NCBI RefSeq assembly: GCF_002263215.1
Contig: NZ_NLFK01000002.1
Span: forward strand, 124,001-188,000
Length of the DNA stretch: 64,000 nucleotides
Reading direction: 5' to 3'
Origin: Actinobacillus seminis
GTDB lineage: Bacteria > Pseudomonadota > Gammaproteobacteria > Enterobacterales > Pasteurellaceae
In this document: in pieces, positions 1 through 64,000 of the stretch
How the letters are laid out: every line of letters starts with the position of its first letter
Numbering within the stretch: position 1 is the stretch's first letter
Position numbers and translations under genes: made by a program
The notes under the pieces: generated by a model
Told to the model about the DNA's origin: nothing
The model's database searches: none
Seen by the model: the letters and a program-made list of their open reading frames with translations, nothing else

Positions 1-858
1 CGCCAATATCGAAGATAGATTCATCAGCTTGGACATCAGATACCGATTTTTCAGTGGCTGGCGCGCTGTCAGAGAATTCTGTACCCACACGCACATCTAC
101 CGGCACAGGGATATTGGTAGCTTTTGCCAAGCGTTGTGCTTCAGGGATTAAATCTGCTTCGTATAAAGATTTACCTACGTTGTGCCCTTCCGCAGCGATA
201 AAGGTATTGGCAATACCACCGCCCACAATTAATTGGTCGGCGATTTTTGAAAGACTATCCAGTACCGTTAATTTGGTGGACACTTTTGAACCGCCGACAA
301 TTGCCAACATTGGACGTTGCGGTTCTTTTAATGCTTTACCCAGCGCCTCTAATTCCGCCGCTAATAAAGGACCGGCACAAGCTACCGGTGCAAATTGTGC
401 CACGCCATAAGTTGAACCTTCCGCGCGGTGTGCCGTACCGAATGCGTCCATCACGAAGATATCACAAAGTGCGGCGTATTTTTTCGCTAATTCTTCAGAA
501 TTTTTCTTCTCGCCTTTGTTTACGCGAACGTTTTCCAATACCACAACTTCACCATCAGCCACTTCAACGCCCTCTAAGTAATCTTGTACTAAACGCGCTT
601 TGAAGCCGGCATTGTTCAAGTAATCAACAACAGGTTGTAAAGAATCTTCCGGTTTGAATTCCCCTTCCGTCGGACGACCTAAATGCGAAGTTACCATCAC
701 TTTTGCACCTTTTTCCAATGCTAATTTCAATGTTGGGATGGTTGCACGAATACGTGCGTCAGATGTTACTTTGCCATCTTTTACCGGCACATTTAAATCC
801 GCACGAATGAAAAGACGTTTACCTGCTAAATCTAAGTCGGTCATTTTAATTACTGACA
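1..858 (-). CDS. pgk: phosphoglycerate kinase, 5' part (runs off the window)
   Basis: Phosphoglycerate kinase makes ATP from 1,3-bisphosphoglycerate in cytoplasmic glycolysis. Reading the minus strand from the ATG at 856-858 gives [20 protein letters not shown], followed by DLNVP, the TSHLGRP motif near residue 60, VLENVR, and the hinge region [13 protein letters not shown]. The frame stays open to base 1, giving 286 of the usual 386 or so residues; the C-terminal nucleotide-binding lobe lies outside the window. The start is preceded by a purine-rich AGAGGTAAATT, a good ribosome binding site. Downstream partners, often fba, are not visible. Identification is very safe. Confidence 0.97.
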
Positions 859-995
859 TAATTTACCTCTTTGCTTGATTAAGATTAAAATTTTACGAAA
901 ACTGTTAGGCATTATACCCAGTTACGACTAGCTTGTAACTGGTCTAGATCAAATTATCACCATTATTTTTTTATTAAATAATTATTTCTTAAATA

Positions 996-1038
996 TCCCC
1001 GCGCTAAAGGACGGGGCTTTACGGCACGATCAGGTAAA
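996..1038 (-). repeat. solo left-end-like segment of an IS200/IS605-type element
   Basis: A CCCCG/CGGGG hairpin with a 10-nt loop is followed by GCACGATCAGGTAAA. On the minus strand the order is CTGATCGTGC, then GTCCTTTAG, then GATAT. The same three blocks in the same order occur at 9350-9407, where they form the left end of a deleted IS200/IS605-type element. No transposase sequence is attached here. The rest of the 859-1142 gap holds only the adhesin leader region and an uptake sequence at 1092-1100. The family assignment is from memory of such ends, without a database search. Confidence 0.45.
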
Positions 1039-1142
1039 AAACGCTTGAAAGTCGGGGGGGGTGATAACATTCCGATTATTTTTCTTTGCCGACCGCACTT
1101 AGGTTCGGCACAACGCAATTACTATTCAATAAGAGAATTTCT

Positions 1143-4100
1143 ATGAACAAAATCTTCAAAACCAAATACGATGTAACAACGGGTCAAACCAAAGCCGTTT
1201 CTGAATTAGCCAGCAACCGCCAAGTGGCGAGCAGTTCGGGGGAAAAGCCGAAGTGCGATGTGTTTTTCGGCGGAAATTTAGGGGCGTTTAAAGTCTTACC
1301 ATTGGCGTTGTTGATGTTGGGGCTGTTGTCGAGTGTGGCGTATGGTGACAACGATAATGTGTATCATTGGGATCAAGGGGAAGGGTCTTACATTGCTCCA
1401 TATAAAGATGGTGTGCACGAAGGAAAAAACAAAGAATCTGTATTAATTACTAAAAAAGAAAATACCGCAGGGCTGGAGGTTAATAAAGCGCGCAAAAATA
1501 ATGCGAGCTTTAAACATACTGTTGCCGTAGGTTCACGTACTGTTGTTGGTGGACATGGTGCGACATCAATAGGATATAAAGCTATTGCGGGTAGCAATGT
1601 CAATAAAAGTAATGTTGATGATTATAATCAAGAAATGACAGCCATTGGGTATAGGGTTTTTGCTAATGGCGATAGTTCTACGGCGATAGGAAACGAAGCC
1701 ACTGCTTGGGGGGATAACTCTATTGCTATAGGTTCAGATAATGCCAAAGGAGATGGGAAAGATAACAGAGCAGAGCGTGCGTTAAGCTACGATGTTTGGA
1801 GGTTAGTACATGATAAACGAAAAGATTTCTTGTATACGGCTGATTATGCAACGACAAAAGAAGAAATAAATGATTATCAGAATTATCTCTCTTTTAAAAA
1901 TGGCGATCAAGAAAGTAAAAATAGATTAAAAAAATCCCATACTTGGGCAAGAGGTCATAATGCTATTTCTATTGGATCGAGAAGTATTGCCTACGGTAAT
2001 GATTCTACGGCTATGGGAACGTTAGCATTAGCAATTGGTAACTATTCTACCTCTTTGGGGGCATTTTCTATGGCATTTGGTGAGAAATCGATCGCTATTG
2101 GAAATGAAACTTATGTATATAAATCAGGAAGTGTTGGAGTTGGTAACGGTGTTCAAGCTATTTCCGATGGTTCTATAGTGTATGGGTTAGAATCTTATGC
2201 TGGTGGACTTGGCTCTATAGCTATTGGTACACGAGCATTATCTAATGTAGAAACTTCTGATAATTTTAAAGAAAAAACGAAAGAAAGTGTGTTCGGTGTT
2301 ACGGCTATATATGACGATGTAAGTACGGTTGGTAAATTGGATGAATTGGACACTGCTAAACCTAATGATTATTTTAAGCCTAAAGTCGTAGGGCAAGAAG
2401 GCTCTGGTGAAGAGAAAGCTAATTCTAATACAAAAACGGGAGGGCTGGCTATTGGTTATTATGCACTTGCCTATGGTGAAAATGCACTCGCTTTAGGTCG
2501 TCAAGTGTATGCTAAAGGTGAACGTTCAATTGCCATCGGTCCGTATGCCTATGCTAAAGCAGAAAAAACAGCCGCACTAGGTTATGGATCCAAGGCGATA
2601 GGGGAACAATCAATGGCGTTGGGATCGCTATCTCGTGCTGAAGGGAACAATAGTATCGCCATTGGTATCAATAGTGCGGTGAAAAATGAATCTAATAGTG
2701 ATAAAAGAAATGGTCTAAACACGCTAGCTATCGGTAATGAAACCGAAGCGACCATGGATAACTCAGTTGCCTTGGGTTATAAATCACATACAAAATATTT
2801 TTATCAAGATACTAACAAAAATACAGCAACCTTAACCGGAAAAGACGCTATTAGTTTAGAACCCTATGTTCCCGAGGGGTCAAGCTATAACTTAAGAACC
2901 GATAAATCAGCCGGTATCGTGTCCGTCGGTTGGACAAAAGACGGAAACAAGCTGGGATTGAGAAGAATCATCGGGGTCGCACCCGGAGCGTTGGATAGTG
3001 ACGTCGCGACTATCGGGCAATTAAAAGCATTAGCCTATGTGAAAAAAGACGGCACGCCTTATAAAGATTTAGGTCATATTGATGCAAATAACGTTTTCGT
3101 CGGTCCAAAAGGGGAGGATGAAAAAACAAGAACGGAAATGAAAGCCAGTAAAGAATACTCGCTCGGTGATATGGGTAAAAAAATCAAATTTGCCCATATC
3201 TTAGACGGCGAGATTAAATCCGGATCCGATCAAGCGGTAACGGGGAATCAATTATATAGCGTCAAAGATGTATTGGGGGTTGAGTTAAACCAAAATACGA
3301 CACTAAAAAGACCTAGTTTTGGAGCGGTGAATTATGTCAATGGTGGAAAGAGGGTAACAGAAACCTTTAAAGATGCTTTAACGGATACGATTAATGCGAT
3401 TAATTCTGGGTATAAGTTTAGCGATGGTGACTCAACAAATATTGCCAAGAACACACCGTTTTATCTTGGCTCGACGTTAGAGATTAAAGCTGGTGATATT
3501 CAAACAACCCATAAAAGTACAAATTTAAAAACGAAATTGACATTAGAGGACACCAATTCAAAAGCGGTATTTACTATCGGCTTAAGCGACACTCCGACCT
3601 TTAAAAAGGTGATGTTGGATAATGAGAATGCACCTACAGATAATAAAGAATTAGTTAATAAAAAATACGTAGATGATAAATTTCAAAATGTTGCTACCAG
3701 TTTTAATGTGGCTGGGGATAGCGGAGACTTTAAAGTAACGAATCGACTGGATATTAAGGGCGACACCAATATCTCTACAAAGGCTTCGACCAATGAGGTA
3801 AAAATATCGCTGCAAGAGGCTTTAACAGGCATTGCTTCTGTTATGGGCAAAAACGGCGGTACGAAAATTGAATTTACCAATGATGGTTTGACGCTAAACA
3901 GCAAAAAAATCACCGGCTTACAAGATGGAAACAACGACACAGACGCTGTTACCTTTAAGCAATTAAATGATTCAAAATTACATTTCTTATCCGTACATGA
4001 TGAAGGTAAAAACAAGGGAAATTACAACAATGACGGAGCAAAAGCGGCAAATTCCGTAGCTATCGGTGTGGATGTAGAAGCACAAACGGGTGCGGATTCT

Positions 4101-7100
4101 GCGGTCTTGGTCGGACACAGCTTGAGTACGAATGTAAAAAATTCGGTTGTTGTGGGATCGAATATTAATATTGAGCAAGAAGAGAAAGACAGAAAATTTA
4201 GAAAAGATGCTGTGGTTGCTATCGGTAGCGGGCTGAAATTAAAAAATGCGAAAAGCTCGATTGTCATCGGAGCGGTAGATGAGCGGTCGAAAGCGGATAA
4301 TTCTCCGACGAATGATGAGTGGAGAACAGTCATCGAAGACGCTACGTGGTCGGTGGTTCTCGGGAATAAAACGAAAATCAAAAATGGTGACGACGTGTTG
4401 GCATTGGGGAATAATATTATTGCAAAAGGGACGGTTCAGGGTAAAATCAGCGGTTTAGTTATCTTAGGAAATAGAGCCAAGGCAACAGACGCCAAAAACA
4501 GCGTAGTGATCGGAACTTCGGCAGAATCCAAAGCTGAAAGTGCGGTCGTATTGGGGCATGAAGCAAAAGTAGAAAGTGCGGCAGGTGATTCAATCGCTTT
4601 AGGTAAAGGGTCGAAAGCGACTAAGAAAGAAATCGCACCAAGTGAAGCTAAATCAAGTAAAGACGTTAAATTTGCATGGACAGCCGGTATTGGAGGCGAT
4701 AAATCCGTCGTCAGCATAGGCGATAGCGATAAAGAAAGACAGATTAAACATGTCGCCGCAGGTGTAGTAACGTCAGCTTCCACCGACGCCATTAACGGAA
4801 GTCAACTCTACGCCGTCGCCGATGAGTTTTCTAAATTAGCGGTTGACGTATTGGGCGCGGAGAAAGCGGATAATGATAAAACAGGATTTAAAAAATCCAC
4901 CTTTACTGCTGTGAACTATCAGGGAAGTAAAAATAAATCACCACAAACATTTAGAGATGCTATTAATGAGAGTATCGCCGCGATCAATAAAGGCTTGAAA
5001 TTCGCGGGCAATGAGGGAACAGCATTCACCAGCCAACTCGGTGTGACCGTCAACATCAAGGGAGACGGTACGGATCTCTCCTCAAAAGCCGAAAATAATG
5101 CGATTATATTTGCTTTACATAAAGCCGATAAAGTGGAGGCAAATAATGATAAAGTCGTTACCTCCAAAGCGGTGCATACGGAGATTAGCAAGGTTACGCA
5201 GGAATTAAACAATGCGGAAATAAGCTATAAGGCGAATGGCACGAGCGAACAAAAGGTCAAATTGACGGACGGGTTTAATTTTACAAACAGCGATAATATC
5301 ACCGCAGAAGTTAAAGATAAAGGCGTCGTGAAATTTAAATTAAATGACACGTTACAAAATATCACCTCGATTAGCGGTAAAGCCGACAATGGCACTGCAC
5401 CGCAAATTGATTTTGCAAATCAAGAGGGTCTTAAAATTTCATCTCAAGGGGTTGAAGCCACGTTCAAAACTGGCGGCTTACACTTAAATGATAAACAACT
5501 TAAGGGGGTGAACAGCGGTTTAGGCTTGCCAGCCAATGGCGGGAATAGTACGGAAATTACCAACAAAGTTCTCGCGGGAACTCCGGATAATGATAGCAAC
5601 GCCGTCAATGTAAAAGACTTATCTACAGTCGCCAAAGCCATTGTGGATAAGGGCTTAACCTTTAAAGGCGATTCAGGTGTTGACATCGCTCGTAAATTGG
5701 GCGAGACCCTCACGATTAAAGGTGAGAAAGATTATACCGAAACAGTAACAAATGGTGCAGAAATGACCGTCAAACTGACACAAGGCGTGAAAGACAAATT
5801 GGGTGTCATCACGGTGGAGGGTGATAAACTCGCTATAGGTAAAGACTCAACCTTGGAAGAAAAAGGCACCGCATTTAACGGAGCGGATATCAATGTCGGC
5901 ATAAAAAACAGCTTGAAATTTAACTGGACGGGCGGGGTCAGTGCTGATGATACTGAGCAGAATAAAAAATCCGTGATCAGTGTGGGCAGTGATGACAAGG
6001 AACGTATTATTACCCATGTTGCTGCAGGCAAAGTCAGTAATGATTCCACCGACGCCATCAATGGCTCACAGCTTGCCGAAGTTATCCGTGTGTTCGGTAA
6101 TTTAGGCACGGATATTTTAGGTGGGGAAGTGGATCCTGTCACGAAAACGTTTAAAGCCTCGACGTTTGATAAATTGAAAGATGAAAGCGGAACGGATACA
6201 GCAGTTAAAGCACAAACAACCTTTAAAGGGGCGATTGACTCGTTAATCGCAACTGTCAATAAAGGATTGATATTTGCAGGTAATACAGGTGAGTTCACCC
6301 GACAAATTGGTGCTAAAATAACCATTGAAGGCGAAAATGGGGATATTACAACAACAGCAAATATCGGTAACATTACCCTGAAATTAAATAAAGCTTATAA
6401 AGTTTTAGAAAGTGATGAAAAAGTGGTCACCTCAAAAGCGGTAGCGGAAGAGTTGAAGAAATATACCTCAACAGCGACCCTAGACAAAAACTTCTTGAAA
6501 GTAGATGGCTCGAATATCGGTGGTAACCAATCTAAATTTGGTGAAAATGTCGGTATTAGCAAAATAAACCTTGAAAATGGTAAAAAAAGTACGACGGAAT
6601 TAGTACAGGCTAAAGCGGTGATTGATTACCTAAAAGGTATGGGAACAGGCTCAGTGAAAATTTCCGATAATCCGGAGACCAAAGCAGAGGGCGAAGGCTC
6701 AATTGCGGTGGGGGATAAAGCCATCGCTCAAAATGCCGGAGCGGTTGCTATTGGTCAAAATGCCGGAGCGAAAAATGCCGGAGCAATCTCTATTGGTAAA
6801 GATTCGGATGTTACGTCTATAGACGGTGTTGCTTTAGGAAGAAAAAATGTTGTAGGAGGTCAATCATCGATCGCCATCGGTGAGACTAATACTGTATCCG
6901 GTGTTCAATCCTATGTCATCGGGTCGGATAACGATATCAAAGGGAGAGAAGTCGTTGCCATCGGTTCTAATATAACGGCGGATGAAAAAATTCACGATGC
7001 GGTTATTTTAGGCAAAGGTTCAACAGGTGAGGCGAAAACTGTATCCGTGGGGAGTACAGATACCAAAAGACGGATTATTTTTGTCGATACGCCAACAGGC

Positions 7101-7409
7101 GAGTATGACGCCGCCAATAAAAAATATGTAGACGAAAGAGGGCTTAAATTCAAAGGAAATGAAGAAAATCAAACAGAACTGGTCAACTTAGACAAGTTAT
7201 TGACGATCGACAGTTCGGAAGCCAATAAATATGATAAAGGCAAGAAGGAAAAGGATATTAAAACGAAAGTCGAAAAAGAGGGAGATGGAGCAAAATTAAC
7301 TTTAACCCTAAATAAAGCGGATGAGGTTTCCGAACACGATGAAAGAGCGGTGAGCTCCAAAGCGGTGCATAGTGCTTTGCAGGCAGCTAAAAAAAAAAAA
7401 AAATATTAG
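1143..7409 (+). CDS. trimeric autotransporter adhesin (YadA-like), head and stalk part, broken by a poly(A) tract
   Basis: Surface adhesin of the type Vc secretion family. I place the start at the ATG at 1143, preceded by AATAAGAGAATTTCT; it opens an extended signal peptide (MNKIFKTKYDVTTGQTKAV), with the hydrophobic core VLPLALLMLGLLSSVAYG ending near residue 71. The passenger carries many left-handed head repeats of the form SIAIG-x-A-x-A in at least three blocks (about residues 120-600, 960-1180, 1840-1980). These are separated by neck motifs (DAINGSQL at about 1210 and 1635; NKKYVDD) and stalk repeats. Two long stretches, near 4670-5000 and 5920-6260, are diverged copies of one another. 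The frame ends in five lysines, Tyr and a stop just after a 15-A run. It has no membrane anchor of its own: that lies in the next frame. With the tract at 13 or 16 A the joined protein would be about 2,592 residues. Confidence 0.9.
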   Translation: MNKIFKTKYDVTTGQTKAVSELASNRQVASSSGEKPKCDVFFGGNLGAFKVLPLALLMLGLLSSVAYGDNDNVYHWDQGEGSYIAPYKDGVHEGKNKESVLITKKENTAGLEVNKARKNNASFKHTVAVGSRTVVGGHGATSIGYKAIAGSNVNKSNVDDYNQEMTAIGYRVFANGDSSTAIGNEATAWGDNSIAIGSDNAKGDGKDNRAERALSYDVWRLVHDKRKDFLYTADYATTKEEINDYQNYLSFKNGDQESKNRLKKSHTWARGHNAISIGSRSIAYGNDSTAMGTLALAIGNYSTSLGAFSMAFGEKSIAIGNETYVYKSGSVGVGNGVQAISDGSIVYGLESYAGGLGSIAIGTRALSNVETSDNFKEKTKESVFGVTAIYDDVSTVGKLDELDTAKPNDYFKPKVVGQEGSGEEKANSNTKTGGLAIGYYALAYGENALALGRQVYAKGERSIAIGPYAYAKAEKTAALGYGSKAIGEQSMALGSLSRAEGNNSIAIGINSAVKNESNSDKRNGLNTLAIGNETEATMDNSVALGYKSHTKYFYQDTNKNTATLTGKDAISLEPYVPEGSSYNLRTDKSAGIVSVGWTKDGNKLGLRRIIGVAPGALDSDVATIGQLKALAYVKKDGTPYKDLGHIDANNVFVGPKGEDEKTRTEMKASKEYSLGDMGKKIKFAHILDGEIKSGSDQAVTGNQLYSVKDVLGVELNQNTTLKRPSFGAVNYVNGGKRVTETFKDALTDTINAINSGYKFSDGDSTNIAKNTPFYLGSTLEIKAGDIQTTHKSTNLKTKLTLEDTNSKAVFTIGLSDTPTFKKVMLDNENAPTDNKELVNKKYVDDKFQNVATSFNVAGDSGDFKVTNRLDIKGDTNISTKASTNEVKISLQEALTGIASVMGKNGGTKIEFTNDGLTLNSKKITGLQDGNNDTDAVTFKQLNDSKLHFLSVHDEGKNKGNYNNDGAKAANSVAIGVDVEAQTGADSAVLVGHSLSTNVKNSVVVGSNINIEQEEKDRKFRKDAVVAIGSGLKLKNAKSSIVIGAVDERSKADNSPTNDEWRTVIEDATWSVVLGNKTKIKNGDDVLALGNNIIAKGTVQGKISGLVILGNRAKATDAKNSVVIGTSAESKAESAVVLGHEAKVESAAGDSIALGKGSKATKKEIAPSEAKSSKDVKFAWTAGIGGDKSVVSIGDSDKERQIKHVAAGVVTSASTDAINGSQLYAVADEFSKLAVDVLGAEKADNDKTGFKKSTFTAVNYQGSKNKSPQTFRDAINESIAAINKGLKFAGNEGTAFTSQLGVTVNIKGDGTDLSSKAENNAIIFALHKADKVEANNDKVVTSKAVHTEISKVTQELNNAEISYKANGTSEQKVKLTDGFNFTNSDNITAEVKDKGVVKFKLNDTLQNITSISGKADNGTAPQIDFANQEGLKISSQGVEATFKTGGLHLNDKQLKGVNSGLGLPANGGNSTEITNKVLAGTPDNDSNAVNVKDLSTVAKAIVDKGLTFKGDSGVDIARKLGETLTIKGEKDYTETVTNGAEMTVKLTQGVKDKLGVITVEGDKLAIGKDSTLEEKGTAFNGADINVGIKNSLKFNWTGGVSADDTEQNKKSVISVGSDDKERIITHVAAGKVSNDSTDAINGSQLAEVIRVFGNLGTDILGGEVDPVTKTFKASTFDKLKDESGTDTAVKAQTTFKGAIDSLIATVNKGLIFAGNTGEFTRQIGAKITIEGENGDITTTANIGNITLKLNKAYKVLESDEKVVTSKAVAEELKKYTSTATLDKNFLKVDGSNIGGNQSKFGENVGISKINLENGKKSTTELVQAKAVIDYLKGMGTGSVKISDNPETKAEGEGSIAVGDKAIAQNAGAVAIGQNAGAKNAGAISIGKDSDVTSIDGVALGRKNVVGGQSSIAIGETNTVSGVQSYVIGSDNDIKGREVVAIGSNITADEKIHDAVILGKGSTGEAKTVSVGSTDTKRRIIFVDTPTGEYDAANKKYVDERGLKFKGNEENQTELVNLDKLLTIDSSEANKYDKGKKEKDIKTKVEKEGDGAKLTLTLNKADEVSEHDERAVSSKAVHSALQAAKKKKKY
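7389..7403 (+). repeat. 15-A homopolymer inside the adhesin gene (frame switch)
   Basis: Fifteen consecutive A bases encode five lysines and are followed by TAT TAG. Removing two A or adding one A gives AAA ATA TTA GAT GGC, that is KILDGKTPMANKG, which runs straight into the downstream frame holding the anchor. Such a run is a plausible site for replication or transcriptional slippage. Because 454 adaptor remnants occur elsewhere in the window, its length may also be miscalled, or it may be a contig join. Confidence 0.85.
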
Positions 7410-7423
7410 ATGGCAAAACACCG

Positions 7424-8923
7424 ATGGCTAATAAAGGCTTAACTGCTAAAGATGGATTAAACGGCAAAAACGCCAATGATAAAGCCAACGCTTTACGCAA
7501 TGGTGAGGCTGGAACTGTGGTATTTACCGATAAAGACGGTAATCGTTTGGTCAAAGCCAACGACGGTAAATACTATAAAGCGACTGACGTGGACGATAAA
7601 GGTAACGTGAAATCTGCTGCTAATGGTCAAGTTGCACCAAAAGCAGTGGACAATCCGCAACTTTCGTTGGTCAATACCGGTGGTGAAACCGATAAACCTG
7701 TGGTGCTGGGCAACGTGGCAAGCGGTTTGGGTATTGATGCCGACAAAGCGAAAGAGCATGCCGAAAACGTGAAAAATGCAGGCGAAGCAGTGAAAACCGA
7801 AGCACAGGCGGTGGCGAAAAAAGTAGACGATATGTTGACGCTACAAACAGCAAAAGAGGCGAAACAGGACGCCATTGACGCTCTTGAAACCGCATTGTCT
7901 TTCATGCCGGAAACTACACCGGAGGAAAAAGCGGCGAAAGAGAAAGCCAAAGCTAAGATCGAGGGCGAAAAATCAACATTAGCCGACATTAACTCGAAAT
8001 TGGATAAAGCGAAAAAAGAGGTTGAATCGGCACAAGGCATATTAAAAACGAAGCAAGAAGCCTATCAAACCGCCTTAAAAGCAAAAGATGGCGCTGTCAA
8101 TAAATTATTGTCGGGCGATGCAAGCGTCGATGTTCACCGCGGGGCAAACTTGCAAGACTTACAAGCCTTAGGACAAGCGGGCTTAAATTTTGAGGGCAAT
8201 GACGGCGTGCCTGTTCATAAAAATTTAGGCGAGAAATTGACCATCAAAGGCGAGGGCGAGTTTAACAGTGCGACCACGGCGGCGGGCAACATTAAAGTGG
8301 AAGCCTCCGAGACGGGACTGGAAGTCAAACTGTCCGACAAGTTGAAAAACATGACCTCTTTTGAGACTCGTGAAGTGGACGGCAAACAAGCACGATTGGA
8401 TAGTAGCGGATTAAGCGTCCAAAACAAAACCGGCAAAGAACAAGCCAAATTAAGCGAAAACCGTTTAGCATTCTATGAAAACGGGGCGCTGGGACTGAAT
8501 TTGGACGGCAAATCCCGCGCCTTAAGAATGGGTGAACAAGAGATTATTAAAGTCTCCGAACGGGGTGAAGCTTTGGTTTCCGATCTGAGTCCACACAGTT
8601 CGGGACAAACGATCGCCAATAAAAACTATGTGGACAGTCAATTGGGCGCTGCCATTAATCGCTTGGATAATGTCATCAGTACCAATAATCGCAACTTGCA
8701 GGCAGGCATCGCTGGAGCAAATGCCGCTGCCGCTTTGCCTACAGTAGCGATCCCGGGTAAATCGACTGTTGCGTTGTCCGCAGGGACTTACAAAGGCAGA
8801 AATGCGGTAGCGATAGGCTATTCTCGCCTAAGCGATAATGGTAAGATAACACTGAAATTACACGGTAACAGTAACTCTGTCGGTGATTTCGGCGGTGGCG
8901 TGGGTGTCGGCTGGACGTGGTAG
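7424..8923 (+). CDS. trimeric autotransporter, C-terminal stalk and YadA membrane anchor (frame-shifted 3' part)
   Basis: This frame is the natural continuation of the upstream adhesin frame. It opens with TAKDGLNGKNANDKANAL and a VVFTDKDGNRLVKANDGKYY repeat. A long Lys/Glu/Ala-rich coiled coil follows (about residues 105-230 of this part), with a short non-helical break FMPETTPEE. The end is a typical YadA anchor: NKNYVDSQL, a trimeric coil around INRLDNVISTNNR, then four beta strands (VALSAGTYKGRNAVAIGYS ... GVGVGWTW) ending in Trp for BAM recognition. The first ATG at 7424 has no convincing ribosome binding site, so independent translation is unlikely. If the tract is really out of frame, the product made from 1143 could not be anchored. 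Confidence 0.88.
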   Translation: MANKGLTAKDGLNGKNANDKANALRNGEAGTVVFTDKDGNRLVKANDGKYYKATDVDDKGNVKSAANGQVAPKAVDNPQLSLVNTGGETDKPVVLGNVASGLGIDADKAKEHAENVKNAGEAVKTEAQAVAKKVDDMLTLQTAKEAKQDAIDALETALSFMPETTPEEKAAKEKAKAKIEGEKSTLADINSKLDKAKKEVESAQGILKTKQEAYQTALKAKDGAVNKLLSGDASVDVHRGANLQDLQALGQAGLNFEGNDGVPVHKNLGEKLTIKGEGEFNSATTAAGNIKVEASETGLEVKLSDKLKNMTSFETREVDGKQARLDSSGLSVQNKTGKEQAKLSENRLAFYENGALGLNLDGKSRALRMGEQEIIKVSERGEALVSDLSPHSSGQTIANKNYVDSQLGAAINRLDNVISTNNRNLQAGIAGANAAAALPTVAIPGKSTVALSAGTYKGRNAVAIGYSRLSDNGKITLKLHGNSNSVGDFGGGVGVGWTW

Positions 8924-8941
8924 CCTGAGCACTATGACCGT

Positions 8942-8970
8942 AAAAAGCAGTGAGAAATCACTGCTTTTTT
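8942..8970 (+). terminator. rho-independent terminator of the adhesin gene
   Basis: A perfect 12-bp stem AAAAAGCAGTGA / TCACTGCTTTTT with a GAAA loop and a run of six T, starting 19 bp after the adhesin stop codon. Confidence 0.85.
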
Positions 8971-9114
8971 ATCACAAAATCAATCCTTATTAAGTGTTAT
9001 GCTTACAAACGAAATAAAAGTTACTAAGCTCGAAGCAAGGTTGATTTATTCAATAGGAAATAATCGCTTTTATTGCTTTTATGTTCACGAGCTTTTTCCT
9101 GAGCATAGCGAACA

Positions 9115-9140
9115 AAAAATCCGACCTAAGCCGGATTTTT
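9115..9140. terminator. small hairpin with T-tract
   Basis: Arms AAAAATCCG and CGGATTTTT flank an 8-nt loop. It lies between the adhesin terminator and the IS remnant and could terminate on either strand. No gene is seen between 8971 and 9160. Confidence 0.45.
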
Positions 9141-9162
9141 ATTATATGCAATCAACGATTTT

Positions 9163-9407
9163 GACATCCTCCCCTGCCTAAAGATGGGGGATTCCTACCA
9201 GCTCCCACAGTAAACTGTGGGCTACTCTCGGTGGGTTCTTGGCTTGAGACCGCTTATGCGGTTCACCTCACAAGCGCTACGGCGATGTCCTCGCCTGAAA
9301 TGCCGTCATTGAGAAAGCCTAAGCGTATTGTTAGCATGCATGATTATACTCCGTTTTGTGCCTTATATCTACGCTCTAAAGGACTTAGGTTGCACGATCA
9401 GATAAAT
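9163..9407 (-). mobile_element. internally deleted IS200/IS605-type (tnpB-bearing) element
   Basis: On the minus strand the order is: a left end (CTGATCGTGC, GTCCTTTAG) near 9407; an ATG-led opening at about 9340; then directly a tnpB-like 3' end reading SGEDIAVALVR and, after stops, SSQEPTESS; then the hairpin CCCACAGT/ACTGTGGG near 9210-9227; and finally the CCCC-rich right-end hairpin CCCCTGCCTAAAGATGGGG near 9175. This tail organisation is typical of tnpB elements, where the 3' end and right end encode the guide (omega) RNA scaffold. About 1 kb of tnpB is missing. The left end provides the last codons of lutC. Family call and orientation rest on recognition, not on a search. Confidence 0.6.
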
Positions 9408-10098
9408 CATCAATAACCACATAAACTTTAGTTGTCGGTCCATGGACACCAACCACTTTTACCAATTCAATATCTGCAGTGGAACTTGGACCGGAAATGA
9501 TATTGATACAAGAAGGCATTCTTTCGCCTTGCTGTGCTTTAGCATGCAATATTTCTGCTAATTGCGCAACGCGAGGAAGAACGGTACTTTTGCGTAATAC
9601 CACAATGGATTTTTCCGGCAATAAACTGACCGAACGTCCGCGATCTTTATCGGAATAAAGTACGATTCCGCCCGATTCTGCCAATCCGTATTCCGCATAA
9701 ACAATGCCGATATTCGCTTTTTCAGCCTGTGCTAGATTTTCCTCGCCTTTTGCCGGATCCCAAATATGAGTAGTGTATTTTTCACAAATCGCCTGCGTTA
9801 ATCCTAAGACCTCTAAACGGCTATCGTTATTTAACACTACCTCACCGCCACCGTATTTTTCACATATTGCAATCACCGTTGCTTGAACATTTTCTTGTTT
9901 AGTTTCAATCACATCTACCATCATGACTTTAGCAAAATCAAGGAATGCTTGGCAACGCTCGACTTGTGATAATTCGGTTAAGCGCGTTTTCGGATAATCG
10001 TTTTCCCATTTCGGCATTGGTTCCGGAACCAGTTGGCGTGGACGTCCCATTTTCTCCGCAAGTTTATTTAAAAAATGCTCTCTATTTTGCAAATCCAT
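9385..10098 (-). CDS. lutC: L-lactate utilisation protein C (LUD domain)
   Basis: LutC is the smallest subunit of the LutABC iron-sulfur complex that oxidises L-lactate to pyruvate. The 237-residue protein matches the LUD/YkgG family: GIVYAEYGLAESGGIVLYS in the middle, LLPEKSIVVLRKS, and the C-terminal INIISGPSSTADIE and VHGPTTKVYVVI. I use the ATG at 10098, which overlaps the lutB stop (TAATG) and follows GAGGGG, rather than an upstream ATG inside lutB. The last residues, LSDRAT, and the stop are encoded by the left end of the adjacent IS remnant, so the native C-terminus may have been slightly changed. The conserved domain looks complete. Confidence 0.9.
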   Translation of the reverse strand: MDLQNREHFLNKLAEKMGRPRQLVPEPMPKWENDYPKTRLTELSQVERCQAFLDFAKVMMVDVIETKQENVQATVIAICEKYGGGEVVLNNDSRLEVLGLTQAICEKYTTHIWDPAKGEENLAQAEKANIGIVYAEYGLAESGGIVLYSDKDRGRSVSLLPEKSIVVLRKSTVLPRVAQLAEILHAKAQQGERMPSCINIISGPSSTADIELVKVVGVHGPTTKVYVVIDDLSDRAT

Positions 10099-11510
10099 TA
10101 TTTTGCCCCTCTTTTGTCGAACCAATCTCTGAAACTTTGTCCCTCTGCACTTGGCAAATCACGCGCTTTTGTCCATTCCGCTAATGCACCGATTTGCACA
10201 GGTGCTTTACCATTTTTGATCAATTTTGCTGCCATTTTCGCGCCAACATTAACGCCAATTTTCCATAAGGTTGGGTGCGAATTCGCAAAATTAAAGCCAA
10301 AGATAGATAACCGTTCTACACTCGGCGTCATTCCGTTTTGAGCAATATGCTCACGATGTTTCAAAATGAGTTGTGCTAACGGAATTTTTACCGGGCAAAC
10401 TGAGTTACAAGAGGTACATAACGAACAAGCATATGGCAATTCTTTAAATTCTTTATATCCGCCAAGTAATGGAGAAATAACGGAACCGATTGGCCCCGGA
10501 TAGATAGAACCATACCCATGACCGCCAATTTGACGATATGCCGGACAGGTATTTAAGCAAGCCCCGCAACGGATACAACGTAAAACTTCTTTAAATTCGC
10601 TTTCTAGAATTTTAGAGCGTCCGTTATCGACAATCACTAAGTGGAATTCTTCCGGACCGTCAGTCTCCCCCTCAAGGCGAGGTCCGGTTAACCACGTATT
10701 ATAGCCGGTTAATTTTGCCCCAACCGCACTGCGCGCCAACATTGTAATCAACACATCCACTTCTTCAAAAGTCGGCGCAATACGTTCCATCCCCATAACC
10801 GCAATATGTGTTTTCGGCACAGTTGTGGCTAAACGTAAGTTCCCTTCGTTTGTCACCAAACAAACGCTACCTGTTTCCGGTACCGCAAAGTTACAACCGC
10901 TAACCCCAATATCCGCCTCTAAGAAATCTTCACGAATTTTTTGACGAATAAATAAAGTCATCGCTTCCGGCGTTTCGGGACCGTCATAACCTAATTTTTC
11001 TTGTAATACTTTTTGGATCTGATAACGATCTTTATGAATTGCCGGCACCACAATATGAGAGGGTTTATCTCCGGCAATTTGTAAAATATATTCACCCAAA
11101 TCCGTCTCAACGACCTTAATGCCTTCCGCTTCCAATACGTGGTTCATGCCGATTTCTTCGGTCACCATGGATTTGGATTTAACAACTTTCTTCGCCTTTT
11201 TGGCTAACGCTACTTGGCGAATATAGTTAGTGGCATCTTCTGCGGTTTCGGCAAAAAACACTTTACCGCCATTTTGCATCACTTTCTCGCTCAATTGATA
11301 CAAATACGCATCTAAATTAGCTAAAACGTGATTACGGATTTGTTTGGATAAATTACGCCATTCTTCCCAATGCCCTAATTCATTTGCCATATTTTGACGA
11401 TTAGTGCCAATACGCTCCTGTGCCATCACAATGGCTTTACGCATAATTTCATTGTGAATTTGTTCGTCAACTCGTTGTTTAAATGCAAGATTACTGGTTT
11501 TTAATGTCAT
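10098..11510 (-). CDS. lutB: L-lactate utilisation iron-sulfur protein B
   Basis: LutB carries the two [4Fe-4S] clusters that pass electrons during L-lactate oxidation at the membrane. The 470-residue protein has an N-terminal LUD domain (VVPAIHKDRYQIQ, ETGSVCLVTNEGNLR near residue 215) and two ferredoxin-like cluster motifs, CIRCGACLNTCPAYR at about residue 307 and CSLCTSCNSVCPVKIP at about 357. It starts one base after the lutA stop and overlaps lutC by one base, so the three are translationally coupled. Length and domain order are normal for LutB/LldF/YkgF. Confidence 0.95.
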   Translation of the reverse strand: MTLKTSNLAFKQRVDEQIHNEIMRKAIVMAQERIGTNRQNMANELGHWEEWRNLSKQIRNHVLANLDAYLYQLSEKVMQNGGKVFFAETAEDATNYIRQVALAKKAKKVVKSKSMVTEEIGMNHVLEAEGIKVVETDLGEYILQIAGDKPSHIVVPAIHKDRYQIQKVLQEKLGYDGPETPEAMTLFIRQKIREDFLEADIGVSGCNFAVPETGSVCLVTNEGNLRLATTVPKTHIAVMGMERIAPTFEEVDVLITMLARSAVGAKLTGYNTWLTGPRLEGETDGPEEFHLVIVDNGRSKILESEFKEVLRCIRCGACLNTCPAYRQIGGHGYGSIYPGPIGSVISPLLGGYKEFKELPYACSLCTSCNSVCPVKIPLAQLILKHREHIAQNGMTPSVERLSIFGFNFANSHPTLWKIGVNVGAKMAAKLIKNGKAPVQIGALAEWTKARDLPSAEGQSFRDWFDKRGAK

Positions 11511-11511
11511 T

Positions 11512-12244
11512 TTAATTACCCTCCTGCATCAACACTTCGGCAATATGCATTACCTTAATATTTTTCCCTTCACGACGTAAACGCCCGCCAATATTAATTA
11601 AGCAACTCACGTCCGCACCAATTAAATAATCCGGCTCAACCTCAGAAAGATGCTCAACTTTTTCCTTAACCATTTCCCCTGAAATTTCAGCCATTTTTAC
11701 CGAGAAAGTACCGCCGAAGCCACAGCAAGTTTCCTGATTTTTAATCGGTAATAACTGCAATCCCTTAACTTTTTGTAATAAGGTAATAGGCTCATCCACA
11801 ATACCTAATTTACGAAATAAGCTACACGAAGGATGGTAGACCGCTTTGCCGGGTAAGTATGCGCCCACATCAGTAACGCCAAGGGTATTAACAATAAAAT
11901 CAGTGAGGTCATGAAAACGTTCTGCGACTTTTTTCGCCCGCTCTGCCCATAGGGCTTCATCAAAACGTTCAAAATATTGTGGATAATTTTTTATCGCATA
12001 TACACAAGAACCTGCCGGAGCAACGATCGGATAATCATTTACCTCAAAGGTTTGCACTAAGTTTTTCATCCCCTCAAGCGCCTGTTTGGTATAGCCACTG
12101 TTAATCGCCGGCTGCCCACAGCATCCTTGTTTTTCTAAAAAAACTAATGTTGCATCCTAGCTTTTCCAGCAATAACACGCTATTTTTAGCTACACCTGAT
12201 TTGACCACATCAGCAATACAGGTCACAAAAAAATTCACGTTCAT
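11512..12244 (-). pseudogene. lutA: L-lactate utilisation protein A, one frameshift (probably a sequencing error)
   Basis: LutA/LldE is a CCG-domain oxidoreductase subunit of the lactate-oxidising complex. The ATG at 12244 opens MNVNFFVTCIADVVKSGVAK and reads to CNISF, where a run of seven T (plus-strand A run 12137-12143) shifts the frame. With six T it continues LEKQGCCGQPAINSGYTKQA and joins the longer frame that ends at 11512, which has the second CCG motif (ETCCGFGGTFSVK). The repaired protein is 243 residues, normal for the family. The intact operon context and the homopolymer nature of the defect favour an error over true decay. The frame starting at 12069 alone lacks the first CCG motif. 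Confidence 0.88.
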
Positions 12245-12276
12245 AATTACTCCAATAACTGCTTTAAAATAAAGAA

Positions 12277-12306
12277 CAGGTATAAGTATCCTGATACTTA
12301 TACCTG
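12277..12306 (-). promoter_or_regulatory. perfect 14-bp inverted repeat between lctP and lutA
   Basis: Arms CAGGTATAAGTATC and GATACTTATACCTG are separated by 2 bp. It lies 16 bp after the lctP stop and 32 bp before the lutA start. On the minus strand it is followed by TTCTTTATTTT, a weak U-tract. It could be a partial terminator or mRNA stabiliser setting lctP above lut, or an operator for an unknown dimeric regulator. Confidence 0.6.
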
Positions 12307-12322
12307 AAAAATTTAATTTCTA

Positions 12323-13915
12323 TTATACCCCATAAAATAATGGAATGACTGTCAAGGCGATAACTGCGGCAATAATACCGTAAACCGCCATTGGTACAAC
12401 AGTTTGTTTAATGATCGCCCCTTCTTTATTGTTAATATTCAATACAGAGCTTACTGCAACAATATTATTAATACATACCATGTTCCCCATTGCACCGCCG
12501 ACAGATTGTAACGCCAACACAACAGAAGCAGAAAGTCCGGTAATTTGAGCGGTTGATAATTGTACGCTACCGAATGTTAAGTTAGAGACGGTATTTGAAC
12601 CGGAGAAGAATGCCCCAACCGCGCCTAAATAAGAGGCGAACCATGTCCAATATTCACCGGTTGCATCAGCAAAGCTTTGTCCAATGATTTTTACCATAGA
12701 ATTATCACCGCCCACCAACATCAAGTTCACCATGATCAATGCACCGACTAAAGCAAGGAATGGATTACGCGTTTGTTTAAAGCTACTTGAGAAAATCTCT
12801 TTAACATTGCCGGCAGAAAGTGCAAAGACCGGAATGGCAATTAACACGGAAACAACAAACGGAATTAATGCCGGTACATACAGTAATTTGTAATTGGCAT
12901 TGATTGTCGTATCAAAAATGTTTTTCAAACTGAATACTAAACCTTGGCTAATATCAAATACACCTAAAGAGCCTAATTTCACGCTGAATAAAGAGGTCAT
13001 ATCGTTCATCATCTCTTTAAACGGTAATTGTTGCAAACGGGTTACGATCAAAATCATAATCAATAAACCGGTTGGGAATAAGGCTTTAGCAACCTCACCT
13101 ATTGTCGTGGTATTGCTTAATTTATTTTCTACTTTCGCCAATCCGATACCTTTATTTGCCAAAAATACAGAAATAAACAGACCGATTGCGCCGCCTACCA
13201 AAGACGGAAATTCATAATTGACTTGTGCCAATAAGAAATAAGGAATGATACAAGAGAAAATGGATAAATAAATATAAACGATATTTTGACGAATTTCTTT
13301 ACCGGTGGCAATAAAACGCAATGCCATCACAGGAATCACGATCGCAGCAAACGAGTGAATTAATGCAGTCATCGAACCGATTTCCAAAATTTGTGATTCC
13401 GGCAAGTTTAGCGGACCAAAACCGAACCAAGTCGGCGTCCCTACCGCACCGAAAGAAACCGGTACCGAGTTCATCACCAATGCCAACATCGCGACCTTCA
13501 ACGGAGGGAAACCTAAGCCAACTAAAATTGGTGCCGCAATCGCTGCCGGCGTACCAAAGCCACTCGCCCCTTCAATCATAAACGCAAATGCCCAACCGAT
13601 AATCATCGCCTGCGCAATTGGGTTCGGGTTAATGCTCCCCAACCATTTACGCAACGTATCCGTTGCGCCGGAAACTTCGGAAAAACGGTTAAATAAAATC
13701 GCGCCGAAAATAACGGTTATCGGTGTTTGCACTGCGACTAACGCGGACACAATATTGGCACTAACAAGTTTGATATCTGTACCAAAGAAAATTAATTGAA
13801 TAATTAACACCACCACCGCAATCCAAGGCAACGCTACATAAGACGGAAGGGCGTTACGTTTTACCATCAAATAAATTAATAAAACGATAGGAAAGATACT
13901 AAGAAAAAGAGCCAT
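12323..13915 (-). CDS. lctP: L-lactate permease
   Basis: Inner-membrane lactate:proton symporter of the LctP family; it brings in the substrate for the LutABC complex encoded just downstream. The 530-residue protein is almost wholly hydrophobic, with about 12-14 membrane segments. Family landmarks are the SGATDTLRKWLGSI stretch near residue 80, MIEGASGFGTPAAIAAPIL near 113, FGFGPLNL, FSGSNTVSNLTFGSVQ near 424 and QSVGGAMGNMVCINNIVAVS near 464. It starts at an ATG preceded by TAGGAGTG at good spacing. It is transcribed ahead of lutABC and separated from lutA by a strong inverted repeat. Confidence 0.95.
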   Translation of the reverse strand: MALFLSIFPIVLLIYLMVKRNALPSYVALPWIAVVVLIIQLIFFGTDIKLVSANIVSALVAVQTPITVIFGAILFNRFSEVSGATDTLRKWLGSINPNPIAQAMIIGWAFAFMIEGASGFGTPAAIAAPILVGLGFPPLKVAMLALVMNSVPVSFGAVGTPTWFGFGPLNLPESQILEIGSMTALIHSFAAIVIPVMALRFIATGKEIRQNIVYIYLSIFSCIIPYFLLAQVNYEFPSLVGGAIGLFISVFLANKGIGLAKVENKLSNTTTIGEVAKALFPTGLLIMILIVTRLQQLPFKEMMNDMTSLFSVKLGSLGVFDISQGLVFSLKNIFDTTINANYKLLYVPALIPFVVSVLIAIPVFALSAGNVKEIFSSSFKQTRNPFLALVGALIMVNLMLVGGDNSMVKIIGQSFADATGEYWTWFASYLGAVGAFFSGSNTVSNLTFGSVQLSTAQITGLSASVVLALQSVGGAMGNMVCINNIVAVSSVLNINNKEGAIIKQTVVPMAVYGIIAAVIALTVIPLFYGV

Positions 13916-13991
13916 AAAGACACTCCTACATAAAAGAGATTATTTTGTGTTATTCAAGGAGACATATTCTAATCTAATTTTAAACTTTCGT

Positions 13992-14038
13992 AGTCGTGGG
14001 AGGCAAGGCACACAGGGGATAGGAAAAAAAAAAAAAAA
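13992..14038. other. sequencing adaptor remnant plus poly(A): assembly artefact
   Basis: Bases 13992-14023 read, on the minus strand, CCTATCCCCTGTGTGCCTTG followed by CCTCCCACGACT. From memory this is the Roche/454 B-type library adaptor. Fifteen A follow (14024-14038), then GATAAAGATCACA. The same 32 bases plus 17 A recur at 36699-36747. The sequence is not biological and marks an artificial contig end upstream of lctP. The join may hide missing sequence. The right flank begins inside what looks like a CRP half-site. Nothing else is seen in the 13916-14208 gap. Confidence 0.9.
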
Positions 14039-14208
14039 GATAAAGATCACAATATTTTTACTAAAATATAACATTATTTGAAATATTAAAAAATATTAAG
14101 TGAATATGAATAATATTTCATCAAAAAATCAGTTTTCATCAATTAAAACGATTTAAATTTTTACCGCACTTTATTCAAAAACGCACTGTTCATTCGCCTA
14201 AATAAGGA

Positions 14209-15405
14209 TTAATGAATAGCTTTAATCGGTAAATAGCGATATTTTAAGTGAATAACTAAAAAGAAAATTGCCCCAATCATTGCTAATGTACCGCCGATAA
14301 TACCGATATAATTTAGCCCTAAACCGGTCATGATTTGCTGACCGATTAAGGCGCCGCCACCAATCCCGATATTATAAATACCGGAAAAAATCGCCATTGC
14401 CACATCCGTCGCATCCGGTGCTAATTGTAATACGCGTACCTGCAAACTTAACCCGACGCCGGCAATACCAATCCCCCAAATAAAAACCAAGAAAAATAAC
14501 AACATGTGTTGCTGGCTGAAGAACAATAAAGAAAATAATGCCGCGGTTAAAATTCCCATGGACAATAATAAAAACTTAGCCGGTCCAAAACGATGATAAC
14601 GATTAAATAATAAGCTGGCAGCAATACCGGATAAGCCAAATATTAATAATATTCCCGTTGTTAAACCCGCCGGCATTTGGCTAATATGTAGCATAAAGGG
14701 TTCAATATAACTATACACGGTAAAATGTGCAGAGATAATAATAATGGTTAAAATATATAGTCCTACCAAAAAAGGACGCTTAAATAATATCGGCACGCTA
14801 CGAACAGTTCCGGCATTTTTGCTCACTAAGTGCGGTAATAATTTATACAAAAATAACAAAATCATCACTGCTGCCACGGCAATCAAGGCAAATGTTACAC
14901 GCCATCCAAACATTTGCCCAATCAATCTGCCCAACGGTAAACCAAGAACCATAGCCAATGCACTGCCCATCGCCAATAAACCCAACGCTTGAGCTTTTTT
15001 ATCTTTTGGCGCCAACCGCACCACCAAAGAGGCGGTAATCGCCCAGAAAATCGAATGAGCAATTGCCACGCCAATACGCGAAATCAGTAATACCCAATAA
15101 TTCCAGGCAACCGAAGATAAAATATGGCTGGCAATAAACAAAATAAAGAGTTTAATCAATAGACTACGACGCTCTAAATTGGCGGTCAGCAACATAAACG
15201 GCAGTGATAACAACGAAACGATCCAAGCATAAATCGTGATCATCAAACCAACTTGCGACACGGGCATGGAAAAACCTTTCGCAATATCTGACAACAACGC
15301 GACAGGGATAAATTCAGTGGTATTAAAAATAAAGGCAGAAAATGCCATACAAATCACTCGCCAGAGCTTAACGCGTCTGACAATTTTAGGCGACAACATG
15401 AGCAA
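14209..15405 (-). CDS. sotB: sugar-efflux type MFS transporter
   Basis: A 398-residue major facilitator with 12 hydrophobic segments, of the DHA1 drug:proton antiporter group. N-terminal FNTTEFIPVALLSDIAKGF and QVGLMITIYAWIVSL are close to SotB/YdeA, which exports arabinose, IPTG and related sugars. The motif SRIGVAIAHSIFWAITASLV is the SotB-type motif B. It is read alone, toward the artefact upstream of lctP. The start at 15405 could be one of several closely spaced Met codons (MLMLSPK). The substrate cannot be proven from sequence. Confidence 0.8.
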   Translation of the reverse strand: MLMLSPKIVRRVKLWRVICMAFSAFIFNTTEFIPVALLSDIAKGFSMPVSQVGLMITIYAWIVSLLSLPFMLLTANLERRSLLIKLFILFIASHILSSVAWNYWVLLISRIGVAIAHSIFWAITASLVVRLAPKDKKAQALGLLAMGSALAMVLGLPLGRLIGQMFGWRVTFALIAVAAVMILLFLYKLLPHLVSKNAGTVRSVPILFKRPFLVGLYILTIIIISAHFTVYSYIEPFMLHISQMPAGLTTGILLIFGLSGIAASLLFNRYHRFGPAKFLLLSMGILTAALFSLLFFSQQHMLLFFLVFIWGIGIAGVGLSLQVRVLQLAPDATDVAMAIFSGIYNIGIGGGALIGQQIMTGLGLNYIGIIGGTLAMIGAIFFLVIHLKYRYLPIKAIH

Positions 15406-15478
15406 TAAAGTCCGAGAAAAATAAAGGCTTATTTTATCATTTGAGCAAAGAATGTAAACTTTTTCCGACTATTTCCGG

Positions 15479-16798
15479 CTAATTGAGCAATTTTTCCCGC
15501 AATAAAGATCGCAGCTGATCGCGGAAATCTTTATTAAATTTAATTTCATATTGTGGCGAATCACAGCGATCAAAAAAGCGGATAGGCAACGCAAATTTCG
15601 GATACTCACGCAATCCAATATTCAAAGTGACATCACATTGCATAGTAAACCAATCGGATATTCCGCGACCTTGCACCACAATCGTTGAAGTATCCAATTC
15701 AATATTATCAAACAGCAATTTTCCGCCCTCCCAACGGGATTGCACGGTTAATGTGTTAAACGCCGTATCCATATTTTTACTTTGCAACACCTGCTCATCA
15801 TAATTGATCGGCAAATATTGACCGGCTAAGGAAAGCAAATTTAAACCTCGCAATTCTCCCTTATGAGTTTCTGAATAAAATTCACTTTCCAACAAATTTC
15901 CGTCTTGCCACAACATTGCAGCGGAAAAATCAGTGCTTCCACCGGCAACCACCGGTAGCTTCACCGCAGCTAATACGCGATCTAACGGCATGGCATTCAG
16001 CCACAAAAGTGCGGTTATTTTTTTATCTGAATGTTCTTGCCAACGCCCTGTGATCATACAATCTTGACATAATTGCGTGACAGACACTTCTTGGCGTGCA
16101 GTATTCAACACGATTTTCGGCGATCCTAATAACGCCTGATTGAGGTTCAGATCTTGAATTGCTATCACATACTTCGCCGCATCTGTCCGTTCAATTCCTC
16201 CCTCATGCCACGCTATATCAAATTGACGATTTCCGTTATACGTCGGTTTTTGCAAATCTAATAAAATTTTGACCGCACTTACCACTAACCGGCGATTTCC
16301 TAAGGTAATATTTGCAGAAAAATGCAGCTCATCTTGCGCCGACGAGCTAAGATTTCCGTTGAGATGAAAATGAATTTCCGCCAAAGTGCGGTCGAAATTT
16401 AACGGATTTTTGAGACTTTCCACAAAGGATGTCCAATTATCCGACGATAAATTAGTATCGGAAAATTCTACATCACGCAAAATCCAATCTGTGGCGGAAA
16501 AATTCCCTTGCGTCAATTGCAGTCGATCGAGAACAAAACGCCCGCCAAGCAAAGGAAATAGGGCAAGTTTCAAAGTGGCTTGTTTAAAACCAATGCGTTG
16601 ATCTTGATAAGAAAAATGCGGAGATTCAAGGGAAATTTGCGGACTGGGGAAAAAATGCAAATTAAGCGCGGAAAATTGAATTTGCTGCTTATTGAGCAGG
16701 GCGATAACTTGCTCGCGCGCGCTGTTTATTTGCACATAAAAAAAGGCGGAAAGTGCTAAAATGATGACAATTACCCCGCCAGTCACTTTCTTTATCAT
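15479..16798 (-). CDS. AsmA-family inner-membrane anchored protein
   Basis: A 439-residue protein with one N-terminal membrane segment (VIVIILALSAFFYVQI, about residues 8-23) and a long periplasmic part rich in beta strands. It fits the AsmA-like bridge proteins thought to shuttle lipid between membranes. AsmA-type features are QATLKLALFPLLGGRFVLDR near residue 65 and VQGRGISDWFTMQCDVTLNI near the C-terminus. I chose the ATG at 16798, with GAGGG eight bases upstream, over one at 16828 that would overlap dcd. It sits 13 bp after dcd in the same direction. The family is likely; the exact function is unknown. Confidence 0.75.
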   Translation of the reverse strand: MIKKVTGGVIVIILALSAFFYVQINSAREQVIALLNKQQIQFSALNLHFFPSPQISLESPHFSYQDQRIGFKQATLKLALFPLLGGRFVLDRLQLTQGNFSATDWILRDVEFSDTNLSSDNWTSFVESLKNPLNFDRTLAEIHFHLNGNLSSSAQDELHFSANITLGNRRLVVSAVKILLDLQKPTYNGNRQFDIAWHEGGIERTDAAKYVIAIQDLNLNQALLGSPKIVLNTARQEVSVTQLCQDCMITGRWQEHSDKKITALLWLNAMPLDRVLAAVKLPVVAGGSTDFSAAMLWQDGNLLESEFYSETHKGELRGLNLLSLAGQYLPINYDEQVLQSKNMDTAFNTLTVQSRWEGGKLLFDNIELDTSTIVVQGRGISDWFTMQCDVTLNIGLREYPKFALPIRFFDRCDSPQYEIKFNKDFRDQLRSLLREKLLN

Positions 16799-16811
16799 CT
16801 TGATTTCCCTC

Positions 16812-17396
16812 TTATTTATCTTCATCAATGCGGCTCGCTACCGCATTTTGTTGGTTTTTATATTTCGCATTTTGCCGACGATTATAAGGTCTTGCCGCCT
16901 CGCCGCTTAAGACTTCAAAACTCAAGGCACCAATGATCATATTCGGACGTAATGCCAATGGCAATTTGCCGGAGTTAAAAAATTCCAACACAATTTTACC
17001 ATGCCACCCCGGATCGATACGGTGTGCGGTGACGTGAACCATCAAGCCTAAACGCGCAAGAGAAGAACGTCCGTCCAACCAGCCGATCATATTCGCCGGC
17101 AAGGTCACTTCTTCCAATGTTGTGGCTAAAGCTAAATCACCGGGGTGTAAGAAAAAGGCTTCATTTTCGGCAATAATAATTTCCTCACTCATCACCGCAT
17201 CTAATTGTGCTGAAACCTCTTCTTTGGGACCGCTTAAATCAATGTAAGGTGCAGAATGCTCACGAAAAACGCGAAAAGAATTACCCAATCTGACATCCAC
17301 CGTCGCGCCATTAATCTTATCATTACTTGGTCTTGGCACCAGTGAAATCCGCCCCTCATCCAAATAACGCTCAATATCGGTATCACATAATCTCAT
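16812..17396 (-). CDS. dcd: dCTP deaminase
   Basis: Cytoplasmic dCTP deaminase makes dUTP from dCTP, feeding dTTP synthesis. The 194-residue protein has the expected length and the family core [19 protein letters not shown] followed by [12 protein letters not shown], with the catalytic Glu in VLEFFN. The N-terminus [19 protein letters not shown] is typical. It lies 8 bp after udk and 13 bp before the AsmA-like gene, so these three nucleotide/envelope genes form one transcription unit. Confidence 0.97.
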
Positions 17397-17404
17397 AATT
17401 TTCT

Positions 17405-18049
17405 CTACTTTTTCCCTAGCAAATGTCGAATTTGTGCTTTTAACATATTGATGGCAATACGATTTTTACCACCGCGCGGAACCACGATATCCGCATACTG
17501 TTTCGACGGTTCGATAAATTGTAAAAACATGGGACGAACCGTGGCGCGATATTGTTCGATCACCGATTCCAGCGAACGCCCGCGTTCTTGCATATCGCGT
17601 TTTAGGCGACGAATAAAACAAATATCCAGTGGCGCATCAACAAAAATAGAAACATTTATTTCTTGCCGTAATCGTTCATCAGTTAAAAGTAAAATACCTT
17701 CTAAGATAATGATTTCTCTTGGTTCAAAATGCGTTACTTGTTGCTTACGCGTGTGTTCAACATAATCATAGACCGGAATATCTACCGATTGACCGCTTTT
17801 TAGTGATTTTAAATGGGCAATCAACAAATCACGATCCATAGAATTCGGGTGATCATAATTGGTTTTTATTCGCTCCTGCATAGCAAGATGACTTTGGTCT
17901 TTATAATAACAATCTTCGGAAATAATGCCTATCGCACCTTCTCCGATTTCATCACAAAGTTCCCGATAAATCGTTGTTGCGATAAGGCTTTTTCCGGAAG
18001 CAGAAGCTCCGGCAATAGCAATAATGATACAAGAAGACGATTCAGACAT
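17405..18049 (-). CDS. udk: uridine kinase
   Basis: Phosphorylates uridine and cytidine for pyrimidine salvage. The Walker A motif GASASGKS lies at residues 13-20 of a 214-residue protein. Further landmarks are [44 protein letters not shown] and the lid region [16 protein letters not shown] start at the ATG at 18049 ([16 protein letters not shown]), which matches the length of homologues; the longer reading from 18097 adds an unlikely leader. First gene of the udk-dcd-asmA-like unit and divergent from afuA. Confidence 0.96.
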
Positions 18050-18140
18050 AATACAAACCTTTGTAAAAAAACAATCTGCATTATAAATAAAAAACAAGAA
18101 AAAAAGCGATTTTTTATAAAATAAAAATAAATTTTTATTT

Positions 18141-18156
18141 TGTGAAAAACTTCACG
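18141..18156. promoter_or_regulatory. CRP-like site upstream of afuABC
   Basis: TGTGA AAAACT TCACG is one mismatch from the TGTGA-N6-TCACA consensus. It lies 96 bp before the afuA ATG in the udk/afuA divergent gap, so catabolite activation of the transporter is likely. Confidence 0.6.
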
Positions 18157-18251
18157 GTATTCACCATCAATTTGGCGTAATATGCGCTAAATTGATATTG
18201 TAAATATCTGTATATCAGTATTAACCAAATTCAAGGAGCTGGGAGGTTTCA

Positions 18252-19292
18252 ATGAAAATAAAAGCAATTTCTTTTGTAATTTCGACCGCACTTTTAACCG
18301 CGGGTTTAGTATTTAGCGCACAAGCAAACGCGAAAGGGCGCTTGGTGATGTATTGTAGCGCGACCAATGAAATGTGCGAAGCGGAAGCCAATGCCTTTGG
18401 TGAAAAACATGATGTCAAAGTTTCTTTTATTCGTAACGGTTCGGGCAGTACCTTTGCCAAAATTGATGCGGAAAAAAATAATCCGCAAGCGGATGTTTGG
18501 TATGGTGGAACCTTGGATCCGCAATCACAAGCCGGGGAATTAGGCTTATTGGAAGCCTATCGTTCACCGAATGTGGATCAATTGGTAGAACGTTTCCAAG
18601 ATCCGGCAAAAGTAAAAGGCAACTTAAGTTCAGCAATTTATATGGGAATTTTAGGCTTCGGCGTTAACACTGAACGCTTGAAAAAACTCGGCATCACTGA
18701 AGTACCAAAATGCTGGAAAGATTTAACCGATCCGCGTCTGAAAGGTGAAATTCAAATTGCTGACCCGCAAAGCTCCGGCACCGCTTATACCGCCATCGCC
18801 ACTTTCGTCCAATTATGGGGTGAAGATGAAGCCTTTAATTACTTTAAACAATTACATCCAAATATTTCCCAATATACCAAATCAGGCATTGCACCTTCTC
18901 GTAACACTGCACGCGCTGAAACCACGGTAGGAATCGGTTTTTTACACGATTATGCGCTGGAAAAACAACATGGTGCGCCAATTGAAATGATTGTTCCTTG
19001 CGAAGGTACCGGTTATGAATTGGGTGGCGTTAGTATTATTAAAGGTGCGCGCAATATGGAGAATGCAAAATTATTTGTAGATTGGGCGTTATCCAAAGAA
19101 GGACAGGAAGCGGCATGGAAAAAAGGGAATTCACTTCAAACCTTAACCAATACTACCGCAGAACAGTCACCAACCGCCTTTGACCCGACAAAATTGACCC
19201 TAATCGACTACGATTTTGAAAAATTCGGCGCGGCTGATGAACGTAAGCGCTTGATTACAAAATGGGTTGATGAGATTAAATTAGCTAAATAA
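18252..19292 (+). CDS. afuA: AfuA periplasmic substrate-binding protein
   Basis: Periplasmic binding protein of the AfuABC importer. The 346-residue precursor has a cleavable signal peptide (MKIKAISFVISTALLTAGLV, cleavage after SAQANA). The mature start is KGRLVMYCSATNEMCEAEAN; other landmarks are the QADVWYGGTLDPQSQ segment and LGGVSIIKGARNMENAKLFVDWA near the C-terminus. The family was first annotated as a ferric iron binder. In Actinobacillus pleuropneumoniae AfuA was later shown to bind glucose-6-phosphate and related sugar phosphates. I favour sugar phosphate as the cargo, which fits the uhp genes elsewhere in the window and the CRP-like site upstream. Ribosome binding site GGAGG lies just before the ATG. 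Confidence 0.9.
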   Translation: MKIKAISFVISTALLTAGLVFSAQANAKGRLVMYCSATNEMCEAEANAFGEKHDVKVSFIRNGSGSTFAKIDAEKNNPQADVWYGGTLDPQSQAGELGLLEAYRSPNVDQLVERFQDPAKVKGNLSSAIYMGILGFGVNTERLKKLGITEVPKCWKDLTDPRLKGEIQIADPQSSGTAYTAIATFVQLWGEDEAFNYFKQLHPNISQYTKSGIAPSRNTARAETTVGIGFLHDYALEKQHGAPIEMIVPCEGTGYELGGVSIIKGARNMENAKLFVDWALSKEGQEAAWKKGNSLQTLTNTTAEQSPTAFDPTKLTLIDYDFEKFGAADERKRLITKWVDEIKLAK

Positions 19293-19303
19293 TCCTTATT
19301 ATG

Positions 19304-19328
19304 AGAATGTGGCTGTCCGTCACATTCT
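19304..19328 (+). promoter_or_regulatory. intercistronic hairpin between afuA and afuB
   Basis: Arms AGAATGTG and CACATTCT with a 9-nt loop, followed by the T-rich TTCTTTTCTTTCT. It starts 11 bp after afuA and probably lowers read-through, so that binding protein exceeds permease. Confidence 0.6.
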
Positions 19329-19351
19329 TTCTTTTCTTTCTGCGAGGCATT

Positions 19352-21409
19352 ATGAATTCCGCGAAATTACCAATTACACAAACATCCACTTTTTGGGTCA
19401 TTCTATCCCTGATTGCGTTTTTAATTCTTCCGTCCACCGCATTGGACTACGGATTATTCGAAAGTACCGGCGACGAATTTTGGGAGGCAATGGGATGGTC
19501 ATCGGTGAATCTTACCATCTTATGGTTTCTGCCGTTAATTCTCTTTTTATTTTTACCGCACTTTAAACTTTCGCAACAAAAACAAGCTAAAGTTGAATTA
19601 TCTTTGGTCGCTGCTATCGCTTTATTTTGTTTTATCAGCGCGACCATTTATAAAATCAGCATGGGATATTCGGTGATTATCCTGATAGCAACACTCACTG
19701 CATTGGCAACCTTATCACTGGCAAAATTAAAAATTATGCAAGGGGATAAGTTTATCCTTGCCTCACTTATCAGCATAATATTATTGATCTTTTTCTTTAT
19801 TGTTTATCCAACAATTGCTATTTTTGTCTCCATGTTTTACGACGGAGATATGTTTTCACCAAAACAAGTATTGCACATACTTAATCAGAATTACATTATT
19901 CGCGTTATCACAAATTCTCTTGCACTTTCCGGTTTTGTCGGTTTGGTTTCCACTGTTTTCGGTTTAGCTTTTGCATTATATACTACGCGAATTGCAAGAC
20001 GTACTGCATTTATTGGTAAAATCTTCTCCATTTTACCGATTGTCACACCGCCTTTCGTGGTGGGACTTGGTGTCACTTTGATGTTGGGAAGATCCGGTTA
20101 TGTCACTGAATTTTTAAGCAATCATTTCGGGTTTACGAATTACAACTGGCTCTATGGTTTTTCCGGTATTGCTATTGCGCAAATTCTAGCGTTCGCACCG
20201 ATTTCATTTATGATTTTAGACGGCGCGTTAAAATCTATCCATCCTTCAATTGAAGAAGCCTCTTATACATTGCGGGCAAATCGTTATCAAACGTTTTATT
20301 ACATTATTTTTCCACTTCTCCGCCCTGCATTAGCGAATTCATTCTTGATTGTATTTATCCAATCTTTAGCGGATTTTAGCAATCCGTTAGTGTTAGGCGG
20401 TAGCTTTGATGTTATCGCGACACAAATCTATTTCTATATTGCCGGTTCTCAATTGGATTATGCCTCTGCCAGTACACTAGGCTCCCTGTTATTAATTTTC
20501 TCCTTATTAATTTTCATTATTCAGTATGTCTGGATTGGGAATCGCTCTTACGTAACGGTTTCCGGTAAATCTTATCGAGGAGACGTACAAGAATTACCCA
20601 ATGGAGTCAAATATAGCATTATCTTCATGTTAGGATTTTGGATTATCTTCAACGTGGTACTTTATGGCAGCATTTTCTACGGTAGCTTTACGGTGAACTG
20701 GGGCGTTGACTATACTCTGACGCTAAAAAATTACACTATGATGTTCGGACAAGGATTTAGTGACGGCGCATGGCCATCACTCATTAATACAATAATCTAT
20801 GCGGCTATTGCCGCCCCATTAACGGCATTATTTGGCTTACTTATCGCCTATATTGTGGTGCGCAAAGATTTCCAAGGTAAAAAAACCTTAGAATTTTTGA
20901 CTATGCTGTGTTTTGCTGTCCCGGGAACCGTTGCCGGGGTATCTTATATCCTTGCGTTTAATAACGCACCAATGTATATCACAGGAACCGGTATCATCAT
21001 TATTATCTCAATGGTAATGCGCGATTTACCCATTGGAATGCGTGCAGCGATTGCCGGTCTTGGGCAACTGGATAAATCCCTTGATGAAGCCTCACTTTCA
21101 TTAAAAGGTTCTTCATTCAAAACAATCTGGTTTATCGTGTTCCCATTATTAAAACCGGCATTATTATCCGCCTTAGTCACCAGCTTCGTACGCGCCATGA
21201 CAACCGTAAGCGCAATTATTTTCTTGGTTACCGCCGATACACGCGTCGCAACCGCATATATTTTAAACCGTGTAGAAGACGGTGAATACGGTGTTGCCAT
21301 TGCTTACGGTTCAATCTTAATCGTAGTGATGATGGCAATTATCTTATTCTTCGACCGGATTGTCGGCGATACGCGTATCGCAAAATCTAAGGCGAAAAAA
21401 GCGGATTAA
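19352..21409 (+). CDS. afuB: AfuB two-domain ABC permease
   Basis: Membrane component of the importer, with both permease halves in one 685-residue chain. Each half has an EAA-type loop that contacts the ATPase: EEASYTLRANRYQTFYYIIF near residue 310 and DEASLSLKGSSFKTIWFIVF near 580. Hydrophobic segments fill the rest. The best start is the ATG at 19352, with GAGG eight bases upstream; the frame itself is open from 19301. It lies between afuA and afuC in one direction. The fused-permease layout matches FbpB/AfuB-type systems. Confidence 0.92.
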   Translation: MNSAKLPITQTSTFWVILSLIAFLILPSTALDYGLFESTGDEFWEAMGWSSVNLTILWFLPLILFLFLPHFKLSQQKQAKVELSLVAAIALFCFISATIYKISMGYSVIILIATLTALATLSLAKLKIMQGDKFILASLISIILLIFFFIVYPTIAIFVSMFYDGDMFSPKQVLHILNQNYIIRVITNSLALSGFVGLVSTVFGLAFALYTTRIARRTAFIGKIFSILPIVTPPFVVGLGVTLMLGRSGYVTEFLSNHFGFTNYNWLYGFSGIAIAQILAFAPISFMILDGALKSIHPSIEEASYTLRANRYQTFYYIIFPLLRPALANSFLIVFIQSLADFSNPLVLGGSFDVIATQIYFYIAGSQLDYASASTLGSLLLIFSLLIFIIQYVWIGNRSYVTVSGKSYRGDVQELPNGVKYSIIFMLGFWIIFNVVLYGSIFYGSFTVNWGVDYTLTLKNYTMMFGQGFSDGAWPSLINTIIYAAIAAPLTALFGLLIAYIVVRKDFQGKKTLEFLTMLCFAVPGTVAGVSYILAFNNAPMYITGTGIIIIISMVMRDLPIGMRAAIAGLGQLDKSLDEASLSLKGSSFKTIWFIVFPLLKPALLSALVTSFVRAMTTVSAIIFLVTADTRVATAYILNRVEDGEYGVAIAYGSILIVVMMAIILFFDRIVGDTRIAKSKAKKAD

Positions 21410-21516
21410 AATTGACCGCACTTTTATAAATGTAGGGGCAAATCACCTTTGTCCCGTAAATAAACATTGAAATAGGGTTAATGTAATTAGCTCCTACCAA
21501 AAGGCAGTAACAAATT

Positions 21517-22572
21517 ATGACAGTAAAAAACGATGATTTCCTAGTCTTAAAAAATATCACCAAAGCTTTCGGTAAAGCTGTGGTCATTGATAATTTGGAT
21601 TTGACAATTAAACGCGGCACGATGGTCACTTTATTGGGGCCGTCCGGTTGCGGTAAAACCACCGTTCTCCGTTTAGTGGCGGGGCTTGAAAGCCCAACAT
21701 CAGGGCAAATTTTTATTGATGGCGAAGATGTCACCAAATCGTCCATCCAAAACCGAGATATTTGTATTGTGTTCCAGTCCTATGCTCTTTTCCCCCATAT
21801 GTCCATTGGGGATAATGTCGGATACGGATTAAGAATGCAAGGCGTTGGCAGTGAAGAACGCAAACAACGTGTCAAAGAAGCCTTGGAATTAGTAGATTTA
21901 AGTGGCTTTGAAGATCGTTACGTGGATCAAATCTCCGGCGGTCAACAACAACGCGTTGCGCTCGCCCGTGCGTTAGTATTAAAACCGAAAGTGTTATTGT
22001 TTGATGAACCGCTAAGTAACTTAGACGCCAACTTACGTCGCTCCATGCGCGAAAAGATTCGCGAGTTGCAACAACGCTTAGGTATTACCAGCCTTTATGT
22101 GACTCACGATCAAACCGAAGCCTTTGCGGTTTCCGACGAAGTGATCGTTATGCACAAAGGGAAAATTATGCAAAAAGCGCCGGCAAAAGAGCTTTATTTG
22201 CATCCAAACTCTCTTTTTTTAGCGAATTTCATGGGCGAAAGTAGCATTTTTGACGGTTATTTGCAACAAAATCAAGTCACCGTCAACGGTTATCAATTTC
22301 CATTGTCGGAGAGTCAACAATTTGGTTTACCGGATGGTGAGTGCTTAGTGGGTCTTCGCCCAGAAGCCATCACCTTGCAAGCGACAGGTGATAGCGCGCA
22401 ACGTTGTGAAATAAAAAATTCAGTATATATGGGAAATCACTGGGAAATTATCGCCGATTGGGGAGGTAAAGATCTGTTGATTAACGCAACCCCTGATAAT
22501 TTCAATCCAACCTTAAACGAGGCATATATTCACTTAGCCGAACATGGAGTCTTTTTGTTGAAAAAAGAATAA
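21517..22572 (+). CDS. afuC: AfuC ABC transporter ATPase
   Basis: ATP-hydrolysing subunit that drives the AfuB permease from the cytoplasmic side. Walker [10 protein letters not shown] is near residue 40, the Q-loop is [11 protein letters not shown], the signature is [15 protein letters not shown], Walker B is [12 protein letters not shown] and the switch is YVTHDQTEA. The 351-residue length includes a C-terminal regulatory (TOBE-like) region with [12 protein letters not shown]. It follows afuB by 107 bp that hold an uptake sequence and no clear terminator, so it is probably co-transcribed. Confidence 0.93.
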
Positions 22573-22609
22573 GTTAATCACCCAGTAATCAATAAAATTG
22601 TGGTTATTT

Positions 22610-22965
22610 TGATCTGCCCCCAAAAGTTGGTCTCACTTTCCAATTGATTAAGGTGCAGATTTTTATGGCTGAATACAAACAAGCATCCAAACAGAAAGCC
22701 GTGAATTTCTATTTCAAACATCACAAAAATCCTTCGCTCACGCTTCGACATTTTAATTTATCTAATAAAACCGTTAGACTTGAGATTTCTCAATATAAGT
22801 ACTTAGACGTTAGCGGTTCTGTATTGCAAAATGTGTTTATGCATTACCAAATGCAAAGTTATCAAGGTTTCTCAGCAAGACGGCGGATAAAACTAAAAAG
22901 ACTGAGTCTGATAAAATATCAAGATCAGTCCTTTGAATAACTGTTCAACTTTTTGGGGTGGGTCA
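22610..22965 (+). mobile_element. 356-bp IS3-family deletion remnant with terminal inverted repeats
   Basis: The ends are imperfect inverted repeats beginning TG and ending CA: left TGATCTGCCCCCAAAAGTTG, right (reverse complement) TGACCCACCCCAAAAAGTTG. Inside, 22665-22800 encodes the start of an IS3-type OrfA helix-turn-helix protein (MAEYKQASKQKAVNFYF, SLTLRHFNLSNKTV). The similarity then stops and unrelated or degenerate codons follow, so almost all of the transposase is gone. I saw no target-site duplication. The frame 22644-22940 is therefore not annotated as a gene. Confidence 0.75.
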
Positions 22966-23014
22966 AAAATTTGATTATTTCTGACCGCACTTTTATTTTG
23001 GCTTAATTCAAGGG

Positions 23015-23899
23015 TTACTTAGGCGCTCGCATAAAGCGGAAGAATTCGCTATTCGGTTTTAATATCATCAAATTATCCGAGCCGGCAAAGCTATTTTCGT
23101 AGGCTTTCATGCTTCTGACGAAACTATAAAACTCCGGTTCATGGCTGAACGCGTCGCTGTATAATTTCGCTGCTGTCGCATCTCCGGCACCGCGCAATTC
23201 TTGAGCGGTTTTACCCGCATTAGCTAAAATTAACGTTACTTTACGATCCACATCCGCTTGAATAAACGCCGCTTTTTCTTTTCCTTGTGAACGGTGTTCA
23301 CGCGCGACCGCATCACGTTCTGCGCGCATCCGTTGGTAAATCGACGAAGAAACTTCATCCGGTAAGTTGATTTGTTTTACGCGTACGTCAATCACTTCAA
23401 TCCCCAATTCAGAAGTGCTGTCCGATCCTGTATTAAGGGCGGTTTTTGCTCCTGCCATTAATTCACCACGCGTACCGGAAACGATATCTTTAATCGTGCG
23501 GGAACCAATTTCTGAACGTAAGCGGTCGTTAACTTTACGACGCAACAAATTAGATGCTTGAGCATAATCACCACCACCGGTGGCAGTATAAAAACGTCCG
23601 AAATCGCTGATTCGCCATTTCACATAGGAATCTACCAACAAGTCTTTTTTCTCAACGGTAACAAAGCGATCGGCTTCACCATCAAGGGTACGAATACGCG
23701 CATCTAAGACTTTGATATTGTCAATAAACGGAATTTTAAAATGCAAACCCGGGTTATACACCACCACTTTGTTATCTGCATCACGTTGTACTTTGCCAAA
23801 ACGCAACATAATCCCGCGGCTACCCTCATATACAATCACGATACTCGAGTAAATCAAGGCGATTAATACAATAATGACTGGAGTTAAAAATTTACGCAT
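23015..23899 (-). CDS. hflC: HflC, FtsH protease modulator
   Basis: Inner-membrane SPFH-domain protein that forms the HflKC cage around the FtsH protease. The 294-residue chain has an N-terminal membrane anchor (VIIVLIALIYSSIVIVYEG) and an SPFH domain with LRFGKVQRD, VVYNPGLHFKIPFID near residues 48-62 and ARIRTLDGEADRFVTVEKKD. It ends in a helical region rich in Ala/Arg (RMRAERDAVAREHRSQGKEK). Its ATG overlaps the hflK stop by one base (TAATG), so the two are co-translated. Confidence 0.96.
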   Translation of the reverse strand: MRKFLTPVIIVLIALIYSSIVIVYEGSRGIMLRFGKVQRDADNKVVVYNPGLHFKIPFIDNIKVLDARIRTLDGEADRFVTVEKKDLLVDSYVKWRISDFGRFYTATGGGDYAQASNLLRRKVNDRLRSEIGSRTIKDIVSGTRGELMAGAKTALNTGSDSTSELGIEVIDVRVKQINLPDEVSSSIYQRMRAERDAVAREHRSQGKEKAAFIQADVDRKVTLILANAGKTAQELRGAGDATAAKLYSDAFSHEPEFYSFVRSMKAYENSFAGSDNLMILKPNSEFFRFMRAPK

Positions 23900-25152
23900 T
23901 AGTTAAATCTCCCTTGACGACCTTCAATAGTTTGTGGTTTTTCCATCGATGCCGGCACTTCTGAAATCGTACGAGAATTAACCGCACTTTGTACCCTGGA
24001 CGATGTGGCTTGCGGTGCCGTTAACGTTGCTTTTGGCGCTGCTTTAGTGCGCAAAATCTGTTCCAAAGGTAATACGGTTAAATTATTCCCATTACTCTCA
24101 TCCAACATCACTTTCGGCGTATTCGCCATCACTTTTTCCATGGTTTGAATATACAAACGTTCGCGCAATAAATCCGGCGCAGCTTTAAATTCCGGCAACA
24201 AACGCTGGAAGCGTTCCACTTCCCCTTGTGCATTCAATACCACTTGCTCTTTATAGGCAGTAGCTTCTTCCACTATACGTTGAGCATCTCCACGCGCACG
24301 CGGTTCTTGTTCACGTGCATAGGCTTCCGCTTCGCGAATATAGCGTTGTTCATCTTCTTGCGCTTTAATTGCATCATCAAATGCAGCTTTTACTTCTTCC
24401 GGCGGGCGCGCTGATTGGAAGTTCACATCTAACACTTCCAGACCCATGTCATAGGAGGCGATAATTTCATTTAAGGCTTTCCACGTATTTTCACGCACAA
24501 TTGCACGCCCCGTGGTTAAAATATCATCCATTGTCATGTGACCTATCACATAGCGAAGTGCACTATCCGTCGCCTGGTTTAAACTGTCATTTGCATTAGT
24601 AACGCTAAACAAATATTTAGCGGGATCTTGCACCCGATACTGCACCGTCATTTCCACGCGTACCATATTTTCATCTTGAGTCAACATTGAGCCTTGCGTT
24701 CTTAATTCTTTAACTTGCTCTACATTAATCGGAATCACACGATCAACAAAGGTCGGTTTCCAGTTCAACCCCGGTTGTACGATAGCGTGTAACTGACCAA
24801 AACGGGTTACCACACCACGTTCCGCTTCTTTTACCGTATAAAGCCCGCTCACGCCCCAAATAATCGCACCGGCAATAGCCACAATCGGCAACAACTTAGT
24901 TGGATTAAAACCTTGACTGCCGCCATTATTACCTTGACCACCCGATTTATTGCAGCCCAATTTGCGTAATAAATTATTGAATACATCTTCAATATCTGGC
25001 GGCGACTGCTCTTTGCGTCCTTGCGAAGAAGAACCATCTTGTGAGCTTGACCAACTTGGCTTTTGATCATTCTTAGGTTGATTATTTTCAGGCTTTGATT
25101 GCCCACTCCCCGGTCTGCTCCAAGGATCTTGATCTGAACTGTTTAATGACAT
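23899..25152 (-). CDS. hflK: HflK, FtsH protease modulator
   Basis: Partner of HflC. The 417-residue protein has a glycine/serine/glutamine-rich cytoplasmic start (DPWSRPGSGQSKPENNQ), a membrane segment (LLPIVAIAGAIIWGVSGLY at about 87-105), an SPFH domain (ERGVVTRFGQLHAIVQPGLN) and a long helical stretch (QEDEQRYIREAEAYAREQEP). The ATG at 25152 is preceded by GGAGAAAAT. It is transcribed first, before hflC. Confidence 0.96.
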   Translation of the reverse strand: MSLNSSDQDPWSRPGSGQSKPENNQPKNDQKPSWSSSQDGSSSQGRKEQSPPDIEDVFNNLLRKLGCNKSGGQGNNGGSQGFNPTKLLPIVAIAGAIIWGVSGLYTVKEAERGVVTRFGQLHAIVQPGLNWKPTFVDRVIPINVEQVKELRTQGSMLTQDENMVRVEMTVQYRVQDPAKYLFSVTNANDSLNQATDSALRYVIGHMTMDDILTTGRAIVRENTWKALNEIIASYDMGLEVLDVNFQSARPPEEVKAAFDDAIKAQEDEQRYIREAEAYAREQEPRARGDAQRIVEEATAYKEQVVLNAQGEVERFQRLLPEFKAAPDLLRERLYIQTMEKVMANTPKVMLDESNGNNLTVLPLEQILRTKAAPKATLTAPQATSSRVQSAVNSRTISEVPASMEKPQTIEGRQGRFN

Positions 25153-25238
25153 TATTTTCTCCGTTTGTCAAAAAATTGTTACAAGTCTAAACAAAATCTA
25201 GTGCTAAGTCTAATCTATTTGAGGGTATTTTTACGATT

Positions 25239-25991
25239 TTAAAGGGAAAGTAGTAAAATATTTTTGTTTTTATTCACCGCATAAATCAGTGGTGCATGAA
25301 GATCTTTTTTGACCAATTTTTCGCCATTCCACGCTAAACATAGCACACAATGCCCAACAGAAGAAAATGAGGAAGAAATAAAAAGTGCCAAGTAAAAAGG
25401 CAATTTCGCACTAAACAACAACTGACCGGGCGGGCAATATGCCGAATGCAGTTGTAATCCTATGGGATCATGACAAACTTCGGATAATTTCACAATGCCC
25501 ACGCCTTGCGATTTCAACAACGCCTCGCGTCCGCACCAAATTTGATAAAATGCCGCCTCCGAGTCATCTTGCCGCGTAAACCATTCTAGCTCCGAAGGTG
25601 CAGCAAAATGTTGTAAAAGCGCGGTGAAATTGCGTGCTTTTTTAGGAAATTCAATATCAATTCCAACCGCACTTTGCCCATGTTCAACCGTATGCAGCGC
25701 CACCGCAACCCAATCATCAGAATGACTTATATTAAAATCAAGCCCGTTGATTGGAAGAAATGGGCGCCCAGTTGCGCTGCGGGCAAGCTGCTTTAATATT
25801 TGCACATCAACATTGGCTTGTTGTAACAATTGATATAATAAAAAATGTGCCAAACGTCGGCATTGGTGACGTTGTAAAACCCGCGCATTACCGCGAGGAA
25901 CCTGTTGCAAATAATCAGGAATAAGCGCCGAGGGCAATTGCGCAAAAGGATAGGGTTGTCGAATATTGGCGTAGGCGAATAAGGTCGTCAT
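25239..25991 (-). CDS. 4'-phosphopantetheinyl transferase (Sfp type)
   Basis: Transfers the phosphopantetheine arm of CoA to carrier proteins. The 250-residue size is that of the Sfp group rather than the short AcpS group. The magnesium-binding motif GIDIE lies at about residue 114, and the second motif, IWCGREALLKSQGVGI, at about 165. RPFLPINGLDFNISHSDDW is the usual substrate-site stretch. Haemophilus has a homologue next to hflK, and in that genus the Sfp-type enzyme is believed to serve fatty-acid ACP. I see no acpS in this window, so the same may apply here. Confidence 0.88.
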   Translation of the reverse strand: MTTLFAYANIRQPYPFAQLPSALIPDYLQQVPRGNARVLQRHQCRRLAHFLLYQLLQQANVDVQILKQLARSATGRPFLPINGLDFNISHSDDWVAVALHTVEHGQSAVGIDIEFPKKARNFTALLQHFAAPSELEWFTRQDDSEAAFYQIWCGREALLKSQGVGIVKLSEVCHDPIGLQLHSAYCPPGQLLFSAKLPFYLALFISSSFSSVGHCVLCLAWNGEKLVKKDLHAPLIYAVNKNKNILLLSL

Positions 25992-25999
25992 AATATAAA

Positions 26000-26029
26000 A
26001 ATAAAAGCCGGAAAAATCTGGCTTTTATT
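26000..26029 (-). terminator. terminator of the small lipoprotein gene
   Basis: Stem AATAAAAGCC / GGCTTTTATT with a 10-nt loop. On the minus strand it is followed by TTTATATT. It lies between the lipoprotein stop and the PPTase start. Confidence 0.65.
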
Positions 26030-26085
26030 ATAGAGGGATAATAGAATTTTTGATAACGGTTTTACACTGCAACGAACTTTTTGCC

Positions 26086-26346
26086 CTAATATTTCGCCAA
26101 TTGCGCTAATCTAACGGAACAAATGCGTTCTTGTTGTTCTACAGATATTTTACTTAATTGATGTCTGCTATTGGCAAAATTTGCTTTCATGGCGGTCAAC
26201 TCCGCTTCCGGTAAGGTAGACTGCGCCACACTATTGTCAATATATTTAAAATAGGTTTGGCAACTCAGCGATAATTTTTCTGCGTTAAGGCTCATTACGG
26301 AACAAGCCGATGATAACAGCGGAAGCACGAACAGCAGTTTTTTCAT
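26086..26346 (-). CDS. small secreted lipoprotein (DUF5339-like)
   Basis: An 86-residue protein with a lipoprotein signal MKKLLFVLPLLSSACS; the lipobox is SSAC with Cys at residue 15. The mature part of about 70 residues has two further cysteines (LSCQTYF, ERICSVRL), which probably form a disulfide. It resembles the small Pasteurellaceae lipoproteins grouped as DUF5339, whose function is unknown. It is flanked by terminators on both sides, so it forms its own transcript. The family name is from memory. Confidence 0.7.
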   Translation of the reverse strand: MKKLLFVLPLLSSACSVMSLNAEKLSLSCQTYFKYIDNSVAQSTLPEAELTAMKANFANSRHQLSKISVEQQERICSVRLAQLAKY

Positions 26347-26366
26347 AAGTTATCCTTAAATAAAAA

Positions 26367-26407
26367 AACGGTTATCGCGCTTAAATCAATGCTCCGCGAT
26401 AACCGTT
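26367..26407 (-). terminator. strong terminator of htpG
   Basis: A 13-bp perfect stem AACGGTTATCGCG / CGCGATAACCGTT. On the minus strand it is followed by seven T. It starts 19 bp after the htpG stop. Confidence 0.88.
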
Positions 26408-26425
26408 ACATTCTAACCTAAATTT

Positions 26426-28306
26426 TTAAGATAACAAACGATTTACACGTTTAATAAACGCCATCGGATTTTCCAATGCGCCACGCTCTGCCAACATTGC
26501 TTGCTCCAACAACAATTCCATCCAATCGGCAAATTGTTCCTCGTCAGCAATATCCGCCACTTTTTTCACCAACGCGTGTTCCGGGTTTAATTCAAAGGTA
26601 TATTTCACTTCCGGCACCGCCTGTCCCGCAGCAGCAAATAATTTTGCCATTTGCGTGGTCATTTGGTCATTATCTGTGGATACTACCGCCGGCGTATCAG
26701 TCAAACGGTGCGTCAAACGTACTTCTTTTACGCGTTCACCCAATAAAGTTTTCACCCGTTCAATAAATGAACCAAAGGCTTCATCTTGCGCTTTTTGCTC
26801 GCTTTCCTCTTTATCCGCCAAATCGCCCAAATCCAAATCCGCTTTGCTAATCGTTTGCAACGCTTTTCCGTCAAATTCGGTCAAATAGCTCAACATCCAT
26901 TCATCAATGCGATCGGATAATAACAACACTTCAATGCCTTTTTTATTGAAAAGCTCTAAATGTGGCGAGTTTTTCGCTGCTACATAGCTGTCGGCAGTAA
27001 TATAATAAATCGCTTTTTGCCCCTCTTTCATGCGTGATACATAATCTTCCAATGAAACAGATTGCTCGCTGCTGTCATTATGTGTCGAAGCAAAACGCAA
27101 TAATTTCGCAATACTTTCTTTATTGGCAAAATCCTCCGCCGGTCCTTCTTTTAACACCAAACCGAATTCACGCCAAAATTGTGCATATTTTTCTTTGTCA
27201 TCTTTCGCCAATTTTTCCAACATTTGCAAGGAACGTTTGGTCAATGCCTTACGCAATGCCGCGGTCACTTTATTATCTTGCAAAATTTCGCGCGATACAT
27301 TTAATGGTAAATCGTTGCTATCAATTAACCCGCGCATAAAACGCAGATAATTCGGCATAAATTGTTCCGCATCATCCATAATAAACACGCGTTGTACATA
27401 AAGTTTTAACCCGTGTTTATGCTCGCGATTAAACAAATCCCAAGGCGCTTTTGCCGGCACATATAAAAGACTGGTATATTCTTGATTCCCTTCAACTTTA
27501 TTATGTGCCCATAACAACGGATCGGCAAAATCATGGCTTAAATGTTTATAAAACTCTTGATATTCCTCATCAGAAATCTCGCCTTTAGCGCGCGTCCAAA
27601 GGGCTTGCGCTTTGTTAATTTTTTCCCATTTAACACCGCTTTCTTTACCGTCTTCGCCATATTCTTTGGTTAAAATTTCTACCGGCAAGCCAATATGATC
27701 GGAATATTTGCTGATGATGTCACGCAAACGCCATTCATTTAAAAATTCTTTTTCATCTTCGCGCAAATGCAAAGTAATTTCCGTACCGCGTTCTTTTTTC
27801 TCAATATCCGCAACCGAATATTCACCTTCGCCTGCCGATTCCCAAAGTACGCCATGTTCTGCGCTTTCGCCTGCTGCACGCGTTTTCACGCTCACTTTAT
27901 CTGCCACAATAAACGCGGAATAAAAACCCACCCCAAATTGCCCGATCAACTGACTGTCTTTAGCTTGATCTTGCCCAAGTGCGGTCAAAAATTCTTTCGT
28001 TCCGGATTTAGCAATGGTTCCCAAATGATCAATTGCCTGTTCGCGCGTCATCCCAATTCCGTTATCACTGATGGTCAACGTGCCTTTATCCGCATCAAAT
28101 TGAATGCGTACTTTTAAATCTCCGTCGCCCTCGTATAATTCCGGTTGTGACAACGCTTTAAAACGCAATTTATCTGCCGCATCAGAGGCGTTAGAAATTA
28201 ATTCGCGCAAGAAAATCTCTTTGTTGGAATAAAGCGAATGGATCATTAATTGAAGCAATTGTTTCACTTCGGATTGAAAACCGCGTGTTTCTTGATTTTG
28301 TGCCAT
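26426..28306 (-). CDS. htpG: HtpG, Hsp90-family chaperone
   Basis: ATP-dependent cytoplasmic chaperone. The 626-residue protein has all GHKL ATPase motifs: [15 protein letters not shown] near residue 33, [13 protein letters not shown] near 77, [17 protein letters not shown] near 119 and GTEITLHL. The middle domain has [11 protein letters not shown] and [11 protein letters not shown]. The C-terminal dimerisation region is complete. The start [20 protein letters not shown] is typical, with GGAAATAATT before the ATG. Monocistronic, with a strong terminator. Confidence 0.98.
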
Positions 28307-28409
28307 AATTATTTCCTTTTTTCAAATTACTACTCATTTTTAACATGAACAGCTTTGATATAAGTACACAAACGGAAATTTCAAGTAAGGTAGGATTTTT
28401 TTTCACAAA

Positions 28410-28451
28410 AAAGTGCGGTTAAAACTTGAATATTTTTTTTCACCGCACTTT
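28410..28451 (-). terminator. inverted uptake-sequence pair, probable terminator of the Opa-like gene
   Basis: AAAGTGCGGT and ACCGCACTTT face each other over a 22-nt loop. The pair lies just after the stop codon of the Opa-like gene. Paired uptake sequences often serve as terminators in this family. Confidence 0.6.
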
Positions 28452-28473
28452 ATCAAAAAAGACAAGTCAATAA

Positions 28474-29067
28474 TTAGAATTCGTAACGAAGCCCGACTTT
28501 AGCACCATATTGATTAATTTTAACATCATTGATTTTCGCTAAACGGTTATATTCCAGAGCACCGTTTAAAGACCAATTTGGGTAAAATTCATACGTTGCG
28601 CCGACAAAACCACCAAAACCGAATTTGCCGGTATTATCGCTGTTTGAAGAACGAGTTGTTTGACCATTGCTGTTTTCTTCCACCAAATATTCGTTCCATT
28701 TCACATTATTTAAAGCAATACGCGCACCAATATAAGGTTTAATCGCAGTATTTAAATTAATATCATAAATTGCGGACAAACCAAAGCTATTGACTTTTAA
28801 ATTGCCCTTGCCAAAACTGTTATTCGCTCCAAAACTATAGTCCGATTTACCATAATAGGTATAATCTAAGGCTAAACGCCAATCGACGAAACGATAACCA
28901 ACTGAAATGCTTGGAGCAAATTCTTTCTCGCTAAGTCCTACATTTTCCGCACCCGATGATTTAATTTTTGAAATTCCTAAATCACCTTGCACATACCAAT
29001 TCGCACTGACGGTAGTTGAAGCAAACGCAAGCGCCCCCATAAGAATGGCTAGTACTGTTTTTTTCAT
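28474..29067 (-). CDS. Opa-family outer-membrane beta-barrel protein
   Basis: A 197-residue outer-membrane protein with signal peptide MKKTVLAILMGALAFASTTVSA. It has alternating beta strands of an eight-strand barrel (SISVGYRFVDWRLALDYTYY, VNSFGLSAIYDINL, KPYIGARIALNN, FGGFVGATYEFY) and a C-terminal GLRYEF ending in Phe for BAM recognition. It belongs to the opacity-porin group found in Haemophilus and Neisseria. The longest loop (about residues 135-150, SNGQTTRSSNSDN) would be surface-exposed. No repeat tract for phase variation is seen in or before the gene. Confidence 0.85.
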   Translation of the reverse strand: MKKTVLAILMGALAFASTTVSANWYVQGDLGISKIKSSGAENVGLSEKEFAPSISVGYRFVDWRLALDYTYYGKSDYSFGANNSFGKGNLKVNSFGLSAIYDINLNTAIKPYIGARIALNNVKWNEYLVEENSNGQTTRSSNSDNTGKFGFGGFVGATYEFYPNWSLNGALEYNRLAKINDVKINQYGAKVGLRYEF

Positions 29068-29126
29068 TATAAACGTCCTCTATAAGTTAAGAATCTGCCA
29101 GAGTATACCACAGTCCCCGCATAAAT

Positions 29127-29633
29127 TCACCCTAAATCAGCGCAATAGGTTAATTTTGTACGACATTTGCGACAAAAATAGACCACACTTTCACGCTGAA
29201 TTTTATTATGCCGTCGCACGCTCAATTGGTGCAGTTGGCAATGACAACGATATGCATACGTCTTGCCCTGTACATTTTGCACATCAAATTGATGGCACGT
29301 CTGCGCCGGCAACTGAAAAACCTGCGTCATCAACTTCTGCCATTCCACGCCATGGGGTTTTACTCGCCCATAAACCTGATACACAAGCAAATGCGCTAAT
29401 TCGTGGGGAACCACTTGGCGAATAAATTCTTCGGGATTTTCAAGCAATAAAGTGCGGTTAAATTTAATGATATTTTTTGGCAAATACGCCACACCCGCTT
29501 TCATGCCGCGAATATCGTAACTGACTTCAGGTATTGAAAAGGAACGATTGAAATGCTGTTCTGCCATGGCTAAACACGCCGATAAACGGCGTTGCACCTG
29601 CATTTTTAGAATTCTGAAATTTGCGTTATCCAT
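29127..29633 (-). CDS. sprT: SprT-family zinc metalloprotein
   Basis: SprT-like protein of 168 residues. It has the zinc-protease motif [13 protein letters not shown] (HExxH) near residue 77 and a C-terminal zinc ribbon with cysteines in YRCHCQ and FCRKCRTKL. Bacterial SprT has no firmly known substrate; eukaryotic relatives (Spartan) cut DNA-protein crosslinks. The gene stands alone between opa and metK. Length and motif order are normal. Confidence 0.9.
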
Positions 29634-29707
29634 AAAAATGTAGGGCTAATTACATTAGCCCCATTTGCGTGTTTTTTATAGGCAAGTGTAATTTACCTGT
29701 ACAATGC

Positions 29708-30859
29708 TTACAACCCTGCTGCCGAACGTAACGTTTCCGCGCGATCAATTTTTTCCCAAGGGAATTGTTCGCGACCAAAGTGTCCGTAAGCGGCGGTTTG
29801 GCGGTAAATCGGTTGAATTAAATCTAACATTTTAATTAAACCGTATGGGCGTAAATCAAAGAATTCGCGCACCAATTTGACCAATAATTCATTTGCCACT
29901 TTGCCGCTACCAAAGGTTTCCACCATAATTGATGTCGGTTCCGCAACGCCGATAGCATAAGAAAGCTGGATCTCGCAACGCTCCGCTAAACCTGCGGCAA
30001 CGATATTTTTTGCCACATAGCGAGCGGCATAAGCAGCTGAACGATCCACTTTAGACGGATCTTTACCGGAAAAGGCACCGCCACCATGACGTGCCGCGCC
30101 ACCGTAGGTATCTACGATAATTTTACGTCCTGTCAAACCGCAGTCGCCCATTGGTCCTCCGATCACAAAACGTCCCGTCGGATTAATAAAATATTTGGTG
30201 TCTTTGGATAACCATTGAGCCGGCAATACCGGCTTGATGATTTCTTCCATCACACCTTCATGTACCTCTTTTTGGCTGACTTCATCGCTATGTTGCGTAG
30301 AAAGAACCACCGCATCCACGCCGACAATTTGATTATTTTCATATTTTAACGTCACTTGGCTTTTGGCATCCGGACGTAACCACGCCAGTTTTCCACTTTT
30401 ACGCACTTGCGCTTGACGTTCCATTAAACGGTGTGCATAAGTAATTGCCGCCGGCATTAAGACATCCGTTTCATTGGTCGCGTAACCAAACATAATCCCT
30501 TGGTCGCCCGCCCCTTGATCTAACGGATTTTCACGGTCAACCCCTTGATTAATATCGGAAGATTGTTTCCCAATCGCATTTAATACCGCGCAAGAATGCC
30601 CGTCAAAACCTATGTCGGAATGTTCATAACCAATTTCACAAATCACTTGACGAGTTAAGTTTTCGATATCCACCCAAGCTGATGTGGTAATCTCTCCGCC
30701 CACCAACGCCATACCGGTTTTCACATAGGTCTCACACGCTACACGCGCTTTCGGATCTTGTTTTAAAATTTCATCCAATACTGCATCAGATATTTGATCG
30801 GCAATTTTATCCGGATGCCCTTCGGACACGGATTCAGAAGTAAAAAGATAAGATGACAT
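29708..30859 (-). CDS. metK: S-adenosylmethionine synthetase
   Basis: Makes S-adenosylmethionine from methionine and ATP. The 383-residue protein has [13 protein letters not shown] at about residue 14, [16 protein letters not shown] near 117 and the P-loop-like [20 protein letters not shown] near 260. The length matches E. coli MetK. A perfect MetJ box lies 37 bp upstream of the ATG, so repression by MetJ with S-adenosylmethionine is likely. Confidence 0.98.
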
Positions 30860-30896
30860 AAATGTATTAACCTTTAATTTAGCAGTTTTTCCATCT

Positions 30897-30904
30897 AGAC
30901 GTCT
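30897..30904. promoter_or_regulatory. MetJ operator box upstream of metK
   Basis: AGACGTCT is the exact met-box consensus. The preceding octamer, TCCATCT-like, is a weak second box, as expected for tandem MetJ sites. The rest of the 30860-31166 gap holds only the ndk terminator. Confidence 0.55.
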
Positions 30905-31117
30905 ATAATACGCTATTTTATTAAAAAGGCAAGGAATTAATGATAAGGAAATGGTTATATAGGAATACTTAAGCTCATTTAACGATATTCTATGATTTAT
31001 ACTTCCATATTTTCGTCTTCATCACTAAAGCCGACGGAAAAAATAAAAGTGCGGTGCGTTTTTGAATTGATTTCAAGGTAGTTAATTTTTGTGGTAGAAA
31101 AAATCCGGCTAACAAAA

Positions 31118-31139
31118 ACCGGCGCACGTATGCGCCGGT
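31118..31139 (-). terminator. terminator of ndk
   Basis: Perfect 9-bp GC-rich stem ACCGGCGCA / TGCGCCGGT with a 4-nt loop, followed on the minus strand by TTTTTG. It lies 27 bp after the ndk stop. Confidence 0.85.
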
Positions 31140-31166
31140 CATTATGGTGATAAAGATGGTTAGCCT

Positions 31167-31592
31167 TTATCGCGCACAAATTTCGCTATCGGCAAAATAA
31201 TAAGCAATTTCACGTTTGGCGCTTTCAACGCTATCTGAACCATGTACAGAATTTTGTTGTTTGCTTAACGCAAATTCGCGGCGGATGGTTCCCTCTGCGG
31301 CAGTTTCAGGATCAGTGGTTCCCATTAAAGTGCGGTAATCTCTTACTGCGTTTTCTTTTTCCAACACAGCCACCACCACCGGCGCAGATGTCATGTATTT
31401 CACCAAATCAACAAAAAACGGTTTACCCTCATGTTCCGCATAAAACCCTTCCGCTTGTAGCTGAGTTAAGTGCAACATTTTGGCAGCGACAACAGTAAAT
31501 CCGTTGCCTTCCAACTTGGCTAAAATTTGTCCAATTAAATTACGTTGCACTGCATCCGGTTTAATAATTGATAAAGTTTGCTCAAGCGCCAT
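31167..31592 (-). CDS. ndk: nucleoside diphosphate kinase
   Basis: Equalises nucleoside triphosphate pools through a phosphohistidine intermediate. The 141-residue protein has [15 protein letters not shown] at the start and the active-site stretch [12 protein letters not shown] with the catalytic His near residue 117. The length is normal. pepB lies just upstream on the same strand, with 12 bp between pepB stop and ndk start, so the two are probably co-transcribed. Confidence 0.98.
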
Positions 31593-31604
31593 TCATCCCT
31601 CCTT

Positions 31605-32912
31605 TTAAAGATTTGCTTTGTTTAACAATAAATTGGCTAACGTTTGTAGCCCAATTCCGGTTGCACCGGTCGCCCAAAGGTCGTTGGCTGATTTGCGATA
31701 AGTCGCGGAACAGTCAATATGCAACCAATTTTGTTGATAATTTTTCACAAAATACGATAAAAAAGCGGTCGCGGTACTGGCGCCGGCACCCACCGGCACC
31801 GATCCGATATTAGCAATATCCGCAAATGACGAGCTGATTTGCTCACGGTGAAATTCCTCAAACGGTAAACGCCAAAACGGTTCGCCACAGATTTTTGCCG
31901 CCGAAAATAACTCTGCTACCAATTGTTCATCAAGGGAAAGCACCGAATGGTAATCATTACCCACCGCGATTTTCGCCGCACCGGTTAAGGTGGCGCAATC
32001 AATAATCAGTTGTGGATTTTGTTCGCCGGCGTCAATTAATCCATCTGCGAGAACCAAACGCCCTTCCGCATCGGTATTCAATACTTCGGCAGTCACCCCG
32101 TTGCGATAGCTAATAATATCGCCTAACTTTAACGCACTCCCGCTCACCATATTTTCCGCGCAGCATAAATACAATTTTACCCGTTGATTTAAACCGCCGG
32201 CAATCGCCATGCCTAACGCACCGGTTAATAACGCCGCTCCCCCCATATCGGTTCGCATGGAACTCATTGCTTCACTCGGTTTTAAGCTATAGCCGCCACT
32301 GTCAAAGGTAATCCCTTTGCCTACCAAACAAGCCAACACCGGCGCATTCGGATCTTGCGTTGGATTAAAATCTAATTTCAAGAGTGCCGGCGCATTTTGT
32401 GCGCCTTTGCCCACTTGCCAAATACCGTGATAGCCTTGTTTTTCCAACGCGTCACCGGAAATTACCTCAAAATTGACCGCACTTTGCTCGGCATATTCCG
32501 CAGCTTGTTCGCGTAGAAATTCGGCAGCACGTTTCGCCAAGCCCTCAGGCGTGATCACGCTCGCCGGTAAGTTAATGATTTCACGTACAAAATCGCCACA
32601 TTGGATACGCGCTAATAATTCGGCTTGCGGCTCATCATCTAAAGGCGGAAATTCCAAGGTATAATTTTGTTTTGCGGTATAAAATCCTTGATAAAATGCC
32701 CAACAGTTCTCCAAATTCCAATCATCACCGATAAGCTCCACATCTTTAATTCCTTGCTCACGCAATTTACGCGCACCTTTTTGAATTAAAGTGCGGTCAT
32801 TTTTTGTATTAATATGCAACCGTGCTTGGTCATTGGAAAAACTCAACAGTGCGTTTTTTCCCCATTGCGCTGACGCTTTATCATAAGAAATTGAAACTTG
32901 CATCTTGTTCAC
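31605..32912 (-). CDS. pepB: aminopeptidase B (M17 family)
   Basis: Cytoplasmic metal-dependent aminopeptidase that degrades peptides. The 435-residue protein has the M17 signature [14 protein letters not shown] and the metal/lysine site [19 protein letters not shown] with [13 protein letters not shown]. The N-terminal domain is short, as in PepB rather than PepA. Upstream of ndk in one unit, the same pairing as in Haemophilus. Confidence 0.95.
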
Positions 32913-33058
32913 CTACATCAATCAATATTGCCCATAACTATACCAGCTTTTCGGATTTTTGGTATGTAAAATATTGTATATGTTTTTCTTGGCACCTTTT
33001 CTTTTAGTATAGCGGCAACAATTTTTGATTAACCGAACATTAACCGATAGGATCGCTC

Positions 33059-33771
33059 ATGCCTTTCAGTTGGAACCCTATTTCTCGCCAACATATCAGC
33101 TTAATCATCAATATATTGGCATCATTATTTTTCATCACTGTGTTGATGTTTAAAAAAGGATATAACTATGTTCCCATGATTTTAAGCGGCATCAGCGTAA
33201 TTTACCCTTTACTTTATCTAGTTAAATTCAAACAAAAATGGATAACGGATAAAGAAGATAAAGGGATTATTTATGCCTTTTTACTGTATTTCGCCACTTT
33301 TGTGATATCCGCTGTTGTACATGGCGACGGTTTTCGTGAAATTGACAATCCAAGCCGGATCTTATTATTTATCCCACTGATTTTATTATTCTCTCAATTT
33401 CCGCTAAAACCACAATTTATCTTTCACGCCATTCCCATAGGCGCCACCGTCACCGGTTTCCTAGCACTTTATCAGAAGTTTGTGTTGGGCGCTAAAGCCT
33501 TTACTAACGTCACCCATCATATCCAATCGGGAAATATTTCTGTCACTTTATCCATGTTAAGGGTTGTCGTTGGAATCTATTGGTTTATCAAAAAAGATTA
33601 TAAATGTGCGGTATTATGCCTCATCGGCGTATTATTCGAGCTATTGTTGAGTGTAATTTCAGGTGCGCGAGGCGGTTGGGTCGGCTTACCGCTCGTTATT
33701 TTAGCCATTTTGTTTTTTATCATCAGCATCTCAATAAAAAATTATTAATGACCGGCATTGCGGCATTTTAG
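33059..33771 (+). pseudogene. waaL: O-antigen ligase family protein, C-terminally truncated
   Basis: Encodes the N-terminal half of a WaaL-type ligase, which attaches polymer to lipid A core in the inner membrane. At least six membrane segments can be seen, then SGNISVTLSMLRVVVG and SGARGGWVGLPLVILAILFF, the conserved stretch before the large periplasmic loop. A six-T run at 33713-33718 breaks the frame. With seven T it continues YHQHLNKKLLMTGIAAF and then stops at 33771, directly against the 3' end of rffG. Full-length relatives have about 400 residues, so the catalytic periplasmic loop and later segments are missing even after repair. The gene is therefore inactive unless the assembly is wrong here. 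Confidence 0.78.
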
Positions 33772-33782
33772 AGTGAAACAAA

Positions 33783-34838
33783 TCACTTACTAATTGACTC
33801 CTTATAAGAACCATCTAATACTTGGCGCCACCATTTTTGATTATTTAAGTACCATTCTACGGTTTTGCGAATACCTGTTTCAAAGGTTTCTTGCGGTTTC
33901 CAACCTAATTCATTGCTAATTTTGGTCGCATCAATGGCATAGCGCACATCATGCCCCGGACGATCAGTGACGTAAGTGATTAAATCTTCGTATTTTGTTA
34001 CGCCTGCAGGTTTATCCGGCGCGAGATCTTCAAGCAATCCACAAATTGTACGCACTACTTCAATATTGGATTTCTCGTTATATCCACCAATATTATAGGT
34101 TTCTCCTACTTTGCCTTCGGTCACTACTTTATATAATGCTCGGGCGTGATCTTCTACAAATAACCAGTCACGAATTTGCAGCCCATTGCCATACACCGGC
34201 AAGTTTTTACCCTCTAATGCATTTAAAATCATCAATGGAATCAGTTTTTCAGGAAAATGAAACGGGCCATAGTTGTTGGAGCAATTAGTGACAAGAGTAG
34301 GTAAACCATAAGTACGCCACCACGCTCGCACTAAGTGATCACTTGAAGCTTTTGAGGCGGAATAGGGGCTGGACGGTGCATAAGGTGTGCTTTCAGTGAA
34401 AAGATCTTTCGTACCTTCCAAATCTCCATACACTTCATCCGTTGAAATATGATGAAACCGAAAAGTCGCTTTTTTCTCAGTGGATAAATGATGCCAATAA
34501 ATACGTGCCACTTCCAATAACGTATAAGTTCCCACGATATTGGTTTCAATAAATGCCGCCGGACCATCTATAGAACGATCGACATGGCTTTCCGCCGCCA
34601 AATGCATTACCGCATCAGGCTGATACCGATTAAAAACACGCTCAAGCTTCGCTTTATCACAAATATCCACTTGCTCAAAGGCATAACGTAGACTATTTGA
34701 AACAGCCTCTAAAGACGCTAAATTACCTGCATAGGTTAATTTATCTACATTAATAACAGAATCTTGGGTGTCGTTAATAATATGGCGAACGACCGCAGAG
34801 CCGATAAAACCCGCTCCACCTGTGATGAGAATTTTCAT
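33783..34838 (-). CDS. rffG: dTDP-glucose 4,6-dehydratase
   Basis: Converts dTDP-glucose to dTDP-4-keto-6-deoxyglucose in the cytoplasm, a step towards deoxyhexoses of surface glycans. The 351-residue short-chain dehydrogenase has the NAD-binding [13 protein letters not shown] (residues 4-16), [24 protein letters not shown] and the catalytic [11 protein letters not shown]. It appears complete and undamaged, although its neighbours are not. It is RmlB/RffG-type. No rmlA, rmlC or rmlD is in the window. The gene lies between waaL and wbaP remnants, the same order as in the Haemophilus influenzae high-molecular-weight glycoform locus. Confidence 0.95.
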
Positions 34839-34852
34839 ATATTAAAAATAAA

Positions 34853-35372
34853 TTAATAAGCACCATTTCGTTTACGAACAGAACAGCAGAAATTGTTTTA
34901 AACAAAATTGCAATATCACTCCACATTGACCAATTCTTTACATACCAAGAAGCAAAATAAACCCGCGTTTCATAATCAACATCATTACGCCCGCTCACTT
35001 GCCATAAACCTGTCATACCGGGGTTAACCATCAGATAATAATCAACATCATCTTTGTAATAAGGCAACTCATCTTTTATAATTGGACGCGGACCAACTAA
35101 ACTCATTTGTCCAATACGCTCATGCCAAAATAGTGCATGACCTCCATCAATTTTAATAAGAAAATAAAACAATATTAATAATGGAGAAAATAAAATAATT
35201 AAAATTAATGAACCTAAAATATCCAAACACGCTTCATTATACGTGAAGAACGCTTTGCAAGATTATTATTTACCTGTAATAACATTACGTCATAATTAAA
35301 TAGAAACGACATATCAGTACTATATAATGGTAATCCTCGTAATGTAGGAATTACAGATACTGGACGATAATG
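34853..35372 (-). pseudogene. wbaP: WbaP-like undecaprenyl-phosphate sugar transferase, collapsed
   Basis: This would encode the initiating sugar-phosphate transferase of a surface polysaccharide. Reading the minus strand, the first block is RPVSVIPTLRGLPLYSTDMS followed by LAKRSSRIMKR. A missing T in the run at 35225-35227 then shifts the frame into DILGSLILIILFSPLLILFY. HERIGQ is joined directly to MSLVGPRPIIKDELPYY; the 60 or so residues expected between these two motifs are absent. PGMTGLWQVSGRND follows. A further shift near the end hides the usual RKRNGAY terminus, which is readable in another frame up to a stop at 34853-34855. The N-terminal membrane domain is also missing. One homopolymer shift may be an error, but the internal deletion looks real. 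Confidence 0.75.
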
Positions 35373-35831
35373 TCATTTGGAAAAGTATTGTAGCCATTGA
35401 TCTCGCAGCTCAACTTCCTCCTCTTCTAAAGCTATAATAAATTGGTTATCTTTATGCATGAATAATTGACACTTACTTTGGCAAGTTTCATTAATAATTG
35501 GAACATTTAATTTTTTCAATTCTTCAATGCTATTCGAAGCAATAAAATATTTTAATTTTACATCTCTAATAATCAATTGCTTTAGCAACTCATCAAATGC
35601 GTAAAAGCGTTGAAATTTACCAATAAGTTTTCTTGGTCTAGGTTTATTCAATCTAAAAGCATCATAAGCATAAAAAGCCAAATGCTCATAAAATGACGAA
35701 TGTTTGTTTATCCTTGCTGGTGGAATGCAGAAGATATATTTCTTTAATTTTTTAAATACAAGTTCTTGCGCAGCAATTATGACATCACAATTATATCTAC
35801 TATCATCACAAATATTACGAATAGTAATTGA
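35373..35831 (-). pseudogene. unidentified remnant in the polysaccharide cluster
   Basis: An open frame of 152 codons without an ATG start; a stop at 35832-35834 precedes it. A TTG at 35681 would give 102 residues. Readable text includes CDVIIAAQELVFKKLKKYIF, AFYAYDAFRLNKPRPRKLIG and LRDQWLQYFSK. I do not recognise the family. By position (beyond wbaP, where Haemophilus has a sialyltransferase gene) it could be a truncated glycosyl- or sialyltransferase, but nothing in the sequence proves this. It ends where the wbaP remnant begins, which suggests a deletion joint. Nothing recognisable lies from 35835 to 36092. Confidence 0.4.
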
Positions 35832-36065
35832 CTAATTATTACAAACTTCAGAATTAGCACCGCGCTACGCGCCGAATAACTAAAATAACATAAGCAATTA
35901 AATTTTCCTATTCTAAATCCTAAACCACAAAAAACCAAGCGCTATCCGCCAAATTTACACCTCCTTACATTTGCTTCCCATTTCATCAAGGATGCCCTTA
36001 AAATTATTTCATAAAAAACCTTTTAGAATGCGCTTTAAAAGAGTATAATTTGCCCGTTTTTTTGA

Positions 36066-36311
<246 letters not shown>

Positions 36312-36345
36312 TAGACAATCCGGTCAACAACATTGCAATCTTGAG

Positions 36346-36380
36346 AACTGATATTGTTATATTGCAACATCAGTTTTTTT
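36346..36380 (+). terminator. terminator of infA
   Basis: Stem AACTGAT(A)TTG / CAA(C)ATCAGTT with a 7-nt loop, followed by a run of seven T. Confidence 0.8.
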
Positions 36381-36494
36381 ATACTCAGGACATTGGAAGC
36401 GTAAAAAATTTCTCTACTCCGGTCAAATTTAAGATAATAAAAAAGTCGTAAGTGATTATATAATCATCGACTTACGACTTAATACAGAATTTGA

Positions 36495-36584
36495 TGGCGG
36501 AGGAAGTGAGATTCGAACTCACGGAGGGCGTAAACCCTCGCCGGTTTTCAAGACCGGTGCCTTCAACCACTCGACCATTCCTCC
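36495..36584 (-). tRNA. tRNA-Ser (anticodon UGA)
   Basis: The minus strand reads GGAGGAA ... TTCCTCC G CCA: a 7-bp acceptor stem and encoded CCA. The anticodon stem CCGGT/ACCGG holds loop CTTGAAA with anticodon TGA. A long variable arm (GCGAGGGTTTACGCCCTC) and T-arm GTTCGAATC are present. The 90-nt length with a long variable arm is typical of serine tRNA. Confidence 0.97.
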
Positions 36585-36698
36585 GTGATTTAAGCGAGGT
36601 GAATGATAAGAACTTTATACATACAAGTCAAGAAAAATTATTCTCTTTTAGTGAATAAATTAAGAATTTTTATATAATTGATTACAACTTATCAATTT

Positions 36699-36747
36699 AG
36701 TCGTGGGAGGCAAGGCACACAGGGGATAGGAAAAAAAAAAAAAAAAA
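36699..36747. other. second sequencing adaptor remnant plus poly(A): assembly artefact
   Basis: Bases 36699-36730 are identical to the 32 bases at 13992-14023 and are followed by 17 A. The minus strand begins CCTATCCCCTGTGTGCCTTG, the 454 B-adaptor core as I remember it. The join falls inside a SulP gene, so the sequences to its left and right need not be neighbours in the real chromosome. Apart from the tRNA and infA terminator, 36312-36698 holds nothing I recognise. Confidence 0.92.
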
Positions 36748-37824
36748 GGCGTGTACTACACTTGAGATCGGCGAAACCGCTCCGGATTTCACGTTCGCCG
36801 CCGAGCGCGCAATAGCGGCAGTCGCTGTAATACCGCCCAAAAACGGTGCGGCAATATTGCCTAGACCTTGCGCCAACAATTCATTGTTGGAATGATGCTT
36901 AGTATCGGTCATATTATCCAAAATCACTGCACATAACAGCGACTCAATCGCTCCCAACATCGCCATTGAAAACGCCGCCGGCAACAAGGCTTGTAAGGTA
37001 GTAAAATTCCATGAAATGACCTCGCCTTGTGCATTCGGAATATTCCAAGGCAGCACAAACTCCGGCAATGTATTTGGAATTCCAAATCCTGTAGAGCCAT
37101 CACTTAACGTATATTGAAACGCTGATCCAATTGTCGCCACATCATATCCCAAATAAATCAATAACAAAGACAACAATGTAGCGACCATCACCGCCGGCAA
37201 ATGTCCCGGCAACGATAAGCGCAATCGGTACCACTGGGTTAACACCACTAAAGTCACCACACCAACTACCGTATCCGCCCAATTGATACTCGGAAGTGCG
37301 GTCAAAATAGCTTGAACTTTTTCCACATAAGATGCCGGCATTTCAGCTATTTCCAAACCAAGGAAATCTTTAATTTGCAAGGTCGCAATCACAATCCCAA
37401 TACCGCACGTAAATCCAAGGGTAACCGGCAACGGAATATACTCAATCAAACGCCCCAGCCGAAAGAGCGCCATTAAAACTAAAATCAGCCCGGACAACAA
37501 GGTTGCCATCAATAATCCGCTTAAACCGAATTGTTGCGTCACCGGATATAGGATCACCACAAAAGCCGCTGTCGGACCGGAAATATTAAAACGAGAGCCG
37601 CCGCTCAACGCAATGACAATCCCCGCCACAATAGCGGTGTACAAGCCATGTTGCGGCGCGACACCGCTGGCAATCGCCAACGCCATGGATAACGGAATAG
37701 CGATAACGCCAACCGTCAAGCCGGCGATTATATCGCGCCCCAAATGTTTACGCCCATAGCCTTCACGAAAAACCTCTTTCAACGCACTAAAAGGTGTGAC
37801 AGCAAGAAACATATTTTTAGTCAA
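36748..37824 (-). CDS. SulP-family anion transporter, cut by an assembly artefact
   Basis: Inner-membrane SLC26/SulP transporter (sulfate, bicarbonate or other anions). The 359 genuine codons give the membrane domain: [20 protein letters not shown] near residue 29, [55 protein letters not shown] and [20 protein letters not shown]. The frame then reads SPISSVVHA and runs into poly(A) and adaptor; the last phenylalanines and [10 protein letters not shown] are not real. The final membrane segments and STAS domain are missing from this assembly. The substrate is not predictable. Full length is probably over 500 residues. Confidence 0.9.
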
Positions 37825-37984
37825 AAACCATTTTTTAACATATCACAATCCAAATTTGGACAAAAAACTCATAGGAACTTATTTTAGCGGAAATATTGGT
37901 TAAAAATTATGTTCTAACGCAAGAAAATAAAAAAAGACTTGACGATTTGCCCATAACTCTTTATATTTTCGCACTGTCTTCAAC

Positions 37985-38074
37985 GGTGAGATGTCCGAGT
38001 GGTTGAAGGAGCACGCCTGGAAAGCGTGTATGTGCGAAAGTGCATCAAGGGTTCGAATCCCTTTCTCACCGCCA
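37985..38074 (+). tRNA. tRNA-Ser (anticodon GGA)
   Basis: GGTGAGA ... TCTCACC G CCA gives a 7-bp acceptor stem and encoded CCA. The anticodon loop is CTGGAAA within ACGC/GCGT pairing; the anticodon GGA reads UCC/UCU. A long variable arm and GGTTCGAATCC are present. It is transcribed away from the SulP gene; the flanking 37825-37984 and 38075-38183 hold only an uptake sequence near 38130. Confidence 0.97.
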
Positions 38075-38183
38075 TTCAAATTATCGTACAGCTTGCTTCC
38101 ATTTTTCTCTAAAAATTTTTGCAAATTTTGACCGCACTTTTATATTAATTTAATTCGCCCACACATTTGCTATTGTATCACTG

Positions 38184-39594
38184 TCATTGTACTACGAGTA
38201 CACCAAGACAACCTTTATCCGCCAACATCAAATCGGACGAGCCGAAAAATAAAGGGTAATTATTAGAAGAAAGATTTGGGAAATTAATCAAAATTTGTAC
38301 TTTTCCCTCAATCCACAAACTATCTTTCCACACCTGTTCGATCGGATCCAAGGGGTGATCATTGATACTTTCAATCACAAAACGTGCGCCTTGTACTTTA
38401 AAACCGGTAGCTTGGCTGGCGGTTAAAATCCAACGTTCCGTTGAGTTTACCGCCGCATTCACATCAATACGACGAGGATCAAGGCGTTGTTGATTGATGG
38501 TTCCATTGGAAACATCAATATAAAATTGTCGCTCTTTTTGCCCTTTGGCAGCCAAAACTGTCGGCGCTGAGGTATTGGACTGAAACGCCGGTTTTGCGGA
38601 AAATGCCGCCGCCATGCCTTCCGGGCGCAATTCCAATACGGTATTGTCCATCAGCGCATCACTACTTTCAAAAAAATTGCGTAAACTTATCCAATAGACC
38701 GCGCTTTTTGCCACTAATTAAGGTGGCATTATTTCCATCATTTAAATTCACCAATAACTCGACACGCTCGCTTGGAGCAACAAAAATGGAAGTTCGTGTT
38801 TGCTCTTGCGGGAGAAAACCTTGATCTTTTGCCAACAACAAAAATTCGCGGTCATCATCAAAATGTAAATGATAGCTTCGCGATAAAGACGCATTCAAAA
38901 TACGCAACCGCACCCAACTGCGCGGCACGGTCAGATAAGGCGCTTGTTGCCCGTTGACAAATAAACGATTACCTAAAAAGTGCGGTTGATTTTGGCGAAA
39001 TAATTGCACACCGTCAGCATTGAGTTGACCATCTTGCAAAATTAACGGAATATCGTCTACGCCATATTTTTTCGGCAATGATGATTTGCGACTTTCCTCA
39101 TCTTCAATAATCCATAACCCAAGCAATCCACGATAGGTTTGATATGCCGAGCTGGCAAGAGTGCAAGCATGATACCAACAGGTCGCCGCCGGTTGATTAA
39201 TCGGAACAATCGGCGCCCAAGTTTCGCCCATTTTGAAATGACGTCCAATACCGCCCAATAATTCGCCGCCGGCTTGCAGTCCTTGAATATTTAGCGATAA
39301 AATTTGCGGTATGCCATTGCGATAATTGAGTTTAGCAAACTCGCCGCTACGAATTTTTATGGTCGGTCCTAAATAATTCCCGTTAAAGCCCCAAACTTCG
39401 GCATAATGATCGCCATCTAATTTGACCTGCGTCGTTTCAGCGCTTAATACAATCGGCTTACCACGTCGAATTTCAACTAGCGGCGGAAAGCTGAGCGGCA
39501 TTCTGCCTGTTGCCAATAGTGGTGTTGGCAGAGCGGAAACCCCACCGGCTACAAAGGCTGTTTTTAATAATTGACGACGTGAAAATTGATTCAT
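38184..39594 (-). pseudogene. ftsP: FtsP/SufI cell-division protein, one frameshift (probably a sequencing error)
   Basis: FtsP is a periplasmic multicopper-oxidase-fold protein without copper that stabilises the divisome. The 5' frame (39594-38668) has a Tat signal [20 protein letters not shown] and cupredoxin stretches ([40 protein letters not shown]). It stops after DKFTQFF, where a seven-T run (plus-strand A run 38670-38676) shifts the frame. With six T it reads [20 protein letters not shown] and continues in the 38714-38184 frame (NDHPLDPIEQVWKDSLWIEG, YPLFFGSSDLMLADKGCLGV). The repaired length is 469 residues, the family norm. The single homopolymer defect suggests error rather than decay. 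It follows plsC in the same direction. Confidence 0.9.
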
Positions 39595-39621
39595 TTATTT
39601 TCCTTTTTATCCGTCTTTTAA

Positions 39622-40347
39622 TTATGCCTGAGGTTGCTGTAATTCGGCATCCAATTTTGCCAAATGTTGCAGCATGACTTGATGACAATACTCGGCTAAT
39701 TCGCGCACGTTTTCTTTGCTGTAATTGGAGGTATCAATCGGTGGCAACATTTCACAAATCACTTTACCATTATGCCAACGATTCAAATCAACTTGATTGT
39801 GAGTAGAAGAACACACCACCGGCACCACCGGCACGCCCGCCATAATTGCCGCATAAAACGCCCCTGTTTTAAATGGCAGCAGCCCGCGTCCTCGGCTACG
39901 CGTTCCCTCCGGAAACATCCACACCGACAAATTATCCGCATTAATGCGTTCTGCCAATTGATTCATGGTACCATGCGCCTTAGTGCGATTGTCACGATCG
40001 AGAAAAATATTCCCGCTCGCCCAATATAAAATGCCGAAAAACGGGATCCAAATCAGACTTTTTTTACCCACGCTCACGGTTCTCGGCATCACCATAGCGG
40101 AAATGGTTACCATATCGTAATTATTTTGGTGATTTCCAATATAAATGCAGCGCCCGACCTTGTCCGCTTCAGCGGGAAAACGTCTTTCCACTTGCAGACC
40201 GAATAACGGATACAAACGCCCAAACCAACCGGCGACCACACCGACATTACTGGCGTTTTTAAAGCGAATAAGGGAATAAATCGTTCCCACCAAACAAATC
40301 ATGATGCAACAAAACACCACAAGAATAATTCGAATCAACTTTAGCAT
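39622..40347 (-). CDS. plsC: 1-acyl-sn-glycerol-3-phosphate acyltransferase
   Basis: Adds the second acyl chain in phospholipid synthesis at the inner membrane, giving phosphatidic acid. The 241-residue protein has an N-terminal hydrophobic segment (IRIILVVFCCIMICLVGTIY), the catalytic HX4D motif in GNHQNNYDMV near residue 72 and the substrate-binding FPEGTRSRGRGLLPFKTG near 142. It lies 27 bp upstream of ftsP, the same plsC-ftsP order as in enterobacteria. Confidence 0.95.
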   Translation of the reverse strand: MLKLIRIILVVFCCIMICLVGTIYSLIRFKNASNVGVVAGWFGRLYPLFGLQVERRFPAEADKVGRCIYIGNHQNNYDMVTISAMVMPRTVSVGKKSLIWIPFFGILYWASGNIFLDRDNRTKAHGTMNQLAERINADNLSVWMFPEGTRSRGRGLLPFKTGAFYAAIMAGVPVVPVVCSSTHNQVDLNRWHNGKVICEMLPPIDTSNYSKENVRELAEYCHQVMLQHLAKLDAELQQPQA

Positions 40348-40455
40348 AGATCAATACCTTAAAAAATTTTGCTCAAGTATAGCGAAAATCAGCAAATTTG
40401 TGTATAAATCCCATTAAAAAATGATAATCTAAACAAAAATAACGTATTTAATCTT

Positions 40456-41169
40456 ATGAAAAAAACTTATTTTATTGCCGATTTACATTTAAGCGAAAAT
40501 CAACCGCACTTAACCCGCTTATTTATCGATTTTATGCAACAGCAAGCCCCCGACGCTGAGGCGGTTTATATTTTAGGCGATTTATTTGATTTTTGGATTG
40601 GTGATGATGAAAAGTCACCACTTATAGCGCAAGTTAAAGATCAAATAAAACAGCTGACGGAAAAACATATTCCTTGCTATTTTATTCATGGCAATCGCGA
40701 TTTTTTAGTGGGCAAACGCTTTGCAAAAGCATGCGGCTTGATCTTGCTATCGACCTACCACGTGCTGGATTTATACGGAAAAAAAACCCTGCTGTGTCAT
40801 GGCGATACGCTCTGTACTGATGATATTGCCTATCAACGTTTTCGCCAAAAAGTCCACCAACCTTGGCGACAATGGCTCTTTTTGTGCTTACCGTTAAAAG
40901 TGCGGTTAAAAATTGCTCAAAAAATTCGCCATAAAAGCCGGCAAGATAAACAACGCAAATCTGATGAAATTATGGACGTCAATCCCGATTTTGTACGCCA
41001 AATTTTTACGCAATTTGACGTCAACCTTTTAATTCACGGGCATACGCATCGCCAAAATATCCACAAAATTCCACCGCATTTTACACGCATCGTACTGGGC
41101 GATTGGGGTAAAACCGCCTCCATATTGGAAGTAAGCGAAAACGGTCTACGCTTTGTGCCGAACGCTTAA
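40456..41169 (+). CDS. lpxH: UDP-2,3-diacylglucosamine diphosphatase
   Basis: Cleaves UDP-2,3-diacylglucosamine to lipid X in lipid A synthesis, peripheral to the inner membrane. The calcineurin-type metallophosphatase motifs occur in order: [10 protein letters not shown] (residue 8 on), [12 protein letters not shown] near 41, HGNRDFLVG near 79, [10 protein letters not shown] near 114 and [10 protein letters not shown] near 195. The 237-residue length is normal. A bidirectional terminator follows. Confidence 0.97.
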
Positions 41170-41174
41170 ATACA

Positions 41175-41200
41175 AAAAAGTGGGCATTCACCCACTTTTT
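41175..41200. terminator. bidirectional terminator between lpxH and the AhpD-like gene
   Basis: Perfect stem AAAAAGTGGG / CCCACTTTTT with a 6-nt loop. A-run and T-run on either side suit both converging genes. Confidence 0.85.
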
Positions 41201-41220
41201 ATCTCGCTTAAATGTAACGA

Positions 41221-41559
41221 TTATTTTTGTTCGTTAAAAGCTTCTAAGGCACGTAACGAATAAGTATAAGCCGCACCGGCATTGAGCGCAATTGCCGTGG
41301 CTAATGCGGCTGCAACTTCTTCTTCCGTCGCTCCGGCTTTGACTGCTGCCGAGGCATGAACACCGATACAGCTTTCGCAACGCGTGGTCACCGCGACTGC
41401 CAAAGCGATAAGTTCGCGCGTTTTAGCATCCAAAACATTGCCTTCCGCTGCCGCTGCATCTAACGCTCCGTAAGCTTGTAACATTTTCGGATATTTTTTC
41501 CCTAACTCACCAAATGATTGTTTTACGTGCGCCACATCATTTTTCCAATCTGCAAACAT
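41221..41559 (-). CDS. carboxymuconolactone decarboxylase / AhpD-like protein
   Basis: A 112-residue all-helical protein of the CMD family. The redox motif CESCIGVH (CxxC followed by His) is that of AhpD-type peroxidase partners, so a thiol-based antioxidant role is more likely than a decarboxylase. LDAKTRELIALAVAVTTR precedes the motif and AGATEEEVAAALATAIALNA follows it, as is typical. I start at the ATG at 41559 (MFADWKND), which has GGAG eight bases upstream; the frame is open ten codons further. Partner and substrate are unknown. Confidence 0.85.
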   Translation of the reverse strand: MFADWKNDVAHVKQSFGELGKKYPKMLQAYGALDAAAAEGNVLDAKTRELIALAVAVTTRCESCIGVHASAAVKAGATEEEVAAALATAIALNAGAAYTYSLRALEAFNEQK

Positions 41560-41684
41560 ATTATTCTCCAAGATAAGATTGTTGATCATTAAGTCTGTTG
41601 CTTGTTATGATACGTTCAGCCCGTTGACTATGCAAGCCAAAAGTGCGGTCAATTTTAAAATGGTTTTACCCACAAGGAGAAAAG

Positions 41685-42191
41685 ATGGCTGATCCGCATA
41701 TTCGTTCACCCATGGATTTCTGGGATTACCTTACGGTCATTCTCTATCGTTGCGGCTTTATTTTAGCAGCAATAATGACCGCGCTTTTACCCTACCGACC
41801 GGGCATCGCGCTAAACGGAATATTGCTCGCAGCGGTATTATGCGCTTCATCGTTGCACATTTATCTCAAACGCTTTCGCTTACTGCTGCAAATGGCAAGC
41901 TGGGTAGCATTACTTTGTGCGCTTTTCGGGCAGCTGGAACTGGCGCTCGGCGCCGCATTTTTTACCCTCGGCGGATTAGCCTTTAAAGAATATTTCTGCT
42001 TTCGCGTATTTTGTTTAAATTTTCAACCGCTCTTTTTAGCCGGATTATGGTTCGCTTTGCAGTTTGAAGTGTGCCGGTTAAGCCAATTGTTATCCGCCAT
42101 CAGTGCGCTTCTATTTGCTATCTTAGCTATCCAAAAATGGCGTATGCCACTGCATTTTGACATTGGCGATAAATCCAAATATGAAATTTAG
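41685..42191 (+). CDS. integral membrane protein (DUF2301-like)
   Basis: A 168-residue membrane protein with about six hydrophobic segments and no catalytic motif. The start MADPHIRSPMDFWDYLTVIL and the conserved middle GGLAFKEYFCFRVF followed by LNFQPL match the small DUF2301 membrane family as I remember it; the function of that family is unknown. The ATG at 41685 follows AAGGAGAAAAG at ideal spacing, which decides against the longer frame from 41643. Convergent with uhpC. Confidence 0.78.
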   Translation: MADPHIRSPMDFWDYLTVILYRCGFILAAIMTALLPYRPGIALNGILLAAVLCASSLHIYLKRFRLLLQMASWVALLCALFGQLELALGAAFFTLGGLAFKEYFCFRVFCLNFQPLFLAGLWFALQFEVCRLSQLLSAISALLFAILAIQKWRMPLHFDIGDKSKYEI

Positions 42192-42203
42192 TGTCGCATC
42201 CCC

Positions 42204-43472
42204 TTAATTTTGTGCTTTTAAAAAAGGCAGCAATAATAAAGCGATACCAAATGCAGCTGCCGAGATCACAATAAAAAAGCCGCTCCAATGAAATGCTTCC
42301 ATCACCAATGCTAAAGGATAGCCGGCAATCGCAGCGCCTAAATAGGCGAATAAACCGACGAAACCGGTCGCCGATCCCGGCGTTTTTTTGTGGGCACATT
42401 CCGCTGCTGCCATGCCGATTAGCATTTGCGGGCCAAAAACAAAAAAACCGATCGCGAAAAACACGCTGCCTTGCAAAATCAGATTTTCTTTGCTCATTAA
42501 CCACAGCGCCAAAATCGAAAAGAAAATACCGATCGCAAACAATAACGCCATAGGACCGCGATTGCTGGAAGATAATTTATCCGATCCCCAACCCGCCGCC
42601 AAGGAACCGATAAACCCGCCGATTTCAAACAGCGACAGCGCACTATTGGCGGAAACCAGATTGTAGTGATAATTTTCGGTTAAATAAATATTGCCCCAGT
42701 CGTTAATGGCGGTGCGTACGATATAAACCAAGCAATAACTTAGTGCTAACAACCAAATATACTTATTTAAAAATACATATTGCTGCAAAATTTTGCGCCA
42801 ACTTAAATGGTGCCCCTCTTTTTCCTGCGCCAATTCCAAGGAATCATTACGCCATTTACCCACACTTGGCAAGCCCATGGATTCCGGTGTATTTCGCAGG
42901 CGTAAAAATAAAAAGAGGCTGATCACAATCGTTATCACGCCGGCAATGCCGAATCCGTAACGCCAGCCATAATGCAAGGTAACATAACCGATAATTAGCG
43001 GAATTAATGCGCCGCCGACGTTATGCGCGGTGTTCCAAATAGACCACCATAGTCCACGTTCGTTACGCGAATACCAAGTGGTCAATAATTTTGAACATGC
43101 CGGCCAACCCCAACCTTGGAACCAAGCGTTAATGATCCATAACAAGGTAAACATCACGATTGAGTCGGATAGCCCAAAAAGAATATTGATCACGCCGGTA
43201 ATAAGTAAACCCCATGCCATAAAATGCCGTGGATTAGCTCGATCGGAAAAAAGTCCGGAGAAAAATTTCGACAAACCATAGGTAATATAAAATAAAGTTG
43301 CCATCATGCCGATATCATTTTTATCAATGCCCAAATCGGTAATTAACGCCGGCACCGCATAATTAAAACTTTTGCGAGTAAGATAAAAACCGGCGTAGCC
43401 TACATACATAGCAAGCATGATATGCAATCGCCAGTAGCGATAAGTGCGGTCAATATTTTCATGATTTTTCAT
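42204..43472 (-). CDS. uhpC: UhpC sugar-phosphate sensor (MFS fold)
   Basis: Inner-membrane MFS protein of the GlpT/UhpT family. It detects external glucose-6-phosphate and signals through UhpB. The 422-residue, 12-segment protein has YAGFYLTRKSFNYAVPALI near residue 27, WFQGWGWPACSKLLTTWYSR near 120, HNVGGALIPLIIGY near 148 and GPQMLIGMAAAE near 360. It follows uhpB by 3 bp, so it belongs to the uhpABC relay rather than being a second transporter; sequence alone does not exclude transport. Confidence 0.9.
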   Translation of the reverse strand: MKNHENIDRTYRYWRLHIMLAMYVGYAGFYLTRKSFNYAVPALITDLGIDKNDIGMMATLFYITYGLSKFFSGLFSDRANPRHFMAWGLLITGVINILFGLSDSIVMFTLLWIINAWFQGWGWPACSKLLTTWYSRNERGLWWSIWNTAHNVGGALIPLIIGYVTLHYGWRYGFGIAGVITIVISLFLFLRLRNTPESMGLPSVGKWRNDSLELAQEKEGHHLSWRKILQQYVFLNKYIWLLALSYCLVYIVRTAINDWGNIYLTENYHYNLVSANSALSLFEIGGFIGSLAAGWGSDKLSSSNRGPMALLFAIGIFFSILALWLMSKENLILQGSVFFAIGFFVFGPQMLIGMAAAECAHKKTPGSATGFVGLFAYLGAAIAGYPLALVMEAFHWSGFFIVISAAAFGIALLLLPFLKAQN

Positions 43473-43475
43473 AGG

Positions 43476-44981
43476 TTATATCCGAGGTAAATTCACACGA
43501 ATGACGGTTCCATGATGCACGGGATCCTGATCAATTTCCGTTGAAGTAATATTAAAAGTGCCACATAAACTGTTCACTCGCTCTTGCATACCGCGAATAC
43601 CCAATCCGTTTAGGCTTTTTTTCATATCAAATCCAACTCCGTTATCTTCAATATAAAGCGAAACTTCTTGTGCAATGGTAATGATAATATTCACTTCTGT
43701 TGCCGCAGCGTATTTCATAATATTATTTAAACTTTCTTGGCATAGGCGATAAATAGTAATTTCTAAAATATGATCTAAAGGAATATTTTTCTCGTTTTGC
43801 CAATAAAGTGCGGTTTGAATTCCTTGTGTTTCAAAATTCAGTTCAATAAATAAATTTTGTAAGGCTTGATGCAAATCCAAATCGTCTAATAAACGCGGGC
43901 GAATTCGATTTAATAAACCTTTGGTGGTGTCATAAATATTTAAGGACAATTGTTCGATAGTATCGGCAATTTTTTCGTGCTGCGGAAGATTTTCCAAGCG
44001 TTTTAAGATACTCGCTTGTGTACGAATGGCGGTAATATTCTGCCCAATTTCATCATGTAATTCACGGGAAATTTCTTGACGAACGGTTTCTTCGGTATTG
44101 ACTAATTGACGTGTCAACATTTTGTTACGATTTAATTCTACCGATAAACTGCGATTTAAATCGCGTTGATGTTGGATAGCAAGCCCAAGAAAAATACCGG
44201 TGATGGTTTGGGATGAAATGGATAATAATAAATCGGTTAAGGCCACGTTGGAAAATTGGTGAGTGGTACTGATAAGTGCAATGCTATTTAGTAGCGTTCC
44301 TAAAAACGCCCCCTGCCAGCCATATTGAAACGCCAATAAAATAATGGGAATTGCCAAACAAAATAAGGCAAAACGGTAAAAGGTTTCCGGTAAAGTCGTT
44401 TGAATATAAATATTTAAAATAAAAAGCACAATATAAAGAAAAATATGTTTTGTTCTAAGTGTGACGGGCTTTTTCACTAAAGTGGCAGTTAACGGTAACC
44501 ATTTTCGGCAAAATAAAAAATCATTGATTAAATAACATGCAGGAATAATTAAAATACCGCTGCTGAAACTGACTAAAAAAGCAAAGGAAGATGCCGAGGA
44601 AAAAATAATTAAACTGTTTGTTAGGCTTAAAATAATAATTAAGCCTAATTGCAGCAAAAGTATTTTCCACTGCGAACCATAATAATACAGATAAACCGCA
44701 TAAATTAACGGAAAACTGACCGCACTTAATAAAAATAATTGGAAATAATCATTTTCAGGGAAAGACAGTCCCAACAAAATTAAAACACACCACTCCGCTC
44801 CATAGCTTACAATCCAATATTTAAGCGGCGTATGCAACACAATTCCGCAACGTAAAGCAAAGGGTAAAAATAATAATCCCAACAGCACGTCCGGCAATAA
44901 ATAATCGGAAATCACCCATAAACAAAAATAGGTACAAACGATCAAAAACCAAGCATAAAAAGCGGTAAAAATGGACTTCAT
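43476..44981 (-). CDS. uhpB: UhpB histidine kinase
   Basis: Membrane histidine kinase of the sugar-phosphate relay. The 501-residue protein has an N-terminal region with about eight membrane segments (MASE1-like) up to residue 260. The HisKA_3 dimerisation/phosphoacceptor box RQEISRELHDEIGQNITAIR follows, with His near 310, and then a HATPase domain with QESLNNIMKYA and EDNGVGFDMKKSLNGLGIRG. It lies 11 bp after uhpA and 3 bp before uhpC. Confidence 0.92.
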   Translation of the reverse strand: MKSIFTAFYAWFLIVCTYFCLWVISDYLLPDVLLGLLFLPFALRCGIVLHTPLKYWIVSYGAEWCVLILLGLSFPENDYFQLFLLSAVSFPLIYAVYLYYYGSQWKILLLQLGLIIILSLTNSLIIFSSASSFAFLVSFSSGILIIPACYLINDFLFCRKWLPLTATLVKKPVTLRTKHIFLYIVLFILNIYIQTTLPETFYRFALFCLAIPIILLAFQYGWQGAFLGTLLNSIALISTTHQFSNVALTDLLLSISSQTITGIFLGLAIQHQRDLNRSLSVELNRNKMLTRQLVNTEETVRQEISRELHDEIGQNITAIRTQASILKRLENLPQHEKIADTIEQLSLNIYDTTKGLLNRIRPRLLDDLDLHQALQNLFIELNFETQGIQTALYWQNEKNIPLDHILEITIYRLCQESLNNIMKYAAATEVNIIITIAQEVSLYIEDNGVGFDMKKSLNGLGIRGMQERVNSLCGTFNITSTEIDQDPVHHGTVIRVNLPRI

Positions 44982-44992
44982 GTACGTAAATT

Positions 44993-45598
44993 TTAGGTTC
45001 GTTGTTGATTTAATAAATTTGCCAGTTCCACATTATTTTTCACATTTAATTTGCTCATGGCATTGGCACGATGTACGTGTACAGTTTTAAAACTTAAATT
45101 TAATTTTTCGCCAATTTTTTTAGCATCCAATCCCAAAATTAATAATTCGCAAATTTCCCGCTCTCGCTTAGTTAACTGTTCAACCGGATGACTTTGCCGT
45201 GAGGAGACTAATTTGGCGGTTAATTCCGGCATTAAATAAACCCCGCCGGCATAAACGGTTCTAACTGCTTGAATTAATTCGTCCGGGCTGCAACGTTTAC
45301 TTAAATAACCTTTGGCGCCTAATTCTAAGGCTTTTTTCACGGTTAATTCAGAATCATTGACGCTTAACATAATACAATGAATGCCGGAGGGAATATCTTT
45401 TAATAATTCCAATCCGCTTTCATCAGGCATGGAAATATCAATAATGCAAACATTCGGTTTTAAACGAGGTAAATTCTGGCGCGTTTCTTTGGCACAACCA
45501 AATTCGCCGATAACTTGAATATCTTCTTCTAAAGCAAGCAATTGTGCAAAACCGGAACGCACGATCATATGATCGTCAATTAATACCACGTTGATCAT
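44993..45598 (-). CDS. uhpA: UhpA response regulator
   Basis: Transcription activator for uhpT. The 201-residue NarL/LuxR-type regulator has a receiver domain ([13 protein letters not shown], phospho-acceptor Asp54 in [11 protein letters not shown], Lys in [14 protein letters not shown]). Its C-terminal helix-turn-helix has [20 protein letters not shown] and [20 protein letters not shown]. It is the first gene of the uhpABC group and follows the uhpT terminator. Confidence 0.95.
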
Positions 45599-45647
45599 TT
45601 CATTATCCTATGTTTATTTTTGACAATGGCGTATTCTATCAGTAAAA

Positions 45648-45677
45648 AAAAGTGCGGTAAAAAATTACCGCACTTTT
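45648..45677 (-). terminator. terminator of uhpT made of an inverted uptake-sequence pair
   Basis: AAAAGTGCGGTAA and TTACCGCACTTTT form a 13-bp perfect stem with a 4-nt loop. On the minus strand it is followed by eight T. Each arm contains a complete 9-bp uptake sequence. It separates uhpT from uhpABC. Confidence 0.88.
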
Positions 45678-45689
45678 CCCATCATTCTC

Positions 45690-47072
45690 TTATTTTACTG
45701 CTTTTTTATTTTTACGGATTTTCTTTTCTTCCGCAATGGCAACAAACCCTAATAATGCCATACAAATCACCGCAGAAGCATCTAATGCCGCAAAGGTACC
45801 GGACCAACCGGTCAAACCGAAAATTGGAGTTCCGTCAGCGATCATCCCTAAACCTAATTTTGCAAAACTATCGCCGATTAAGTAAGCAAAGGTGCCTTTT
45901 ACGCCATCAGCTACTGCAATGGCCTTTTTCGGTACGAAACCCACTGCCGCAACGCCGATAAGCAATTGTGGACCGAATACCAAGAAACCAAGGACAAACA
46001 AAGCGCCAAGATACATATATTCATTGGTAGCGTGTTGATAGAACTCTAAAGTAAACACGATTAAAATCAATGAAATACAAGCTGTTAAACCGCGACGTCC
46101 ATTGGCTAAGTCAGATAAATATCCCCACAAGAAGGTTCCCGCCAAAGCGCCCACTTCAAACAAGGCAAAACCGGAAATCGCCGCATCTTTAGAGAAACCC
46201 AACTCTTGATATGCATACACCGGCGACCATTGGTCGATACCGATACGTACGATATAGAGGAAAATATTAGCAAAACAAAGTAACCAAATCACTTTATTGC
46301 GTAGCACATATTGCACAAAAATTTGCCATTTGCTTAATTGATTTTCTTCCGCTTCGCGATCTTCTTCGCTCACTTCTTCTCCGAATAATTCTTCCGCTTT
46401 ACCCAAACCGTAAGCTTCCGGAGAATCTGAACCGTAGCGCAATCCCACAAAACCGACGATTAACGCGATAATTGACGGGAAAATAAACATTCCGATTACA
46501 TGACCGTCAAACAATACGTTGGCACCAAATAAAGCTACCCCCGCTGCCGCAGCACCGCCTACGTTATGCGATAAATTCCAAAAACCTAAGAACGTGCCGC
46601 GTTTTTTGCGGGGTGTCCATTTGGTGATGGTGGAATAACTGGATGAACCGCCGGTACTTTGGAAAAAGCCGCTTAAGGCATAAAACGCGATCATCAAAAA
46701 TAACGCCACGCCGCCACCGCCCATACTGGCGCTAAAGCCCAGCATACAAAGCGCGGATAAAATCAACATAAACGGAACAAATTGCTTCGTATTTTTACCA
46801 TCCGCATAATAAGAAACCACCGTTTTACCAATCCCATAGGTGATAGAAAAACCTAAACCGATTAACCCCAAATCAGTTTTAGTCAAGCCGTAGGTTTCAA
46901 TCATATCGTTTTGTGCGATATTAAAGTTTTTACGGATCAAATACATTGCCATATAACCGATAAACACTACCAAATAGGATTTCATAAACGGTTTGAACCA
47001 CATTTTGCGTCTTTCTTCTACAGGAAGATCTAAGACAGGGCGTCTGACTTCTTCTAAAAATTTAAACATCAT
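45690..47072 (-). CDS. uhpT: UhpT hexose-phosphate antiporter
   Basis: Exchanges external hexose 6-phosphates for internal phosphate. The 460-residue, 12-segment MFS protein has [20 protein letters not shown] near residue 36, [18 protein letters not shown] near 139, [30 protein letters not shown] near 270 and the charged C-terminus [20 protein letters not shown] precedes the ATG pair at the start. Here uhpT is first and uhpABC follow behind a terminator, whereas in E. coli uhpT is last. A perfect CRP site lies 127 bp upstream. Confidence 0.95.
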
Positions 47073-47198
47073 TTTCCTCGATTTTTCTTAATTCAAAAAA
47101 GATGAGCTTATGGTAATCAATGCGGGAAAAATCGCCTTGAGAGAATGGCGTAGGAAAGATAGGAAATATTCCTAAAATGCGGGAGATAGCAACAATTT

Positions 47199-47214
47199 TG
47201 TGATAAAGATCACA
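47199..47214. promoter_or_regulatory. perfect CRP site upstream of uhpT
   Basis: TGTGA TAAAGA TCACA matches the CRP consensus exactly. It lies in the efp/uhpT gap, 127 bp before the uhpT start and next to the efp 3' end, so it most likely acts on uhpT. Confidence 0.8.
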
Positions 47215-47288
47215 TTTTAATAATAACAGACGGAAAAATACCGACTCGTCGGTCGGCATTTTTGCTGTCGCTTAAGAGGCAATAAACA

Positions 47289-47855
47289 TTATTTTACGCG
47301 TGATACGTATTCGCCTGAACGGGTATCCACTTTGATCACTTCGCCGATTTGTACGAAAAGTGGAACTTTTACTACCGCACCGGTGCTTAATGTTGCCGGT
47401 TTACCGCCGGTACCGGCGGTATCACCTTTCAAACCCGGATCCGTTTCGATGATTTCTAATTCTACAAAGTTTGGCGGGGTTACAGAAATCGGCGCGCCAT
47501 TCCATAATGTCACGATACAATCTGCTTGATCCAATAACCATTTTTCTGCATCACCAATCGCTTTTGCATCAGCAGAATATTGCTCAAAGGTTTCCGGATG
47601 CATAAAATACCAAAATGCATCATCTTTGTAAGAATAGGTTAAGTTTAGATCCATCACGTCTGCCGCTTCAACGGAGGTGCCTGATTTAAAGTTCACATCC
47701 AATACTTTACCTGAAATTAATTTACGAATGCGTGTACGCGTAAAAGCCTGTCCTTTACCCGGTTTCACAAATTCATTTTCAACGATCACGCAAGGCTCAC
47801 CATCTTGCATAAATTTTAGACCCGGTTTGAAATCACTGGTAGTATATGTAGCCAT
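47289..47855 (-). CDS. efp: elongation factor P
   Basis: EF-P relieves ribosomes stalled at polyproline. The 188-residue protein starts [20 protein letters not shown]; the loop VKPGKGQAF holds Lys34, the residue that EpmA/EpmB modify. C-terminal domain text includes [20 protein letters not shown]. It is divergent from epmB, which encodes the aminomutase for its modification. No epmA is present in this window. Confidence 0.98.
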
Positions 47856-47888
47856 ATTATCCTCAAAATAAGAGTACGTTTTATAAAA

Positions 47889-48902
47889 GTGTGTATTTTA
47901 ACCCAAAATATCCCGATTAGAGAAGAGCAAAATTGGATCGATTTGCTCGCAACGGCGATTTCCGATCCAAAAACCTTATTAAATTACCTCGAATTGCCCT
48001 TAGCGGACTTTCAACAAGATATTGAGGCGCGTCGTTTATTTCCTTTGCGCGTGCCGCTGCCTTTTGTGGAAAAAATGGAAAAAGGCAATCCGCACGATCC
48101 GCTTTTCCTGCAAGCCATGAGCGCGCGACAAGAATTTTTAACCATGGAGGGCTTTAGCAAAGATCCCTTAGATGAACAGCATACTGCAGCGCCAAATATT
48201 TTGCACAAGTATCATAACCGTTTGCTATTTATGGTAAAAAATAGTTGCGCCATCAATTGTCGCTACTGTTTCCGCCGTCATTTTCCTTACGCACAAAACA
48301 AAGGCAATAAAGAAAATTGGCGTTTAGCGTTGAATTATATTCGTCAACATGAGGAAATTGAAGAAGTAATTTTCTCCGGCGGCGATCCCTTGATGGCAAA
48401 AGATCATGAGTTGGATTGGCTCATAAAACAACTGGAAAATATACCGCACTTACAACGCTTACGCCTACATACCCGCTTGCCAATTGTCATTCCGCAGCGC
48501 ATTACGCCCGCATTATGTCAATTACTGGCAGAAAGTCGGCTGCAAATGATTTTGGTCACGCATATTAATCACCCCAATGAAATTGACGCACGTTTAGCAC
48601 AAGCCATGCAAGCGCTAAAACAAGCCGATGTCGTCTTGTTAAATCAATCGGTTTTATTGAAAGACATTAATGATGACGCGGATATTTTAAAGCAACTTAG
48701 CGATAAATTATTTGCTATCGGCATCTTGCCTTATTATTTGCATTTACTGGATAAAGTGGAAGGCGCCGGCCATTTTTACCAAACCGATGAGCAAGCATTA
48801 AAAATTTACAAAAAATTACAAAGTATCACTTCGGGTTATCTCGTGCCAAAACTGGCGCGTGAAATTGCTCATGAAACGAATAAAACGTTGTACACAGCAT
48901 AG
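47889..48902 (+). CDS. epmB: EF-P beta-lysylation protein EpmB (lysine 2,3-aminomutase)
   Basis: Radical SAM enzyme that converts L-alpha-lysine to beta-lysine for attachment to EF-P Lys34. The 337-residue protein has the CxxxCxxC cluster motif in [15 protein letters not shown] at about residues 119-133, [14 protein letters not shown] near 163 and the PLP-lysine region [16 protein letters not shown] near 280. It begins at a GTG (47889); the text [15 protein letters not shown] fits the usual N-terminus. Only 33 bp separate it from divergent efp, so promoters overlap. Confidence 0.95.
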
Positions 48903-48993
48903 GAAATTTGCAAAATATCCTTTAGAATAGAAAAAATATTGACCGCACTTTTCATGTGCCTCCTATTTACTCGTTAGCATTAAGGTAATCACC

Positions 48994-50319
48994 GTGACAA
49001 CAGAAAACAATAAACCGGAAATCGGTAACCAAAATAATCCTCAAAAAGAATTGGATTTAGAATTTGACCAAATGGAACCTATTACTCCCAAAAAACCGCA
49101 TACGCCGGAATCCTCTTTATTAAACAAAGCAAAAGGATTTATAGGCAATTTCTCGCGTAAAGGCAATCCAAGTGAAGTGCCTTTTCATGTGCGCAAAGAG
49201 CCAACCTTTGGAAGTGGAAATGCGCCACAGCAAAATGAACCGACAATGAGTCATGATGTTGTGATAAAAAACGATAGCGTTACAGAAAAAGTGGCGCCAA
49301 TTCATGCCGACAACACGGCGGCGCCAATTAGCACACAAGAAAACATTATGCCGAAACAACCTGAAACAAGCGAGGTTCCTGTCGCCCAAACGCAAACACG
49401 AGTGCCAATAAATAACATTAAAAATCCGGAGAACTGGGCGATTTTACAAGTGTTACCGCCAAAATATCGTCGCATTTTTATCGTGCTATTATTAGCCATT
49501 TTACTTTTATTCATTTGGCAATGGTTGAAACCAAATTCCGATACGGTAAATGCCTTTGAACAACCAAACAGCCAAAATATCCCAACCCAATTCCAACCCC
49601 TAAATCAAAGCCGGCCGGTAGAAAATAATGTATTGGATAATATTAATAATCCGGCGACATCAATTGAAAACACTAATTCAACGGAAAGCATTATCGCGCC
49701 AGCAGATCCGGCATTAATCCCGGTGTCAACAAATAACACAGCCACAGAAACTCGCGCACCGATAGTTGCACAATCAGAACAGCCAACCGCAGTCGCGTCA
49801 ACGAAATCGGCGTTGGTAGAAGAAAAACCAAAAGCGGTTGAACCCGTTAAACCAATTGAAGCACAAAAAGTGGCGCCAAAAGTGGTCGAAAAACCGAAAA
49901 CTACAACCGTAGAGAAACCTAAAACAGCAGAAAAAGCAAAAACAATAGCTGAAAAACCAAAAGCACAGATTACTCAAGCAAAACCGGCGGTAAAAAGCCA
50001 AAGTGTCCCTGTCGTTGAAGCGAAACCAACAGGCAAAGCCACGGCAGAGCGTGTGAAAAGTGCGGCAGTCGCCAGCAAAACCTTAACCATTCCGCAAGGC
50101 GTTTCATTGATGCAAGTATTTCGTGATAACCACTTGAATATTTCCGATGTCAATGCAATGACCAAAGCGAACGGTGCCGGCAATAGCTTAAGCAGCTTTA
50201 AACCGGGCGATAAAGTACAAGTGTCGCTTAACAGCCAAGGTCGTGTTAACGAATTGCGCTTGTCTGACGGTGCGCGTTTTATTCGTCAAGCGGACGGTTC
50301 TTATCAATATAAAAAATAA
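48994..50319 (+). CDS. oapA: opacity-associated protein OapA
   Basis: OapA is needed for the translucent colony form and nasopharyngeal colonisation in Haemophilus influenzae. The 441-residue protein has a low-complexity cytoplasmic start, one membrane segment (IFIVLLLAILLLFIWQWL, about residues 160-177), a long Lys/Pro/Ala/Glu linker (about 270-360) and a C-terminal LysM-like OapA domain (LTIPQGVSLMQVFRDNHLNI to the end). It starts at a GTG at 48994 with TAAGG upstream. The linker is imperfectly repetitive (KPK, EKPKT) and may span the periplasm. Confidence 0.9.
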   Translation: MTTENNKPEIGNQNNPQKELDLEFDQMEPITPKKPHTPESSLLNKAKGFIGNFSRKGNPSEVPFHVRKEPTFGSGNAPQQNEPTMSHDVVIKNDSVTEKVAPIHADNTAAPISTQENIMPKQPETSEVPVAQTQTRVPINNIKNPENWAILQVLPPKYRRIFIVLLLAILLLFIWQWLKPNSDTVNAFEQPNSQNIPTQFQPLNQSRPVENNVLDNINNPATSIENTNSTESIIAPADPALIPVSTNNTATETRAPIVAQSEQPTAVASTKSALVEEKPKAVEPVKPIEAQKVAPKVVEKPKTTTVEKPKTAEKAKTIAEKPKAQITQAKPAVKSQSVPVVEAKPTGKATAERVKSAAVASKTLTIPQGVSLMQVFRDNHLNISDVNAMTKANGAGNSLSSFKPGDKVQVSLNSQGRVNELRLSDGARFIRQADGSYQYKK

Positions 50320-50321
50320 TA

Positions 50322-50347
50322 AAAAGGTGGGGATAATCCCACCTTTT
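50322..50347 (+). terminator. terminator or attenuator between oapA and oapB
   Basis: Stem AAAAGGTGGG / CCCACCTTTT with a 6-nt loop. It overlaps the T-rich TTTTCTCTACTTT. oapB may need read-through or its own promoter. Confidence 0.75.
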
Positions 50348-50390
50348 CTCTACTTTGGGTTACCATTGTAATCGTGCCGTAAGGGGATTT

Positions 50391-50774
50391 ATGTTTAGAT
50401 TAGGATTGTTATTACTCACAGTGCTTGCACTTAACGCGTGCAGAGTTCAAATTGAACCCCTTGAAATAAAACCGCCGGTCGTCAAATCGAAACCGGTCGA
50501 CAAATCGGTACAAACCGGAAAAGCGGATCTGTATTTATGCAAAGGTCAAAAAGAAGTACGTGTAGTAAGAAGTTTGGTTAGCCATAAAAAGAATAACCTA
50601 AAGTCAATTTCACTTACCTTTGAAAATACCACTCACAAATTGGTGCAAACTATTTCCGAAAGCGGGATGCGATATACCGATATTCATTGGCAATGGCAAG
50701 AACGTCAAGAATACGGCACGTTAAGCAATGCGCCGGGCGAAATCTTAGCCGAACAATGTGTGATCCAAAACTAA
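50391..50774 (+). CDS. oapB: OapB lipoprotein with MliC-type lysozyme-inhibitor fold
   Basis: A 127-residue lipoprotein: the signal MFRLGLLLLTVLALNACR has its lipobox Cys at residue 17. The domain LYLCKGQKEVRVVRS ... SLTFENTTHKLVQTISESGM, then WQWQERQEYGTLS and EQC, follows the MliC/PliC pattern, with two cysteines (LYLC, EQC) placed to form the disulfide. A lysozyme-inhibitor role is inferred from the fold; OapB in Haemophilus is described with OapA in opacity. I start at the ATG at 50391, preceded by AAGGGG; the frame from 50355 lacks such a site. Confidence 0.85.
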   Translation: MFRLGLLLLTVLALNACRVQIEPLEIKPPVVKSKPVDKSVQTGKADLYLCKGQKEVRVVRSLVSHKKNNLKSISLTFENTTHKLVQTISESGMRYTDIHWQWQERQEYGTLSNAPGEILAEQCVIQN

Positions 50775-50836
50775 AAAATTCCCTCATTCACTCCCCCTGA
50801 GGGAATTTTTTATCGCGAACACAAATTTATCCGCAT

Positions 50837-51745
50837 TTATAACCGCACTTTTTCGCCACCAAACACCTCCAATAAATTATCGATAAGTTTCGCTAATATA
50901 CCCGTCATTAAAATAAAATCCGCATCAAAACGTTGCGCCACATCTTCTTTTAAAATATCCTCATTTTGTTCACGAATTTGATCGGCAAATTTTAAACGTT
51001 TCAGCGTACAATCTTCTTGCAGCACAAAGCGTAAATGCTCATCCCAGTCCAGCGCCAATTTGCTGATGTATTTTCCTGCTTGCAACAACGAAAGAATTTC
51101 CTCACTTTCCACATCCTGCTGCTTACAACGAATGACCGCACTATCCTGACTGCCACGCAGTTCCGCTTCTTCCAACAAAGTTAACCATTGCGGCATATGG
51201 TTGTGCGTGATCCAATCGCTCATCACCAAACTTGGCTCATTGGCAAATACTAAAGGCACAACCGGCAAGGATCCCAAGGATTTGCGCAATAATCCCAATA
51301 CGTCTTCTGCGCGTTTACTCGACGCCGCATCCACATAAACCAATTGATTTTCCGTATCAATCCAAAGCGCGGTTTGTTGTTCTTTACTAAAGGCGCGCGG
51401 CAACAAGGTAGCAATCACATCATCTTTCAATGCCTGTTTTTCCACTTTTTTCAAGTTGCGGTTTTCTTTCGCTTCCAATTCGGCAATCCGTTGATCCAAC
51501 TCACGTTTCACCACTTGCACCGGCAGCATTTTTTCTTCTTTATGCGCCACTAACAAAATTTGCTTATTGTTGGAAAAATACAATAACGCACTGTTTTTTA
51601 AAGGTGCTTTCCAACCGAACTTGCGCATATCCGATTGTCCGCAAGGGTGAAATTGACATGACATCAATTGCGTTTGCAACTGCTCATCTGTCCACTCCCA
51701 TTTTTTCGTCAACCGATACGCCATAATATTTTTAAACCAAATCAT
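50837..51745 (-). CDS. rdgC: recombination-associated protein RdgC
   Basis: Ring-shaped DNA-binding protein that restrains RecA. The 302-residue protein starts MIWFKNIMAYRLTKKWEWTD. Other landmarks are FGWKAPL near residue 44, LPVQVVKRELDQRIAELEAK near 74, LLPRAFSKEQQTALWIDTEN and the conserved IRCKQQDVESEEI. Length and start agree with E. coli RdgC. Divergent from proC with a 61-bp gap, as in Haemophilus. Confidence 0.95.
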   Translation of the reverse strand: MIWFKNIMAYRLTKKWEWTDEQLQTQLMSCQFHPCGQSDMRKFGWKAPLKNSALLYFSNNKQILLVAHKEEKMLPVQVVKRELDQRIAELEAKENRNLKKVEKQALKDDVIATLLPRAFSKEQQTALWIDTENQLVYVDAASSKRAEDVLGLLRKSLGSLPVVPLVFANEPSLVMSDWITHNHMPQWLTLLEEAELRGSQDSAVIRCKQQDVESEEILSLLQAGKYISKLALDWDEHLRFVLQEDCTLKRLKFADQIREQNEDILKEDVAQRFDADFILMTGILAKLIDNLLEVFGGEKVRL

Positions 51746-51806
51746 ATTCTCTCCTGAAAAGAATGCGGTACAATGTCATTATTGTAACCTATTCGGGAGT
51801 GAAAAT

Positions 51807-52622
51807 ATGCAACCTAAACACATTACTTTTATCGGCGGCGGAAATATGGCGCAAGCTATCGTATTCGGATTATTAAAACAGAACTACCCTGCCGACAAAA
51901 TTACCGTTTGTGATCCAAACCAAGAAAAACGAAATTTATTCGCGCAACGCGGCGTACAAGTAACAGAAGATAATATTGCGGCGGTAGAAAGTGCAGAAGT
52001 CGTATTACTTGCAGTAAAACCGCAGGTGATCGCCCAAGTTTGCCATGCCTTAAGTGCGGTCGATTTTTCCGCTAAATTGGTCATTTCCATTGCTGCGGCA
52101 ATTTCTGTGTCAAGATTGACCGCACTTTTACCTTCCGCCAACCAGATCGTGCGGGTCATGCCAAATACCCCGGCACTTGTCTCTTGCGGCATGGCGGGAT
52201 TATACGCGCCCGCCTCAGTTTCTGCTGAATACAAACAACTGGCAGAAAATTTATTAAATGCCGTGGGCAAAACCTGCCGAGTAGAAAATGAAGATCAAAT
52301 GCACGCGGTCACCGCTGCTTCCGGCAGCAGCCCAGCGTATTTTTTCCTGTTTATGGAAGCTATGCAAAAAGCCTTATTAGACATGAAGTTAGATGAAACG
52401 ACTGCGCGTCACTTAGTACAGCAATCCGCGTTAGGGGCAGCAAAAATGGTCATAGAAAATCCACAATTGGATTTGGCAACCTTGCGCCAAAATGTGACCT
52501 CTAAAGGCGGAACCACTGCCGCTGCGATCCATATATTCCAACAACAAGAATTGATGGAAACAGTGCAGCAAGCTATGCAAGCCTGTGTTACCCGTTCACG
52601 AGAAATGGAAACCTTATTCTAA
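51807..52622 (+). CDS. proC: pyrroline-5-carboxylate reductase
   Basis: Last step of proline synthesis, NAD(P)H-dependent. The 271-residue protein has the Rossmann FIGGGNMAQAIVFGLL at residue 7, VLLAVKPQVI near 70, VRVMPNTPALVSCGMAGLYA near 115, and the family signature SGSSPAYFFLFMEAM with TSKGGTTAAAIHIF. It overlaps the next MFS gene by one base (its TAA and that gene's ATG), so the two are coupled. Two uptake sequences lie inside the gene. Confidence 0.97.
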   Translation: MQPKHITFIGGGNMAQAIVFGLLKQNYPADKITVCDPNQEKRNLFAQRGVQVTEDNIAAVESAEVVLLAVKPQVIAQVCHALSAVDFSAKLVISIAAAISVSRLTALLPSANQIVRVMPNTPALVSCGMAGLYAPASVSAEYKQLAENLLNAVGKTCRVENEDQMHAVTAASGSSPAYFFLFMEAMQKALLDMKLDETTARHLVQQSALGAAKMVIENPQLDLATLRQNVTSKGGTTAAAIHIFQQQELMETVQQAMQACVTRSREMETLF

Positions 52623-53788
52623 TGAAAATATCAGCATTTAACTGGATGGCTCTCAGCTTTTTTGGCTATTTTTGCGCCTATGGTGTATTTATACCTTTTT
52701 TTCCGGTGTGGTTAAGATCTCAATCCTATGGCGCAGAAACTATCGGATTTGTACTGGCTATTTCCTATTTATTTCGCTTTCTTGGCGGAGTCTGGTTTTC
52801 CTCTTTGGTCAAACGCGCCTCGCAATTAATCAACGCCTTGCGCTATTTAGCATGGGCAAGTTTCGCTATTTGTTTCGTGATAAGTTTTGTTGCTGAAAGC
52901 TTTTGGTTACTGTGCATAACTATTTGGCTGTTTGCTATGGTAAACTCTGCCGGTATCCCTATTGGCGATACCCTCGCCAGTACGTGGCAACAGCAAATTC
53001 ATTTGGATTACGGAAAAGCCCGCTTAATCGGTTCTATCGCCTTTGTGGTCGGCGTTACCGGATTTGGCTATGTTATCGGCGTTATCGGCGAGCAATATAT
53101 TGTCATTATTTTGACCGCACTTTTATTGCTCTATTCTTTGTTACAAATGAACTCGCCACACCAAATGCCGCTTGATGATCAAGAAAGCACAACCGAAAAC
53201 TCGCCTACTTTCATCCGGTTATTACAAAACAAAACCACATTACGTTTATTGATCGCCATCTCGCTTATTCAAGGGTCCCACGCCGCCTATTATGTTTACA
53301 GCGTGCTTTATTGGACTAACATTGGTATTTCAGTTCAAACCACCGGTATCTTATTGGGGTTAAGTGTGGTAGCGGAAATTTTACTCTTTTTCTTCTCCAC
53401 GCGACTCTTCAAAACTTGGAGCGTCAGCACGCTATTTTATCTATCCGCCGGCGCCTCCGTGGTACGTTGGTTATTAATCGGCAGCACCGACAATCTTGCC
53501 TTAATCGCCTTTACCCAAACCTTACATAGCCTGACATATGCTGTCAGCCATTATGCAATGGTGCGTTATATCACCACGCAACCGCAACCCCATATAGCAA
53601 GATTACAAGGCTTATACAGTGGTATTTCAAGCTGTGGTGCCATTGCCTTAACGACCGCCTTATCCGGCGTGTTATATCCAATTTCACCGACGTTAATGTT
53701 TGTCGCAATGGCGTTTTTTGCGCTGCTTGCCCTCTTTTTTACACCACGCAATGTCTCGGCATTGTTGCTTAAACGCGTAAACGAGTAG
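52622..53788 (+). CDS. MFS transporter of the PPP/HcaT type
   Basis: A 388-residue, 12-segment major facilitator. FFGYFCAYGVFIPFFPVWLR followed by ETIGFVLAISYLFRFLGGVW matches the phenylpropionate permease group to which E. coli HcaT belongs. The substrate is unknown. It is fixed between proC and xerD, overlaps proC by one base, and is 11 bp from xerD. Haemophilus has a homologue at the same place. Confidence 0.85.
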   Translation: MKISAFNWMALSFFGYFCAYGVFIPFFPVWLRSQSYGAETIGFVLAISYLFRFLGGVWFSSLVKRASQLINALRYLAWASFAICFVISFVAESFWLLCITIWLFAMVNSAGIPIGDTLASTWQQQIHLDYGKARLIGSIAFVVGVTGFGYVIGVIGEQYIVIILTALLLLYSLLQMNSPHQMPLDDQESTTENSPTFIRLLQNKTTLRLLIAISLIQGSHAAYYVYSVLYWTNIGISVQTTGILLGLSVVAEILLFFFSTRLFKTWSVSTLFYLSAGASVVRWLLIGSTDNLALIAFTQTLHSLTYAVSHYAMVRYITTQPQPHIARLQGLYSGISSCGAIALTTALSGVLYPISPTLMFVAMAFFALLALFFTPRNVSALLLKRVNE

Positions 53789-53799
53789 GAAAATCCACC

Positions 53800-54693
53800 A
53801 TGAAAGATCTTAGCTTAATTGACTTATTTCTTAACGAACTGTGGTTGGAAAAAGGGTTATCGGAAAATACCGTGCAATCTTATCGCTTAGATTTGACCGC
53901 ACTTTGTCAATGGTTGGTGCAACATCAATTAACCTTAACCAGCCTTGCTCCCCTGGATTTACAATCTTTTTTAGGTGATCGTTTAGAACAAGGCTACAAA
54001 GCCACCAGCACCGCGAGAATGCTAAGTGCGCTGCGCCAGCTTTTCCAATATTTATATCGGGAAAAATACCGCAGCGACGATCCGAGTGCGCTACTCAGCT
54101 CGCCGAAACTGCCAAGTCGCCTACCCAAATATTTAACCGAACAACAAGTCAGCGATTTGTTAAATACGCCGGCGGTAGACGATCCGCTTGAATTGCGGGA
54201 TAAAGCTATGTTGGAATTGTTGTATGCCACGGGATTACGGGTCACCGAATTGGTTTCGCTGACTATCGACAACCTCAATGTGTCGCAAGGCGTAGTACGG
54301 GTCATTGGTAAAGGAAACAAGGAACGGATCGTACCAATGGGCGAAGAAGCCAATTATTGGGTCCGTCAATTTGTCTTATACGGGCGCGCCATGCTGCTCA
54401 ACGGGCAAAGTTCAGATATCCTCTTTCCCAGCCGACGAGGCAGTCAAATGACCCGTCAAACTTTTTGGCACCGCATAAAACATTACGCCATTTTAGCGGA
54501 CATTGATGGTGACTGCCTTTCTCCGCACGTTCTACGCCACGCCTTTGCTACACACTTGGTTAACCATGGTGCAGATTTGCGCGTGGTACAAATGTTACTT
54601 GGTCATAGCGATCTTTCTACTACCCAAATTTACACCCACGTTGCCAAAGAACGCTTAAAACACTTACACGAACGCTATCACCCGCGCGGATAA
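53800..54693 (+). CDS. xerD: tyrosine recombinase XerD
   Basis: With XerC it resolves chromosome dimers at dif during division. The 297-residue protein has a SAM-like N-terminal core-binding domain (FLNELWLEKGLSENTVQSYR) and the catalytic residues in order: Arg in ATGLRVTEL near residue 148, Lys in GKGNKERIVPMG, HVLRHAFATHL near 244, GHSDLSTTQIYTH and the final Tyr in IYTHV near 279. It ends the proC-MFS-xerD unit. The 54694-54982 gap holds an uptake sequence and the mgl terminator, nothing else recognised. Confidence 0.97.
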   Translation: MKDLSLIDLFLNELWLEKGLSENTVQSYRLDLTALCQWLVQHQLTLTSLAPLDLQSFLGDRLEQGYKATSTARMLSALRQLFQYLYREKYRSDDPSALLSSPKLPSRLPKYLTEQQVSDLLNTPAVDDPLELRDKAMLELLYATGLRVTELVSLTIDNLNVSQGVVRVIGKGNKERIVPMGEEANYWVRQFVLYGRAMLLNGQSSDILFPSRRGSQMTRQTFWHRIKHYAILADIDGDCLSPHVLRHAFATHLVNHGADLRVVQMLLGHSDLSTTQIYTHVAKERLKHLHERYHPRG

Positions 54694-54931
54694 AGCAGTA
54701 TTTCTCATTGTATTTTTCAGCAGAGGTTATCATTAACGCAGCCCCACTTTTTTGACTTCGTGAAGCCTATTGCTTTTTACGAATAGCGAGTCCCCCTTAT
54801 TACCATTCCATCATCAGTCCCGCTGCTTCTTAGTAAATTGATGGAAAAAGTACCGCACTTTTCAATTTCATTCTCCTGTGTGCCTATCATGAGGAATAGA
54901 TAGTGAGATAAAGATTTTAAGAAAACAATAA

Positions 54932-54960
54932 GCCGGCGCGAATGAAAGGCTCACGCCGGC
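54932..54960 (-). terminator. terminator of the mglBAC operon
   Basis: Arms GCCGGCG and CGCCGGC, followed on the minus strand by TTATTGTTTTC. It lies 22 bp after the mglC stop. Confidence 0.7.
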
Positions 54961-54982
54961 AGGAAAAGCGAGAAAAACACGA

Positions 54983-55993
54983 TTATTTTTTCTTCGCGTA
55001 TTTTAAGGAGTCAATCGCAACAGCGAAGATGATGATGCCGCCTTTGATGATATATTGCCAATATGGGTTAACGCCGATATAGGTCAATCCGTAGTTGATG
55101 ACGGTAAAGATTAACACGCCGGTGACCACGCCGATAACCGTACCGACGCCACCGGCGAAAGAAACACCGCCGACCACGCAGGCAGCAATTGCGTCCATTT
55201 CGTACATAAATCCCAAGTTATTGGTGGCGCTACCAATACGTCCTGCTTCCAACATCCCCCCGAAAGCGTAAAAAATACCGGCAATCATATAAATCACCGC
55301 AAGATTGCGAGTCACGTTGACGCCTGATACGCGAGCCGCTTCCGGGTTACCGCCGATAGCGAAAATATTTTTACCGAAACGTGTTTTATTCCACATAATC
55401 CAAACAAGTAAGGCGGCAATAGCGGCGTAAATAGTGATATACGACAATTTAAAGGCGCCTAAATTAAAAAATCCTTGGGCAAAGGTGGAGAAATTATCGC
55501 TAAAGCCGGCGATTGGTGAAGAGCCGACCGCATCATAGTACAAGGAGTTGATTCCATACACAATGATCATGGTTCCCATCGTGGCGATAAATGGCGTTAC
55601 GTTAAGATAAGCAATCACTAATCCGTTGAATAACCCGATCACGGCTCCCACCGCACAAACCGTTAAGATCACTACCGGAATCGGAATTTCACCTAAATTT
55701 GGAAAGACGCGGTTGGCGTTATCCATGGCTTGCAACATGGTCGCAGAAACAACTGCCGCCAGCCCCACTTGACGACCGGCGGATAAATCAGTCCCTTGAG
55801 TAACCAAAAGTCCGGCAACGCCAAGAGCAATGATTAAGCGTACAGAAGATTGATTTAGGATATTACTAAAATTGCGCAAACTTAAAAAACTCGGATCTTG
55901 CAAGATAATGACACCCAACAAAATCAGCAATACAAAGTAGATTGCATTTTGTTTCAGGAAATCAAGGGATTTGTTTTGTTTTAAAGCTGACAT
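54983..55993 (-). CDS. mglC: galactose/methyl-galactoside ABC permease
   Basis: Inner-membrane permease of the Mgl importer. The 336-residue protein has eight to ten hydrophobic segments and the family signatures LGVAGLLVTQGTDLSAGRQV near residue 57, VTPFIATMGTMIIVYGINSL near 131 and the EAA-like GGNPEAARVSGVNV near 215. Last gene of mglBAC, 20 bp after mglA. Confidence 0.96.
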   Translation of the reverse strand: MSALKQNKSLDFLKQNAIYFVLLILLGVIILQDPSFLSLRNFSNILNQSSVRLIIALGVAGLLVTQGTDLSAGRQVGLAAVVSATMLQAMDNANRVFPNLGEIPIPVVILTVCAVGAVIGLFNGLVIAYLNVTPFIATMGTMIIVYGINSLYYDAVGSSPIAGFSDNFSTFAQGFFNLGAFKLSYITIYAAIAALLVWIMWNKTRFGKNIFAIGGNPEAARVSGVNVTRNLAVIYMIAGIFYAFGGMLEAGRIGSATNNLGFMYEMDAIAACVVGGVSFAGGVGTVIGVVTGVLIFTVINYGLTYIGVNPYWQYIIKGGIIIFAVAIDSLKYAKKK

Positions 55994-56013
55994 AATACTT
56001 TTCCTTTTTCAAC

Positions 56014-57540
56014 TTATAAATATTTTGCGGCGAGTTGCAAAATTTCTTCCTGTGAGGTTTTAGCGGTTTCAACAATACCGGCGACACGCCCGTTACTCAT
56101 CACCAAAATTCGGTCAGTTACCCCTAATAATTCGGGCATTTCCGAGGAAATCATAATGATGCCTTTATCTTTTTTGGCAAGCTGCATAATCAATTGATAG
56201 ATTTCAAATTTAGCGCCGATATCAATACCTCGCGTTGGCTCGTCGAGCATCAAAATGTCCGGTTGGGTTAATAGCCAACGTCCAATCACTACCTTTTGTT
56301 GGTTACCGCCGGAAAGTGATCCGATCGTGGTTTTGTGTGATGGCGTTTTGACATTCATTGCATCAATCACCCATTGCGTATCACTTTTCATTTTACCGCT
56401 GCTTAAAAAACCTAATTTGCCGAGATAGGATTTCATGTTGGAAATCAATGAGTTGAACTCAATACTTAAATTGGCGTAAATGCCGGTAGAACGGCGTTCT
56501 TCCGTTACTAAGGCAAAACCGTTATTGATCGCTTCAAGTGCGGTGCGATTTCGCATTGTTTTTCCGTTTAACGTGATTTTGCCACCTTTGCGTTCACGAA
56601 TACCGAAAATGGTTTCTACAATATCCGTCCGTTTGGCACCAACCAATCCCGCCACACCAAGAATTTCGCCTTTGCGTAATTCGAAGCTGACATCTTGAAT
56701 AGAGGGCTGATTAAGTGCGGTCAAATTTTCAACCGTTAAGATTACCTCTTTTGGCGTGTTGGTTTTTTCCGGGAAGCGTTGCGTTAATTCGCGCCCAACC
56801 ATCATCGCCACAATGCTTTCCATTGTTGTGCCTTTCACCGGCACGGTATTAATCCATTTACCGTCGCGCAAAATGGTAATTTCATCGCAGATTTTGAAAA
56901 TCTCATCCATTTTATGTGAGATATAAATAATGCCACAGCCACGCTCTTTTAGCTTGGCGATAATTTTAAATAGATGTTCTACTTCTTTTTCTGATAAAGA
57001 AGATGTCGGTTCATCCATGATCACAATTTTGGCGTTGTAGGAAAAGGCTTTAGCAATTTCGATCATTTGCATTTGTGAAACGGATAAATTGGCGACCTTT
57101 TCGCGCGGATCAATATCAATATCCAATTCGTTAAAAATCGCTTTAGTGTCTTGATACATTTTCCCGTGATCGACAAACATCCCTTTGAGGGGATAACGCC
57201 CAAGCCACAAATTATCCATGACGTTACGTTGGCGCACGAGGTTTAATTCTTGGTGTACCATGGAAATCCCGTTTTCCAAGGCTTCTTTTGATGTTTTAAA
57301 ATTAATCGGTTTGCCCAAAAATAGGATGTCGCCTTCATCTTTAGCATAAATTCCAAACAGACATTTTAGCAACGTGGATTTTCCCGCACCGTTTTCGCCC
57401 ATCAACGCGTGTACGGAATGCGAACGCACAGTCAAATTGGCATTATCCAACGCTTTAACACCGGGAAAGGATTTGCTGACATTCGTCATGGTGAGTAGCA
57501 CTTGGCTATCTTGATTTTGAGTAGGAACTGTCATATCCAA
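56014..57540 (-). CDS. mglA: galactose/methyl-galactoside ABC ATPase (double domain)
   Basis: Energises the Mgl importer. The 508-residue protein carries two ABC domains. The first has Walker [10 protein letters not shown] near residue 53 and [15 protein letters not shown] with [10 protein letters not shown]. The second has a degenerate Walker A ([14 protein letters not shown] near 304), the signature [15 protein letters not shown] near 408 and [16 protein letters not shown]. This asymmetry is normal for MglA/RbsA. It lies between mglB and mglC. Confidence 0.96.
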
Positions 57541-57617
57541 CCTCTATATAAAAGGGGAGACAGATCTCCCCTAACAACATGAGCTTGTAGCAAATATCGC
57601 CACAACGCTTTACATCA

Positions 57618-58610
57618 TTATTTTAAAAATTCGCTTAAATTTTCTTTATCTACACCCACATAAGGAATACGTACAACACGATCTTTAATTTGCCATTGCG
57701 TACCTTCGGTTGCCGGTTTTTCTGCTGCCAAATTATTAGCTAATTGCACCACCGCTTTACCTTGGTTCACGCCGTCATTTAATACAGTTCCGGCAATTTC
57801 TCCTTTTTGGATAAGTTGTAATACTTCAGGAAGCGCATCCACACCGAAAATTGGCAATTTTTTACCATGTGCTTTTACTGCCTCTAACGCTCCCATTGCC
57901 ATACCGTCGTTATTTGAAATAATCATCTCAATATCGTTGGCTTTTGAACTGGATAACCAAGCGTCAGTTTTATCTTTCGCCATTGCCGCATCCCACATTC
58001 CGGTATCAATAAATAATTGTTCCGTTTCAATACCTTGCGTGGTCAATTCTTCAATCACGTATTTCGTACGCGCTTCTGCGTCAGGGTGACCCGGTTCACC
58101 TTTCAATAACACATATTGAATTTTGCCATCTTTGTTTAGGTCATACGCCGGATTGGCTTTCCAATGTTTAGCGATTAACGCCCCTTGAATTAAACCGGAC
58201 TCTTTCGGATCAGTTCCCACATAATAGGCTTTATCATAGCTGGCAATGGCTTTCGCCCCCGGATCTTTGTTGAAAAACACGATTGGAACATTATCGGCTT
58301 TCGCTTTATCAATAATGGTTTTCGGCGAACCCGGATCCACTAAGTTAATCGCTAAGGCTTTCACCCCCTTAGATAACAGCACGTCTACTTGGTCATTTTG
58401 AATAGACTGTGCATTTTGAGAGTCATTCATTAACAGTTCTACATCATCAAGCTGTTTTGATTCTTTTTCAATTTCTTGACGCATTAACGCCATAAAATTG
58501 TCATCATATTTGTAAATGGTTACGCCAATACGGTTTGCCGCTTGTGCCGCTGTTGATGCCACGCCTAAACCGACCGCTAATGCAATAGCGCTTAAAACCG
58601 TTTTTTTCAT
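57618..58610 (-). CDS. mglB: galactose/glucose-binding periplasmic protein
   Basis: Periplasmic receptor for D-galactose and D-glucose. The 330-residue precursor has signal peptide [20 protein letters not shown] with cleavage after AAQA. The mature start is [20 protein letters not shown]. Binding-site text includes [51 protein letters not shown] and [10 protein letters not shown]. First gene of the operon; CRP and GalS/GalR sites lie upstream. Confidence 0.97.
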
Positions 58611-58720
58611 AAATACTCTCCTTCGTTACTGGACTCGTCGTAGTAAATGCTCGTCAACGTTAATTAACGTACTGCCCCGAGCGATTGGGTGTAAGAATAT
58701 AGGAAAATAATCTGAAAGAC

Positions 58721-58754
58721 TGTGATCTCTTTCACAATTATGGAAACGATTACA
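58721..58754 (-). promoter_or_regulatory. CRP site and GalS/GalR operator controlling mglBAC
   Basis: TGTGA TCTCTT TCACA (58721-58736) is a perfect CRP consensus. TGGAAACGATTACA (58741-58754) differs by one base from the GalR/GalS half-palindrome TGTAANCGNTTACA. Both lie 111-144 bp upstream of the mglB start. This is the activation-plus-repression layout known for E. coli mgl. Confidence 0.8.
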
Positions 58755-58789
58755 AAAAATAATTTAAAATTGTCGGATTGATCACAGTT

Positions 58790-59797
58790 TTAACCTTTCT
58801 GATTAACCTGCCCTGTCGAAAACCGTTGCACTAATGTCGGGTTAAATTGTAAATATGCCGGCTCTTCAATCGCATTATCAACTAAGCTTAAAGCTAAATT
58901 TGCGGCATAAGTTGCCATTAAATCAATGGGATAACGGATTGTTGTTAATTTAGGGATCAAGTAACGAGCAATCGGCATATCATCAAAACCAATAATGGAA
59001 AATTGTTTCGGAACGCTGATGTTATTTTCATTAAGAACAGAAATCGCTCCCGCCGCCATACCATCATTGTACGCCACTACCGCGGTGAGATTGGAATTGT
59101 AACTTAATAAATTGATCATTGCCTTTTCACCTCCTTCAAAATCCGGCGTACTATGAGTGACAAAATGGGGCTCAAGTTTAATATGATAATGTTGAAGTGC
59201 GGTCAAATATCCTTTCAATCGTTCACTTTCATCCGTAATTTGATGAGTGGATCCAATATAACCAATATGGCGATGTCTCAGTTGAATTAAGGTTTGTGTG
59301 GCTAAAAATGTCCCTTTTTGATTATCTAGGCTCACGCAACGATTTTCATAACCACGTACTAAACGATTAATAATCACCATACCGGGAATACGTTGTAAAT
59401 AGGCTTGTAACTCCTCATCCGTTAAGGCTTTGGAATGCACAACCAAACAACTGCAACGCTTACGCAACAAGGTTTCAATGGCTTTGCGTTCTTTTTCGGC
59501 GTTATGGTAACCGATTCCAATCAAAATGGTTTTTTGATGTTCCTCCGCCACGTTATCCACTGCTTTCACTAAAATGGCAAAAAAAGGATCCGTAACATCC
59601 GTCACTACCACGCCGATAGTCTCCGTATTTTGTAATGCCAACGCTTGTGCATTGGCATTAGGGTGGTAGCCCAATTGTGCGACTGCACGCTGCACCGCAA
59701 GGCGCGCTTTTTCACTGGAAGAAGCGTTGTTTAATACGCGAGATACCGTGGCGACAGAAACACCGGCTTGCTTAGCTACATCACGAATGGTAATCAT
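58790..59797 (-). CDS. galS: galactose operon repressor (LacI family)
   Basis: LacI-type repressor of galactose transport and metabolism. [20 protein letters not shown] is the helix-turn-helix and is almost that of E. coli GalS/GalR. A periplasmic-binding-like effector domain follows ([59 protein letters not shown]). I start at the ATG at 59797, which gives the family N-terminus with AGGTG upstream; two further in-frame ATGs precede it. The gene lies between mglB and galT, both of which carry its likely operators. GalS is preferred over GalR by this position, though one regulator may serve both roles. Confidence 0.92.
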
Positions 59798-59855
59798 CAT
59801 ATACACCTAATCAGATAAAAATCACGTGGAGTATGATATGAAATTTCAGTAAAAA

Positions 59856-59869
59856 TGAAAGCGCTTACT
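59856..59869. promoter_or_regulatory. candidate GalS/GalR operator, distal (galS/galT gap)
   Basis: TGAAAGCGCTTACT resembles TGTAANCGNTTACA with two mismatches. It lies close to the galS start, so autoregulation is possible. Confidence 0.45.
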
Positions 59870-59975
59870 TTCAAAAATAAAACCTATATCACAGAAAAAT
59901 TAGCTTTTTTCATCAAATTTGTGATCCGCTTAATAGTTTATTTCCGGCAATATGGTATATTTTGCTCATTATTTT

Positions 59976-59989
59976 TGTAACCGTTTTCA
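59976..59989. promoter_or_regulatory. GalS/GalR operator before galT
   Basis: TGTAACCGTTTTCA matches the operator consensus except for one base. It lies 16 bp before the galT ATG, overlapping the probable start of transcription and almost touching the AAAGGAG ribosome binding site, so a bound repressor would block the operon. Confidence 0.65.
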
Positions 59990-60004
59990 AAAAAGGAGTC
60001 TGTC

Positions 60005-61045
60005 ATGAATTTATTTATGCCGACCGAACATCCACATCGCCGCTATAACCCATTGACGGAACAGTGGGTTTTAGTTTCTCCCCATCGAGCAAAACGTCCT
60101 TGGCAAGGACAACGGGAAAAGGTTGTGGAAGAACAAAAACCGCATTATGATGCCAATTGTTATCTTTGTCCGGGAAATCGGCGCATTACCGGCGAACAAA
60201 ATCTCGCTTACCAAACCCCTTTCGTGTTTAAAAATGACTTTTCTGCGCTGCTGGAGGATGCCCCAACGCCGCCGGCATCATCCGATCCCTTATTTCAAGC
60301 ATCACAAGCGCGTGGCGAAAGTCGGGTAATTTGTTTTTCGCCGGATCACAGTAAAACCTTACCCTTATTAAGTGCGGTCGAAATTTATCAAATTATTCAG
60401 GTATGGCAACAACAATTGCACGAATTGGGCGCCAAATATCCTTGGGTGCAAATTTTTGAAAATAAAGGCACAGCAATGGGCTGTTCCAATCCGCATCCGC
60501 ACGGTCAAATTTGGGCAAATAGCTTTTTACCTAACGAAGTGCAACGCGAAGATGAGGCGCAACGGAAATATTGGCGACAACATGGTGCAGTATTGCTCGT
60601 AGATTATGTCCAACGCGAATTGGCGCAAAAAGAACGCCTTGTGGTGGAAACCAAACATTGGGTAGCATTGGTTCCTTATTGGGCGGTATGGCCGTTTGAA
60701 ACCCTGTTATTGCCTAAAACCCACATAAAACGCTTAACGGATTTAAGCGAAGCGCAAGCGCAAGATTTAGCGGTGGCGTTGAAAAAATTAACCACCAAAT
60801 ATGATAATTTATTTGGCGTATCTTTCCCTTATTCCATGGGATTTCATGCAGCACCTTTTAATGGAGAAGATAATGCCCATTGGCAATTACACGCCCATTT
60901 TTACCCGCCGCTACTGCGTTCAGCGACGATACGTAAATTTATGGTGGGTTATGAAATGTTAGGCGAAAGCCAACGTGATTTGACCGCCGAACAAGCTGCT
61001 GCAAGATTACGCGAATTAAGCGAAATACATTACAGCGAACAATAA
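60005..61045 (+). CDS. galT: galactose-1-phosphate uridylyltransferase
   Basis: Second step of the Leloir pathway. The 346-residue protein has [20 protein letters not shown] near residue 16, the zinc ligands in CYLCPGNRR near 52 and the active site NPHPHGQIW near 161 with the nucleotidyl-accepting His. It starts at an ATG after AAAGGAGTCTGTC. First gene of galT-galK-galM; galE is not in this window. Confidence 0.97.
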
Positions 61046-61099
61046 ACCGCTAAAGACAACCCCTAACATTGACCAAATTGGATAACATTGGAGTAGCAC

Positions 61100-62254
61100 A
61101 TGACCCCGCAACAAACAGCAAAACACCTTTTTGAACAAAAATTTGACCGCACTTCAACCCTCAACGTATATGCCCCGGGACGAGTCAATATCATTGGTGA
61201 GCATACTGATTACAATGACGGATTTGTAATGCCTTGCGCGATTAATTACGGAACGGCAGTGAGCGGCGGTAAACGTTCGGATGCGCTTTTTCGGGTTTAT
61301 GCTTCCGACTTGGATCAATTTGACGAATTTTCCTTGCTTGAAGAAATTGTACCGATATCCGAAAAATGGACAGGTTATGTACGTGGCGTAGTGAAATTTA
61401 TTCAAGCCCGTTGCCCACAATTTACACAAGGCGCGGATTTGGTAATTAGCGGCAATGTCCCGTTATCCGCCGGCTTAAGTTCGTCCGCTTCTTTGGAAGT
61501 CGCTATCGGTAAATTTTGCCAACAATTGGGCGATTTGCCTTTAAGCAATACGGAAATTGCTTTAATCGGGCAACAAGCGGAAAATCAATTTGTCGGCGCC
61601 AATTGCGGCAATATGGATCAATTGATTTCCGCCTTGGGGCAACAGGATCATTTATTGATGATTGATTGCCGAAGTTTGCAAACAATACCAACGCCGGTTC
61701 CGCCAAGTGTGGCGGTGATGATTATAAATTCGCACGTAAAACATGATTTGGTTAACGGTGAATATAATATTCGGCGCCAACAATGTGAGCAAGCAGCGGC
61801 ATTTTTTGGCGTCAACGCCTTGCGTGATGTATCCGTTGAGCAATTTTACCAAAAAGAACAAGAATTGACCGCACTTGATCCTGCCATGGCAAAACGCGCA
61901 AGACATGTTGTGACCGAAAATGCACGGGTTTTAGCGGCAGTTGAGGCGTTACAACAAGGCAATTTAACTCGCCTAGGCGAATTAATGTACCAATCTCATA
62001 TTTCCATGCGTGATGATTTTGAGATTACCGTACCGGAAATTGATTACTTAGTGGAATTGGCAGAGGTCGCCATTGGCAACAGTGGTGGCGCCAGAATGAC
62101 CGGTGGTGGATTTGGGGGCTGTATCGTCGCCTTGGCGCCGGTTGAAAAAGTCATGGCAGTGCAGCAAATTATCGCTGATAATTACCAAAAAACAACCGGA
62201 CTAAAAGAAGATTTTTATGTCTGTACGGCATCACAAGGAGTTCGTTTATGCTAG
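61100..62254 (+). CDS. galK: galactokinase
   Basis: Phosphorylates galactose with ATP. The 384-residue GHMP kinase has the galactokinase signature [19 protein letters not shown] near residue 27, the phosphate loop [17 protein letters not shown] near 122 and [14 protein letters not shown] near 331. It lies 54 bp after galT and overlaps galM (ATGCTAG). Uptake sequences occur near both ends of the gene. Confidence 0.97.
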
Positions 62255-63324
62255 AGATTTTGCAAAATAACATTGTCGCCTCGGATAATCAGCCCTTTCA
62301 GCGTGTCACGCTGCAAAACCCCAATGGAATGCGGGTACAGTTTCTTGATTGGGGCGCCACTTGGATTTCCTGTCAAGTACCTGTCGGTACAGAATTGCGC
62401 GAAGTTTTACTCGGTTGTCAACCGGAAAATTACGAAAAACAAACTGCCTTTATGGGGGGAGCCATTGGACGTTATGCCAATCGCATTGCCAACGCCTGCT
62501 ACCCCGATCCGTTAGCCGATCAAGGTATTCGTCGTTTAATCACAAACCAAGGTCAACATCAACTGCACGGCGGCGTGCGCGGTTTTGATAAAGTGCGGTG
62601 GAAAATTCGTGAATTTTCCGCCAATTTTGTACAATTTTCCTATGTTGCCTTAGATCTGGAACAAGGCTTTCCCGGCAGCGTGGAAGTATGCTTGACTTAT
62701 GAATTACTGCCGGATAACACGTTGTTGGTGCAATTTGAAGCGACACCAAGTGCCGATACGCCGCTTAATTTAACCAGCCACGTTTATTTTAATTTAAATG
62801 ATGCGGAAAACGGTGCTGATGTTCGTTCGCATTTTTTACAACTGAACGCGAATCATTTTTTGCCGGTGGACAATCAAGGTATTCCTAATGCACCGCTGAA
62901 ATCCGTAGATCAAACCTGTTTTGATTTCCGTAAAGAAAAAACCATTGCACGGGATTTTTTACAAGAAGAACAACAAGAAACCAAAGGCTATGATCATGCC
63001 TTTTTATTAAATTCCGCTGAAAATACCGATAGCAAACTCAAAGAAACGCAACCTTGTGCTATTTTAACCGCCCCGGATCGCAGTTTAAGCCTGCAAGTTT
63101 TTACCTCGCAATCCGCCATCCAAGTTTATACCGCCAATTATTTAGGCGGCACCTTAACTCGACACGGCAATGAATATGCTGATTATGCGGGGATTGCATT
63201 GGAAACCCAAGCTCTGCCGGATACGCCGAACCATCCGGAATGGTGGAAATATGGCGGTATGAGCAAAGCCGGTGAGCGTTATTACCAATGGACAAAATTC
63301 AGTTTTGTTATTCCAAAAAAGTAA
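62248..63324 (+). CDS. galM: aldose 1-epimerase (mutarotase)
   Basis: Interconverts alpha- and beta-galactose before galactokinase. The 358-residue protein has [14 protein letters not shown] near residue 71, [15 protein letters not shown] near 98, the catalytic His in [12 protein letters not shown] near 175 and the catalytic Glu in [16 protein letters not shown] near 319. It starts inside the end of galK, so it is co-translated. In 63325-63473 a long-looped inverted repeat (GAAATGTGGC / GCCACATTTC) may end the operon. Confidence 0.95.
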
Positions 63325-63473
63325 AGGGCGAGAAATGTGGCAATAAAAAACCGAAAATAGGGATTAACAAGCGCCACATTTCCCGTTAAAATCGATCGCT
63401 GCCGGTTTGGGAATAAAAACAAACCCGAGACAAAATGCCGGTAAGATGAAATCGTCGTGAGAGCAATATCAAT

Positions 63474-64000
63474 ATGAGTGAAGAAAATCAGAGCAGTCCC
63501 TCGATTGAAACGAAGAAAAGTTTTTTCCAATCTTTATTCGGTCGTCTGTTTCAAGGGGAATTAAAAAATCGTAACGAATTAGTCGAGGTCATTCGTGATT
63601 CGGAACAAAACGAGCTTATCGATCAAGATACCCGTGAAATGATTGAGGGGGTGATGGAAATCGCCGAATTGCGCGTACGCGATATTATGATCCCGCGTTC
63701 GCAAATTGTATTTATTGAAACCTCGCAAAATTCGGATTCTTGTCTGAATACTATTATCGAAAGCGCCCACTCGCGTTTTCCGGTGATGACCGACGAGCGG
63801 GATAATATCGCCGGAATTTTACACGCTAAAGATTTGCTGAAATTTTTGCGTTCTAATGCAAAAGCCTTTGATTTGCTATCCACGTTGCGTCCGGCGGTGA
63901 TCGTACCGGAAAGTAAGCGGGTAGATCGGATGCTAAAAGATTTCCGTTCCGAGCGTTTCCATATGGCGATTGTGGTGGACGAATTTGGCGCGGTATCCGG
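63474..64000 (+). CDS. corC: CorC, magnesium/cobalt efflux protein, 5' part (runs off the window)
   Basis: CBS-domain protein of the CorC/YbeX family, tied to metal efflux or membrane integrity. The frame from the ATG at 63474 reads [20 protein letters not shown], then [40 protein letters not shown] near residue 63, a first CBS motif around [20 protein letters not shown] and a second ending [14 protein letters not shown] at the window edge. 175 codons are present of about 300. The transporter-associated C-terminal domain is outside. Confidence 0.93.

Follow-up and report, generated by a model that had tools for sequence, protein, structure and literature searches.

The window, as we call the whole 64,000-nucleotide stretch of Actinobacillus seminis DNA analysed here, carries near its left end two parts of trimeric autotransporter adhesin genes that meet at a tract of fifteen A's (A15; Table 1). 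The left-half open reading frame runs for 2,082 residues from its ATG to the tract and terminates in KKKKKY-stop just past it, and the right half is an open stretch of 506 residues that begins at the A15 in a frame different from that of the left half. The preliminary description of this DNA had correctly seen that the tract is present as letters in the assembly, that the adhesin at 15 A's ends in lysines and a stop, and that the coiled coil and YadA anchor lie in another frame past the tract. Its figure of 2,590 residues holds approximately for the sum of both halves across the tract.

Pfam searches assigned YadA head and stalk repeats exclusively to the left half (PF05658, E 8.4e-43; PF05662, E 4.1e-28) and the YadA anchor exclusively to the right half (PF03895, E 6.5e-16). 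Both the passenger head and stalk repeats and the YadA-like C-terminal anchor of a type Vc (trimeric autotransporter adhesin) system are thus present. The frame from signal peptide to anchor is interrupted in the assembly, whereas it is unbroken in two Histophilus somni genes (L206 with 2,627 residues and L205 with 3,698, counted from their start codons). The right part may belong to the gene of the left part or to a paralogue. By eye, the adhesin is flanked by a pgk side (window 1-988) and a lactate-utilisation side (9402-10893). An Rfam scan of the whole window returned two tRNAs and nothing else.

Table 1 Features of the window discussed in the text
Feature	Position	Strand	Remarks
G8 tract, candidate switch	1054..1061	+	Precedes the start codon ATG 1143 by 89 bases
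Left (5') part, trimeric autotransporter adhesin gene	1143..7388	+	Start of the extended-signal-peptide type; head and stalk repeats
A15, almost certainly gap filler at a contig join	7389..7403	+	1 of 61 same-strand A tracts, minimum length 15
Right (3') part, trimeric autotransporter adhesin gene, YadA membrane anchor	7404..8923	+	PF03895
32-base 454 Rapid Library adaptor (13992-14023) and A15 (14024-14038)	13992..14038	+	Second contig join
32-base 454 Rapid Library adaptor (36699-36730) and A17 (36731-36747)	36699..36747	+	Third contig join

The window's genome (G000; 22 contigs, 2.37 Mb) was compared with a relative of the same genus (G001; one contig) and with a sibling species (G002; two contigs). 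Overlapping matches to eleven A's numbered 374 on the forward and 0 on the reverse strand of G000, 0 and 0 in G001, and 0 and 14 in G002, where all 14 stem from three tracts. A non-A followed by ten A's was found at 62 places in G000, all on the forward strand. With the flanks of all 62 examined, 61 proved to carry at least 11 A's, and one (L116) has ten. The 61 tracts measure 15 (26 tracts), 16 (17), 17 (11), 18 (3), 19 (1), 20 (2) and 22 (1) bases, with none of length 11-14 in G000. A model of a constant 15 plus chance adjoining A's, at a local A frequency of 0.342, predicts 26.4, 18.1, 9.3, 4.2 and 3.0 tracts with 0, 1, 2, 3 and at least 4 extra A's, and 26, 17, 11, 3 and 4 were observed (chi-square 1.07, p 0.90). 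Given that genuine tracts are expected on both strands, the finding of 61 out of 61 on the forward strand speaks for a filler. The census does not bear out the earlier view of the A15 as part of the gene, the tract being one of 61 A tracts on a single strand with a minimum of exactly 15. At nine of the 61 fillers a 14-mer is common to both flanks, as expected of contig ends that overlap or are repetitive.

A 32-base sequence associated with these tracts is the reverse complement of the R-B oligo given in the available text of PMC3411243, where 454 Rapid Libraries were used, and its first 20 bases also occur in the Roche Titanium B adaptor in the accessible portion of PMC3179495. A literature search with the reverse complement of the adaptor returned no match. 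With one mismatch allowed, the adaptor core gave 15 matches in G000 and none in any of the 24 further genomes searched. Adaptor or linker 10-mers lie at most 60 bases from 23 of the 61 fillers, and control windows 340-400 bases away held none. The orientation was always into the filler (forward on the left in 16 cases, reverse on the right in 10, the opposite in 0). This is how contig ends that retain adaptor sequence would be arranged around a filler. Four tracts are adjoined by a loxP-type linker; in its available part, PMC5199103 screens a linker containing the loxP-type sequence as a mate-pair adaptor, and a loxP adaptor figures in library making in the corresponding part of PMC3532085. 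The other 38 fillers, the A15 between the adhesin halves included, have no remnant within 60 bases. Constant-length filler and contig-end remnants are likewise seen in draft assemblies with placeholder gaps and residual 454 adaptors. Unlike the N placeholders of such assemblies, the filler here consists of A's, mimicking a real homopolymer.

Two further A tracts in the window, both missed by the preliminary description, directly follow the 32-base adaptor (Table 1). The first lies upstream of an L-lactate permease gene (12323-13915, minus strand; PF02652). The second, whose 17 A's we read as filler plus flanking A's, interrupts a sulfate permease gene (PF00916) at its 3' end, and the open frame of this gene has 381 residues in the window versus 589-595 in three relatives. 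Between the window flanks of this filler there are 651 bases in G001 and 1,552 in G002 that the window is without. The G002 segment holds the rest of the permease and, by eye, a glycosyltransferase gene, which contains a G9 run (L231, position 5528) and is read in two frames (201 and 126 residues). Elsewhere in G000, an A15 filler (L141, position 1502) interrupts a second YadA-anchor gene, on contig C21, with a long open frame to either side of the break.

The closest uninterrupted paralogue of the adhesin in G000 is L209 (C12, 212-220 kb), which gives matches of 84% to the left part's end and of 86% to the right part's start. The flanks of the A15 do not directly adjoin in relatives: in L209, 1,173 bases separate the sequences homologous to left residue 2079 and to right residue 3. 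For the final 169 residues of the left half, the best alignment in H. somni L206 lies 903 bases before the right-part match; when the left half is aligned in full, through its repeats, the longest alignment instead ends at residue 2062, 189 bases before that match. The spacing of 903 bases is less firm, since it depends on which of the two overlapping alignments is taken. In L211, L205, L206, L209 and L212 a segment with FADG[KR]DG precedes the right part in frame. It is absent before the right part in the window, and FADG is absent from the left half. Contig C19 terminates at the end of the left flank, its last 93 bases being identical but for the final one, and contig C8 terminates where the right flank begins, one base into it. 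The assembly has no second complete copy of the middle of L209, the best other match covering 457 of 1,261 bases at 90%. An A15 filler also lies 64 bases 5' of the start of L209 (position 1249), which makes its upstream region unreliable.

Together, these observations make it almost certain that the A15 is an assembly gap filler marking the join of two contigs within a scaffold from a 454-type assembly. Fifteen A's would have been written at the scaffold join, and the adhesin gene would break here at a middle part common to paralogues in G000, which the assembler could not place. The filler would then stand for an unfilled gap, and a repeat that the assembly did not resolve is the probable cause of the break. 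To judge from the spacing in L209, a piece of about 1.2 kb is probably absent, and the true adhesin gene would be continuous.

The preliminary description had offered three explanations, namely slipped-strand phase variation, transcriptional slippage, and a homopolymer or contig-join artefact. Phase variation or slippage at the A15 is unsupported, because the filler is of constant length, genome-wide and on one strand. In the phase-variation reading, a genomic A tract would decide by its length whether the adhesin reaches its anchor. The frame does shift across the A15, and adhesins of this kind can be phase-variable, as is Hag of Moraxella in the available text of PMC1931440. This reading is nevertheless highly improbable: already in the assembly all 61 tracts lie on one strand with a minimum of 15, the flanks are separated by about 1.2 kb in paralogue L209, and 11 of 12 loci that contain adhesin genes, or ends of such genes, have no A run longer than 8, the twelfth, L209, holding another filler. 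Long A/T runs are possible in the genus, G002 having runs of 16-17 T's, and this is a point against a filler, as is the lack of any adaptor remnant beside the A15 itself. Transcriptional slippage would produce a fixed share of anchored protein, and A runs this long would be slippery for RNA polymerase. It needs the same genomic tract, however, and both the census and the L209 spacing speak against that, leaving it a negligible chance.

The contig-join half of the artefact explanation is upheld by the constant 15 on one strand, but a mere miscall is not, about 1.2 kb being apparently absent. That pyrosequencing over-called a naturally short run of A's, the gene being complete in other respects, is in keeping with the library chemistry, which is apparently 454, and 454 sequencing is known for homopolymer errors. 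Over-calls would be expected to produce T as often as A and no minimum of 15, and at both L209 and the sulfate permease filler sequence seems absent rather than miscounted; we regard this reading as very improbable. A scaffold misjoin, in which the filler joins the halves of two different adhesin genes, is a variant of the filler explanation that we consider unlikely, though it deserves weight. The genes that neighbour the two ends are widely separated in G001 and G002, and among the YadA anchors listed for G001 (5) and G002 (20) none is near either place. As contigs C19 and C8 break off at these two points too, the opposite pairing of the halves is conceivable. On the other hand, L209 resembles both halves about equally, the loxP linker suggests that mate pairs may have supplied the scaffold links, and adhesin genes may simply have rearranged, an ordinary alternative. 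The distant neighbours in G001 and G002 could reflect either rearrangement or a scaffold misjoin. In G001, the neighbour of the lactate-utilisation side (by eye dnaQ/rnhA) aligns to about 226-228 kb of contig C12 of G000.

With the A15 read as a filler, a switch of the surface adhesin could still be located elsewhere. As the three A/T tracts of at least 11 in G002 lie, by coordinates, near the starts of anchor genes, the 5' regions of such genes were fetched. YadA-anchor matches at E 0.001 numbered 17 in G000 and 20 in G002, one of each being below the family cut-off, and the sample comprised 20 anchor genes of G002, 10 of G000 and 4 of G001. Anchor-gene starts were reckoned from the open frame, and some 5' regions may miss the true start. 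The G002 genes include the match below the cut-off (L264) as well as L250 and L251, which are identical over the compared stretch and were both counted. G/C runs of at least 8 occurred in 14 of the 20 regions of G002, in 5 of the 10 of G000 and in none of the 4 of G001, and one further run is the G8 of the window. In the background, there was 1 such run in 21,503 bases of G002 and 0 in 181,714 bases of G000 filler loci, a sum in which overlaps are counted twice and about 9 kb also belong to the window; the window itself has none after base 2,300. The enrichment at 5' ends gave Fisher p values of 3e-4 (G002) and 2e-7 (G000), with bases treated as independent.

Among genes with an extended-signal-peptide motif at the start followed by a tract, the frame stayed open to the fetched end in 3 of 10 in G002, with a stop in the other 7, and in 0 of 3 in G000, where 454 run lengths are unreliable. 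L245, L254 and L257 of G002 have a tract but a start that the motif did not recognise, and were left out of this count. The G002 adhesin gene L255 carries TCAA x 23 (854-945) about 110 bases past its start, the classic layout of a tetranucleotide switch. Upstream of two anchor-protein genes of G002 are a T17 (L252, position 508) and a T16 (L253, position 666). A by-product of the analysis is thus what looks like a set of trimeric adhesins whose starts carry simple repeats.

The G8 of the window belongs to a block, CGCTTGAAAGTC-G(n)-TGATAA, common to the adhesin gene and two paralogues, one of them with an extra T. The tract is G8 at -89 in the window and on contig C20, and G11 at -93 on contig C19. 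Two G002 genes have TTGAAA, a G12 (at -88 and -87) and TAAACT or TAAGCT. The place of the G tract is conserved and its length varies between copies (G8, G11 and G8, with G12 in G002), 454 run lengths being uncertain. L279, a paralogue with a similar start, has no G/C tract, and no upstream tract was found in H. somni L205, L206 and L208, the search in L205 covering 48 bases. In the porA and opc promoters of Neisseria, a poly-G/C tract lies between the -35 and -10 elements. Similarly, the G tract in the shared block stands between TTGAAA and a TAACAT-like hexamer. The putative spacer differs from those promoters in that a consensus promoter scan found no sigma-70 site across the G8, which counts against a promoter reading, as does the lack of the tract in the G001 regions, the H. 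somni genes and L279. The G8 is a candidate promoter-spacer switch of a type already known. It is a better switch candidate than the A15, and the surface adhesin could be switched after all, but through this other tract.

Comparable systems are known from other adhesins. In Moraxella catarrhalis, a homopolymeric G tract near the start of the open reading frame switches Hag (Hag/MID), according to the available text of PMC1931440, and a title cited there describes UspA1 as phase-varying with regulation at transcription. Compared with Hag/MID and UspA1, the candidate tract here lies upstream of the gene, and the A15 is not of that type. The VtaA repertoire of Haemophilus (Glaesserella) parasuis is likewise an example of Pasteurellaceae with many YadA-anchor matches, a likeness in the size of the repertoire; thirteen vtaA products were first identified in strain Nagasaki, as stated in the accessible part of PMC6211672. 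In the available literature passages on phase-variable trimeric adhesins in Pasteurellaceae, the homopolymeric tracts found concern restriction-modification genes, and the accessible parts of PMC3765393 and PMC3796261 contain nothing on tracts in trimeric adhesins.

Reading the A15 as a filler averts a false claim of a new type of adhesin switch. Genes across any of the 61 fillers may seem truncated or frame-shifted though they are possibly whole, and a gap filter that relies on N's is blind to gaps written in A's. The tracts worth attention are the G/C runs at the 5' ends of adhesin genes. On balance, we consider it rather probable that the adhesin is switched at its other end by a promoter poly-G tract. 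It would then belong to a set of trimeric adhesins that simple repeats control in at least two species of the genus, with promoter tracts of G8-G12 acting in some and G/C tracts or TCAA x 23 just inside the coding part in others.
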